A DNA stretch of 46,642 nt from Colwellia sp. (lineage in GTDB: Bacteria > Pseudomonadota > Gammaproteobacteria > Enterobacterales > Alteromonadaceae): NCBI GenBank assembly GCA_016765685.1, contig JAESPR010000028.1, positions 1-46,642 of the forward strand. Direction: 5' to 3'. Made by a program: the position numbers and the translations under genes. Below are positions 1 through 46,642 of the stretch, piece after piece; positions within the stretch are counted from its first letter, which is position 1; each line of letters starts with the position of its first letter. The notes beneath the pieces are model-generated. The model was not told the DNA's origin. It ran no database searches and saw nothing but the letters and a program-made list of their open reading frames with translations.

Positions 1-53
1 GGATCGGCAATATCTTTGAAATGTTCGATTAGTGTAGGCTTCTTTTTGGTCAT
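1..53 (-). CDS. ISAs1 family transposase, N-terminal fragment (continues off the left edge)
   Basis: Only 17 complete codons are visible, reading MTKKKPTLIEHFKDIAD followed by a partial codon for P. The pattern L-I-E-H-F-x-x-I-x-D-P is the conserved opening of the DDE_Tnp_1-associated domain in ISAs1/H-repeat transposases. The start is the ATG whose complement lies at 51-53. Whether the gene is complete beyond the edge is unknown. The call rests on a short peptide, but the motif and the IS-like sequence upstream support each other. Confidence 0.6.
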   Translation of the reverse strand, partial: MTKKKPTLIEHFKDIAD

Positions 54-129
54 TTTACTCTGCTTAAAGCGAAGTAATAGATCAAATATGGGGATCTGTG
101 TCAAGTTATTTTTAATGCAATCGCCCTAG
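1..129 (-). mobile_element. End of an ISAs1-type insertion sequence, cut by the window edge
   Basis: The element contains the start of a transposase gene reading leftwards, followed upstream by an AT-rich leader that ends in CTAGGGCGATTGCATT on the minus strand (about 114-129). From memory, this resembles ISAs1-family termini. The other end lies outside the window, so neither the inverted repeat nor a target duplication can be confirmed. The exact border is uncertain by a few bases. Confidence 0.6.
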
Positions 130-174
130 GGGTAAGCATAAACTTGCCCCTTTCTTGTTTTTATCATATCTTTA

Positions 175-1794
175 TTGTTCATAAAAAATACGGAGTTAAT
201 TATCTCAAATCCGCCAACGTTAGAAACAATAAAGCGACTAATACAACAAAAACAACATAATCAAGCTTTAAAACTATGTCAGCACTTTTGCTGCGACCAG
301 CCTCAAAACTTACAAGCTTGGTATATGTTGACCGATCTTTATTTACGTACCAAACAACCGTCTCCAGCATTAAATGCTGTGGTAAAAGCTGAAATTTTAG
401 CCCCTGAGCAGCCACAAATTCAAATACTAAAAATTCAATGTTTATCCCTGACGGGCAATAGTGCACAAGCACTGATCTCAGCCAACAAACTTTTACACAA
501 ACAACCCAACTTACTCGCGAAAGATTGGGCAAATTTAGGCTTATATTTTCACCAATTAAATAGTTTAACTTCTGCTCATCAGTGCTTTGAAAGTGCGGTA
601 AAACTTGAGCCAAAAAATAGTCAATATCGTTTTAATTATGCGACTAGTTTAAGAAATACCGGTGATTTAATCCAAGCAGAGCAAGAGTTTAATCAGGTGC
701 TGAAATTGAACCCTAAAGATTGGGATGCCTATTTAGCTCGCTCATTATTGACAAAAGCTAACACTGATAAAAATAATGTCAGTACCTTAAAGTCATTAAC
801 ATCATTAACAACAAATAAAAGCAAAGAGGCACAAAGTAAGCTGCTTTTTGCCCTTGCCAAAGAGCAAGAAGATTGCGGCGTTTATATCGAGTCATTTAAA
901 CATTTAAGACAGGCCAATGACTTAAGAAATGAGTTCACTCAATATAATGTAATAAGTGATGTGGAGGCGATTAACTGTATTAAAACCACCTTTAATACCA
1001 AACCACAAAGTCGTACGACAAAAAAACCACTAAAAGTGGACAGACAAGCCATTTTTATTGTGGGTTTACCTAGAACAGGCACAACGCTGCTAGAGCGTAT
1101 TATTAGTCAGCCCGATGAGGTGCTAGCCGCAGGGGAGCTGCATGATTTTTCAAACTGTTTAACGTTAGCCGTAACCCAAAGTTGTTCAACACCTTTGGTA
1201 AATAAATTAGACTTTATCAAACAAGCCGTAGCAGTAGATTTCACTCAACTGGGGAAAGATTACTTAAACAGCATCAAAGAACTGACAAAAAATCATGCTA
1301 TCTTTATTGATAAAATGCCGATGAACTTTCTTTACACCGGATTGATTCAGCAAGCATTACCTGACGCGAAAATAATCCATCTAACCCGTTCACCAATGGC
1401 CGCTTGTTATGCCATTTACAAAACCAGTTTTGGTCAAGCCTACCCTTTTTCTTATAATTTAGACAATTTAGCAAAATACTATATTGCTTATCGAGAATTA
1501 ATGAGCCATTGGCAGCAAGCCAACACGCATAATTTCATTGAAATTAACTACGAGCAATTAGTCACATCTTCTGCACAAATAAGTGAGCAAGTATTTAACT
1601 TTATTGGTCTAGATTGGCGCGAAGAATACTTAACGTTAGCAAACAATAAGCAAGCCAGTGCAACGGCTAGCTCTTCGCAAATTAGAGGGGGAATTTATCA
1701 ATCGTCTGTAGAATTATGGCGAAACTATCAAGATGAATTAGCCCCTCTTAGAAAGCGACTAGAACAAGCGGGTATTGATCCTGAAAAGTGGTGA
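175..1794 (+). CDS. TPR-repeat protein with C-terminal sulfotransferase domain
   Basis: The N-terminal half (about residues 15-210) carries TPR-like helical repeats, for example ALKLCQHF, LANLGLYFHQL and SAHQCFESAVKLEP. The C-terminal half is a Sulfotransfer_3-type domain. Its 5'-phosphosulfate loop, IFIVGLPRTGTTLLERI, lies near residue 292, and the 3'-phosphate-binding segment HLTRSPMAACYAIYKTSF lies near residue 400. The family transfers sulfate from PAPS; the acceptor cannot be read from sequence. The length (539 aa) suits TPR-sulfotransferases of marine gammaproteobacteria. The start is uncertain: TTG at 175 opens the frame without a good ribosome site, and CGGAG at 190-194 would fit a rare ATT start a little further on. 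The gene sits alone next to IS debris, with no operon partner. Confidence 0.8.
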   Translation: MFIKNTELIISNPPTLETIKRLIQQKQHNQALKLCQHFCCDQPQNLQAWYMLTDLYLRTKQPSPALNAVVKAEILAPEQPQIQILKIQCLSLTGNSAQALISANKLLHKQPNLLAKDWANLGLYFHQLNSLTSAHQCFESAVKLEPKNSQYRFNYATSLRNTGDLIQAEQEFNQVLKLNPKDWDAYLARSLLTKANTDKNNVSTLKSLTSLTTNKSKEAQSKLLFALAKEQEDCGVYIESFKHLRQANDLRNEFTQYNVISDVEAINCIKTTFNTKPQSRTTKKPLKVDRQAIFIVGLPRTGTTLLERIISQPDEVLAAGELHDFSNCLTLAVTQSCSTPLVNKLDFIKQAVAVDFTQLGKDYLNSIKELTKNHAIFIDKMPMNFLYTGLIQQALPDAKIIHLTRSPMAACYAIYKTSFGQAYPFSYNLDNLAKYYIAYRELMSHWQQANTHNFIEINYEQLVTSSAQISEQVFNFIGLDWREEYLTLANNKQASATASSSQIRGGIYQSSVELWRNYQDELAPLRKRLEQAGIDPEKW

Positions 1795-1837
1795 CTTGCT
1801 GAGCAAAAAAAAGTTAACAACATTATGTTCTTAGCCT

Positions 1838-2089
1838 TTACTCATTTATTAACAAGCTGTTATGCAACTGTTCTACGACTTTATTAGCATCTTCTTCAGC
1901 CACTAAAAAACATAAATTATTGGCACTAGCGCCGTGGCATATCAACCTAATGTTAATGTCATTAATGGTTTGAAAAATACTTTGTCCTATACCCTTAGCG
2001 CAATTTAAACCATTGCAGAAATTTAGCAGACAGCAACTCAAAATTTGATCAAACATTGACAGCTTAAAGCGGCTCGTTCTTGCAGCCAA
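1838..2089 (-). pseudogene. lysC: Remnant of aspartokinase LysC, C-terminal ACT domain only
   Basis: The last 50 or so residues, including NIRLICHGASANNLCFLV and EEDANKVVEQLHNSL, closely match the C-terminus of E. coli-type aspartokinase III as remembered (NIRMICYGASSHNLCFLV...). The kinase domain and the first ACT domain are absent, and the sequence before residue 25 no longer resembles LysC. A full enzyme has about 450 residues; this has 83. It cannot make aspartyl phosphate and is read as a gene relic, probably left by a rearrangement that also brought in the neighbouring transposase debris. Confidence 0.75.
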
Positions 2090-2131
2090 CTTAAGGCGTG
2101 ATTTTAAAAATGAGTTAATAGTAAGTGTTTC

Positions 2132-2155
2132 CGCCTAAAACCAAGGCATTAGGCG
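2132..2155. repeat. Short inverted repeat between the lysC and transposase relics
   Basis: CGCCTAA at 2132-2138 and TTAGGCG at 2149-2155 form a 7-bp stem with a 10-base loop. It lies just beyond the stop codon of the transposase relic. It could be an old terminator or a REP-like hairpin; there is no T-run on either side. Confidence 0.35.
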
Positions 2156-2208
2156 CACGAAATGATTAGACTGAGCCAATAAGAATAAAATTTGGGTTTT
2201 TGATGAAA

Positions 2209-2784
2209 CTAAGCAAGTAACTTTTTACCAATAGATACTGTCGCTCGTTTTTTAAGGTGTTGATGTTGGTAAAAATCAGCAAGGGCTTGGCTGTTACCTA
2301 CAGCACCATGAAACAATTTTCTACGCTTATATTTAATCGGCTTAATATCGGTTGTTGGTTATCCTCAATATAACCACGTTTATCTTCACGAATACAACGC
2401 CCTGTTAGTTCAACCAGTTGAATATAATATTTAAAATCAAAAGGTAAACCTTTAGGTCTGTTTTTTCTAGGGCTGCCTACAAACGGGGCGAGTGCCTGTG
2501 ACTGCTTGCCACTAATGGCCGCTTTGATGCGTTGTAGAATACTGGTGGTTTGAATCTTCTGGTGTTTTCGCTATGTTAGCTCTAACGGGGTTTAAATCAA
2601 CATAAGCCATACAGGCAGCAAGCGCAGCTTCATCAAGTAAGGCTTGAGATTTAAAGCGTCCCTCCCAAAATCTGCCCGTGCAGTTATCTTCTGCGTTAGC
2701 TTGTCGGGCAATATGTTCATTTAAGATACGCATAAACCAGCTAATATCTATGAGCCGTTGTCGGTAAACCTCTGCGGTATTTTA
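2209..2784 (-). pseudogene. REP-associated tyrosine transposase (RAYT, Y1_Tnp), truncated and frameshifted
   Basis: Three reading-frame segments joined in order rebuild the C-terminal two thirds of a RAYT. About 2784-2512 gives [20 protein letters not shown], then [20 protein letters not shown] and [12 protein letters not shown] shift near 2560 leads to [13 protein letters not shown] and FVGSPRKNRPKGLPFDFKYY, then LTGRCIREDKRG. A second shift near 2330 leads to FHGAVGNSQALADFYQH and a stop at 2209-2211. The N-terminal part that carries the HUH motif is missing. RAYTs mobilise REP sequences; this copy cannot be active. Confidence 0.8.
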
Positions 2785-2830
2785 AGCTCAAACAAGAGAA
2801 TTGTACTGTTACAATTTTGGCCAAGCTTTA

Positions 2831-2860
2831 TTATTGCTTTTCAGTTCGCTATGGTATGAT
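2831..2860 (+). promoter_or_regulatory. Possible promoter of the ccm operon
   Basis: TATGAT at 2855-2860 resembles a -10 box and TTGCTT at 2834-2839 a weak -35, with a short 15-bp spacer. TTATTG at 2831-2836 would give 18 bp instead. It lies about 90 bases before ccmA. This is a by-eye call. Confidence 0.3.
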
Positions 2861-2947
2861 GTTAAACTTAATGATTGCCCGTTATAAATCAAAAAACTTG
2901 ATATACATCAGTTAGTATTTGGCTTATGGATTTAATATAACCCTAAA

Positions 2948-3667
2948 GTGATTCCCTTGTCCGTTAGTATTCTTACAGCCGTTGATAATACAACCATAAA
3001 AAGTACCACAACAAATAAGCGCCCTGTAGACCAGCTCCTACTCAGCGCCCATAATTTAACCTGTATACGTGAAGAACGTTTATTATTTGATCGACTAAGC
3101 ATTAAAATAAATGCGGGTGATATAGTACAAGTTGAAGGTCCAAATGGCTCAGGAAAAACTAGTTTACTGCGCATTTTAGCGGGTCTTTCTCAACCTTTTG
3201 AAGGTGAGGTTTTTTTCAATAATCAGCTGATTCATCATGCCCACGAAGAATTCCATCAAAGCTTACTTTATCTTGGTCATTTACCCGGTGTAAAAGGTGA
3301 AATGAGTGCCACTGAAAACTTAAGCTTTAATCTTGCTCTGCATGGTTTAACCCACAATGCTGTTGATATTGAAAAAATACTAACACAAGTCAACTTAACT
3401 GGTTTTGAAGACAGTTTAGCCTCACATTTGAGTGCTGGGCAACATCGGCGTATATCACTAGCACGTTTATATCAATCAACGGCTAAAATTTGGATTTTAG
3501 ATGAGCCTTTCACCGCCATAGACAAGCAAGGAGTGCACGCATTAGAGCAGTTATTTAAAGCGCACATAGAACAAGGCGGTTGTGTTATTTTTACTTCTCA
3601 TCAAGACTTACTCACTGTTGCACCTGAGCAAATAAAAACAATCACCCTGGATTATCTTGATGAGTAA
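2948..3667 (+). CDS. ccmA: Cytochrome c maturation ABC transporter ATP-binding protein CcmA
   Basis: ATPase of the CcmABCD complex, which uses ATP to release holo-CcmE from CcmC at the inner membrane. Visible motifs are Walker [10 protein letters not shown] (about residue 63), the signature [14 protein letters not shown] (about 161) and Walker B IWILDEPF (about 181). The family usually has about 205 residues and starts close to the [12 protein letters not shown] segment; here the GTG at 2948 adds some 30 residues rich in Thr and Asn. No internal ATG exists, so the true start may be another GTG/TTG. The end overlaps the start of ccmB, which implies coupled translation. Confidence 0.93.
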
Positions 3668-4367
3668 CGAGCAAAACATGAAACTGGCTACTTTGTCTTA
3701 TCGCGCGGTTTTTTCCTTAGTGCTCAAACGTGATTTAACCATTGCCATGCGTCATAAAGATGACATTATTAATCCGTTATTATTTTTCGTTATTGTCATC
3801 ACCTTATTCCCCTTAGGTATTGGCCCTGAGGCTCAAACCTTAAGTCGTATTGCGCCGGGAATTATTTGGGTGGCCGCACTGTTAGCAACATTATTATCTT
3901 TAGATAGGTTATTTAAGTCTGATCATGATGACGGCTCATTAGAGCAAATGTTATTAAGTCCACAACCGGTATTTATTTTAGTGTTAGCCAAAATAGTCGC
4001 TCACTGGTTAATTACTGGTTTACCGCTGATTTTAATTGCACCACTATTGGCGGTACTTTTACACTTGAACGAACAAAGCTATGGCGCGCTAATGTTAACA
4101 CTGTTGTTAGGTACGCCAGTATTAAGTTTACTTGGCGCTATTGGTGTTGCTTTGACCGTAGGCATTAAAAAAGGCGGAGTGCTGTTAAGTTTGCTGGTGC
4201 TGCCTTTATATATTCCCGTATTAATTTTTGCCACCAGTGCTATTGATACTGCTGCACTAGGGTTACCTTACAGTGGACAGCTTGCTATAATTGCCGCACT
4301 TTTTTTTGGCTCGTTAACACTAGCCCCGTTTGCCGTGGCAGCAGCCTTAAAGGTTAGCACCAGTTAG
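3660..4367 (+). CDS. ccmB: Haem exporter/ABC permease CcmB
   Basis: Integral membrane subunit of the CcmABCD complex with about six hydrophobic segments. The N-terminal [26 protein letters not shown] and the [20 protein letters not shown] region (around residue 65-90) are typical of CcmB. I prefer ATG 3660, which overlaps the ccmA stop (GATGAGTAA), to the TTG one codon earlier. The length of 235 aa is slightly above the usual 220 or so. It sits between ccmA and ccmC in the standard order. Confidence 0.93.
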
Positions 4368-4437
4368 TACTCGTTATTATTAGGGTACCTTAGAATTAAT
4401 TTTAGCTTTTTATTTTAAAGAAAAGAAGAGCATATTT

Positions 4438-5211
4438 ATGTGGAAATGGTTACACCCTTACGCAAACCCAGAAGTGAGTTATCACTTTACTGGAAAAATT
4501 CTGCCTTGGCTGAGCGCTATAGCAGCCATACTTTTGTTAATAGGCATTGTTTGGGCATTAGCCTTTGCACCGCCAGATTATCAACAAGGAGATAGTTTTC
4601 GTATTTTTTATGTGCATGTACCTGCCGCCTCACTTTCTATGGGCATATATTTGGGCATGGCCATTGCCGCGTTCACCTCTTTGGTATGGCAATTTAAGTT
4701 AGCCGATGCCACCGCTGCGGCCATGGCACCTGTTGGTGCGGTATTCACTGCTATTGCTTTAATTACTGGCGCTGCATGGGGGAAACCTATGTGGGGTACA
4801 TGGTGGATTTGGGATGCCAGATTAACTTCTGAACTTATTTTACTATTTTTATATCTTGGGGTAATTGCCCTACATAATGCTTTTGAAGATAAAAATTTAG
4901 CCGGCAAAGCCGCTGGCATTTTAACCTTAGTTGGCTCAATAAATTTACCTATCATTAAATATTCAGTTGAATGGTGGAATACTCTGCATCAAGGCGCAAC
5001 GTTAAGCAAGCTTGGCAAGCCGTCTATGTCACTTGAGATGTTGTGGCCTTTTATCCTTTGCTTCCTTGGTTTTGCGTTGTTGGCCGGAGTAGTAATTTGT
5101 ATTCGTTTTCGCAGTGAAATTTTAAACCGTAATAGTATTCGCCCTTGGGTGAGAACGTTAGTGTTAGCGCAAACGCCTTTACCGACAAATAAAAGCACGG
5201 AGAACAATTAA
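4438..5211 (+). CDS. ccmC: Haem-handling membrane protein CcmC
   Basis: CcmC binds haem on the periplasmic side and attaches it to CcmE. The tryptophan-rich WWxWD signature is seen as GTWWIWDARLTSE near residue 120, and the two flanking histidines are in FYVHVPAA (about residue 60) and NTLHQG (about residue 184). Six membrane segments fit a length of 257. The start ATG at 4438 follows AAGAAGAG at a good distance. The stop TAA shares its last A with the first ATG of the tandem leader copies before ccmD. Confidence 0.95.
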   Translation: MWKWLHPYANPEVSYHFTGKILPWLSAIAAILLLIGIVWALAFAPPDYQQGDSFRIFYVHVPAASLSMGIYLGMAIAAFTSLVWQFKLADATAAAMAPVGAVFTAIALITGAAWGKPMWGTWWIWDARLTSELILLFLYLGVIALHNAFEDKNLAGKAAGILTLVGSINLPIIKYSVEWWNTLHQGATLSKLGKPSMSLEMLWPFILCFLGFALLAGVVICIRFRSEILNRNSIRPWVRTLVLAQTPLPTNKSTENN

Positions 5212-5369
5212 TGCAGTTTGAAACTTTTAGTGCCTTTATTGATATCGAGACTGAGAGTTGGTTATGGTGTTTATGTTGGAGAACAAATAATGCAGTTTGA
5301 AACTTTTAATGCTTTTATTGATATCGAGACTGAGAGTTGGTTATGGTTTTTATGTTGGAGAAACAATTA
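5199..5369 (+). repeat. Tandem duplication of the ccmD translation-start region (about 80-bp unit)
   Basis: A unit running from GGAGAACAA(T)TAATG through TATGTT occurs twice before ccmD, and ccmD's own start forms the third, diverging copy. The ATGs lie at 5211, 5290 and 5370, spaced 79 and 80 bases. All three open with ATGCAGTTTGAAACTTTTA. The first two copies are almost identical over their length. Each carries its own GGAGA ribosome site. Confidence 0.92.
5211..5300 (+). CDS. Leader peptide 1, a copy of the CcmD N-terminus (29 aa)
   Basis: The frame opens [19 protein letters not shown] and stops at TGA 5298-5300, ten bases inside the next copy. Its ATG overlaps the ccmC stop (TAATG), so ribosomes leaving ccmC could restart here. 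The first nine residues equal the CcmD N-terminus, but no membrane segment follows. It may be translated yet have no product function. Too short for coding statistics. Confidence 0.45.
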   Translation: MQFETFSAFIDIETESWLWCLCWRTNNAV

Positions 5370-5370
5370 A
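5290..5370 (+). CDS. Leader peptide 2, a second copy of the CcmD N-terminus (26 aa)
   Basis: The frame opens MQFETFNAFIDIETESWLW and ends at TAA 5368-5370, where the last base is the A of the ccmD ATG (TAATG). It begins inside leader 1, so the three frames form a chain of stop/start overlaps from ccmC to ccmD. The preceding GGAGAACAAATA supplies a ribosome site. Confidence 0.45.
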   Translation: MQFETFNAFIDIETESWLWFLCWRNN

Positions 5371-5606
5371 TGCAGTTTGAAACTTTTAGTGCCTTCTTGG
5401 ATATGGGCGGTTATGGCTTTTATGTGTGGTTATCTTATGGAATATCAACTGCGCTATTGTTAACGCTTATTTTTAGCTCCATCATGCATCATAAACAGGT
5501 ACTCAAGAATATTGCTAAACGCCTGCAAAGAGAAGATAAACTACGTCAAGTACGCCAGCAACGTAAAAATTCACAAGCCAATATAACTACCGAGGTTACA
5601 GAATGA
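5370..5606 (+). CDS. ccmD: Haem exporter accessory protein CcmD
   Basis: Small single-span protein that stabilises the CcmABC complex and helps release holo-CcmE. The N-terminus [20 protein letters not shown] is the usual CcmD opening. The membrane span covers about residues 20-40, followed by a basic helix rich in K, R and Q. I choose ATG 5370 (78 aa) over an in-frame ATG at 5337, because 5370 follows GGAGAAACAATTA and starts at the conserved MQF. The stop overlaps the ccmE start (ATGA). Confidence 0.9.
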
Positions 5607-6127
5607 ATCCCCGCCGTAAAAAACGCTTAACCATAGTTGCCTCAATACTAATAGGTATTGCTAGCGTTGCTGGTTTGGTGCTTTACGCGCTAAGCCAAAA
5701 CATCGATTTATTTTATACCCCCTCAGAAATCACCCAAGGTAAAAAAGATTCGGGCCTGAAACCTAATCTTGGTCAGCGCATTCGTATTGGTGGTTTGGTG
5801 GTACCCAATTCGGTAAAACGTGATCCAGATAATTTAAAAGTCGCTTTTAAACTGACCGACATGAAAATGCCAATAGTGTTTAAAGATAGCGACCCTATGA
5901 TCACTGTTTACTACGAGGGCATATTGCCTGATTTATTTCGCGAAGGACAAGGTATTGTTGCCAATGGTTCCTTAGCACGAGATAACAGTGGTACATTGCA
6001 CATCGAAGCGAGTGAAGTTTTGGCTAAACATGACGAAAACTATATGCCCGCAGAGCTTGCCGATGCCGCAGGTAAAGATTATAAGAAATTAGAATATAGT
6101 GACAAGCAGTTAGAAAATAAAAATTAA
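5603..6127 (+). CDS. ccmE: Cytochrome c-type haem chaperone CcmE
   Basis: Periplasmic haem chaperone anchored by one N-terminal membrane span (about residues 9-30). It binds haem covalently through the histidine in [10 protein letters not shown] (H143) and hands it to CcmF. The OB-fold segment [15 protein letters not shown] (about 57-71) is typical. Length (174) fits. It starts within the ccmD stop codon. The operon ends here: no ccmF, ccmG or ccmH follows, and folD converges from the other side 10 bases later, so the ligation module must lie elsewhere. Confidence 0.95.
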
Positions 6128-6137
6128 TTTTAGTCTA

Positions 6138-7025
6138 TTATGCACTTGGAGCTTGCCGAATGGCGGCTTTAAGTGTATTTTTCAATAAACAAGCAATCGT
6201 CATCGGGCCGACACCGCCGGGGACAGGTGTTATTGCACCGCAAACTTCACTAACCGCGTTAAAGTCGACATCACCCACTAATTTAGCCTTACCATTAACT
6301 TTTCCGTCGGAGCCATCAGCTTCAATACGGTTAATGCCGACATCAATAACTGTCGCACCTTTTTTCACCCAACTCGCTTTAACAAATTCAGCACGACCAA
6401 CAGCCGCTACTAAAATATCAGCTTGCTGACAAATTTGGGCTAAATTTTTAGTGCGTGAATGCGCAATAGTGACTGTACAGTTCTCTTGTAATAATAACAG
6501 CGCTACAGGTTTGCCAACAATATTTGAGCGACCAATAACCACAGCATGTTGACCTGATAAATCATCACCAAGATATTGTTTAGCTAAAATTATACAGCCT
6601 TGCGGAGTACAGGGCACCAAAGCACCTGCCTCGCCATTTAACAATCGACCTGAGTTCATCGCATGAAAGCCATCAACATCTTTTTCAGGATTAATTGCGG
6701 CAATAACAACACTTTCATCAATATGCTTAGGTAGCGGCAACTGCACCAAAATACCATGTACTGAATCATCACTATTTAGTGTTAATAATTGAGCTAACAA
6801 TTCAGCTTGGCTGGTGGTATCGGGCAATCGAATTTCATTAGAAATCATGCCCACTGCTACGGTTTGTTTAATTTTATTGCGCACGTAAACTTGGCTAGCG
6901 GCGTCTTCACCCACTAACACTACCGTTAAGCTTGGGGTAATATCGGTAGATTCTTTAAGCGCGGTTACTTCATTTGCTAGCGTAGCTAGCAGCTCGGTCG
7001 CCGCTTTTTTTCCATCTATAATCAT
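6138..7025 (-). CDS. folD: Bifunctional methylenetetrahydrofolate dehydrogenase/cyclohydrolase FolD
   Basis: Cytosolic enzyme that interconverts 5,10-methylene- and 10-formyl-tetrahydrofolate with NADP. Family motifs are [15 protein letters not shown] (substrate lysine region, about residue 50), [12 protein letters not shown], the Rossmann loop [11 protein letters not shown] and the C-terminal [11 protein letters not shown]. The length of 295 is slightly above the usual 285-290. The ATG at 7025 opens the typical MIIDGKKAA. It lies 36 bases after the small gene upstream and may share its transcript. Confidence 0.96.
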
Positions 7026-7061
7026 AATTTTTTTTATTAGTAGAAATGAAGGAGTGCTTTA

Positions 7062-7280
7062 TTAGGCAACATAGTTGACTGATAATATGCGGTCGCCCAC
7101 TTTGTTAAGAATTTCAATTTCACCATCACACACGGCAATAATTGACTTACGCTCTTTAAACTCTCTAGGAATTATAACGCGACCTTCATCGTTTTGATCA
7201 AAAATTTTTACTTTGTGATGTAGCTCTAAGCCATCATCACAATAGTAAATAATAGTTACTTTCCGTTGTAGTTTACTCAT
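7062..7280 (-). CDS. Small conserved protein, TIGR02922/DUF2375-like
   Basis: A 72-residue soluble protein with alternating hydrophobic residues that suggest a small beta-rich fold: RKVTIIYYCDDG, GRVIIPREFKERKSIIAV, DGEIEIL. From memory it resembles a small family (TIGR02922, DUF2375) found in Colwellia and related genera, whose function is not known. It precedes folD on the same strand. I cannot assign a role. Confidence 0.7.
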   Translation of the reverse strand: MSKLQRKVTIIYYCDDGLELHHKVKIFDQNDEGRVIIPREFKERKSIIAVCDGEIEILNKVGDRILSVNYVA

Positions 7281-7426
7281 AATATTTCACTGCTTACTAT
7301 TATGCTAATTGATAGTATGAATATACACGAACGTCATGCTGTGTAAATGATAGCACGTCATCTTTATTACTTTATTTTGTAAATATGACGATACATCCGA
7401 AGATTATAATAGTTCATCTTAAAATA

Positions 7427-7458
7427 TAAAAAAACCCTGAGCCTAACAGACTCAGGGT
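7427..7458 (-). terminator. Rho-independent terminator downstream of nagP
   Basis: ACCCTGAG (7434-7441) pairs with CTCAGGGT (7451-7458). On the minus strand the stem is followed by a run of T (complement of A at 7427-7433). It would end the nagKAP transcript about 150 bases past the nagP stop. Confidence 0.8.
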
Positions 7459-7539
7459 CGATCAAATGACCGTTTAACGCACCCTCAACTGTCAAAGTAA
7501 TACCACGGATATTTAACTTTGACTGCAGAGCTTTTTTAC

Positions 7540-7568
7540 TTCACTAAGTTGGGAGTTAACTTAGTGAA
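7540..7568. repeat. Perfect 11-bp hairpin just after nagP
   Basis: TTCACTAAGTT (7540-7550) and AACTTAGTGAA (7558-7568) flank a 7-base loop, 39 bases past the nagP stop. No T-run follows in either direction, so it may protect the mRNA 3' end rather than terminate. Confidence 0.6.
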
Positions 7569-7606
7569 ATAATAAGGCCTTGGTAATAGACCAAGTAAAA
7601 TAACAA

Positions 7607-8920
7607 CTACCAACTTTTCATTTTGCAGCCTTTAACTGCGTAAAATAAAATAAATAAATAACAGGGAAACAATACTAAATAACCGCCTTGTTCACCCATA
7701 CTACCTGTTGAAGATAAGCTCCAAAATAAGGGGCCAAAAGCACCACCTGAAATACCCATAACTAATAACGCCGAGCCCACACTGGTTAATTTACCCATAC
7801 CCGATAAAGCAAGAGGGAAAACAGCAGGCCAAACAATAGCATTAGCAAAACCTAAAAAAGCAATCATCACTAAGGTGTCTGGCAACTCAATACCGCCCAG
7901 TACCGCATTAGCAATAGCAAAAGAACTATTATCACCAAAGACTATACCTACTGTTAACAGTAAACCTATGACTGCCGAAACCATCAAAGCGTTTTGTTGC
8001 GATATAATTCGCGGAATAAGTGCAATTCCTAAAATATAGCCCACAACCATACAAATCATAGTGTAGGACGTCATCATAGTGTAATTTTCCACTCCTAACG
8101 AAAGCGCAAAAGTACCAATAGTATCTCCAGCAATAACCTCTGCGGCAACATAGAAAAATAACGCCACTACACCTAATGCTAAATTGGGATGTGATAATGC
8201 TTCTTTAAGGTGACCTTGGTGGTTTTCATCTTCGCTGTCTGCTTCATTTTCAAGCTCAGGTAAAGGCGATTTTTTAACCGCTAGCGCTAAAAGGCCAAGA
8301 AAAATAGCCATACCTAAATAGGGTAATACTAATGAATTTGCCATGTCATCAATTTGTGTTGGTGTTAATTCGCCACTAGTGTCTTGAAAGCCACTGATAA
8401 TTAAGGCAGTAAATACCATAGGAGCCACCACACCCGCGCCTTTGTTTAATATGCCCATAATAGAAATACGTGCTGCCGCTGATTCTTCAGGGCCAATACG
8501 AACTACATAAGGGTTTACCGCTGTTTGTAATAAAGTAATACCTGTGCCCATCACCAATTGAGCAAATAAGAACAACGCAAATACTTGTGTTTTTGCGGCA
8601 GGAATAAATAAAAATCCAGCAACCATCATGGTCGCCATACCTAAAGCCATACCGTTTTTATAACCCACTTTACGAATTATTGCTGCCGATGGTAGCGCGG
8701 TAAAAGTAACGGCAATATAAAAGGAGAATAATATTAATGACGCTTCAAAAGGGCTTAACTGCAAAATTTGCTGCAAGTAAGGCATTAAAGAGCCATTAAG
8801 CCAAGTGGCAAAACCCAAAATAAAAAATAACCCAGCAACAATTATCATCGGCAGTGCATTGCTTTTCTGACTTTCTTGATGTTCTTTTTTATCATTAACT
8901 TGCGTAACTGACATTTCCAT
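7607..8920 (-). CDS. nagP: N-acetylglucosamine MFS transporter NagP
   Basis: Inner-membrane sugar:proton symporter of the FucP-type major facilitator family, with about 12 membrane spans and a hydrophilic loop rich in D and E (about residues 225-240). The first span FILGFATWLNGSLMPYLQ and the QTAVNPYVVRIGPEESAAAR segment are hallmarks of the FucP/NagP group. Its place beside nagA and nagK points to GlcNAc as substrate. The start could be ATG 8920 or the ATG two codons on (8914); both follow GAGGAAG. It is separated from nagA by 220 bases that contain a REP pair. Confidence 0.9.
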   Translation of the reverse strand: MEMSVTQVNDKKEHQESQKSNALPMIIVAGLFFILGFATWLNGSLMPYLQQILQLSPFEASLILFSFYIAVTFTALPSAAIIRKVGYKNGMALGMATMMVAGFLFIPAAKTQVFALFLFAQLVMGTGITLLQTAVNPYVVRIGPEESAAARISIMGILNKGAGVVAPMVFTALIISGFQDTSGELTPTQIDDMANSLVLPYLGMAIFLGLLALAVKKSPLPELENEADSEDENHQGHLKEALSHPNLALGVVALFFYVAAEVIAGDTIGTFALSLGVENYTMMTSYTMICMVVGYILGIALIPRIISQQNALMVSAVIGLLLTVGIVFGDNSSFAIANAVLGGIELPDTLVMIAFLGFANAIVWPAVFPLALSGMGKLTSVGSALLVMGISGGAFGPLFWSLSSTGSMGEQGGYLVLFPCYLFILFYAVKGCKMKSW

Positions 8921-9019
8921 AACTTCCTCGTTTCTTAATTTGTAAGTTGCTTATTTAGTAAATACTTAGCTGCAGCCTTAATTTTTTCACATGCCTATGT
9001 AGATGACTCAAAATTGACA

Positions 9020-9096
9020 TGTAGGTCGATGCTTGCCTCGACAAAAGGCGTATAAATACTAAATGTCGAGCCTCGCTTCACTCGTGTCGACCTACA
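9020..9096. repeat. Pair of inverted REP sequences (BIME-like)
   Basis: TGTAGGTCGA at 9020-9029 is repeated inverted as TCGACCTACA at 9087-9096, with an inner inverted pair CTCGACA (9037-9043) and TGTCGAG (9064-9070). Each half is a GTAG followed by a small hairpin with GTCGA/TCGAC stem, the pattern of REP units. The element lies between nagA and nagP within the presumed operon and could affect mRNA processing there. Confidence 0.75.
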
Positions 9097-9140
9097 AAGC
9101 GGTTAATTTCTTAATTCTACGATTTTTTTATTATTTTTAA

Positions 9141-10271
9141 CTAAATTATTTCACCACCAATCCATGTTTCGGCAACACTAAAATTTTCATTTAGGATCAC
9201 CATATCTGCCTGCATACCGACTTTAAGCTGGCCTCGAATTAATGGCTGATTAGCATATAAATATTGTGCGGGATACAAACTAGCCATACGCAATGATTCA
9301 TCAAGTGGAATTTTTAAACTAAGATGAGTATTTTTAACTGCGGTTGCCATGTCTAATGACGAGCCCGCCAATTCACCCGTAGTGGACGTTAATTTACCGT
9401 TTTCGACATACACCGTTTTGTCATACAAAGGAAACTCCTTCATATCAGTGCCAACAGGCGGCATAGCATCGGTCACGAGAAATATGCCACCCGCAGGTTT
9501 AGTTTTAATCGCTAGTTTACAACTGGCAAAATCAACATGATGACCATCAACAATCAAGCCAGCTTGAGTATGATCATTGAGTAACGCACAACCTACTACA
9601 CCCGGCTCTCGGCCTTGTAACGGCGACATAGCATTAAATAAGTGGGTAAAACCTGTTGCGCCAGCATCGACTGCTTGTTGCGCGGTAGCAAAGTTAGCAT
9701 TGGTATGACCTAAACAAACTTTGATACCTAGCTTAACCATACGCGTTATATCTGTTGGAGAAACTGTTTCGGGCGCTAATGTCACCATCACTTGACCAAT
9801 ATCTTGTCGAGACAACACTTGCCATTCTAACTCTGAGATAGGGCGAATAAGCTCTGCACAATGAGTGCCCTTTTTCGCCAATGATAAATGAGGCCCTTCA
9901 AAATGAATGCCGATAATTCCAGAGACTTTAGCGACTATTGCCTGCGCTACAGCATCAGCAGCTTGCACCATCACTGCAATCTTATCGGTGATCAAGGTTG
10001 GCATCATTGCCGTTGTGCCAAATTTAGCATGAGCGGTCATGATGGTTTTGAGTTTATCTACCGAGGGAGAGTCGTTAAATAAAACACCGCCACCACCATT
10101 GACCTGTAAATCTATATAACCCGGCACCACCAAACCTGTTGCTTTGATGTCAACATCGTTGGTATTTGAGTCTATCGCGCTAATAATGCCATTGGTAATG
10201 GTTAATACTTGATCATCAATAAAATTTTGACCATCAAATAAACGTTTTGCGTAGAAGCGAAGTTGTGCCAT
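9141..10271 (-). CDS. nagA: N-acetylglucosamine-6-phosphate deacetylase NagA
   Basis: Cytosolic metal enzyme that converts GlcNAc-6-phosphate to glucosamine-6-phosphate and acetate. Visible motifs are GYIDLQVNGGGG (about residue 54), the metal-binding glutamate in IHFEGPHLS, the histidine in CLGHTNANF, and the catalytic aspartate in LVTDAMPP. The length of 376 is normal. It follows nagK by about 40 bases on the same strand and is part of the nagK-nagA-nagP unit. Confidence 0.95.
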   Translation of the reverse strand: MAQLRFYAKRLFDGQNFIDDQVLTITNGIISAIDSNTNDVDIKATGLVVPGYIDLQVNGGGGVLFNDSPSVDKLKTIMTAHAKFGTTAMMPTLITDKIAVMVQAADAVAQAIVAKVSGIIGIHFEGPHLSLAKKGTHCAELIRPISELEWQVLSRQDIGQVMVTLAPETVSPTDITRMVKLGIKVCLGHTNANFATAQQAVDAGATGFTHLFNAMSPLQGREPGVVGCALLNDHTQAGLIVDGHHVDFASCKLAIKTKPAGGIFLVTDAMPPVGTDMKEFPLYDKTVYVENGKLTSTTGELAGSSLDMATAVKNTHLSLKIPLDESLRMASLYPAQYLYANQPLIRGQLKVGMQADMVILNENFSVAETWIGGEII

Positions 10272-10312
10272 TTAACTTTAACCCTTAATTTTTTCAATAA
10301 CCCGTTAACAAA

Positions 10313-11233
10313 TCAAGCACTTTGCTGTTGCTTTGATTGTTGCTTTAACAGCTCTTTTTTAGCAAAAATAACCGAACCAATTTCTGGTGCATTGAGAGGC
10401 TCTGACAATTGCTGTTGTAAGTTTTTATCAAGCCAAGGTTTTAAACGTGACGTTAAGCCACCGATCATCGACATTCGTGGTGGATTTCTAGTCCACAAAG
10501 TACGGGCAATATTGTTAATATACTCAGCACCTTCAGCCACAATAGTTAAAGCAACTTTGTCACCCTGCTCGGCGGCATCAAAAACTAAATTAGCTAACTG
10601 AGCATAAAATGTTGCCGCTTTGCCAGCAATGGTTTCCACCAACGCGGTATCATCTTTACAACCTAACTTAGCAAGTAAAGCATCATTCATGATTGACGAT
10701 TCAACAATACCGTCAAGTGATAACAGCACTTGTTTCGCTGCTTGCAAACCAAACCAAGCACCACTACTTTTATCACCATGTGGAAAACCATGGGCACCAA
10801 TCATAAACTCATGGCCATCAACATAACTAAAACCGCAAGAGCCAGTGCCGGTAATAATGACAGCGCCATCTTCACCTTGATGAGCACCTATACAAGCAAT
10901 TAACAAATCTGTCGCTAAAAACATTTTTTTAAAAGGGTGCTGCCATGCTTGCATTTGAGCAAACAACACTGGCAAGTTAACGCCCGCCAGACCTACTCCA
11001 GCATTAAGTTCGTTTAACTTAATGTTTTCTAATTTAGCATCTTTTAATGCTAACCTAGCAGATTCTATGATTGAATTAGTCGCTTGCTCAAACCCATGTA
11101 AAGGGTTACCAGGGCCAGAGAGACCAGATCCTAAAATTTCATTATTTTCATTCATAATAATGGCTTTACATTTACTGCCGCCACCGTCTATACCTAAAAA
11201 TAACTCTTTGTTATTGTCACTGCTTGTGAACAT
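10313..11233 (-). CDS. nagK: N-acetylglucosamine kinase NagK (BadF/BadG/BcrA/BcrD ATPase family)
   Basis: Phosphorylates GlcNAc to GlcNAc-6-phosphate. The phosphate loop ELFLGIDGGGSKCKAI lies near the N-terminus, and the second nucleotide motif reads VIITGTGSCGFSY. The open frame extends back to 11314, but I choose the ATG at 11233: GAGG stands six bases before it, the protein then starts directly before the phosphate loop as in homologues, and a perfect NagR-type operator covers the upstream ATG at 11314. The C-terminus is rich in Q and K. First gene of the nag unit. Confidence 0.92.
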   Translation of the reverse strand: MFTSSDNNKELFLGIDGGGSKCKAIIMNENNEILGSGLSGPGNPLHGFEQATNSIIESARLALKDAKLENIKLNELNAGVGLAGVNLPVLFAQMQAWQHPFKKMFLATDLLIACIGAHQGEDGAVIITGTGSCGFSYVDGHEFMIGAHGFPHGDKSSGAWFGLQAAKQVLLSLDGIVESSIMNDALLAKLGCKDDTALVETIAGKAATFYAQLANLVFDAAEQGDKVALTIVAEGAEYINNIARTLWTRNPPRMSMIGGLTSRLKPWLDKNLQQQLSEPLNAPEIGSVIFAKKELLKQQSKQQQSA

Positions 11234-11296
11234 ACTAGCCTCAAAGTTTTTCATTATTCTATCTTTTGCTTTTCCAACTGTTTTCATCTTATCGCC

Positions 11297-11316
11297 AAAT
11301 GACAGCGTTGTCATTT
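11297..11316. promoter_or_regulatory. NagR-like operator before nagK
   Basis: AAATGACAGCGTTGTCATTT is a 20-bp palindrome with one central asymmetry. It fits the ARCGYT centre and lies 64 bases before the nagK start. On the minus strand its ATGACA half could serve as -35 with TAAGAT 17 bases on. It would control nagK, nagA and nagP. Confidence 0.85.
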
Positions 11317-11440
11317 CTTTTTTTATATTTTTTTATATTGAGTCATCACTCTTATTAAAATGAAAACATAATCAACTGATTTTATAGGAAAAACCAGCGA
11401 TAAATTACGAATAAAAAGTTGATAAGTATTATAAACATAA

Positions 11441-14131
11441 TTAATGAACAGACACGTTAGTGATCCGCCCGGCTCTTAAACCATTTACTGAGCGACTACG
11501 TATTATTACGGCACTATTGACCTTAACTGGCCCATTGTATACTTGCCACGTTGGTTCTTCATTGCTAGGGAATTGATACTCAATACCTAGTCCTGGAAAA
11601 GCGATATTAGCTTTCAATACTCCTTGTTCAATAATAGCTCCTACTGTCGGCAAACGATAATCGATCTCCGCTAGTTCTAATTTAGCAAATTCTTTTTTAC
11701 CTAAGGTGATCGCAAATAAAGACCACTGATTATCGCGCTTGTTTTTCAGTACTTGCGTAAATACCTTGGTATCTTGCGAGTATTTAGCGCCATGATAATT
11801 ATAAGGTACAGCCCAATCAGCCAAGTGCCAAGCACGCTCTGCTAAGGCTAATAAACGTGGAAACACTTTATGCTCAACCATATCATCAGTGCGGGTATTT
11901 TCACTCCACAACTGACCTTGAATACCTAAATACTTATTGCCTTTGGCTAATGGAATTTTAGTGTCATCAGCAATATAGGGAATATCTTGTCTATCGAGCC
12001 AAAATTCAGCATGAACAGGCAAGTTGTCTGGCATAAATTGAAATACTTTTTCAGTGTTAGTATGGCGGGAAGCCCAATAATAACCATGCTCTTTAGGGTC
12101 AGCTTCATATGGAAAGTCGAAATACAACGCATCTGGGCTTGAAATCACTATCTGCCAATCTCTATTAGCCAGTGTATGAACCTTGTCGTGTCCGCCCCAA
12201 AATAACGCATCCCACGCATTAGCTTGTACGATAGTTGGCATGTTTTCTTTTTTTGTGTGCTCCATACCATCACTCCAACCTGCAGTTTCAATATCTAACT
12301 CAGATAAAATACCAGCAACACGCTCAATAAAGTAAGCACCAAGTTGTTTCATGTCGGTAATATTTTTGTTGTTATTAGCAACAAAGTCTTTACAGGCAGG
12401 AGACTCCAACCAAGCACCTGCGGTTTCATCAGCGCCAATGTGATAACGCGTTAATGGCTGTCCTGCATCACTGTGAATTTTCTTCACTTGGGTCATGACT
12501 TCAATAACAAAGTCATAAGAAGATTCTAAACAAACGTTAATGGTATTATCGCTATAAAACTGTACCGATGAGTATTTAGTGGTATCGTCAAAATCATCCA
12601 GCAAAAATTGCTTAGCTTTGGCTTCATCTTCTTTTACTAAATATTTTTTATAACGTGCGGTCATCGCTTTCATTGACGAGCGAGAATGTCCGGGCATATC
12701 AAGTGATGGAATAACTTGAATATGGCGAGCAGTAGCTGCTTGCAAAATTTCTTGATAATCAGCGACCGAGTAAAAGCCATTCACTGCAGAGCTGGTATCG
12801 ACCCCTGCACCAAGTTGCGGCATTAAACAGTTTTCTTCACTGATATCAAAACAGCGCTTTGAGCCAATATCAGTAAGTTCAGGTAGGCTGGGTATTTCTA
12901 AGCGCCAACCTTCATCATCGGCTAAGTGCAAATGTAATTTATTTAATTTATAAGCCGCCATTTGATCCAGCAAGTTTAAGACAAAGGCTTTTGAGTGAAA
13001 ATTACGCGCAACATCAACTAACAGACCGCGAAAAGTATAATGTGGTTCATCAGCAATGGTTAACTGTGGCAGACGACTTTCGCCGACGGTTACTAAGCTG
13101 CCTAATGACTGTAAGCCATTAAAAACACCGTTACCGTCAATACCAATTATGCTGATACTCTGCTCAGTAATTGATAGTTGATAACTACCCATCACTTTAC
13201 TGTTATCCTTAACAATACTTAAATGTAGAGGTAAACCTGATTTAGTTTGCGTTAAACCTAACGATGTTAAACGCGCTAGCGCGGCATCAACATCATTTGC
13301 GTGCACATTACCCAATGAAACTAAGATACCTTTACTCACATCAACAAAAGCGTTGTCAGCAGCGATGCTGACTGATTTAGGTGTAGGCACAATAGCGTGT
13401 ACTACCGAAAATTCATCGCTAGTTAATACCGCATTACGCGCATATAAATCTTTGCTAGTTAGCCACTTTGTTTTATCACTGGGGTTGCGTTTAAATTGTT
13501 TATTAACATCAGTAAAGGTTTCAATGTGCGAAAGCATTTCAAGCTTTGTGTCTTTATCAATATAAGGGCGAGTACTGTCGATGACACGTGCATCAAGCCC
13601 TGTCGCACTAACAATATAGTTTGGCATGGCATCAGATTCTGCCAACATCCAAGTCTTAGCACGAAATAATAATGTTTTAGTTTCGCCCTGCTTAAAACCT
13701 GAAAAGTCGTCTTGTAACGTAATTTGATGCAAGTCACCACTTATATGCTGCACACTAAACTCATTGCTTTCAAAAGATTGAATGGGCGCGACTTGGCTAA
13801 AATGAATACTCCACCCTTTCGCAGCAATCACTTGTGAGGCCGTAAAGCTTAGTTCAGCTTCAAAACATTTACCGTCAGCAAGTTTCTGATCACACTTATC
13901 TGTTGGGATATTCGTGATGACACGATATTTAATGTCAAGATTGGTGGCAATGTTATCAATATCTTGTTGTGTAGGACTGTGCAATGTCACTGAGTTTTCG
14001 CTTGAAGACTGCTGCTGCGTTGATTCATTCACTACTTCATTGTTTTGACCGCAGGCAGCTAAAGTTAGGAGCAACAATAAGGTAAGAGTTGATTGTGGTG
14101 TAAGTGATAGTAAAGATGTTTTTATATTCAT
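11441..14131 (-). CDS. Beta-N-acetylhexosaminidase, GH20, lipoprotein (chitobiase type)
   Basis: Removes terminal GlcNAc from chitooligosaccharides, probably in the periplasm or at the outer membrane. The signal peptide ends in the lipobox LAAC (about residues 24-27). An N-terminal carbohydrate-binding domain (CHB_HEX type) spans about 60-190, then GH20b, the GH20 barrel, and a C-terminal CHB_HEX_C-like piece. The catalytic Asp-Glu pair is in RYHIGADETAGAW (near residue 565), and GLLVDVARNFHSKAF marks the barrel entry. The length of 896 equals the large chitobiases of vibrios. An operator lies 76 bases upstream. Confidence 0.93.
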   Translation of the reverse strand: MNIKTSLLSLTPQSTLTLLLLLTLAACGQNNEVVNESTQQQSSSENSVTLHSPTQQDIDNIATNLDIKYRVITNIPTDKCDQKLADGKCFEAELSFTASQVIAAKGWSIHFSQVAPIQSFESNEFSVQHISGDLHQITLQDDFSGFKQGETKTLLFRAKTWMLAESDAMPNYIVSATGLDARVIDSTRPYIDKDTKLEMLSHIETFTDVNKQFKRNPSDKTKWLTSKDLYARNAVLTSDEFSVVHAIVPTPKSVSIAADNAFVDVSKGILVSLGNVHANDVDAALARLTSLGLTQTKSGLPLHLSIVKDNSKVMGSYQLSITEQSISIIGIDGNGVFNGLQSLGSLVTVGESRLPQLTIADEPHYTFRGLLVDVARNFHSKAFVLNLLDQMAAYKLNKLHLHLADDEGWRLEIPSLPELTDIGSKRCFDISEENCLMPQLGAGVDTSSAVNGFYSVADYQEILQAATARHIQVIPSLDMPGHSRSSMKAMTARYKKYLVKEDEAKAKQFLLDDFDDTTKYSSVQFYSDNTINVCLESSYDFVIEVMTQVKKIHSDAGQPLTRYHIGADETAGAWLESPACKDFVANNNKNITDMKQLGAYFIERVAGILSELDIETAGWSDGMEHTKKENMPTIVQANAWDALFWGGHDKVHTLANRDWQIVISSPDALYFDFPYEADPKEHGYYWASRHTNTEKVFQFMPDNLPVHAEFWLDRQDIPYIADDTKIPLAKGNKYLGIQGQLWSENTRTDDMVEHKVFPRLLALAERAWHLADWAVPYNYHGAKYSQDTKVFTQVLKNKRDNQWSLFAITLGKKEFAKLELAEIDYRLPTVGAIIEQGVLKANIAFPGLGIEYQFPSNEEPTWQVYNGPVKVNSAVIIRSRSVNGLRAGRITNVSVH

Positions 14132-14206
14132 GTTTAGAACCTGTTCCTAGAGATTTACTCAGTGACAATAAAAGTAAATTAATTTTATACGCATACTATC
14201 CATAAT

Positions 14207-14224
14207 TTTGACAGCGCTGTCAAA
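14207..14224. promoter_or_regulatory. NagR-like operator between the hexosaminidase and the DUF6445 gene
   Basis: TTTGACAGCGCTGTCAAA is a perfect 18-bp palindrome. Towards the hexosaminidase it overlaps a TTGACA or TGTCAA -35, with TATAAA 18 bases beyond the latter. It lies 76 bases from that start and 106 bases from the divergent plus-strand gene, so it may control both. Confidence 0.88.
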
Positions 14225-14293
14225 TGTGAGTATATTAATTTTAAATACAAGAATATTTGTCAATCGGGCATTTAAAATACAAGATGTAAAAGT

Positions 14294-14324
14294 AAACAAT
14301 AGAAGCAAACAATAGAAGCAAACA
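14294..14324. repeat. 13-bp tandem repeat before the DUF6445 gene
   Basis: AAACAATAGAAGC occurs twice in a row (14294-14306, 14307-14319), with AAACA starting a third. The AGAAG in each copy could act as a ribosome site for the ATG at 14330. Confidence 0.7.
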
Positions 14325-14329
14325 TAATA

Positions 14330-15046
14330 ATGAAAAACTTACAGCTAAACCCAGAGCTAACTATTCAAGAAATAGCAATTCCCCATACAAATTTAACTGC
14401 CTATGTTATTGATGACTTTTTACTAAACACCGAAAGTGTGATGCATTTCGCCAAAAACATCGCTTATTATAATCCTATGCATACGGATAATTCTTATTAC
14501 CCTGGTGTTCGCGATAATATGCCAGAGCCCTACATAAGGCTACTGCAAGCCTTTTTCCAAGAAGAAATCATCTCTAATAGGCTAAAAAACAAACACGGCT
14601 CGGCTATCGTTCATAAAAGTCTTCTTTCATTAGTTTCTTGTCCGCCCTCGCAATTACTTAGCGAACAAAAAATGCCTCATGTGGATAGTTGTAAAAATAA
14701 TGAATATGCTTTTGTTCATTACCTTTCCGGTAAAGAGCTTGGCGGTACCAGTCTATATCGTTATATTCCAAAGAATATAATTGAACTGAATGAGAAAGAT
14801 GAAGCTGTTTTAGATGATATGCTAATGGCAATAACCTCAAAATCAAAAGAGCATAGCGGTTATATTACTCAATCAACCAGTTTATTTGAGCAAGTACTAA
14901 CTATTGAGGCAAAATTTAACCGTCTGGTAATATATCAAGGTAATCTACTGCATAGTGCTAACCTAACTTCAAAAGACAGCTATAGCGGTGGTACCTCTAA
15001 TGGACGACTCTCAATCGCCTCATTCGCAAGTGTAATTGATAAGTAA
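14330..15046 (+). CDS. DUF6445-like protein with an iron/2-oxoglutarate oxygenase-like pattern
   Basis: The segments YYPGVRDNMPEPYI (about residue 63), PHVDSCKNNEYAFVHYL (about 115) and GGTSLYRY are what I remember of the DUF6445 family, which accompanies SapC and halogenase-like genes in carbohydrate loci of marine and xanthomonad bacteria. H-x-D in PHVD and a later histidine in GNLLHSANL could form a non-haem iron triad, but no arginine ligand for 2-oxoglutarate could be fixed by eye. Function unknown. It is followed by sapC after 71 bases on the same strand and shares an intergenic operator with the hexosaminidase. Confidence 0.75.
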   Translation: MKNLQLNPELTIQEIAIPHTNLTAYVIDDFLLNTESVMHFAKNIAYYNPMHTDNSYYPGVRDNMPEPYIRLLQAFFQEEIISNRLKNKHGSAIVHKSLLSLVSCPPSQLLSEQKMPHVDSCKNNEYAFVHYLSGKELGGTSLYRYIPKNIIELNEKDEAVLDDMLMAITSKSKEHSGYITQSTSLFEQVLTIEAKFNRLVIYQGNLLHSANLTSKDSYSGGTSNGRLSIASFASVIDK

Positions 15047-15117
15047 ACGAGTCACCTCTACTCATAAAAAATTATCTATATAATATATTAGAAAACTAAT
15101 ACTGGAGTCTTAAGTAA

Positions 15118-15831
15118 ATGACAAATATTATCCCCTTAAACCACGAACAGCATGCTTCACTAAAAATCACAGAGAATAAAGATTTTACTCGCTTTAAAAA
15201 CCAGCACCTTATTCCGGTACTTGTTCAAGATTTTATTCCATTAGCCTCAGAATTCCCTGTGGTTTTTGTTAAAAATACCGAAACCGGTCAATTTACCGCG
15301 GTGGCTATGATGGGCATAAAATCAAACATCAATCTTTATTGCCAAACGGCCAACTGGCCTGCCGAAGTCATGCCGACAAGTTTCTTTAACTTTCCATTAT
15401 CTCTCGTTAAAGAAAGTGAAGACAATGATAATTGTTTTGTCTGTATTGATACTGATGCTAGCGTAGTCAATACCCATGCAGGGCAATCATTATTCAATGA
15501 AAAAGGCGAGCAAACAAATTATCTAAAAGCAAAAACTGATCACCTACTCAATATTGCTCAGCAACATGAACAAACGAGCAGTATTGTGCAATATTTTGCC
15601 CGTAAAAAATTACTGACATTAAAAACATTAAACCTCAATTTAGGTGAAGAGCAAAAAATAACACTTGATGGGCTTTATGTGATCGATGAACAAAAGTTAA
15701 CCGCATTATCAGATAAAGAGTTTACTGAGTTACGCAACAAGGGCTTGTTACCAATAATTTATGCGCATTTATCATCCATGCATCAAATAGCAAGACTAGC
15801 TAAAATGCAAATCGCTTTCGATAAGAGCTAA
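15118..15831 (+). CDS. SapC family protein
   Basis: The order of segments is that of PF07277 (SapC): IIPLNHEQHASLKI at the N-terminus, FIPLASEFPVVFVKNTETGQF (about residue 40), FFNFPLSLV and GLYVIDEQKLTALSD. The family was named for an S-layer-like protein, but in Alteromonadales it travels with TonB receptors and halogenase-like genes for sugars and its role there is open. No signal peptide is seen, so it should be cytosolic. Probably co-transcribed with the gene before it. Confidence 0.85.
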   Translation: MTNIIPLNHEQHASLKITENKDFTRFKNQHLIPVLVQDFIPLASEFPVVFVKNTETGQFTAVAMMGIKSNINLYCQTANWPAEVMPTSFFNFPLSLVKESEDNDNCFVCIDTDASVVNTHAGQSLFNEKGEQTNYLKAKTDHLLNIAQQHEQTSSIVQYFARKKLLTLKTLNLNLGEEQKITLDGLYVIDEQKLTALSDKEFTELRNKGLLPIIYAHLSSMHQIARLAKMQIAFDKS

Positions 15832-15846
15832 CATCATCGTAATGAA

Positions 15847-15882
15847 CGGTATAAAATAGAGCGGTGCAACTATTTTATACCG
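15847..15882. terminator. Long hairpin between convergent sapC and halogenase genes
   Basis: CGGTATAAAATAG pairs perfectly with CTATTTTATACCG (13 bp, loop 15860-15869). It stands between two converging genes and can serve both, although neither side has a clear T-run. Confidence 0.55.
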
Positions 15883-15890
15883 CTTAACAT

Positions 15891-17435
15891 TTAAATATCC
15901 TGTAAACCAAATTTGTTAATTTTTTCCAATAAATCTCTGTGATTAGGCAACTTAGCCACAAGATATTCTTCTTTAGCATTAAGCTGTGCAATATGCTCTG
16001 CTGCCCGCTGTTTTTTTTCTGATAACAAAGCAATGGGGCTAGTTTTAAAATCCATTCCATAAAGAACAAAAAGAAAATTCTCTAAGTAAAACACTTCAAA
16101 CTGACTAAAAAAATCATCTTTTATTGGCACAAAACGCTGCCATAAATCAAGTTTTTCTTGTAAAGACTTTGGTATAGAATTTTCATCCCTATTGGCTAAC
16201 CAAAAATCAGAATCGCTACGATCTGAAAGGCAATAATGCAGTTTAATAAAGTCAACAACACGTCGCCAGGCATAACCCATTGCATGATTAAAACGTTTTT
16301 CTAAGGCCGGCATTTCATCAAGTGTGGCGGGGAAACGTTTCGTAAGGAAGTCAGCTGAAAAGTCAGTCAATAATATTGATGTTGCTTCTAACGGTTCTAA
16401 GAATCCTTGAGCTAAACCTAAAGCTACACAGTTTTTATGCCAGAACTTTGCTCTGTAGCCAACTTTCATCGGTAATTTTCGATAGGTAAGTTTACTGTCT
16501 TGCTCACCTAAGCTTTCACCTAAATAACGGTCTAATTTTTTTTCAGCCTCCGCATCGGTCATAAACTGATCAGAATAGACAAAACCAACACCACGCCGGT
16601 TTGGTAAGGCAATATCCCAGATCCAACCTGCTTGATGCGCTGTCGCAATAGTGAATGGTGGGATATCGGCATTTTCTGCGGTAGGCACTTGCACCACAAG
16701 CGCTGTATTTACCAATAATTGCTTAGAAACATCAACAAAAGGCACCTTTAATGCTTTATCAATTAATAATGATACAAAGCCTGAGCAGTCTATATAAAAA
16801 TCAAAAGCCAGCTCACCTTTACTATCTGTTAACAATGAATGAATAGCACCATCTTCATTTAAATTAACCTTAGTAACATTCGCTTGAATATGATTAACAG
16901 CAAATTTATCTTTAGCATTGTTCGCTAGTAAATTAGCAAATTTTGCGGCATTAAGGTGGTATGCATAAGCTAAGTCACCTTGGTACTCTGGTGTGGTAAT
17001 GGTTTTAGGTGCTAAACCTAACTCACAAACCTTATATTGGCTAGAAATAGAGCGAGCAAAAGAAATATTCGATAGTTTATTTAACCAATGGGCCGTCAAT
17101 AATTCACTATCATTACTACTGGGTACATCAAATAGATGGTGAAAAAAATTCTCTTCGCCATGTTTATTTTTATCCATCCAGTTCACGAATTTTATCGATT
17201 GCTTAAATGTGACATCACACTCGCGAATAAATTGGCTTTCACTAATACCAAAACTTGCTAAAGTTTTTTTTATATCGGGCACTGTGCCCTCACCAACCCC
17301 TATCGGTGGGATATCAGGTGATTCGATTAAGGTAACAGACACGTCCTGCCTTTTAAGCATTTCTTTACCTAAATGGTTTGCAGCTAACCAGCCTGCCGTG
17401 CCCCCACCAATAATAGCAATGTTTTTTATGTTCAT
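15891..17435 (-). CDS. Flavin-dependent tryptophan-halogenase-like protein
   Basis: The FAD-binding start IAIIGGGTAGWLAANHL and GVGEGTVPDIKKTL (about 46-59) are typical of the PrnA family. The lysine that carries the haloamine in PrnA is present (TFKQSIKF, K78). The glutamate region reads QGFLEPLEATSI. The WxWxIP motif appears as WIWDIA (271-276), with Ala for Pro. Members in sugar loci form their own clade and may not halogenate tryptophan; the substrate is unknown. The gene lies downstream of the TonB receptor, but a terminator stands between them. Confidence 0.85.
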   Translation of the reverse strand: MNIKNIAIIGGGTAGWLAANHLGKEMLKRQDVSVTLIESPDIPPIGVGEGTVPDIKKTLASFGISESQFIRECDVTFKQSIKFVNWMDKNKHGEENFFHHLFDVPSSNDSELLTAHWLNKLSNISFARSISSQYKVCELGLAPKTITTPEYQGDLAYAYHLNAAKFANLLANNAKDKFAVNHIQANVTKVNLNEDGAIHSLLTDSKGELAFDFYIDCSGFVSLLIDKALKVPFVDVSKQLLVNTALVVQVPTAENADIPPFTIATAHQAGWIWDIALPNRRGVGFVYSDQFMTDAEAEKKLDRYLGESLGEQDSKLTYRKLPMKVGYRAKFWHKNCVALGLAQGFLEPLEATSILLTDFSADFLTKRFPATLDEMPALEKRFNHAMGYAWRRVVDFIKLHYCLSDRSDSDFWLANRDENSIPKSLQEKLDLWQRFVPIKDDFFSQFEVFYLENFLFVLYGMDFKTSPIALLSEKKQRAAEHIAQLNAKEEYLVAKLPNHRDLLEKINKFGLQDI

Positions 17436-17489
17436 AAAATCTCAAAAAATCATCTTCGAATAAGCGCAGTAAAACTGCTATCTATACTA

Positions 17490-17518
17490 AATAAAAACCC
17501 AGCGGATGCTGGGCTTTT
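17490..17518 (-). terminator. Terminator after the TonB receptor gene
   Basis: CCCAGC (17498-17503) and GCTGGG (17508-17513) form a stem with a 4-base loop, followed on the minus strand by TTTTTATTT. It would end or attenuate the receptor transcript before the halogenase-like gene. Confidence 0.85.
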
Positions 17519-17543
17519 ATTAACTAAATGTTAACTTCGTTGC

Positions 17544-20192
17544 TTAGAAACGAACAGCAAAACCAACTTTATACGTTGCTTCACCTTCGAAAGTCCATGC
17601 TGGGAAACCAAGCTCTAAATCCGCAGAAGGAGCAGAACCAGAAGCATAAGCACCTGTTTGCAAGCTATCTTCTTCTAAGATGTTTGCCGCTTCAAAAGTA
17701 ATATTTAAATAGTCAGTTGCTGCCCAAGACCCACTGAAGTCTAATGTACCGAAGGCTTCGTGAGTACGGTTTAAGTACCAGTTTGGAGCTTCACGCATAA
17801 TGTACTCTGAACGCCAGTTATAAGCTAAACGCACTGATAAATCATCATTCTCGTAGAAACCAACGGTATTAACAGTATGCTCTGATGAATCAGAGAAAAC
17901 ATTCTGAAGGTCAGGGTAGTTCTCAGCCGGAGATTCTGCATCAGCATAGGTGTAGTTTACGCTGTAACCAAAACCATTATCAAATGCGTCTTGTATTTGT
18001 AATTCAACACCTTGGATAGAACCACCACTTACGTTAGTTGATTGGCCTACATCCCAACAGTCAGCTTCAGCATTACCACAAGGGCTTAGTTCAGGAGATG
18101 TTTGGTAAAGAGGAATATTGATGCCAATTTGTTGTTGAGTTACTGAACGTGCAGATATAAAAGAACTTACATCTTTCATAAAGTAACCAATACTCATCAT
18201 ACCGTCGTCGCTAAAGTACCATTCAACACCAATATCAGCTTGGAAAGCTTTAAATGGTTCAAGCGCTACATTACCAGTAGACGCTACCTGTACGCCTGGT
18301 ACATTCGAGTTAAGGTTAGCTAAAGAAGTCGCAGAAAACATATCAGCGTAGTTAGGACGAGAGATAACTTGTGCTGCTGAGGTACGTAAAATAACATCAT
18401 CAGCTAAATCCATTACTACGTTTAAGCTAGGTAAAAGTTCATTGTAACTTGCTGTATCAGTAGAAAGTGTATCGCCGTAATTTCCTTCAGCATCTAATGC
18501 ATAGTAATCAGATGATGCATCAGTAGCTACATAACGTAGACCTATGTTACCGCGAATACCATCAGTGCTAAAATCAGCCATTACATATAATGCAATGTTT
18601 TCTTCTTCTACGGTACCATAACCTGATGCATTAGAAACATAATAGTCAGTTGCCGCTTTAGAATCAGCAAGAATTAACGCACGATCTGCTTCTGGAAGAG
18701 TAAATCCAGCACCTGAAGTTACTCTACCTGGGTAGTATTCACTTGCAGGTCTAAAGGTACTTGCATGATCATAATCAGCAGCTAGTACACCGCTAAGGTC
18801 TTCCCTTTTAACTGAGTGATCAGCGTAACGAAAACCGGTTCTAATGTTATCAATAACGCCAAGTTCAACAGGAATTGCAAAATCTAAGTTTAGGTAAGTT
18901 TCTTCATCTGAGTTAGGACCATCGCCCATTGCCCAAGTTTGAATACCGATATTGTCAGGTAAAACTGATAAGGGGATATTTTTATTTTCAACATTAAATG
19001 TTGCTTGCTTTCCTGTCATATCCCATGTACCAAAAGTATCACTAGAGTCACGAGCATATTCACCAACAAGTGCCGTTCTTGAGCCACCATCTGACGTAGT
19101 ATTACCTATACGGCCAGAAAAAGTGAATTCATCGGCCTCATAAGTCCAATCGAAATCAACCGTGTTAGAATCCATTGAAGATTCACGAGCCCAAGTTTGG
19201 AAATAACCAGAACGAAATCCTTCAGGGCCGTAACCCAAATTATTGTCCACTTTAGTTCTTTTTACACAGTTACCATTGACGGGGTTTGTTTGTGTACATG
19301 AATCAGCACCCGGGAACATAATAAGTTGAGTATTAGCGTTGTTTGCGCCTAAGTCTAACGACATTATACTCAAACCCAATTCTAATGAATCCGTTGGACG
19401 GTATTGCATATCAATGTTTAAAGCTGTACGTTCACGTTCCTGTTGGAATGTAGTTGGCGCCATACCGCCACTCCAGTTTCTTGAAGTTTCAACACCATTA
19501 CGTTGGTAATCAGTTTCAGAGTATGCACCTGAAACTAAGATACCAAAAGTTTCCTCATCATTTTTCCAGCTGTATAAACCTGAAAGTTCTGGGCTAACTT
19601 CTTCATTAACTGAACCATACTGACCTTTTACACTAGCAAAAACAGTGTTTGCTTCAAGATCAAATGGTCTGCGAGTTTTAACGATTACCGTACCACCGAT
19701 ACCACCTTCAACTAAGTTAGCTTGTGAAGACTTATAAACTTCTAAACCACCAACCATTTCAGATGGCAACATTGCGTAGTTAAAGCTACGGTCAACTGGT
19801 TGTTGGTCAAACCAACCAGTTGAAGCTACTGAATGGCCATTTAATAAAGTACGTGTTAATTGTGCAGATGCACCACGAATAGAAACTTGCTGGCCTTGGC
19901 CGAATTGACGAGAAACAGTTACACCTGGAATACGTGCTAATGATTCACCAACATCACCATCTGGGAACTTACCTACATCTTCCGATGTTACAACATCAAC
20001 CACGGCATCAGAAAAACGCTTAGCATTTATTGATGCTTTTAATGAACCACGAATACCAGTAACCTGAATCACTTCAATTTCTTGTTCTGCTTTTGCTTTT
20101 TCGGCAGCCATAACCAGTGGTGCAGTACCACCGGCTAGAATTAAAGCGATTGAGCTCGCTAATGCGCCTTTTTTAAATTTTTTAGATGACAT
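17544..20192 (-). CDS. TonB-dependent receptor, probably for chitooligosaccharides (TIGR01782 type)
   Basis: Outer-membrane beta-barrel with signal peptide (KKFKKGALASSIALILAGG, ending near VMAAEK), TonB box-like EVIQVTGIRGSL, a plug domain with VVDVVTSEDVGKFPDGDV and IPGVTVSRQFGQGQQVSIRG, and a barrel ending in aromatic VGFAVRF. The frame runs back to 20237, but ATG 20192 follows AAGGGAAAG and begins the signal peptide. About 882 aa. Two operators upstream and its place next to the hexosaminidase, SapC and the halogenase-like gene point to import of GlcNAc oligomers; the ligand is inferred. Confidence 0.92.
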   Translation of the reverse strand: MSSKKFKKGALASSIALILAGGTAPLVMAAEKAKAEQEIEVIQVTGIRGSLKASINAKRFSDAVVDVVTSEDVGKFPDGDVGESLARIPGVTVSRQFGQGQQVSIRGASAQLTRTLLNGHSVASTGWFDQQPVDRSFNYAMLPSEMVGGLEVYKSSQANLVEGGIGGTVIVKTRRPFDLEANTVFASVKGQYGSVNEEVSPELSGLYSWKNDEETFGILVSGAYSETDYQRNGVETSRNWSGGMAPTTFQQERERTALNIDMQYRPTDSLELGLSIMSLDLGANNANTQLIMFPGADSCTQTNPVNGNCVKRTKVDNNLGYGPEGFRSGYFQTWARESSMDSNTVDFDWTYEADEFTFSGRIGNTTSDGGSRTALVGEYARDSSDTFGTWDMTGKQATFNVENKNIPLSVLPDNIGIQTWAMGDGPNSDEETYLNLDFAIPVELGVIDNIRTGFRYADHSVKREDLSGVLAADYDHASTFRPASEYYPGRVTSGAGFTLPEADRALILADSKAATDYYVSNASGYGTVEEENIALYVMADFSTDGIRGNIGLRYVATDASSDYYALDAEGNYGDTLSTDTASYNELLPSLNVVMDLADDVILRTSAAQVISRPNYADMFSATSLANLNSNVPGVQVASTGNVALEPFKAFQADIGVEWYFSDDGMMSIGYFMKDVSSFISARSVTQQQIGINIPLYQTSPELSPCGNAEADCWDVGQSTNVSGGSIQGVELQIQDAFDNGFGYSVNYTYADAESPAENYPDLQNVFSDSSEHTVNTVGFYENDDLSVRLAYNWRSEYIMREAPNWYLNRTHEAFGTLDFSGSWAATDYLNITFEAANILEEDSLQTGAYASGSAPSADLELGFPAWTFEGEATYKVGFAVRF

Positions 20193-20262
20193 CGACTTTC
20201 CCTTACACACGTTTATTTTTTGAAAATGTATTTTCATATTGATAATATTTTATTCTGGTTTT

Positions 20263-20278
20263 ACGACAGCGCTGTCAT
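20263..20278. promoter_or_regulatory. NagR-like operator 1 before the TonB receptor
   Basis: ACGACAGCGCTGTCAT has a perfect 12-bp core GACAGCGCTGTC. One outer position (C for T) breaks the symmetry. It lies about 71 bases before the chosen receptor start, close to an AT-rich -10 candidate (TATTAT). Confidence 0.8.
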
Positions 20279-20294
20279 ATTTACTTCAAAAGAA

Positions 20295-20312
20295 TATGAC
20301 AACGCTGTCATA
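20295..20312. promoter_or_regulatory. NagR-like operator 2 before the TonB receptor
   Basis: TATGACAACGCTGTCATA fits TGACARCGYTGTCA exactly. Its centre is 33 bases (about three helical turns) from operator 1, which allows two dimers to bind the same face of the DNA. Confidence 0.85.
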
Positions 20313-20574
20313 AGACAAGTAAAACCATACCCCTTATTTTTCTTTTGGCTAGAGTAAATTAACAATTAATTGAACATTAAATGTAATTAATTATAAACAG
20401 CGCTGAATTATAAGACTTTTTAGTTTGAATGTTTTTTATTAAAAATGAAAAACATTGCCACTTTCACGCAATATGAATACTTTAGATGAAAATATTTAGG
20501 CATTTAACAAAAAAAGGTAGGCAAAAAATTTGCCTACCTTTTGGTTATTATCTTACAAATGGAGATATATTATT
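20313..20574. other. Intergenic region between the TonB receptor and the amidohydrolase pair
   Basis: Beyond the two operators this stretch (most of the 380 bases between 20193 and 20574) is very AT-rich. It holds only the terminator of the amidohydrolase pair at 20513-20541. No gene was seen. Confidence 0.6.
20513..20541 (-). terminator. Terminator after the amidohydrolase pair
   Basis: GGTAGGCAAA and TTTGCCTACC form a 10-bp stem around three A. A-tracts and T-tracts extend it on both sides, and on the minus strand TTTTTTG follows. Position fits the end of the gene at 20575. Confidence 0.85.
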
Positions 20575-21924
20575 TTATTTTGAATAAGCTCTGGGCATAT
20601 TGCTTTTTTGAGTATAACGATCACGTAAAGCGTCTTGGCGTGAACGTGTCGAGACTGCTTTGCCATTGATCCACATTAAGTCCACTTTGGTACTAAGCTC
20701 AAAAGGGTCCGCACTCCATAAAACTAAATCTGCATTTTTTCCAACCGCAATACGGCCTGAGTTTAGTTTAAAAACATCGGCGACATTAGCCGTTAAAGCT
20801 GAAAATGCATCCGCTCTTGGTAAACCGTTAGCTACCGCAATGCCGGCATCAAAACGAAGCTGATTCAAATTATGACTTCCACCTTTGGGTGCTAAAATAA
20901 CTTTAACACCGGCTTTCGCTAATGTTGCCATATTAGTTAACGAGGCATGTAAGGAGTCAAAACTGGTTGGTAGGTTAGCAATTGAACTTAATATAACCGG
21001 CACCTTAGCGTCTGCTATTTCGTTAGCTATAAGCACAGCATCACTGGCACCCACTAACACTAAATCAATACCGTATTTTTTTTTCAATGCTAATAGAGCC
21101 AATAAATCACTAGCTCGGTCTGCATAAGCTAATAATGGTTTTTCACCGGCTAACAAGGCATTAATAACTTGTTCATCACGTTTTGGCTCTTTAACTTCAT
21201 TATCCTTTTTATCTTTGTCCTTTTTATCTTTGTTTTTCGCTTCTTGCTTCGATTTTTTCTTCGCTAACGCTTTTTTAGCATCGGCAAATTTATGATCAAG
21301 TGCTTGCAGGTTTCGTGCTCGAGAACCTTTATTTTCAGCACCTAAATGCACTAATACCGCATTTTGTTTTTCAATAATACTGGTAAATTCGCCCGATAAA
21401 TCAACGGCAAAAGTTTGACCTGCAAATAAATCTTCGCCACCATGAGGCGCGACAATATTACTGGTAATTCCGCCTTTGCGATTATAAGCAATCAAGGTTG
21501 ATTTAGGATTAAATGCCAAGCTCGCATCAAAAGTTATCTTGGCTTTTTTATCTCCACCGTCACGTGTTTTGGCTACTGCACTAACTTCAACTAAGCCTAA
21601 AGTATTCATACTACCAATGAAACCTGGCGTTAATATTCTGCCCTTGGCATCAATAATTTCATCTACTTTAATGTCTTGCGGAGTATTTTGTTTTGAATAA
21701 ACCTCAATGATTTTTCCTTGCTCAATTATCACCGTTGCTTGCTCTAAAACCCCCATGCTAGCGACTGTGTAAACAGTCGCATTAGTAATAGCAGTGCTTT
21801 TTGCTTGTACCGCACCAGTAACTAAAAATAAAGCGACAGCCGACACTTTTACTAAAGCACTTAAGGTGATATGTCGCTTACCTAATTGATCATCTAATTG
21901 ATCATTTAATTGCATCTGTTTCAT
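20575..21924 (-). CDS. Secreted amidohydrolase-like protein lacking the metal ligands
   Basis: A signal peptide (VSAVALFLVTGAVQAKS) precedes an amidohydrolase-type small beta domain and barrel. The C-terminus GRIAVGKNADLVLWSADPF is the usual family ending. Yet the HxH after strand 1 is replaced: GFIGSMNTLG (residues 101-110) stands where GxxDxHxH should be. The later histidines are also gone (LLAYADRASD in place of an HCH-type motif), and no HSD motif is found. A lysine-rich insert (about residues 225-250) is unusual. ATG 21924 follows GGAGA. It starts 11 bases after an intact paralogue and is probably an inactive partner or a binding protein. Confidence 0.8.
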   Translation of the reverse strand: MKQMQLNDQLDDQLGKRHITLSALVKVSAVALFLVTGAVQAKSTAITNATVYTVASMGVLEQATVIIEQGKIIEVYSKQNTPQDIKVDEIIDAKGRILTPGFIGSMNTLGLVEVSAVAKTRDGGDKKAKITFDASLAFNPKSTLIAYNRKGGITSNIVAPHGGEDLFAGQTFAVDLSGEFTSIIEKQNAVLVHLGAENKGSRARNLQALDHKFADAKKALAKKKSKQEAKNKDKKDKDKKDNEVKEPKRDEQVINALLAGEKPLLAYADRASDLLALLALKKKYGIDLVLVGASDAVLIANEIADAKVPVILSSIANLPTSFDSLHASLTNMATLAKAGVKVILAPKGGSHNLNQLRFDAGIAVANGLPRADAFSALTANVADVFKLNSGRIAVGKNADLVLWSADPFELSTKVDLMWINGKAVSTRSRQDALRDRYTQKSNMPRAYSK

Positions 21925-21934
21925 TAGTTATCTC

Positions 21935-23332
21935 CTATTCTTGCCCTAACATAAAATCACTTTTCGCCTGATATTTCTCATCAAACCTGTCATACACTTT
22001 CGCGCCATCAACAAAGACTTGTTCCGCTTTTGCGTAAACACTAAAGGGGTTGCCATTCCATAACACTAGATCAGCATTTTTCCCCGCGGCTAAACTACCG
22101 GTTTTATCATCAATACCCAATGATTTAGCGGCATTGACAGTGATCCATTTAATCGCATCTTCTGCTTTTAGTTTGAAACCATTATCATTGGCGCGATATA
22201 ACACCTTGCCCGCTTCTTGGTTTAATCGTTGAATAGTGATTGCAGAATCAGAATGAACAATAGCACATGAATTTTTTACTGCATTTACTATTGCTACATT
22301 TTCTTCAACCATATCAAAAGCTTCCATTTTAAAGCCCCACCAATCTGGCCACATAGCAACACAATTGCCATTTTCAGCTAAGGTATCTGCAATTTTGTAA
22401 GCTTCAATACCGTGATGAAAAGTGCCTGATTGATAGTTAAATTCTTTGGCAATATCCATCATCACCACCATTTCTTCGGCTTTATAACAGTGATTGTGAA
22501 TTAAAATTTCACCGTCAAGCACGCCCATTAAAGTATCTAATTCTAGATCTCTTGTCGGCGCTTGTGGGTTTTTACCTGCCGCATAATCACGGTCATATTT
22601 ATTCCAAGCTCGTTTATATTCTGTTGCCTCAGCCCAAGCCGCTCGATAACCAGCAACATTGCCCATACGGGTAGAAGGTAGCTGTTTTCTTTTACCATAA
22701 ACACGTTTAGGGTTTTCACCACAAGCCATTTTTAAACCATAAGGCGCATCAATAAATTTCATACCCTGCATAGTATGGCTAGGCACATTTTTCAACGTCA
22801 CCCCACGACCACCAAATAAGTTGGCCGAGCCGGGTAAAATTTGTAAGGTAGTAACTCCGCCCGCTCTAGCCGATTGAAATCCGGGATCTTGTGGCCAAAC
22901 ACTGTGTTCGGCCCAAACTTCAGAAGTATTAGGTGAAGTCATTTCATTACCATCAGAGTGTGATTCAACATTAGGGCTTGGGTAAACACCTAAATGAGAA
23001 TGCACATCAATAATGCCAGGGGTTAGCCATTTTCCTTGAGCATCAATGGTAGTAACATTAGCGATATTGGTGGCGGTTAAATCAATACCCACTTGGCTAA
23101 TTTTACCATCAACAATCAGTACATCGGCATGATCAAGTCGCTCACCGGTACCGGTTAATACGGTCGCATTAGTAAATAAAGTATTTTGCTGTGGTAATGC
23201 TTGATAAGTGCTCGGAAATGGATTTTTCTTTATGGTGACTTTGACATCTTGTTTTTCGTTAGGCAAACAAGCCGTTAAACTGAGTGACACCGCAGCCACA
23301 ATTAAGCTTAACTTAATGGGGGTTTTATTCAT
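21935..23332 (-). CDS. Lipoprotein amidohydrolase (imidazolonepropionase-like)
   Basis: Signal peptide with lipobox LTAC (about residues 19-22) sends it to the periplasmic side of a membrane. The metal site is complete: PGIIDVHSHLG near residue 108, HNHCYKAEEM, GTFHHGIEAY and the aspartate in IVHSDSAI. The ending GSLAAGKNADLVLWNGNPF is typical. The family splits C-N bonds of cyclic amides or peptides; the substrate cannot be named. It is the first gene of a two-gene unit with a paralogue that has lost these ligands. ATG 23332 follows AAGGA. Confidence 0.88.
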   Translation of the reverse strand: MNKTPIKLSLIVAAVSLSLTACLPNEKQDVKVTIKKNPFPSTYQALPQQNTLFTNATVLTGTGERLDHADVLIVDGKISQVGIDLTATNIANVTTIDAQGKWLTPGIIDVHSHLGVYPSPNVESHSDGNEMTSPNTSEVWAEHSVWPQDPGFQSARAGGVTTLQILPGSANLFGGRGVTLKNVPSHTMQGMKFIDAPYGLKMACGENPKRVYGKRKQLPSTRMGNVAGYRAAWAEATEYKRAWNKYDRDYAAGKNPQAPTRDLELDTLMGVLDGEILIHNHCYKAEEMVVMMDIAKEFNYQSGTFHHGIEAYKIADTLAENGNCVAMWPDWWGFKMEAFDMVEENVAIVNAVKNSCAIVHSDSAITIQRLNQEAGKVLYRANDNGFKLKAEDAIKWITVNAAKSLGIDDKTGSLAAGKNADLVLWNGNPFSVYAKAEQVFVDGAKVYDRFDEKYQAKSDFMLGQE

Positions 23333-23531
23333 TGGTATTCCTTGGAGTGATAAAGACTATTATTATTTATTTTATTTAAGTAATAATTTAGACCTGAAAA
23401 GGATATTATGCTTTGCTACTAACGACAAGCGCTGAGTGAGAGTGAGTATCAGTTTTATTAGTGAATTACGACCAGTGGTCAGAAAAACAAGGTGGTTGAC
23501 TGGTGATTTTTGCTAATAAACAACAAACTAT

Positions 23532-24137
23532 TCAAGTAAACAGTGACAACAGCAAACGTTTGATTTTTTTAACCCTAAATAACAATAATAACAAAACAAT
23601 TGCCAAGTAAAAAAGGGGTGATGTTAACTCAGACTTTACTGACCAATAAAAATGAACGGTGACTAAAAGCGCAATTAAATAATTAAAATTATGTAAACGT
23701 TGCCACGACTTACCCATTTTTCGTTTTAGTTTGCTAATAGAGGTAATCGCTAAGGCTGTTAGTAATAAAAAAGCAACCATACCCACCGTGATGTAGGGGC
23801 GTTCAATCACTTCACTGATAAATAAAGCGCCATCAAATTGCACTTCAAAGCTAAGAAAATTAAGCACATGAAACAGTGCATAAGTATAAGCATAAAGCCC
23901 TAATACTCGCCTAGTTTGCAACAAATAACCTTGCTTGAATATTTTCGCTAATGGGCTAATACTTAAGGTTATTAATAATAAATTAAGTGCTCCTATACCG
24001 GTAAAGTGAATAACGACTTCAACGGGATCTGCGCCTAATCCATCGCCAAACGCCAAAAAATATAAGTTAGCTAAGGGCAACAAGGCCCCCAAATGGATGA
24101 TCACTTTTAAGAAAAAAACTTTAGTGCTGCTCGTCAT
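23532..24137 (-). CDS. msrQ: MsrQ, haem b membrane subunit of the periplasmic methionine sulfoxide reductase
   Basis: Six-span inner-membrane protein of the ferric-reductase-like family that passes electrons from quinones to MsrP. Characteristic pieces are FTGIGALNLLLITLSISPL, RRVLGLYAYTYALFHVLNF (haem histidine), KSWQRLHNFNYLIALLVTVHFYW (second pair of histidines). The length of 201 is normal. It follows msrP by 46 bases on the same strand, the usual order. Confidence 0.92.
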   Translation of the reverse strand: MTSSTKVFFLKVIIHLGALLPLANLYFLAFGDGLGADPVEVVIHFTGIGALNLLLITLSISPLAKIFKQGYLLQTRRVLGLYAYTYALFHVLNFLSFEVQFDGALFISEVIERPYITVGMVAFLLLTALAITSISKLKRKMGKSWQRLHNFNYLIALLVTVHFYWSVKSELTSPLFYLAIVLLLLLFRVKKIKRLLLSLFT

Positions 24138-24183
24138 AAAAAATCGGGAATACTTTGGTTAATAAATAGCCTACCTACAAAAA

Positions 24184-25191
24184 CTAAAAATGTTTTGATA
24201 AGTTCATACCTCGATATAAATCAGCCACTTCTTCTGAGTAACCATTAAAAGGCAAGGTAGCAATACGGTTTCGAGTAAATAAGCCGCCACTGGTTATACG
24301 GCGTTCACTGGCTTGGCTCCACCTAGGGTGGTCGTGGTTAGGATTAACATTGGCGTAAAAACCGTATTCTTTGGGTGCTAACTTTTTCCATGTAGTGCTT
24401 GGCTTATGTTCAACTAATTTAATACCGACAATAGATTTGATGCTTTTAAAGCCGTATTTCCACGGCACTACTAAACGAATGGGTGCACCATTTTGTGGTG
24501 GCAGGGTTTTTCCATATAAACCAACACTCATTAACGTTAAGGGGTTCATCGCTTCATCTATTCGTAAGCCCTCAACATAGGGATATTTAATGCCACCACC
24601 TAAGCGTCTATTGGCTTGTCCGGGCATTTGTTTAGGATCATATAAGGTTTCAAAAGCAACATAGTTAGCGCGAGAATTAGGCGCAACTTTTTTCAGTAAA
24701 CTCGCTAAACTAAAACCTATCCAAGGAATAACCATTGACCACGCTTCAACACAGCGCAAACGATAAATACGCTCTTCTAATGGGAATAATTTAGTTAAAT
24801 CATCATAATCTAATGTAATTGGATGATCACATTCACCTGAAATTTTTAACTGCCACGGTTCAACCTTAAAACTTTGTGCTAGCTCGGCTGGTTGGTCTTT
24901 TTTTGAGCCAAACTCATAGAAATTATTATGAGAAATAACTTTTTTTTCCGGCGTTTTTATCAACGTTTGGTTGAAGGGGTCTTTACTGTAAGTCAGTGTT
25001 CTGGTTTGGAAAGGCGCTTCATCATCACTAAAAAACCCCGCTTTGGCATTGTTTGCAATCGCCGAGCTCATTAACGCACCAGCACCAAGAAAGCCCATTT
25101 GTTTTAAAAGACGGCGACGTTCATGGTATATTGGTTCATCGGTTACGTGAGATTCATTAAGGTCAAATTTTTTTGGGATGTTAATTAACAT
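24184..25191 (-). CDS. msrP: MsrP, molybdopterin catalytic subunit of methionine sulfoxide reductase
   Basis: Exported by the Tat system ([17 protein letters not shown], about residues 24-40). It repairs oxidised methionines in periplasmic proteins with electrons from MsrQ. The cysteine that binds the molybdenum cofactor is in [15 protein letters not shown] (near residue 145); [18 protein letters not shown] and [18 protein letters not shown] are also typical of YedY/MsrP. The length of 335 fits. ATG 25191 has no clear ribosome site: a long hairpin ends one base before it. Confidence 0.95.
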
Positions 25192-25192
25192 G

Positions 25193-25233
25193 AAGTGTCT
25201 ACTGTAAACAATTGATACTTACAATAGACACTT
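25193..25233. repeat. Hairpin directly before the msrP start codon
   Basis: AAGTGTCTA (25193-25201) pairs with TAGACACTT (25225-25233). After one mismatch, five more pairs follow, giving 14 of 15 pairs around an 11-base loop. It ends one base before the start codon and would cover the ribosome-binding region, so it may control translation or bind a regulator. Confidence 0.65.
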
Positions 25234-25256
25234 AAAAGAGAGGATAAATTTCAGTG

Positions 25257-25280
25257 ATAGTGAACTTAAACAAGTTCACT
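25257..25280. terminator. Hairpin after the glutaredoxin gene
   Basis: TAGTGAACTT and AAGTTCACTA form a perfect 10-bp stem with a 4-base loop, 13 bases past the glutaredoxin stop. No strong T-run follows on the minus strand, so terminator activity is likely but not certain. Confidence 0.55.
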
Positions 25281-25292
25281 AAACTATAAAAA

Positions 25293-25667
25293 TTAAGCTG
25301 CTTTTGTTAATTGTTGCAAATGAGCAACAACATCATTTGACTCATAAAGCCATTGCACTTGGCCATTGGCTTTTTCGATACGTAAACAGGGCACCGTGCG
25401 TTTACCACCTTCACGAATTAGCTCTTCACGGTAATCATTTTTTTTGTTGATATTGCGTAACTCAATATTCAAACCTTCGCGTTTCATGGTACGACGTACT
25501 TTGACACAAAAAGGGCAGCTCGGTAGTTGATACAAGCTTAAACTTTGAGTTTTCTCATCAAACTTTTGTTGTTCTTGGCTTGTTCTTTTAGGCGATTTAG
25601 GCGAAAAAATGAAATTTATTAATAAAATGAGACGACCTATCGGCCAACGTATAAGTGACATAATCAT
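25293..25667 (-). CDS. Membrane-anchored glutaredoxin
   Basis: A short N-terminal hydrophobic stretch (WPIGRLILLINFIF) is followed by a glutaredoxin/GST-N domain with active site CPFC in LPSCPFCVKVRRTMK and the cis-proline segment RTVPCLRIE. It probably reduces disulfides or glutathione adducts at the inner face of the membrane. The frame reaches back to a GTG at 25736 without a ribosome site; I choose ATG 25667, preceded by GAAG. It lies 87 bases after the Bax-like gene on the same strand and next to msrPQ, a redox-repair setting. Confidence 0.82.
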   Translation of the reverse strand: MIMSLIRWPIGRLILLINFIFSPKSPKRTSQEQQKFDEKTQSLSLYQLPSCPFCVKVRRTMKREGLNIELRNINKKNDYREELIREGGKRTVPCLRIEKANGQVQWLYESNDVVAHLQQLTKAA

Positions 25668-25753
25668 AGCGTTTACTTCTGTGTTAAAAATGTAAGGTGT
25701 AATAAGCGAATCAAATTCGACGGTAAAGTTTAGCACAAAGTGTCTTTTTTAGC

Positions 25754-26521
25754 TCATAACAAAGTTTTACTATTATTAATACTTTGATCATGTTTGCCAA
25801 GTTTATTAAATTTAATCATCGCACGTAACTCTTCTATATATTCTATCCCCCGCTCAGAATAACTCGTAAGCCCCGCAGCTAATGCATCTCCGGTTACCGG
25901 TTGTTTGTTTATACGTAATTGAGTACGAATATTACGTAATGTTTGATAGGCTGGATGGCTGTTTAAATTTTGCATATAACTGCCCAAAGATTTTTTAGGC
26001 GAACTAAAGGTTGCCACTTCATGCGCTTTGCCTGAATCTCTTTGTTGAGGCACAAGGCCACAACCTTGTTCAAAACACCACTGACCAAAATAGTTATTAC
26101 CCTGAGTAGCAAACCTTGAGGTTCCCCACGCACTTTCATTTGCCGCTTGTGCTAACACCAAAGAAGGTGGCAAGACATCAACTTTTTCAAGCAACTTTTG
26201 CCATGACTTTTTATTATTAACACTGAAATTTTTAACTCTATATATAATAACTAATTTATCTAGCTGGTGAGTCTGCCACCAACCAAGGTCATCGCTATTT
26301 TCACGCCAGAACAACAGTTTTTTTCTAATGGACATTATTGCTCTATTTTTTTCTTCGATTAAGGGTAAAAAATAATTAAAGAACACTGTTTTTCTTACTG
26401 TGCCTGCGGCGTATTGTTCAAAGTTCGGCGTGCTTTTTCCTGAAATCCAAATACCAATTCCCATCAAAATAATGATTAATACCGCAAATAAACTATATTT
26501 TTTCTTTATTATGTCGAACAA
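25754..26521 (-). CDS. Bax-like glucosaminidase domain protein
   Basis: One N-terminal membrane span (SLFAVLIIILMGIGIWISG, about residues 10-28) is followed by a glucosaminidase domain in the second half: PPSLVLAQAANESAWGTSRF with the catalytic glutamate, then GNNYFGQWCFEQGCG and GLTSYSERGIEYIEELR. The family cleaves the glycan chain of peptidoglycan; Bax of E. coli is the known relative. The start is TTG at 26521, supported by a strong AAGGAGG four bases before it. The length of 255 fits. Confidence 0.85.
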   Translation of the reverse strand: MFDIIKKKYSLFAVLIIILMGIGIWISGKSTPNFEQYAAGTVRKTVFFNYFLPLIEEKNRAIMSIRKKLLFWRENSDDLGWWQTHQLDKLVIIYRVKNFSVNNKKSWQKLLEKVDVLPPSLVLAQAANESAWGTSRFATQGNNYFGQWCFEQGCGLVPQQRDSGKAHEVATFSSPKKSLGSYMQNLNSHPAYQTLRNIRTQLRINKQPVTGDALAAGLTSYSERGIEYIEELRAMIKFNKLGKHDQSINNSKTLL

Positions 26522-26646
26522 GTAACCTCCTTAACGTAACGAACAGAACCAACCTCAAAATACGGAACCATAAATTTAAGAATGAAACTTCTATCTAAAA
26601 AACATTAAGCTAAACTCAATTCAGGTACACAAAACGCTGACTATTA

Positions 26647-27952
26647 ATGTTATTTAAAATTGCTGTTAACGCTACTTTATTTTTTGCCTGTTTGCTCAAG
26701 CAAACGAATTAGACGATGATGATTTTCTCTCATTAACGCTTGAGCAATGATTACATACTCAAGTAGTTAGCAGCAATGGCATCGAAGAAACTTTAATTGA
26801 TGCTCCGGCGGCTATGCTGGTAATCACTAAACAAGAAATATTACAACGTGGTTATAACAATTTAGTTGAAATATTAGTAGATTTACCCGGCTTTGATGTG
26901 GTTAATACTGGCGACTCAGTTCCTAGTACAGCATATCAGCGCGGATATAGAACTCCTTTTACCACCAGAACATTATTTATGATTGATGGTCGTATTGAAA
27001 ACCACTTGTGGAGCCAACAAGTACTATTGAGTCGCCAATACCCTATATCAATGATCAGCCGTATTGAAGTTTTATATGGCCCCGCTTCGGTTAAGTATGG
27101 CGCAAATGCTTTTTTAGGTGTTATTAATATCATTACCAAAAAAGGCATTAACCTTGATAAAGGAAAAAATGAACTTACTATAAAAGCCGAGTTAGGTAGT
27201 TGGAACTCCAAAGGATTAGAATTTTTCTCACGTGGACGTAATGACGGTTTTAGCTATCAACTAGCCGCCAGAATATTTACCAGCGATGAAGAAGACTTGT
27301 CACAACGCTGGGGGTTTTTATCCAATGAACTCTACCGTAATAAAGACATTTGGGGGCCGATACTTGGATTAAAAAACGATGGCATTAATTTTGGTCAATA
27401 TGCCAACCCAACCGACGACTGGGGGATTTTCGCTTCACTACAATATAAAAACCTCAAGGAAGGTATCAACCAATGGCTCATAGATGAAGGTTATGGTGCT
27501 ACTTTCGCTGCCGATAAAGGACAAAACAATGCTGACTGGCGCCGCTCATCACAGCAATATTTTATTGAGTATCAGTGGCAAATAAATACCAAATTACAGT
27601 TAACTAGCGAGCTAAACTACCGAGAAAGTAGAGTGTGGGGAAATTGGGCAGAAGCGACACCTGATTGGAATGACAATATGTCTAATTTTTCTTATGTTAG
27701 TTTTACCAATTGGAATTCAACCAATAATGCAGCGGAAGTTAAACAAGATCTCGATTTCAAATTTTCTGACACCTTCAGGCATTTAGCCGGTTGGCGTTTT
27801 AAACAAACCGATTTAACCGCGAGGTTTTTGCACCGGGGATTGGTAAAGCAGATGCAGGTAATGATTTTTCAAAACGCAGTTTAGGTTTTAATAATTCATT
27901 AATACCGCAACCGGGACGCTCTTTCTGGTTAACCGCCCAGTATCAATTTTGA
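26647..27952 (+). pseudogene. Decayed TonB-dependent receptor
   Basis: The pieces of a receptor appear in order but broken. ATG 26647 opens a signal peptide (MLFKIAVNATLFFA). A shift in the T-run near 26680 moves the frame to LFAQANELDDDDFLSLTLEQ, which meets TGA. The same frame continues LHTQVVSSNGIEETLIDAPAAM into the plug domain (VITKQEILQRGYNNLVEIL, RIEVLYGPASVKYGANAF). Barrel sequence runs to about 27820. A further shift then leads to the last strand RSFWLTAQYQF and a stop at 27950-27952. Total length is about 430 residues against 650-750 expected, so part of the barrel is also deleted. Confidence 0.85.
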
Positions 27953-27970
27953 ATTGACTAATAGCCAATA

Positions 27971-29161
27971 TCAACGTTTAGATTTTTTGTGTTTCGGCAC
28001 ATAATTTAAAATAGAGACGGGCACCACTTTTTTAACGGTAAATCCGTCAATTTCTTTGCGCACAATAACATGTCCAAGACGACTTTCAATAGCACAAAGT
28101 TCTCTAAAGTTGTCCTTTGAAACAAACGAAACAGCTTCGCCAGAAGCCCCTGCTCGCCCTGTACGACCAATTCTATGAATATAATCATCCACTTGATCAG
28201 GTAAGTCATAATTCACCACACGAGCAAGGTCGCCAATATCTAAACCGCGAGCAGCAATACCGGTAGCCACTAAAAACTTAATTTTTCCTGATTTAAAATC
28301 GCTCAGTATTTGTTCTCGCACCGCTTGAGTTCTACCACCATGAATAGACTCCGCTTTTATGCCGCGTTTTTCTAATTGGCTAACTAACTTTGCTGCGCCA
28401 TGTTTTGTTTCGATAAAAATAAGCGCTTGTTGCCATTGTTGTTCGGTGATCAGGTGACTGAGTAAAGCGGATTTATTGCCTTTGTCTGTGGTGATCAACC
28501 ATTGCTCAATTTTAGGTTTCGAGGCACTGTTTTGAGCAATAGATATTTCTACCGGATCGTTAATTGCTCTTTTAGCTAAAGAACGGACATTGTCAGAAAT
28601 AGTCGCGGAAAATAATAAATTTTGACGCTCTTTAGGCAAACGCTCAATAATTTTATTGATATCATCAATAAAACCCATATCAAGCATTCTGTCCGCTTCA
28701 TCAAGCACTAATACTTCTAGTTCGTCAAAGTGTAAAGCGCGCTGATGCGCCATGTCTAACAATCTACCCGGTGTCGCTACTATAATATCAACGCCCCATA
28801 TAAGGCGCTGTTTATGAGGAGCAGCATCAACACCGCCATACATGGCCATAGAGCTTAGCTCTAAATATTTACCATATTGGCTAATGCTCGACTCAACCTG
28901 AACGGCCAATTCACGCGTTGGCGTTAAAATAAGTGCACGAATGCGTTTACCGCGTAATTTTCGTTCGGTATTGAGCAGCTCTAGCATCGGTAAAACAAAA
29001 CTTGCCGTTTTGCCCGTACCCGTTTGTGCCGTGGCAATGAGATCTTTTCCAGCCAATACCACAGGTATTGCTTGCTTTTGAATAGCGGTCGGCTCGGTAT
29101 AAGCTAAATCAGCTACCGCTTTTAAAATGGGAGCAGATAATCCCAGTGTTGAAAATGACAT
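27971..29161 (-). CDS. rhlE: DEAD-box RNA helicase, RhlE type
   Basis: All helicase motifs are present: the Q motif in YTEPTAIQKQAIP, motif I AQTGTGKT, Ia PTRELAVQV, motif II VLDEADRMLDMGF, SAT in LLFSATISD, motif V ATGIAARGLDIG and motif VI HRIGRTGRAG. The opening MSFSTLGLSAPILKAVADL is that of RhlE. The C-terminal tail is very short and basic (KHKKSKR), so only the helicase core is present (396 aa). The family remodels ribosome precursors and mRNA. Monocistronic; it converges with the decayed receptor. Confidence 0.93.
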   Translation of the reverse strand: MSFSTLGLSAPILKAVADLAYTEPTAIQKQAIPVVLAGKDLIATAQTGTGKTASFVLPMLELLNTERKLRGKRIRALILTPTRELAVQVESSISQYGKYLELSSMAMYGGVDAAPHKQRLIWGVDIIVATPGRLLDMAHQRALHFDELEVLVLDEADRMLDMGFIDDINKIIERLPKERQNLLFSATISDNVRSLAKRAINDPVEISIAQNSASKPKIEQWLITTDKGNKSALLSHLITEQQWQQALIFIETKHGAAKLVSQLEKRGIKAESIHGGRTQAVREQILSDFKSGKIKFLVATGIAARGLDIGDLARVVNYDLPDQVDDYIHRIGRTGRAGASGEAVSFVSKDNFRELCAIESRLGHVIVRKEIDGFTVKKVVPVSILNYVPKHKKSKR

Positions 29162-29186
29162 TTAAGGTCTCAAGGTAAGTTATATT

Positions 29187-30887
29187 TTATTGAATGAAAC
29201 TCAGCAATAAATAAGTCGTTAACACCACTACCACCCACATTACCATACTGCCTAAAGGGAAATTACGTGACAGCAAACCACTAAGGCGATCATTCTTGCC
29301 GGCAACGTAAGTTAAGCAGGTTGTTAATTTAAGTATAAATGCAGCTCTTAATGCGCCATCTACTCGCCAAATGACAGAGAACACGCGTTGCAATACATTG
29401 GGCAAGGCACGACGATAGGTCCAATCGAAATCTAAATTAGTTGATGGTAGTTCAGGCGGGTACATACCCCTGAGGTTAAGCCAAACAAACGCTAACGCTG
29501 AAAACAGTAACAATTGAGTTTGTGCTAATACATGGGTTGCATCGTAAGGATTATAACCGGTGTCATAAGGTAACAATGAGTATAAGGCTTGCGGATAGAT
29601 ACCAATAGCAATACAAAGCGTTGCCCCGATTGCCATGGCAAATAACATATTTTTAGGTGGATCGCTTACCCGAATACCAGAGTCGTGAGCAAAGAAAGCA
29701 AAATATGGAATTTTTATACCCGCATGATGAAATACTCCCGCAGCGGCAAATAATAATATCAGCCAGATCCAGTCGTAGCCTTCTTTAAGCACTGCTGACA
29801 TCACCATAGACTTAGCAACAAAACCACTAAATAACGGGAAGGCAGAAATTGAAGCCGCACCGACAATGCACAAAAGGGTGGTTTTGGGCATGGTTTTGTA
29901 TAAACCGCCCAGATCAGAGCCATTTATTTTGCCGGTCATATGTAATACCGCGCCCATACTCATGAGTAACAAACCTTTGTAAATAATATGAGCGAAGGCA
30001 TGAGCTGCTGCGCCATTGACGGCAAGCGCTGTGCCAATACCTATGCCCACCACCATATAACCCACTTGGTTTACCAAACTATAAGTCAGTACTCGGCGTA
30101 AGTCGTTCTCTATTACCGCCAAGAAAATTGGAAAACATGCCATAGTAGCGCCAATATAAATGAGTAACTCTGTACCCGGGTAAGCTCTAGCTAAAGCGTA
30201 AACGCCCACTTTAGTACTAAACGAGGCTAGGAAAACAGTGCCGGTAACGGTTGCCTCTGGATAGGCATCGGTAAGCCAGTTATGTAGAAATGGAAACGCA
30301 CACTTAATACCAAAAGCGAGTAAAATTAACCAGCCAGCAATACCGTCTAAACCAATATAGCCAAACTCTAAGGTATTGTTTTCATGGGCATAAAAAAGAG
30401 CTCCCGCAAGGAGGATCACACCAGATAAAACCTGAACAATGAGGTAACGCATGCCAGCAGCATAGGAGCGCTGTGTTCGGCGAGCTAAAATGAGAAATAC
30501 CGAAGTAAAGGCTAATAACTCCCAAAAAATGAATAACGTTAACAAATCGCCAGCAAAAACGGCACCTAAAGCACTACCTGAATACAATAGTGCTGCTACT
30601 TGTTGCAGGGTATCGCGCAGGTGTAAGGAATAAACAATGCCAATGAGTGCTGCTATATGAAAAACATAACCAAATATTAGGCTTAATTTGTCGACCCGAT
30701 AAGGGCTAAGCTGATAATCAAAAAAAGCAATTTGTAGGTGGACACCTTCAGGTACCATCCACAGGTGGATGGCACTCACAATAGGAATGACAACCATTAT
30801 CGCGCCGCGCAATTTACCGCGGGTGACTAATGCTAGTAAAGCACCAATAAAAAAAGGTACAAAAGGAGGGATTTCAGTCATCCACAT
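29187..30887 (-). CDS. Mrp-type antiporter, third antiporter subunit (MrpA/D, NuoL-like)
   Basis: About 14 membrane spans with the proton-translocating core of the Mrp/complex I antiporter family. The essential glutamate lies in LFIFWELLAFTSVF (helix 5), and lysines lie in FGIKCAFPFLHNWLTDAYPEA (helix 7) and HIIYKGLLLMSMGAVLHMTG (helix 12 region). The frame opens at 30908, but ATG 30887 follows AAAGGGG and begins just before MTEIPPFVPFF. It overlaps the end of the small gene before it. It is the last gene of the operon and more distant from the other two antiporter subunits. Confidence 0.85.
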   Translation of the reverse strand: MWMTEIPPFVPFFIGALLALVTRGKLRGAIMVVIPIVSAIHLWMVPEGVHLQIAFFDYQLSPYRVDKLSLIFGYVFHIAALIGIVYSLHLRDTLQQVAALLYSGSALGAVFAGDLLTLFIFWELLAFTSVFLILARRTQRSYAAGMRYLIVQVLSGVILLAGALFYAHENNTLEFGYIGLDGIAGWLILLAFGIKCAFPFLHNWLTDAYPEATVTGTVFLASFSTKVGVYALARAYPGTELLIYIGATMACFPIFLAVIENDLRRVLTYSLVNQVGYMVVGIGIGTALAVNGAAAHAFAHIIYKGLLLMSMGAVLHMTGKINGSDLGGLYKTMPKTTLLCIVGAASISAFPLFSGFVAKSMVMSAVLKEGYDWIWLILLFAAAGVFHHAGIKIPYFAFFAHDSGIRVSDPPKNMLFAMAIGATLCIAIGIYPQALYSLLPYDTGYNPYDATHVLAQTQLLLFSALAFVWLNLRGMYPPELPSTNLDFDWTYRRALPNVLQRVFSVIWRVDGALRAAFILKLTTCLTYVAGKNDRLSGLLSRNFPLGSMVMWVVVVLTTYLLLSFIQ

Positions 30888-31173
30888 GGCTTGCCCCTTT
30901 ATTGTCATTTAACTCAGTAGATTGCGGTTTGTCATAATAATCTTCATCACGCATCAGGAAAGTTCGCATCCAAGTGGCAACAATCACTAAAAGAACACAA
31001 CCAACAAAGCCGTAAATAGGATAAAAGCCCCACAGGTTTTCCCAACTGTGATAAATATGACGATTAATCACAAAATCTAAAAGAAACAATAAAATACAAC
31101 AAGCGTAGAGTATGTGTAAAACACGCTTTATGTTTTTAGGATCATCAAATAGGTATTTTTTTTCATCTTTCAT
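30874..31173 (-). CDS. Small membrane protein of the Mrp-type operon, function unknown
   Basis: A 99-residue protein with two clear membrane spans (LHILYACCILLFLLDFVI, about 18-36, and YGFVGCVLLVIVATWM, about 54-70) and a charged C-terminal tail. It lies four bases after the second antiporter subunit and overlaps the third, so it is translated with them and is probably an accessory subunit. I do not recognise a characterised homologue; similar small genes accompany this kind of Mrp cluster, as far as I remember. Confidence 0.75.
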   Translation of the reverse strand: MKDEKKYLFDDPKNIKRVLHILYACCILLFLLDFVINRHIYHSWENLWGFYPIYGFVGCVLLVIVATWMRTFLMRDEDYYDKPQSTELNDNKGASHVDD

Positions 31174-31176
31174 GAC

Positions 31177-32748
31177 TTATTTTCCACCGGTCAAAACAGC
31201 TGTGGCCAACTCATATAAAGGTTGCGGGTAAATAAATATTACTAAGCAACCTAACGTAGTAACACCAATGGCAATTAATGACGGTAGCGGTGCTTCTTTT
31301 ATCTGTGATTTTGTTAATGTCATGCCTGATGGTGCCACTTGTTCAGTGGCATTATTTGACGTTGCATTTGTTTCCTTACTTGAAGTGCTGTTTAACGCTT
31401 TCTTTAAGGCTTTATTTAAGGAAAGGTTCGGGAAAAATGCGTGAAAAGGTATCGGCAATAAATAAGCGATGTTAAGTAAAGAGCTCAGCATTAATATCAT
31501 CATTAATACCCATTGCTCAGTTTCTATGGTTCCCATCATCAAGAACCACTTACTCCACGTGCCACCCGTTGGCGGAACCCCGATAATGCTAAGACTGCCA
31601 ATAAAAAAAGCAATCATGGTCAGCGGCATTTGTTTACCAATACCGCGCATTTCGCTTATTTTTGATTTATGTAAGGAGACTAAAATAGCACCCGCACAAA
31701 AGAACAAGGTAATTTTACCAAAGGCATGAGTGGCGATATGCATTGAACTACCAATAACGCCTGAGGAAGTTGCTAACAGCGCGCCAATAGTGATGTAACC
31801 TAATTGACTTACCGTTGAGTAGGCCAACCTTGCTTTTAAATTATCTTGCCGCATAGCAATAAACGAAGCAAGTAGTACAGAAGCGCCAGCCAGATAAAGT
31901 AAAAACTGGGTGGTGGGTAATACGGCCAGTAAGTCAATGCCAAAAATAAAGACACATACTTTTAAAATGGTAAAAACGCCGGCTTTTACTACCGCAACCG
32001 CATGTAATAGCGCACTTACGGGTGTTGGTGCGACCATAGCTGCGGGTAGCCAACGGTGAAAAGGCATAATTGCCGCTTTACCAATACCAAAAATGAACAG
32101 TACTAACAGTACACCGGCAACCGTTTTATCGACATCTTCGCTAAATATACCGCCCAGATTGAACTCCAAGGTGCCGGCAACAAACCAAGTACTGGTTATT
32201 GCTAATAGTAAGAATACAATGGACGTACTCAGTAAAATGCCAAGATAAATTCGGCCACCTTTTTTTGCTTTTTCAGTGCCAGCATGGGTAACTAAAGGAT
32301 AAGTAGATAAAGTTAATACTTCATAAAAAATAAACAAAGTGAATAAATTGGCTGAAAACGCAATGCCCATCACGGCGCTAATGGCGATAGCAAAGCAAAG
32401 ATAAAAACGGGTTTGATTTTTTTCAGCGTGGCTGCGCATATAACCAATGGCATAAAAGGTGGTAATTAACCAGAGGAAGCTGGCAATTAAGGCAAACAAC
32501 ATGCCTAACGGCTCAATATCAAAACTAATGCTTAAACCTGGTAAAAGCTCCCACCAGAAAACACTAATGCTGTTTCCTAACAAAAGCCCCTGATATAAGT
32601 TAACCACTAAATAAATTAATACTAGGCAGGCAGTAATGGTCACGCCTTCGCGAAGATTGGGCTTGTGTCCAGTAGCAACAATGGCTAACGTCGCCAAAAA
32701 AGGAATTATGATGGTCAGTTGTAACATCAGCTCTAATGAAAGGTTCAT
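31177..32748 (-). CDS. Mrp-type antiporter, second MrpD-like subunit
   Basis: Proton_antipo_M family protein with about 14 spans. The key glutamate is in LFIFYEVLTLSTYPLV, and key lysines are in FGIGKAAIMPFHRWLPAAM and HAFGKITLFFCAGAI. The SVSQLG-type segment reads AYSTVSQLGYITIGALL. A hydrophilic stretch rich in S, T and N (about residues 447-477) is unusual. Its start overlaps the stop of the gene before it. In the complex it would form one ion-translocating channel alongside the first MrpD. Confidence 0.88.
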   Translation of the reverse strand: MNLSLELMLQLTIIIPFLATLAIVATGHKPNLREGVTITACLVLIYLVVNLYQGLLLGNSISVFWWELLPGLSISFDIEPLGMLFALIASFLWLITTFYAIGYMRSHAEKNQTRFYLCFAIAISAVMGIAFSANLFTLFIFYEVLTLSTYPLVTHAGTEKAKKGGRIYLGILLSTSIVFLLLAITSTWFVAGTLEFNLGGIFSEDVDKTVAGVLLVLFIFGIGKAAIMPFHRWLPAAMVAPTPVSALLHAVAVVKAGVFTILKVCVFIFGIDLLAVLPTTQFLLYLAGASVLLASFIAMRQDNLKARLAYSTVSQLGYITIGALLATSSGVIGSSMHIATHAFGKITLFFCAGAILVSLHKSKISEMRGIGKQMPLTMIAFFIGSLSIIGVPPTGGTWSKWFLMMGTIETEQWVLMMILMLSSLLNIAYLLPIPFHAFFPNLSLNKALKKALNSTSSKETNATSNNATEQVAPSGMTLTKSQIKEAPLPSLIAIGVTTLGCLVIFIYPQPLYELATAVLTGGK

Positions 32749-34223
32749 GGTGTTACTCCAAACAGCGTCATGGCTGCAGACTGCGCTACTTGCACACTAA
32801 GACGAGTGTCGATACCAAAATAAATATTGGCAATTATTAGTATCCATATGGGAATGAGAAAAAATAGCGGAGCTTCCTTGACGGGTGTTTGATTCGCTAA
32901 GGGTTCTTTAAAGTAAGCCACTTCAACAATACGCCAGACATAAATAACCGCTAATAATGATCCTAACAAGATAAGCACTGCAACAGGCCACCAGCCTTGC
33001 TCAATTATTGCCATCAGTAAATACCACTTACTGACAAAACCCACGGTTAATGGCACACCAATTAAACTTAACCCGCCAATCACAATAGCCGCCATCGTTA
33101 GCGGCATTTGCCGGCCTAAACCGTGAAAACTGCTCAGTTGAACATTACCTAATCGGTATACTATCGCTGCTAAGGCGAGAAAAATTGCACTTTTCATCAA
33201 CGCATGATTAAACATGTGTAATAAGGTTGCGGTTAAACCGGTTACGGTAGCCATACTAAAACCAACAATCATATAACCAATTTGAGCAATACTTGAATAA
33301 GCAAAGAGCAACTTAATATTTTTTTGGTAAATAGCCGCCGTAGAAGCGACAAAAATGCCGACTAAACCCAGCGCCATAAATAAGGTTTGCAAAGGTATAG
33401 TGGTAAACGAAAAAGACACCCCAAAAACAGAGAAGGTAAAACGAATAAGTAAATAGACAGCAACTTTTGTTGCCGTAGCAGCAAAAAACGCGGTAACAAT
33501 TGAGGGCGCGTAAGCATAGGAATTAGGCAGCCATAAGTGTAATGGAAATAAAGCTAACTTCAAACATACACCAACAATCACAAAACCAAAAGCAGCAAAT
33601 ACGGTGCGTGTTTGTGCCACTTCAGGCAGTCGTTGCGAAAGATCAACCATGTTCAACGTACCCGTCATTTGGTACATCAAGCCAATGCCAATTAAAATAA
33701 AAGTGGCTCCAATAGTGCCCATAATTAAGTATTGATAAGCGGCCCAAAGCGCTCGTCTATCTTTACCCAGAGCAATTAATGCATAAGCAGAGAGTGATGA
33801 TATTTCTAAAAAAACAAAGACATTAAAAGCATCACCTGTGGCAACAATACCCAACATTCCCGTCAGCGATAATAAATACAAAACGTAAAATAAAGTGTGT
33901 TTGCTTTTGGGTATTTCTTTTTCAATGCTGGTTTGGGCAGCAAATAAAACAATAGTACTGATGGCTGAAATAATTAATAAAAGAAAAGCATTAAGTTTGT
34001 CAATTCTATACTCAATGCCCCAAGGTGCTTGCCAACCGCCTAACTCGTAGCTGATCACGCCAGTAGCCATCACTTGTTGTAATAACAAAATGCTGATCAA
34101 AAACGCCAAGCCACTGGTGATTAAAGAAAACAGCCAGACAAGCTGAGCACGTTTTAACAACAAGCAAATAGGTGCCGCCATCAACGGCACAATCACTTGT
34201 AAAACAGGAAGGTGTGCGATCAC
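32745..34223 (-). CDS. mrpD: Mrp-type antiporter subunit D
   Basis: Closest to canonical MrpD by position (directly after MrpC) and by the 492-residue length. The antiporter core shows FVFLEISSLSAYALIALG (helix 5 glutamate), CLKLALFPLHLWLPNSYAYAP (helix 7 lysine) and FNHALMKSAIFLALAAI. AYSSIAQIGYMIVGF is also typical. It opens with GTG at 34223, which overlaps the mrpC stop (GTGA). Works in exchange of Na+ or K+ for protons across the inner membrane. Confidence 0.92.
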   Translation of the reverse strand: MIAHLPVLQVIVPLMAAPICLLLKRAQLVWLFSLITSGLAFLISILLLQQVMATGVISYELGGWQAPWGIEYRIDKLNAFLLLIISAISTIVLFAAQTSIEKEIPKSKHTLFYVLYLLSLTGMLGIVATGDAFNVFVFLEISSLSAYALIALGKDRRALWAAYQYLIMGTIGATFILIGIGLMYQMTGTLNMVDLSQRLPEVAQTRTVFAAFGFVIVGVCLKLALFPLHLWLPNSYAYAPSIVTAFFAATATKVAVYLLIRFTFSVFGVSFSFTTIPLQTLFMALGLVGIFVASTAAIYQKNIKLLFAYSSIAQIGYMIVGFSMATVTGLTATLLHMFNHALMKSAIFLALAAIVYRLGNVQLSSFHGLGRQMPLTMAAIVIGGLSLIGVPLTVGFVSKWYLLMAIIEQGWWPVAVLILLGSLLAVIYVWRIVEVAYFKEPLANQTPVKEAPLFFLIPIWILIIANIYFGIDTRLSVQVAQSAAMTLFGVTP

Positions 34224-34630
34224 GCTTTATTCTCCGTTTCGTTCTTTGTCAATAATTGGCTATCTTGAACTTGATTATCTTGAGGTAGATTATCTTGGCG
34301 TTGAATGTCTTCTTCTTCAATGCTGTCATAAGCTTCTTTAATGCGAACAACCAATGCCAGCCCCAATGCAGTAGTTGCTATACCAACCACAATAGCGGTA
34401 AGAATTAACACATGCGGTAAAGGATTAGAGTACAGGGTGTAATTATCAGACAAAATAGGTGCGGTGCCGCCGTCAATTTTTGCCAAACTAATGTAAAAAA
34501 TAAAAACAGATGTTTGAAAAATAGCCAGCCCGACAATTTTTTTAATTAAGTTGCCATGCGCAATAACGATATATAACCCTATCATCATTAGCACAACAAC
34601 AATCCAGTTATTAAAAAGTCCCATTAACAT
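34220..34630 (-). CDS. mrpC: Mrp-type antiporter subunit C (NuoK-like)
   Basis: Three membrane spans as in MrpC/NuoK: WIVVVLMMIGLYIVIAHGNL, KKIVGLAIFQTSVFIFYISL and HVLILTAIVVGIATTALGLAL. The conserved PLPHVLILTAIVVG segment precedes a 35-residue polar tail rich in Q, D and E that is longer than usual (136 aa against about 115). The start overlaps the stop of the DUF4040-MrpB gene by one base. Confidence 0.92.
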   Translation of the reverse strand: MLMGLFNNWIVVVLMMIGLYIVIAHGNLIKKIVGLAIFQTSVFIFYISLAKIDGGTAPILSDNYTLYSNPLPHVLILTAIVVGIATTALGLALVVRIKEAYDSIEEEDIQRQDNLPQDNQVQDSQLLTKNETENKA

Positions 34631-35658
34631 TACGGTGACTCCTGATTTTGAGTGCTTTTGTCGCCACTATGCTGCTGCATTTCTCGACGGCCGGCAAAAT
34701 TAAAAAAGATAATAATCATCACAGCGGCAACCGTACAGCCAACGCCCCACTCGATTAGTAAAATACCCAAATGCTGACCTGCAACAGGATCACTCGCTAA
34801 AACATTGTAGTCAAAGAAATCCCCACCATTGAGCATGGAAACAATACCAACGCAGCCATAAAGTAATACACCAATAGCAGCAATCAACTGCACAAAAGCT
34901 TGATTAATGGCTTTGCGAGCGGCGCTTAAACCAAATAACATCGCATATAAAATAATGGCCGCCGCGAAAATCACTCCCGCCTGAAAGCCTCCCCCAGGGC
35001 CAAAGTCGCCATGAAATTGCACATAAAGTGCAAATAATAAAATAAAGGGAATCAACATTTTAGCGACTATACGAATGACAAGATGCCGTTCATGCATTGA
35101 GTCATTATGAGAGGCAATATCATCATCATCTTCTGGGCGACGAGTGACCGACAATAGCGCTAACACACCAATACCAGCGGTAAAAATCACCACAACTTCA
35201 CCAAAAGTATCAAACGCTCGATAACTTGCCAACACAGAAGTGACAATATTAGGGATACCAATTTCTTTCATCGAGTCGTTGATATAGCGAGGGGCAACAT
35301 GGTTATGATTCGGGGCATCTGCACTACCAAAATAGGGCATATCTAACGTACCGTAAATTAACAAACCACCGGTTATGATAACAATAAACAAGGCTAACAA
35401 GGGTTTGTGGCGTTTTGCTTTTTCTCTACGCCCCGTCATAGTGATAACAACTAACATCAGTAAAGTTGAAATACCTGCTCCCACGGCAGCTTCAGTAAAC
35501 GCAACATCGACCGCGTCCATGGCAACAAAAAAACTTGCTGACAACAAACCATAAAGACCTAGCAGCATTACAACAGCGAACAAGTCTTTCATGCGAACAA
35601 TGGCAACCGCAGTTACCACCAATAAGCATAATAAGACAATATTAATTAAGGATTCGAT
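34630..35658 (-). CDS. mrpB: Fused DUF4040 (MrpA C-terminal part) and MrpB subunit
   Basis: The first 85 residues are a DUF4040/MbhD-like unit (RMKDLFAVVMLLGLYGLLS, FTEAAVGAGISTLLMLVV), found elsewhere at the C-terminus of MrpA. The second half is MnhB: LVIRIVAKMLIPFILLFALY, FHGDFGPGGGFQAGVIFAAA. It thus supplies the MrpA tail that the antiporter subunits here lack. The start is a problem. TTG at 35622 cuts the first membrane helix and has no ribosome site; the frame stays open upstream to an ATC at 35658 preceded by GAGGAG, which would give LIES-like N-terminal residues usual for the family. I use that start, with doubt. Confidence 0.85.
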   Translation of the reverse strand: MESLINIVLLCLLVVTAVAIVRMKDLFAVVMLLGLYGLLSASFFVAMDAVDVAFTEAAVGAGISTLLMLVVITMTGRREKAKRHKPLLALFIVIITGGLLIYGTLDMPYFGSADAPNHNHVAPRYINDSMKEIGIPNIVTSVLASYRAFDTFGEVVVIFTAGIGVLALLSVTRRPEDDDDIASHNDSMHERHLVIRIVAKMLIPFILLFALYVQFHGDFGPGGGFQAGVIFAAAIILYAMLFGLSAARKAINQAFVQLIAAIGVLLYGCVGIVSMLNGGDFFDYNVLASDPVAGQHLGILLIEWGVGCTVAAVMIIIFFNFAGRREMQQHSGDKSTQNQESP

Positions 35659-36014
35659 GAGTTAGTCTCCTCATTACCAGTTTGGTCAAGAGAATTGTGA
35701 TCAAGTGCATCTTGGTTTAATTTAGGTGCTAGCCCATTATGTAAAGCAGCTTTGGCTAGTACGTGACTGGTTGTAGGGCCAATTAGTAAGGTTAGTAACA
35801 GGATCATTACTAACTTAGCAAACACTAATAAATCAGTGCTGAGCAACATTAGTCCAATAAGAATAAGCCCTGCTCCCAAGGTGTCGGTTATGCCAACAGC
35901 GTGCATACGCGTATAAAAGTCAGGAAAACGTATAATGCCAATCCCCCCTGAGACACAAAGAAAGCTGCCGATTAATAAACACAAACCGCTGCTAATGATG
36001 ATAAAAAACTCCAT
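35646..36014 (-). CDS. mrpG: Mrp-type antiporter subunit G
   Basis: Three membrane spans. The family motif reads GGIGIIRFPDFYTRMHAVGITDTLGAGLI (about residues 24-52), followed by KLVMILLLTLLIGPTTSHVLAKAAL. The polar C-terminal tail of about 30 residues contains GAGGAG in its codons for Glu-Glu, which may double as the ribosome site of the next gene. It directly follows mrpF. Confidence 0.93.
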   Translation of the reverse strand: MEFFIIISSGLCLLIGSFLCVSGGIGIIRFPDFYTRMHAVGITDTLGAGLILIGLMLLSTDLLVFAKLVMILLLTLLIGPTTSHVLAKAALHNGLAPKLNQDALDHNSLDQTGNEETNSSNP

Positions 36015-36308
36015 TTAGTGCTCCTTTTTGGTCGGTTCTTGCTTGGCAGGTGTATGTTTAAATTCATTCGTGTCTGAGTAACGTAATACCCCAATAACAC
36101 TGATAAAATTAATCAAGGCATAAAGAATAGCGATATCTAAAAATTCAGGCCGTCCCATAACAAAACCCAATAAAGCAATCAGCAAGACTGTTTTAGTGCC
36201 AAACATATTGACCGCTAAAATACGATCATAAAGCGTTGGCCCAGCAATCCCTCGTATTACAGCAAGGAACATGGCAACAAAAATGGCAAGGGTGGCAGCA
36301 ATTAACAT
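36015..36308 (-). CDS. mrpF: Mrp-type antiporter subunit F
   Basis: A 97-residue protein with three spans. The conserved piece RGIAGPTLYDRILAVNMFGTKTV (about residues 19-41) is typical of MrpF/MnhF, as is YALINFISVIGVLRY. The start overlaps the stop of mrpE. The charged tail contains KQEPTKKEH. Confidence 0.93.
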   Translation of the reverse strand: MLIAATLAIFVAMFLAVIRGIAGPTLYDRILAVNMFGTKTVLLIALLGFVMGRPEFLDIAILYALINFISVIGVLRYSDTNEFKHTPAKQEPTKKEH

Positions 36309-36778
36309 TAGCGCTCCAATAAACTTACTCGGCGATCCATTTCGCCGGCTTCTAATGATTCAAAATCCTTATAAAGCAAGGCATGTACTATAATTTCGTC
36401 ATCTACAAGGTCAATGGCTACTGTGCCAGGAGTTAAGGTAATGGAATTAGCATAGATAACCTTTCCCATATCAGTTTTTTGACTTATTTTAATTTTCTTA
36501 AAAGTGGGCGATATACTCTCTTTACCAAGCCAAATATGTTTAACCACGGTGATATTGGCTTGAATAATTTCTTTGATAAGCCATACAAAGTAACCCAGTA
36601 TTTGAGGTGTTAAATATAACGGCTGAGACTCTTGATCAACCACATCCATTTTATGGCAAATAATTAAGACTAATACGATAGAAACAAGCCCAAGCGACAT
36701 AACGAGCATGCTGTAGTGGCCTGAATTGAATAACCAGAAGGCGGCTAAAGTCAAAAATAAACTAATAGTATGTCTCAT
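36308..36778 (-). CDS. mrpE: Mrp-type antiporter subunit E
   Basis: Two or three N-terminal spans followed by a cytosolic domain. YFVWLIKEIIQANITVVKHIW (about residues 68-88) and YANSITLTPGTVAIDL (about 109-124) are signature pieces of MrpE/MnhE. The length of 156 fits. ATG 36778 follows GAGAG. It lies 19 bases after the HPF-like gene, so the two are probably on one transcript. Confidence 0.93.
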   Translation of the reverse strand: MRHTISLFLTLAAFWLFNSGHYSMLVMSLGLVSIVLVLIICHKMDVVDQESQPLYLTPQILGYFVWLIKEIIQANITVVKHIWLGKESISPTFKKIKISQKTDMGKVIYANSITLTPGTVAIDLVDDEIIVHALLYKDFESLEAGEMDRRVSLLER

Positions 36779-36797
36779 TAATAGCTCTCTAAATCAT

Positions 36798-37097
36798 TCA
36801 TGTGGGGAAATTTAAACGTTCCATCATGCGACTCGCTTTATGTAATACACGGTCTATCGCACAATTCAAATCCATCTGCGTATCTTCAATGACAATATCT
36901 GGTCGATTAACAATAGCTAGTGTTAATCGACAATGTTTATGATTATTATTCTTTGTCTCAACAACGCTCGTTAGCAAGATTGAAATTGTATTAATGTACG
37001 GCTCTTGTCGAGACAATGCAAGCCGCATCTTTCGTTGAATATGCGTTGTTAACTCTTTGCTTAGTGCAATTCCTGAGGTATGGATGCTTATTTGCAT
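36798..37097 (-). CDS. HPF/RaiA-like ribosome-associated protein
   Basis: A short (99 aa) member of the S30EA/HPF family, which binds the small ribosomal subunit in stress or stationary phase. Visible features are the beta-strand start MQISIHTSGIALSKEL, the helix THIQRKMRLALSR, and the DLNCAIDRVLHKASRMMERL helix. Standard HPF is usually encoded near rpoN; this copy heads the Mrp operon instead, so it may be a paralogue tied to ion stress. ATG 37097 follows AAGGTG. It lies divergently to nhaR. Confidence 0.78.
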   Translation of the reverse strand: MQISIHTSGIALSKELTTHIQRKMRLALSRQEPYINTISILLTSVVETKNNNHKHCRLTLAIVNRPDIVIEDTQMDLNCAIDRVLHKASRMMERLNFPT

Positions 37098-37283
37098 TAT
37101 TTATTCACCTTTTAGCTTCACCAGCAACTGCACATTACCACCAGTCAATATTTTTCAGGCTGCAAGTGATGTTAAAAACACCATAGAATTAATGTTTTTT
37201 ACAAAGATAAACAAAGTCATTGGTATGTAAGAGATTATTTATAAATGTACCTCTATTTATAGTTTACTTGTTAGTCGTAGTAA

Positions 37284-37291
37284 ATTCGAAT
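37284..37291. promoter_or_regulatory. ATTCGAAT palindrome before nhaR
   Basis: An 8-bp palindrome stands 41 bases before the preferred nhaR start. A 12-bp version occurs before the zinc-ribbon gene (38624-38635). A regulatory role is only a possibility. Confidence 0.25.
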
Positions 37292-37331
37292 ATTATTGAT
37301 GTTATCATCGAAAAATTGGATGAATAATTTC

Positions 37332-38237
37332 ATGACACCACTTAACTATAATCACCTCTTTTACTTTTATGTTGTTGCTACCGAAGGGAGTATTATCAAA
37401 GCAAGTGCCCGACTTAATTTAACACCACAAACAATAAGTGGGCAAATCACTAGTTTTGAAAATCAAATTGGAGCTAAATTATTTGATCGTAAAAACAAAG
37501 CACTATACCTATCAGAAATGGGTCAATTAATTTACAGCTACGCTGATGAAATTTTTCAATTAGGCGATGAAATAAAACATATATTAACAAGAAAGCAACC
37601 GGGGCAATGGCACACTTTCACAGTAGGAATAACAGATGTAATACCCAAAGTATTGGTGCATCAATTGCTATCACCTGTATTGAAGATGACTGAACGCGTA
37701 CGTTTAATATGTCAAGAAGGTGATCAAAGTAGCTTATTGGCAGACTTGTCGGTAAATAAGCTAGACTGCATACTGACAGACCAACCACTACAGTTGGGGA
37801 ATCATGTTAAAGCGTACAATCACCTACTTGTCGAAAGTGGTTTTACTTTTTTTGCTGCAGAAAAACTATGCGCAAATTTCAGCAAAGAATTCCCTAAATC
37901 TTTAGCTGATCTCCCTTGGCTTATGCAGAGCAAAAAATCGGCGGCAAGAACACGTTTATCATCTTGGCTAGAAAAGCATAATATATCACCTAACATTGTT
38001 GCAGAATTCGATGATAGCGCGTTGATGATGTCATTCGGACAAGCAGGATTAGGTATATTTAGTAGCCCTACACTTATTGATAAATATGTTGCAGATAAAT
38101 ATCAGGTTAAAATTATTGGTTGTACTGATGAAATTAAAGAGCACTATTATATTATTTCACCTGAGCGAAGACTCAAACATCCTGCTATTCTTGAAATTGT
38201 TAATGCCGCAAATATACAACATAACTCTAAAGCGTAA
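37332..38237 (+). CDS. nhaR: LysR-type regulator NhaR
   Basis: The N-terminal helix-turn-helix begins LNYNHLFYFYVVATEGSIIKASARLNLTPQTISGQI, the NhaR form of the LysR domain, followed by FENQIGAKLFDRKNKALYL. The effector domain covers residues 100-300. E. coli NhaR senses Na+ and activates the nhaA antiporter. Here the gene faces the HPF-Mrp operon across about 230 bases, so Mrp is the likely target. The frame opens at 37296; I choose ATG 37332 (MTPLNYNHL), though ATG 37320 is also possible. Confidence 0.88.
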   Translation: MTPLNYNHLFYFYVVATEGSIIKASARLNLTPQTISGQITSFENQIGAKLFDRKNKALYLSEMGQLIYSYADEIFQLGDEIKHILTRKQPGQWHTFTVGITDVIPKVLVHQLLSPVLKMTERVRLICQEGDQSSLLADLSVNKLDCILTDQPLQLGNHVKAYNHLLVESGFTFFAAEKLCANFSKEFPKSLADLPWLMQSKKSAARTRLSSWLEKHNISPNIVAEFDDSALMMSFGQAGLGIFSSPTLIDKYVADKYQVKIIGCTDEIKEHYYIISPERRLKHPAILEIVNAANIQHNSKA

Positions 38238-38297
38238 TTCATTTTATTTTCTAAAAATTGAAAGGTTATCCTATTTAGTCAAATTAAGAGCTGATTC

Positions 38298-38561
38298 TTA
38301 CCAATCATCCGAAATATCAAATGCTCCAGACAAAAAGTTAGGATGCTTCTTTTTTATGTGTAATGATTTTGGCTCGGCTTGATATTGAATATTATCTTTA
38401 TTTAGCGTTGCTTGCTTATCTGACGACGATTGTGTGTGCGCTAATATTTTTTCTAAAACATTTTGTTCTAACCATATTCCGCGACATTGAGGACAATCAT
38501 TAGTTTCAACAGATAAACGTTTAGTAAAAGCTAAAGATACTTTACATTGAGGGCATAACAT
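38298..38561 (-). CDS. TFIIB-type zinc-ribbon protein
   Basis: An 87-residue protein with two CxxC pairs, MLCPQCKVSLAF and TNDCPQCRGIWLEQNVLEKIL, the zf-TFIIB (PF13453) pattern. A polar linker and a lysine-rich segment SLHIKKKHPNFLSG follow. It should bind zinc and sit in the cytosol; no function is known for such small members. It converges with nhaR. Confidence 0.85.
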   Translation of the reverse strand: MLCPQCKVSLAFTKRLSVETNDCPQCRGIWLEQNVLEKILAHTQSSSDKQATLNKDNIQYQAEPKSLHIKKKHPNFLSGAFDISDDW

Positions 38562-38933
38562 AACATCACCTTAATAGTTAAATATGTAAGGATTTTTAAC
38601 TTAGCATGATAATTTAGTTAAACATATTCGAATATTAAATGACTTTTCTTCGTGTTTTACGAATAATATTAAGTTACTTGCTCAATCACTTTCACGTGAT
38701 TACATTACAACCAAAACATAACTACAAAGCTCTAGATCTGAAGTAGATATTTATCTTCCCACAATTTATCCCGACACAGGATAGAATAAGAATCTAAACA
38801 GCTATTTGAAGCAACTTTCATTTGCTTGGTAAGTAGTACATATTATAGCGAAAAAAACTAAAACACCTTAGCATTTTCACTAAATTCCAGGCACAAAGAA
38901 ACCGACTTTAATTGTCGATAATTCCTGTTATAA
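38562..38933. other. Intergenic region without a gene
   Basis: About 390 bases lie between the zinc-ribbon gene and tRNA-Leu. They are AT-rich and hold a 12-bp palindrome ATATTCGAATAT at 38624-38635, near the likely zinc-ribbon promoter, and a small CGAC/GTCG hairpin near 38903-38916. I see no coding frame, RNA gene or mobile element. Confidence 0.55.
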
Positions 38934-38951
38934 CCCTTTAAAAACAAAGGG
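38934..38951 (-). terminator. Possible terminator of tRNA-Leu
   Basis: CCCTTT and AAAGGG form a 6-bp stem four bases beyond the tRNA 3' end. No T-run follows the stem on the minus strand, so the call is weak. Confidence 0.35.
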
Positions 38952-38954
38952 AAG

Positions 38955-39039
38955 TGGTACCAGTGGTCGGACTCGAACCGACACTTCCGAAGAAACCAGA
39001 TTTTGAATCTAGCGTGTATACCAATTTCACCACACTGGC
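38955..39039 (-). tRNA. tRNA-Leu (anticodon CAA)
   Basis: Read on the minus strand, the 85 bases fold as a class II tRNA. The acceptor arm is GCCAGTG with CACTGGT, the anticodon arm CTAGA-TTCAAAA-TCTGG gives anticodon CAA, the variable arm is long, and the T-arm is GTCGG-TTCGAGT-CCGAC. ACCA is encoded at the end. The first acceptor pair is G-U. It decodes UUG. Confidence 0.93.
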
Positions 39040-39072
39040 AGTACTAATTTCCTATAACTTCAAGTTTTATTC

Positions 39073-39125
39073 CGTCCGTGCAAAGGATTTTAAACCCACC
39101 TGCATACTCATTTAACCACTCTGAC
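39073..39125 (-). pseudogene. tRNA-Leu-like remnant (5' half) upstream of tRNA-Leu
   Basis: On the minus strand GTCAGAGTGGTTAAAT and then GGGTTTAAAATCC resemble the acceptor, D-arm and anticodon arm of tRNA-Leu(UAA), with TTTAAAA as loop. The anticodon stem has a mismatch, and no T-arm or 3' acceptor strand follows. It lies between the probable promoter and the intact tRNA. Confidence 0.5.
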
Positions 39126-39165
39126 GACACAGTGCCATCTAGAGCGACTCAAATAAGAGCTTGGC

Positions 39166-39193
39166 ATTATACGAGAAATACCTTAGTTGACAA
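39166..39193 (-). promoter_or_regulatory. Promoter of the tRNA-Leu transcript
   Basis: On the minus strand TTGTCA (39188-39193) and a perfect TATAAT (39166-39171) are 16 bases apart. Transcription would start near 39159 and run through the tRNA-like remnant into tRNA-Leu. Confidence 0.7.
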
Positions 39194-39243
39194 GTGTTTT
39201 ATCACGCTCTTAGTTTGAATGTCGTTTATTTAAACAAAAACAA

Positions 39244-40317
39244 TTATGCTACTACTGCTGCTATATTAGTGGCTGACTCAGTAGTATGTATTGAGTTTCT
39301 CTTATGGTTATACAGAACAGCCGCTAAACCTAAAATAAACAGCCATATCGTGGGAGGAAGAGGTACACTTACTGTTTTACCTACGGGCTGAAAAGGGTCG
39401 TAGTTTATTTGCATACCGCCTTGCCATGATTTACCAATCACTTGCCCCCAAATTACTGAGTCATTGGTTTTAATATCTGCACTTGGCGCTAAAATTGTGG
39501 CATATAAATCACTGGCTAGGTTAACTTCACTAGCACCGGAAAAATTGAATAATACTTGGCTTGATAAACGATTGTCTAAATTAAATTCATTAACCCGTGA
39601 ACTTAATAGTTCGCCATTGATACTGATGTTCGTTTGGCTTATTTCTACACAGCCAAGTTGACCAGCCAAACAAGTATTGTTTGACCAAGTGTTTTCTCCA
39701 GCGATGTTGTTGCTGTTGGTAATGTTAAACACCACGGTAGCGTCATCACTAACCCCATTAATGCGCCATCCGCCGGTAGTATTCATTTGCTCTTGGGTTA
39801 CTTCAAAAACATAGATATTATCGTCCGGAGTTACGCTAGGTGTAAAATCTAAATACCATCCGGCTTTTGTGGTACTTCCAGTCGCGGTCAGTGCCATCAA
39901 GTCATCAGAAAGTTTATCTAAATAAGCAAAAGCATCATCAAAATTTATCGGTAAATTTTCTTTTTCTGTATTAACTAAATTTGCAGAGATATTGGTTCCA
40001 GTGACATTACCAGCGTAGAGCAAGTCACCATTTAGCACTGTTAAAAATGCACTATTGTCTGTTTTATTAACATCACCCGCGACAACTAATGCCGGGCCAT
40101 CGCCCATATCAAACTGGTTAATAAGATCGCCGACACTGTATTGGCCATTAACATTCATATTGCCGCCAACAGCAACACGTCCCTGAGTGTCAGCGCGATG
40201 AACATTAAAATCGTTTTTAAAAAAAGCATTGTACTTAGCCGCATCACCTAAATCGATTTGCAGTGAAAATACTGGCAAGCTTAATAATAAACCTACAAGC
40301 AACATCATCATTCTCAT
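39244..40317 (-). CDS. Choice-of-anchor-A domain protein with a PEP-CTERM-like sorting signal
   Basis: A signal peptide (MMMLLVGLLLSLPVFS) precedes a choice-of-anchor-A domain: DLGDAAKYNAFFKNDFNVH, DTQGRVAVGGNMNVNGQYSV and LVVAGDVNKTDNSAFLTV, a fold also seen in surface and ice-binding-type proteins. Near the C-terminus VPLPPTIWLFILGLAAVLYNHKR reads as a VPLP-type PEP-CTERM signal: short motif, membrane span, basic stop. Unusually, 18 more residues follow the basic cluster. ATG 40317 follows AGGGTAG. A NagR-like site lies 67 bases upstream. Likely exported and sorted to the surface; function unknown. Confidence 0.82.
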   Translation of the reverse strand: MRMMMLLVGLLLSLPVFSLQIDLGDAAKYNAFFKNDFNVHRADTQGRVAVGGNMNVNGQYSVGDLINQFDMGDGPALVVAGDVNKTDNSAFLTVLNGDLLYAGNVTGTNISANLVNTEKENLPINFDDAFAYLDKLSDDLMALTATGSTTKAGWYLDFTPSVTPDDNIYVFEVTQEQMNTTGGWRINGVSDDATVVFNITNSNNIAGENTWSNNTCLAGQLGCVEISQTNISINGELLSSRVNEFNLDNRLSSQVLFNFSGASEVNLASDLYATILAPSADIKTNDSVIWGQVIGKSWQGGMQINYDPFQPVGKTVSVPLPPTIWLFILGLAAVLYNHKRNSIHTTESATNIAAVVA

Positions 40318-40383
40318 AATTACTACCCTAACTTTTACAACTTAATAAAATAACGACAGTGATATTAGCAGATCGCCCACAAA

Positions 40384-40401
40384 AATGACAGCGGTGTCAT
40401 T
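40384..40401. promoter_or_regulatory. NagR-like operator before the choice-of-anchor-A gene
   Basis: AATGACAGCGGTGTCATT fits the nag-region operators at all but one central base. It stands 67 bases before the start codon, the same distance as at nagK, and its second half precedes TAATAT by 17 bases on the minus strand. Confidence 0.65.
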
Positions 40402-40432
40402 AACGGTTTAAAAACAAAATGTAACTTAATCA

Positions 40433-43243
40433 TTACATTTTATTCATTGAGGCAAGTTTGTCTGAAGCTACTTTTCTAAGGGCGTGCTCAGGCGCTAGAC
40501 TAATCGCCTTGTTCAGCATAGATTTGGCTTGTGATTTATTATCTAAGGCAATTAACGTTAACACTAAATGATAATAAATTTCACCATTGTTAACATCACG
40601 GGCGGTTGCTTCTCGAAATAAAGCCAAAGCTTTTGATGGTTGATCATTATGATAATAAAGCCAGCCTAACGTATCATTAATAGCCGCAATATTCGGCGCA
40701 AGCTTGTAGGCTTTTTCAGCATAACTAAGCGCTTTACTTAAGTCTTGATCAAGATAAAAATTTGCTAGATTATTCAAAAAAAGGGGCTGCTCATTTAGCC
40801 TTGGAAAACGTTCAATAACTTGTATCGCTTGAACTTTATCACCTTGCCTTAATAATAATGAACTCAATTGAGCAACCGACCAAGCATCATTAGGAATAAC
40901 AGCTAACCAGTTAGTAAGTAGTAACTTAAGTTGACTAACATTGCCTGTTTTAACGTAAAGTTGTGCCAACAACTGCATGGTTTCCCTGTGATTTTGGTTG
41001 GTGTTAGTGGCTTCTCTTAAAGGTTGTGTTAAGTAAATATCTTTAACAATAACGATGGCTTTTTTAAAATGCTGTTGAGCAATTAACCAACGCGATTTAA
41101 GCTCTAACCACACACGGCTATTGCTATTTTGTGTCAATTGCTCCTTAATAATTTTCTCTGCTGCTTTATATTCGCCTTTCATTAAATGCCAACGTGTTTG
41201 AAGCAAAGCTGATACGCCTGTTGCATCAATACTAACAATTCGAGCAAGGGTTTTTTCTGCTGCGGGTAAATCATTTAAGTCTAATTGGTAATGAGCTAAC
41301 ACAGCAAGTTTGTCTGAGTCTTGATAAACCAAACCAAAAAGTATTTTTAAGGTTTTTTTAGCCAAAAAAGGCTGCTTCATTTGGATATGCAACTGGCTTT
41401 TCTGTAACAGTAACGACTGATCTAAAGGGAATTCACGTTCAAGGGCTGATAATAACTCACTGGCTTTAACATAGTGTTGGCCACTTATATACAACTTAAC
41501 TAAAGCACGCCCTGCTTGGTAATCATTCGTGGCTATCTGTTGAAGTAGTTGGATGGCTAGCGCTAGATTTTCTTGCTTTATAGCTAAATCTGCATACAAC
41601 TGTAAAACTGTCTTATCATCTCGATTTACATTCAGTAGTTGTTGATAGTATTGCTCTGTTTGTACTAAGTCGCCACGATGTAATGACATGCCCGCGAGTG
41701 CTAATAAGGCAGCAGGAAACTGCTCATTTAGGATTAATGCTTGTTTAAAAAAATACACCGCTCTTTGCTCTTGCCCTGTTTTAAGAGACAGTTCTCCCGC
41801 TAATTGCAGCACTTCAATTTTATCTGAATATTGATTTAATAAAGATTGGGTGGTTAATTTAGCTTGTTCAAGTAAGCCTTGTTCTAACTGCATAAAAGCA
41901 AGTATAGTGCTATTTTGCAATGAGCTATTTTGCAATGAGCTATTAGCATCTGTCTCTGACGTTTCCTTTGACAATATAACTAAGGCTAAATCGAATTTAT
42001 CTTCAACCAACAAGGCATTAATGTATTGCTGTTTTATCGCTTCATCACTTGGGAAGTTTAACCAAGCTTTTTTTAATACCGTTAGTTTTTTTTCTTCTAA
42101 ATTGGACTTAGCGTATATTTCTGCAGCTAAAATATAAAATTCACTCTGATTAGGGTTTTTAACTAACGCCTTTTCAATATGACGCTGCGCTTGGTTATAG
42201 TTTTGCTGACGAAAAGCAATAATGGCAAGGTAACGACGAGCATTAGCGTTTTCACCATAAAGCTCTAGGTAATGTAAAAATTTTTGTTTCGCTTTAATCG
42301 TATTGCTATTGATAAAATTAACCGTAGCCGTTAATAATAAAACTTGTTTGTCACTTTGATAACGATCATCAATACCTGATAGCTGTTGCTTAATGTCAGC
42401 CAACAAACGCCTTGCCTGCCTATCGTGACCTTGTTGAGCCACAATAGAAGCATGTAATAATTTGGCATAAGGGTTGTTGGGAAATAACTCTCTTAATTTT
42501 AATACCACCGCTAACGCGGCGACCTGTTCATTTTTAGCGAGCAACAAACTAGCTTTAGCAAATAGCGCTTGTTGATTATTTTCATCCGCTGTCAAAATAA
42601 AAGCGACTTGGCTTTCAGCTTGTTCAAATTCAGATAAATTTTTATATATTTCGATACTTAACAATAAAGCAGGAATATAGTCAGCCTGCAATGCTAATGC
42701 GTTATTAACTTGAATTCTCGCTTGGTTTATTTGCTTCTGTTGATACCATAAATCAGCTAAAGCCGTTAACAACTCAGCAGAGTTTCCTTGTATAGCAAGT
42801 GCCTTTTTATAGGCCTTTAACGCTTCGTTAAATTGTTGTTCTTCTTTGTATGCTTTACCTTGTAAAAAAAAATAATCGCCATTATTTTTCAACTGAGGAT
42901 ATTTGCTAAGTAAAACCAGTGCTTGTTTATTTTTATGCAAAAATAATTTCACTTTTACCAGCGGTATAACAAAGGCAAGCGAGTCTGCATATAGTTTTTG
43001 CGCTTGCTCAAATTCTTTTTCTGCTGCTTTGTATCTGCCGGTTTGTAATAAAACCTCCCCTAAGAGCAGCCTAGCTGGAAGGTAATTAACATCTTGTTTT
43101 AACGTGTTTTTAACCGCAATTTCAGCAGCAGAAAATTTGCCTTCTGTAAAATAAACCAGTGCCTTCTCATATTGAGTCATTGCATCATTAGCAGATGCGT
43201 AAAAAGAAATATTGAGTAAAAATAATAGTAATAAAAAGCGCAT
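40433..43243 (-). CDS. prsT: PEP-CTERM system TPR-repeat protein PrsT
   Basis: A signal peptide (FLLLLFLLNISFYASA) is followed by 20 or so TPR units over the whole 936 residues, for example YEKALVYFTEGKFSAAEIA, AEKEFEQAQKLYADSLAF and NDTLGWLYYHNDQPSKALAL near the end. The overall pattern and length match TIGR02917 (PrsT), which accompanies PEP-CTERM/exosortase systems. Typical PrsT proteins are lipoproteins; here no cysteine lies in the signal peptide, so it should be soluble in the periplasm. It lies directly upstream of the PEP-CTERM-like gene. ATG 43243 follows GAGG. Confidence 0.85.
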   Translation of the reverse strand: MRFLLLLFLLNISFYASANDAMTQYEKALVYFTEGKFSAAEIAVKNTLKQDVNYLPARLLLGEVLLQTGRYKAAEKEFEQAQKLYADSLAFVIPLVKVKLFLHKNKQALVLLSKYPQLKNNGDYFFLQGKAYKEEQQFNEALKAYKKALAIQGNSAELLTALADLWYQQKQINQARIQVNNALALQADYIPALLLSIEIYKNLSEFEQAESQVAFILTADENNQQALFAKASLLLAKNEQVAALAVVLKLRELFPNNPYAKLLHASIVAQQGHDRQARRLLADIKQQLSGIDDRYQSDKQVLLLTATVNFINSNTIKAKQKFLHYLELYGENANARRYLAIIAFRQQNYNQAQRHIEKALVKNPNQSEFYILAAEIYAKSNLEEKKLTVLKKAWLNFPSDEAIKQQYINALLVEDKFDLALVILSKETSETDANSSLQNSSLQNSTILAFMQLEQGLLEQAKLTTQSLLNQYSDKIEVLQLAGELSLKTGQEQRAVYFFKQALILNEQFPAALLALAGMSLHRGDLVQTEQYYQQLLNVNRDDKTVLQLYADLAIKQENLALAIQLLQQIATNDYQAGRALVKLYISGQHYVKASELLSALEREFPLDQSLLLQKSQLHIQMKQPFLAKKTLKILFGLVYQDSDKLAVLAHYQLDLNDLPAAEKTLARIVSIDATGVSALLQTRWHLMKGEYKAAEKIIKEQLTQNSNSRVWLELKSRWLIAQQHFKKAIVIVKDIYLTQPLREATNTNQNHRETMQLLAQLYVKTGNVSQLKLLLTNWLAVIPNDAWSVAQLSSLLLRQGDKVQAIQVIERFPRLNEQPLFLNNLANFYLDQDLSKALSYAEKAYKLAPNIAAINDTLGWLYYHNDQPSKALALFREATARDVNNGEIYYHLVLTLIALDNKSQAKSMLNKAISLAPEHALRKVASDKLASMNKM

Positions 43244-43441
43244 ATAAAAGCCTCAATACGTTTAAGGAATATATTAGAAAAAAATTAGCGTAATTGTAGT
43301 TAATTAATGAAAATTATTCAGTAATTTTTGTTACTTAGTTATTCCTTTTTTATAACAAATTTATTCTAGATAAAATTATGCTACTAATTTTTGGTTAAAC
43401 TTTGTTAAACTAGCGAAAATTTTTTATAAAAACGAGTGTTT

Positions 43442-43942
43442 ATGAATAACAGCCCACAAGAAAATTTTCCCCGTGCTGGTTTTCGACGCCGTTTCGGTTC
43501 ATGGGTTTATGATTTTCTTATCGCTTTCGCGGTTTATATGGTTGCCGGTGCGGCTTCATTTTTAATCATGTTTCTTGGTTATTATGTAGGGCTTTATGGC
43601 ATGCAAGGTGAGCAGCATTTTTCCGATACCATCGCCAACACCTATTGGTTAAAATGGTCAAACGAATTTTGGAAAATCGCTTGGGTAAGTTTTTTCTTTG
43701 TTTTTTTCTGGTCAAGAAGCGGGCAAACTTTAGGGATGAAAGCATGGCGTTTACGTCTGCAAAATCAAGACGGAACCCGTATTAACAAAACGACTGGGGT
43801 CAAACGTTTATTACCAACGTTACTTGGTCTAGGTAACTTAACCATAATTTTTGACCGAAAAAACAAACTTAGCCTGCAAGATAGACTAACCAATACCGAA
43901 GTAGTTGTTTTGTCATTAGAAGCAAATAAAGGAAGACTCTAA
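43442..43942 (+). CDS. RDD family membrane protein
   Basis: RDD-domain protein with three membrane spans. The family's Arg-Asp-Asp region reads AGFRRRFGSWVYDFLIAF (about residues 11-28), and SGQTLGMKAWRLRLQNQDG and LSLQDRLTNTEVV are typical. Function is not known; some relatives act in ion transport. I choose ATG 43442, preceded by GAG at 43434-43436, over the GTG at 43436. It converges with lptG, as often seen in Alteromonadales, where it neighbours lptFG and pepA. Confidence 0.88.
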   Translation: MNNSPQENFPRAGFRRRFGSWVYDFLIAFAVYMVAGAASFLIMFLGYYVGLYGMQGEQHFSDTIANTYWLKWSNEFWKIAWVSFFFVFFWSRSGQTLGMKAWRLRLQNQDGTRINKTTGVKRLLPTLLGLGNLTIIFDRKNKLSLQDRLTNTEVVVLSLEANKGRL

Positions 43943-44003
43943 CGAGCAGTTGAAAGCTTTAAGTAACAAGCCATACAGATTGCTTTTTTGACGCTTGTAG
44001 CTT

Positions 44004-45071
44004 TTACGTTGCTTTCTTATTCATAAAATACCAAGCGACACTGACAAACAATAAACTGGGGGAAATAGCCCCTATTACCGGTGGGAATTGGTAAACTAAA
44101 CTCAACGATCCCAGCACCTCGTTACTCACGAAAAACAAAATCCCTGTTACTACGCCCATCATAATGCGCGCGCCCATAGAAACAGAGCGCAGCGGTCCGA
44201 AAACAAATGACAATGCAACAAACAACATCACGGCAACAGTCATAGGTTGCATTAACTTACGCCAAAAAGCTAATTGATAACGGCTAGTATCTTGGTCATT
44301 GGCTTGTAAATAATCTAAATAATCAAGTAACCCTTGTATTGATAATGATTCCGGTGTCACCGTTACTACACCGAGTTTTTTTGGTGTTAATGAAGAATGC
44401 CAAACTTGATAGTCTGCTTTAGTGGTCGTTATTTTTTGCTCTCCTAGCTGAGTATTAACTACGCCGGATAACAACCATACTTTATCTTGATAAACGGCAC
44501 TTTGTGCACTAAGCCAACTATCAAGCTTTAATTCATCATTAAAACGATAAATTTGCACCTTCTTTAACTGACCTTGCTCTAATACTTCACCAATATTAAC
44601 AAAGTAATCACCGTCTTTTGCCCAAACACCATTTTTTGCCGAAATTAAACTACCTCCTGATATTGCTTGCGCGCGTATTTCTCTCGCTCTAGCTTCACCA
44701 CTTGGGGCTAACCATTCACCCACAGCCATAGAAATTAGAATGAGCAAAGTTGCCGTTTTCATCACTGATTTAATAATATCTAATCGAGATAACCCTGATG
44801 CTTGCATCACAACCAACTCGCTATTGCTTGCTAACATACCGATACCAATCAAACCGCCAATTAATGCTGACATCGGAAAAAACACTTCCACATCTCTTGG
44901 CACCGCATAAAGCACATAAAGAGCCGCATGAGATAAATCATAATTGCCTCGCCCTACTGCCCGCATTTGCTCAACAAATTTGATAATGCCGCTAACGCTA
45001 ACAAAAACCGCTAATGTTAAAAACGTAGTTGAGGTAATAATACGGCCAATGTAAACATCTAATATTCGCAT
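44004..45071 (-). CDS. lptG: LPS export ABC permease LptG
   Basis: Inner-membrane half of the LptB2FG transporter that extracts lipopolysaccharide. The N-terminus MRILDVYIGRIITSTTFLTL, the FFPMSALIGGLIGIGMLASNSELVVMQASGLS coupling-helix region (about 60-90) and the last spans MGVVTGILFFVSNEVLGSL are typical. The periplasmic domain covers about 120-265. ATG 45071 shares a base with the lptF stop. The ATPase gene lptB is not in the window. Confidence 0.95.
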   Translation of the reverse strand: MRILDVYIGRIITSTTFLTLAVFVSVSGIIKFVEQMRAVGRGNYDLSHAALYVLYAVPRDVEVFFPMSALIGGLIGIGMLASNSELVVMQASGLSRLDIIKSVMKTATLLILISMAVGEWLAPSGEARAREIRAQAISGGSLISAKNGVWAKDGDYFVNIGEVLEQGQLKKVQIYRFNDELKLDSWLSAQSAVYQDKVWLLSGVVNTQLGEQKITTTKADYQVWHSSLTPKKLGVVTVTPESLSIQGLLDYLDYLQANDQDTSRYQLAFWRKLMQPMTVAVMLFVALSFVFGPLRSVSMGARIMMGVVTGILFFVSNEVLGSLSLVYQFPPVIGAISPSLLFVSVAWYFMNKKAT

Positions 45072-46237
45072 TAAAGCTGACCTCTAGTATTACCAGAATG
45101 GCCATTATTGCGTTTTAAAGTAGGCAATATAGCTTTAATTTTTCTGCCACTGCTGCGCTCTTTCATTAGGAAAAAAACACCTAAGAGCAATGCACTAATA
45201 TGTATTGGCCAAAGCCCGATACCTGAGGGTAAAGCTTGACGTTCAACCCCTGAACGCATCGAGGTTAACAATAAAAAGTAACCTAAAAACAACATCAATG
45301 CCGGCAGCATTTTGGCAAACTTACCTTGTCTGGGGTTTACCACACTTAATGGCACAGCAATAAAAGTTAAAATGATACACGCCAGAGGGAAAGCTATGCG
45401 CCACTGAATAGTAGCGCCATATTCAGCAATTGATTTTGCATCGGTAGGGCTCAGTAACTGCTGAGTAGGCAAAGCACTTAGTTTTCGATGTTTTTGCTCT
45501 ATTTCTTGATCTAGAATTTGAATGTAATATTTGTCAAACGCAACCGATTGGAACTCACCATTAATTGCATCACTATGATAACGTATACCATCAGATAAAA
45601 CTAAACGTTGTGAGCCCGACTCTCCTTCAAAAACCTGTCCTTTTTTCGCATACACTAAACTGGCATTAATAATACTTTCTTCACTGTGATTGTCATCGGG
45701 TAATTGAGCAACAAATACTTTATCAAAACTATTATCATCACGATTTTTATCATGGATGAAAATGACCGCTTTTTCGTTACCTGTTTTTTGAAACCTTCCA
45801 GCTATTAAAGAGCTTAAACCCGAGTCAGCGGCTAGTTCATCTTTTACTTGATACTGATATTCTGATGCCATTGGTGCTAAATACAAGGTAAAAATACCGG
45901 TAAAAATGGCAGTAATAAAAGCCAGTACTAACGTCACTCGCACCACATACCATTCACTCACACCGCAGGCATGTAATACCGTCATTTCATTGTCAGCGTA
46001 AATACGCCCATAAGCTAATAAAATTCCTAAAAAAAGACTTAATGGCAGCATCATACCCGCTAAATCTGGGATTTTAAGTGCTATAAAAATCATCACCATT
46101 TGCCCTGGAATACTGCCTTCGGAAGCATCCCCTAAAACTCGAACAAATTTTTGACTAATAAAAATGGTCATCAACACAAAAAATACTGCCAACTGTGTTT
46201 TTGCCACCTCTTTTAATAAATAACGAAATATGATCAC
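45071..46237 (-). CDS. lptF: LPS export ABC permease LptF
   Basis: Partner of LptG. MIIFRYLLKEVAKTQLAVFFV opens the first span, MMLPLSLFLGILLAYGRIYADNEMTVLHACGVS (about 57-90) is the coupling region, and PLSVVNPRQGKFAKMLPALML marks the C-terminal membrane part. The length of 388 is slightly above the usual 366. The start is GTG at 46237, preceded by TAGGATC. It is divergent from pepA across 241 AT-rich bases that must hold both promoters. Confidence 0.95.
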   Translation of the reverse strand: MIIFRYLLKEVAKTQLAVFFVLMTIFISQKFVRVLGDASEGSIPGQMVMIFIALKIPDLAGMMLPLSLFLGILLAYGRIYADNEMTVLHACGVSEWYVVRVTLVLAFITAIFTGIFTLYLAPMASEYQYQVKDELAADSGLSSLIAGRFQKTGNEKAVIFIHDKNRDDNSFDKVFVAQLPDDNHSEESIINASLVYAKKGQVFEGESGSQRLVLSDGIRYHSDAINGEFQSVAFDKYYIQILDQEIEQKHRKLSALPTQQLLSPTDAKSIAEYGATIQWRIAFPLACIILTFIAVPLSVVNPRQGKFAKMLPALMLFLGYFLLLTSMRSGVERQALPSGIGLWPIHISALLLGVFFLMKERSSGRKIKAILPTLKRNNGHSGNTRGQL

Positions 46238-46478
46238 GTAAAGATCCTATAAAATTTTCCATAAAACTTTTATAAAACATAGTTTTTTTATGACAATCGA
46301 CTCGTTTTTCAGTAAACTTGCCGTTTTCATAATTAAATAACTTTAATTAATGCGGCTGTAATTATAGCCCTTAGCGCTATAACAATAACAGTAAACTTAA
46401 CTATTAATTACTAGCTTTAATAAGTTAAAGTAAATTAATAATAGCAAAAAGTCTAAATTATTAGGTAAAGGAGAGCTC

Positions 46479-46642
46479 ATGGAGTTCAGTATAAAAAGTG
46501 GCAGTCCTGAAAAGCAACGCAGTGCTTGTATTGTTGTTGGTGTATTTGAACCTCGTCGCCTAAGTGCCACCGCCGAGCAACTTGATGAAATTAGCGAAGG
46601 CTATATCAGCAACCTTTTACGTAAAGGTGATTTAGAAGGTAA
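46479..46642 (+). CDS. pepA: Leucyl aminopeptidase PepA, N-terminal part (continues off the right edge)
   Basis: The 54 visible residues start [20 protein letters not shown] and continue [16 protein letters not shown] and [14 protein letters not shown], the N-terminal domain of PepA. The enzyme removes N-terminal residues from peptides and in E. coli also binds DNA at Xer sites. ATG 46479 follows AAAGGAG at ideal spacing. The divergent lptFG/pepA arrangement is the usual gammaproteobacterial one. Confidence 0.93.

Follow-up and report, generated by a model that had tools for sequence, protein, structure and literature searches.

Strict coupling is reported in PMC6728339 for 13 of 14 overlapping gene pairs that were tested. 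As described there, the cistrons of such termination-reinitiation pairs are co-directional and belong to one operon, stop and start codon overlap, and the ribosome site of the second cistron lies in the upstream frame. These structural features recur at the ccmC/ccmD junction of a Colwellia sp. genome, where, however, the upstream frames are short by-products of a duplication and not genes, and coupling is putative. The junction also resembles the short tandem duplications that arise by slippage or unequal recombination, because its units are of equal length, stand head to tail, are 95% alike and are single in relatives. It differs from them in that the duplication spans a gene junction, with each copy adding a start codon and a frame that contacts the next one. 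For the proteins concerned, it is stated in the accessible parts of two reports that CcmC and CcmD occur in one complex (PMC10457321) and that release of holo-CcmE needs CcmD (PMC11868835).

The analysed stretch of DNA (the window, 46,642 nucleotides) carries the ccm genes in the order A, B, C, D, E on the plus strand (Pfam ABC_tran, CcmB, Cytochrom_C_asm, CcmD, and CcmE). The open reading frame of ccmC extends from 4438 to 5211 (PF01578, E = 1.2e-39) and ends with TAA at 5209-5211. The ccmD gene at 5370-5606, encoding 78 residues, is intact (PF04995, E = 1.2e-16; TIGR03141, E = 5.8e-19) and overlaps ccmE (5603-6127, PF03100, E = 3.8e-29) by 4 nt. A tetrahydrofolate dehydrogenase/cyclohydrolase gene on the minus strand at 6138-7025 (PF02882, E = 4e-67; PF00763, E = 5.8e-40), which we take to be folD, faces ccmE directly, so that no ccmF follows ccmE here. 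Upstream of ccmA, also on the minus strand, a piece of a REP-associated tyrosine transposase was found at 2512-2733 (NCBIfam NF047646, 34.5 bits with a cut-off of 80).

Between ccmC and ccmD, Tandem Repeats Finder detected an array at 5199-5395 with a period of 79, 2.5 copies, 93% matches and a score of 357. It is the top scorer of the eight arrays in the window, the other seven scoring 50-72, and a separate repeat search likewise yielded three copies of the unit in register. The repeat itself is thus far beyond chance, and the proposal of the initial annotation that the start region of ccmD had been duplicated twice at this site was confirmed, with a unit of 79 bp instead of 80 bp. Unit 1 (5199-5277, plus strand) starts with GGAG inside the end of ccmC. 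Unit 2 (5278-5356, plus strand) differs from it at 4 of 79 sites (5208, 5230, 5234, and 5269). The third, partial copy is the true start of ccmD on the same strand, beginning with the ribosome site of ccmD, GGAG at 5357-5360; its spacer contains one extra base, so that the ATGs are spaced 79 and 80 nt apart. Every copy contains GGAG, 8-9 nt, and then ATG CAG TTT GAA ACT TTT. According to the alignment, both units carry on the plus strand a 14-nt block, CGAGACTGAGAGTT, at 5246-5259 in unit 1 and at the corresponding positions 5325-5338 in unit 2, which replaces 4 nt (GGGC) of ccmD. The exchange shifts the frame ahead of the membrane helix of CcmD, and the helix is therefore lost from the copies, as had been noted. 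A templated origin of the block was rejected: outside the units, both strands of 4900-5800 lack any match of at least 7 nt, and the whole window lacks one of at least 9 nt. The internal GAGACT/GAGAGT looks like the trace of a local slip.

The source is a genome bin of 3.02 Mb in 128 contigs with a completeness of 76.85%, and the ccmC/ccmD duplication is known from this one bin. In these contigs the unit has no second match at E 0.001, and a mobile unit was rejected on this ground. Arrays with a period of at least 40 are not rare in the same genome, four being counted in 312,499 sampled bases; none of them copies a gene start.

Two short frames are predicted on the plus strand within the array. 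Leader frame 1 (29 residues) extends from 5211 to 5300 and stops inside leader 2 with TGA at 5298-5300, which begins 8 nt downstream of the A in the leader 2 ATG. Leader frame 2 (26 residues, MQFETFNAFIDIETESWLWFLCWRNN) extends from 5290 to 5370; its TAA at 5368-5370 overlaps the ATG of ccmD, which it reaches as TAATG. The earlier observation that each frame overlaps the next ATG therefore stands. Stops and starts overlap or touch at 5209-5213, 5290-5300 and 5368-5372, and a GGAG inside the upstream frame precedes each ATG by 8-9 nt (5199, 5278, and 5357), both as in coupled cistrons; the ribosome site of leader 1 is contained in the last codons of ccmC. The first nine codons of CcmD were said to be kept in both copies, which is correct at the residue level for leader 1, whereas leader 2 retains 8 of 9 (S7N). 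At E 0.001 neither leader had a match among the Pfam and NCBIfam models, and neither has the CcmD domain and membrane helix that would identify a CcmD paralogue.

The predicted RNA fold of the unit region was no better than that of shuffled sequences (z = 0.54; 141 of 200 shuffles were at least as good), and no Rfam family matched at its gathering score; an RNA structure or riboswitch was dismissed on these grounds. A promoter in the unit was likewise rejected, with 2 promoter-like sites compared with a shuffle mean of 2.1; the weak sites, one per unit, lie at 5239-5268 and 5318-5347. No terminator-like site was present on the plus strand of the unit region. In the searched literature, no title or abstract opening dealt with translation starts duplicated at operon junctions.

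The distribution of the duplication was investigated at the same junction in relatives. Including the window, 118 junction rows were located (109 distinct sequences, with a few repeats of the same genome among the rows); L078, L084, L092, and L109 were left out because the start of CcmD was not located. In none of the 117 other rows (108 distinct sequences) is the ccmD start preceded by a copy of itself at 70% identity or above, the best other match being 67% over 33 nt. All 38 other genomes of the genus that were searched are single-copy at this junction. This is one half of the outcome that the initial annotation had named as refuting its reading, the other half being an absence of ribosome density at the two leader starts; its appeal to conservation is not upheld. 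Among 394 genomes of the order, a double-start pattern was detected in that of the window alone; this pattern depends on the start ATGCAnTTTnA, and half of it fits 57 of the 118 rows, and 33 of 38 within the genus. A DNA search of 395 family genomes, scoring at most two candidates per genome, gave matches in 19 including the window's own. In the other 18 only single short stretches were matched at any one place. Many of these adjoin ccmC at the start of ccmD, although not all were checked, and at least two (G013:C44 and G329:C9) lie on contigs different from that of ccmC. In a wider scan the repeat occurred in 1 of 192 distinct ccmC/ccmD junctions, again the window. Adjacent head-to-tail copies that are single in relatives identify the array as a tandem duplication. 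The end of ccmC in the 38 same-genus genomes meets ccmD as TAATG in 6, overlaps it by 11 nt in 7, and is separated from it by 0-25 nt in 3 and by a longer gap in 22. A tight contact is consequently not required in the genus. An array of another kind was noted downstream of ccmE in a near relative (L034:4696-4933), with a 46-bp unit repeated 5.2 times and inverted pieces of the CTGAGCCTGTCGA type.

How far the clean stop/start contacts could be explained by the duplication itself was examined at the junction word TAATGCAGTTTGA (AATTAATGCAGTTTGA). In this word a TAA lying 2 nt upstream of the A in ATG closes frame +1, and a TGA lying 8 nt downstream of this A closes frame +2; reading passes through only in ccmD's own frame. 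The ccmC of relatives leaves the word by the same two exits, as in the 6 same-genus genomes with TAATG and the 7 with the 11-nt overlap. Single duplications of start-containing segments, 60-100 bp long, were simulated at 63 single-copy junctions with all allowed pairs of ends, and any stop between -3 and +12 relative to the next ATG was counted as a contact. Of the 80,073 outcomes 26.3% gave a contact, 53% an early stop, and 20.7% ran through; contacts arose in 39-40% for lengths not divisible by 3 and in 1.5% for lengths divisible by 3. The simulation models one leader, and two contacts jointly are rarer than one; the second contact in the window would, however, be mostly a copy of the first. 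After four random substitutions the chain of the window remained clean in 60% of trials, and after eight in 35%; of 750 single-base indels, 194 kept it clean. Clean contacts are a likely, though not certain, outcome of a young duplication. Because the word stops both frames other than that of ccmD and because 26% of simulated duplications make a contact, they do not in themselves speak for selection. The argument that intact starts, ribosome sites and overlaps indicate more than noise is not upheld, since the overlaps are built into the word.

Parallel duplications were found elsewhere in the ccm operon. By homology, 728 distinct ccm junctions (177 A/B, 177 B/C, 192 C/D, and 182 D/E) were scanned with a self-repeat threshold of at least 24 of 30 nt; when every junction was shuffled once, the highest value reached was 22. 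Four rows were obtained, which represent three independent events: the window, L045 together with L197 at ccmB/ccmC, and L028 at ccmB/ccmC. In L045, from a bin named Alteromonadaceae bacterium NORP200, the array at L045:2838-2999 consists of two 81-bp units, mostly the end of ccmB, that give two 26-codon frames. The stops of ccmB and of the first leader each directly abut the next ATG, and the last leader stops 1 nt before ccmC. The genome G128 matches L045 to 100% over the leaders. G155 (L150/L197), of the same genus as L045, has one unit, in which TAC stands at the position of the TAA of L045 and a 29-residue frame runs to a TAA overlapping the start of ccmC. G094 and G046 of this sister genus have a plain ccmB/ccmC junction, so that the copy number is 2 in G128, 1 in G155, and 0 in the other two. 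These copies resemble those of the window in their units of about 80 bp, their frames of 26-29 codons with stops at the next start, and the alteration of the parent sequence by small indels. They differ in their position at ccmB/ccmC, in a unit made mostly of the ccmB end instead of the ccmD start, and in being common to two species and less divergent than the flanking fourfold sites. The third event, L028 (G023, from the genus of the window, on the reverse strand of the locus), comprises two 134-bp units that copy the ccmB/ccmC junction, apparently with a decayed start of ccmC; the local alignment scored 54, and 200 shuffles reached at most 39. Its small frames stop ahead of the next start without overlap, the last one 13 nt before ccmC. 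Gaps of about 570-830 nt were also recorded from tblastn matches, between ccmB and ccmC in L060, L062, L065, L068, L069, L076, L082, and L111, and between ccmA and ccmB in L100, L104, and L111; these contain an extra gene or reflect a missed match.

The two species sharing the ccmB/ccmC leader allow its divergence to be estimated, in a comparison of only two bins (G128, 85% complete and 5% contaminated; G155, 78% and 4%). Fourfold sites differ at 47 of 96 positions in ccmC and 51 of 90 in ccmB (98 of 186 jointly). In the leader, 10 of 78 nt are different when copy 2 of G128 is used and 13 of 78 with copy 1, without any indel. With copy 2, 9 of the 10 differences lie in the first 53 nt, outside the ribosome site. 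If it was inherited together with the flanking genes, the leader appears to have changed less than neutral sites. Synonymous and nonsynonymous differences number 4 and 6 (copy 2) or 6 and 7 (copy 1), compared with 80 and 15 in ccmC, which suggests that the residues of the leader are less tightly kept than those of ccmC. Of the fourfold sites inside the leader, 4 of 11 are changed with copy 2 and 4 of 10 with copy 1. The adjoining end of ccmB is also slow, with 6 of 90 nt differing, and local recombination could be another cause of the low divergence. On this comparison the ccmB/ccmC leader gives the strongest indication that junction duplications can be kept, and some of them may have been retained under constraint.

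Whether ccm junctions are enriched in such events was assessed against 953 co-directional gene pairs from 312 kb of the same genome and 1.6 Mb of five relatives. Five of these pairs had a repeat of some kind close to the junction, none of them judged a copy of a start region (L189 and L222 were read and the array of L129 was inspected; L165 and L227 were judged by coordinates alone). The ccm set of 573 pairs from 122 partly redundant loci gave 4 hits, corresponding to the 3 events plus a simple repeat in L109. With the crude ORF calls of this comparison, 3 of 573 versus 0 of 953 gave p = 0.053 in Fisher's test, and 2 of 572 without the window p = 0.14; an enrichment in the ccm operon was not significant.

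Taken together, we consider it probable that the array reflects a lineage-specific, nearly neutral duplication, in tandem, of the region around the ccmC/ccmD translation start, with re-initiation kept by default. The end of ccmC and about 60 nt of ccmD would have been duplicated first; the extra copy would then have gained the 14-nt block, and the block-bearing copy would have been duplicated once more. A ribosome terminating ccmC at TAATG would restart on leader 1, end 11 nt into leader 2 and restart there, and end at the second TAATG to restart on ccmD, each restart presumably assisted by the GGAG that precedes every ATG. Such a route is plausible given the coupling in 13 of 14 overlapping pairs in PMC6728339, which also suits a selected chain. 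CcmD would still be produced, perhaps in somewhat lower amount: with leaky restarts the two extra steps would lower it, and the ribosome site that each ATG has may compensate. Given the reported role of CcmD in holo-CcmE release and its presence with CcmC in the complex, full loss of CcmD would matter, whereas a moderate change may not. The chain can stay open without selection because the junction word stops both other frames and the copies are young. Adjacent near-identical 79-bp copies are expected to be lost easily by slippage; that the two units are nevertheless 5% apart indicates that they have lasted a while, which counts against the neutral reading. The constrained look of the ccmB/ccmC duplication in the sister genus likewise seems to count against pure noise. 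The initial annotation had left the choice between a re-initiation chain and neutral slippage, leaning to the former. The duplication and the open chain it described are retained, and the preference drawn from conservation is not.

A chain whose frames, ribosome sites and contacts are maintained by selection, with the two extra steps serving as resistors by which the level of CcmD is reduced or its ratio to CcmC is set, appears unlikely, although all required elements are intact and ccm junctions were duplicated three times independently in the family. It gains some independent support from the ccmB/ccmC parallel, where the contact is kept and the leader is far closer between the species than the fourfold sites are; yet 6 of the 10 leader differences there change a residue, a larger share than the 15 of 95 in ccmC, and the small frames of L028 end before the next start. 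The absence of the chain from all relatives examined, the wide ccmC-ccmD gaps in 22 of 38 same-genus genomes, the contacts likely to be produced by the word itself, and the non-significant excess of ccm duplications also argue against selection. An artefact of assembly in a fragmented, incomplete bin, for example the joining of two strain variants, would account for an array carried by no further genome examined. We regard this as quite improbable, since joining alleles creates neither a 14-nt block shared by the units nor a new junction between them; moreover, the array is enclosed in a contig of 46 kb or more with intact flanking genes, and comparable arrays are present in other assemblies. 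It is also very improbable that slippage alters the number of units and thereby CcmD expression among cells. The units are adjacent and near-identical, and copy number varies in the ccmB/ccmC parallel, but that variation is between species, and with 4 of 79 sites differing no recent turnover is evident. Least credible is that the leader peptides are themselves functional, as an attenuator or as small membrane peptides. The frames are open, the ribosome sites are good, and three Trp codons fall within a stretch of seven in either leader, but these codons are not adjacent, and no family match, no fold above shuffles and no terminator-like site on the plus strand were found. The conservation in relatives and the stable or alternative RNA structure expected of an attenuator are both lacking, the former in all 117 other junction rows.

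If the duplication is neutral, which we hold more likely, clean contacts after a duplication are by themselves no evidence of selection. It is a tentative and rather doubtful extension that junction duplication forms a recurrent route to translational resistors in the ccm operons of this family, some of them selected, as the ccmB/ccmC leader common to two species suggests, with the window as a fresh case at ccmC/ccmD; a duplication of this type easily supplies both a start and a stop that contacts the following start. Should the chain be used, a slip would have added two start/stop steps between cistrons and left the operon unbroken, since both other frames close at the start word TAATGCAGTTTGA. 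It would then offer operons a simple route to change the ratio of two subunits, and for CcmC and CcmD, which the accessible part of PMC10457321 places in one complex, this ratio would be a sensible one to tune.
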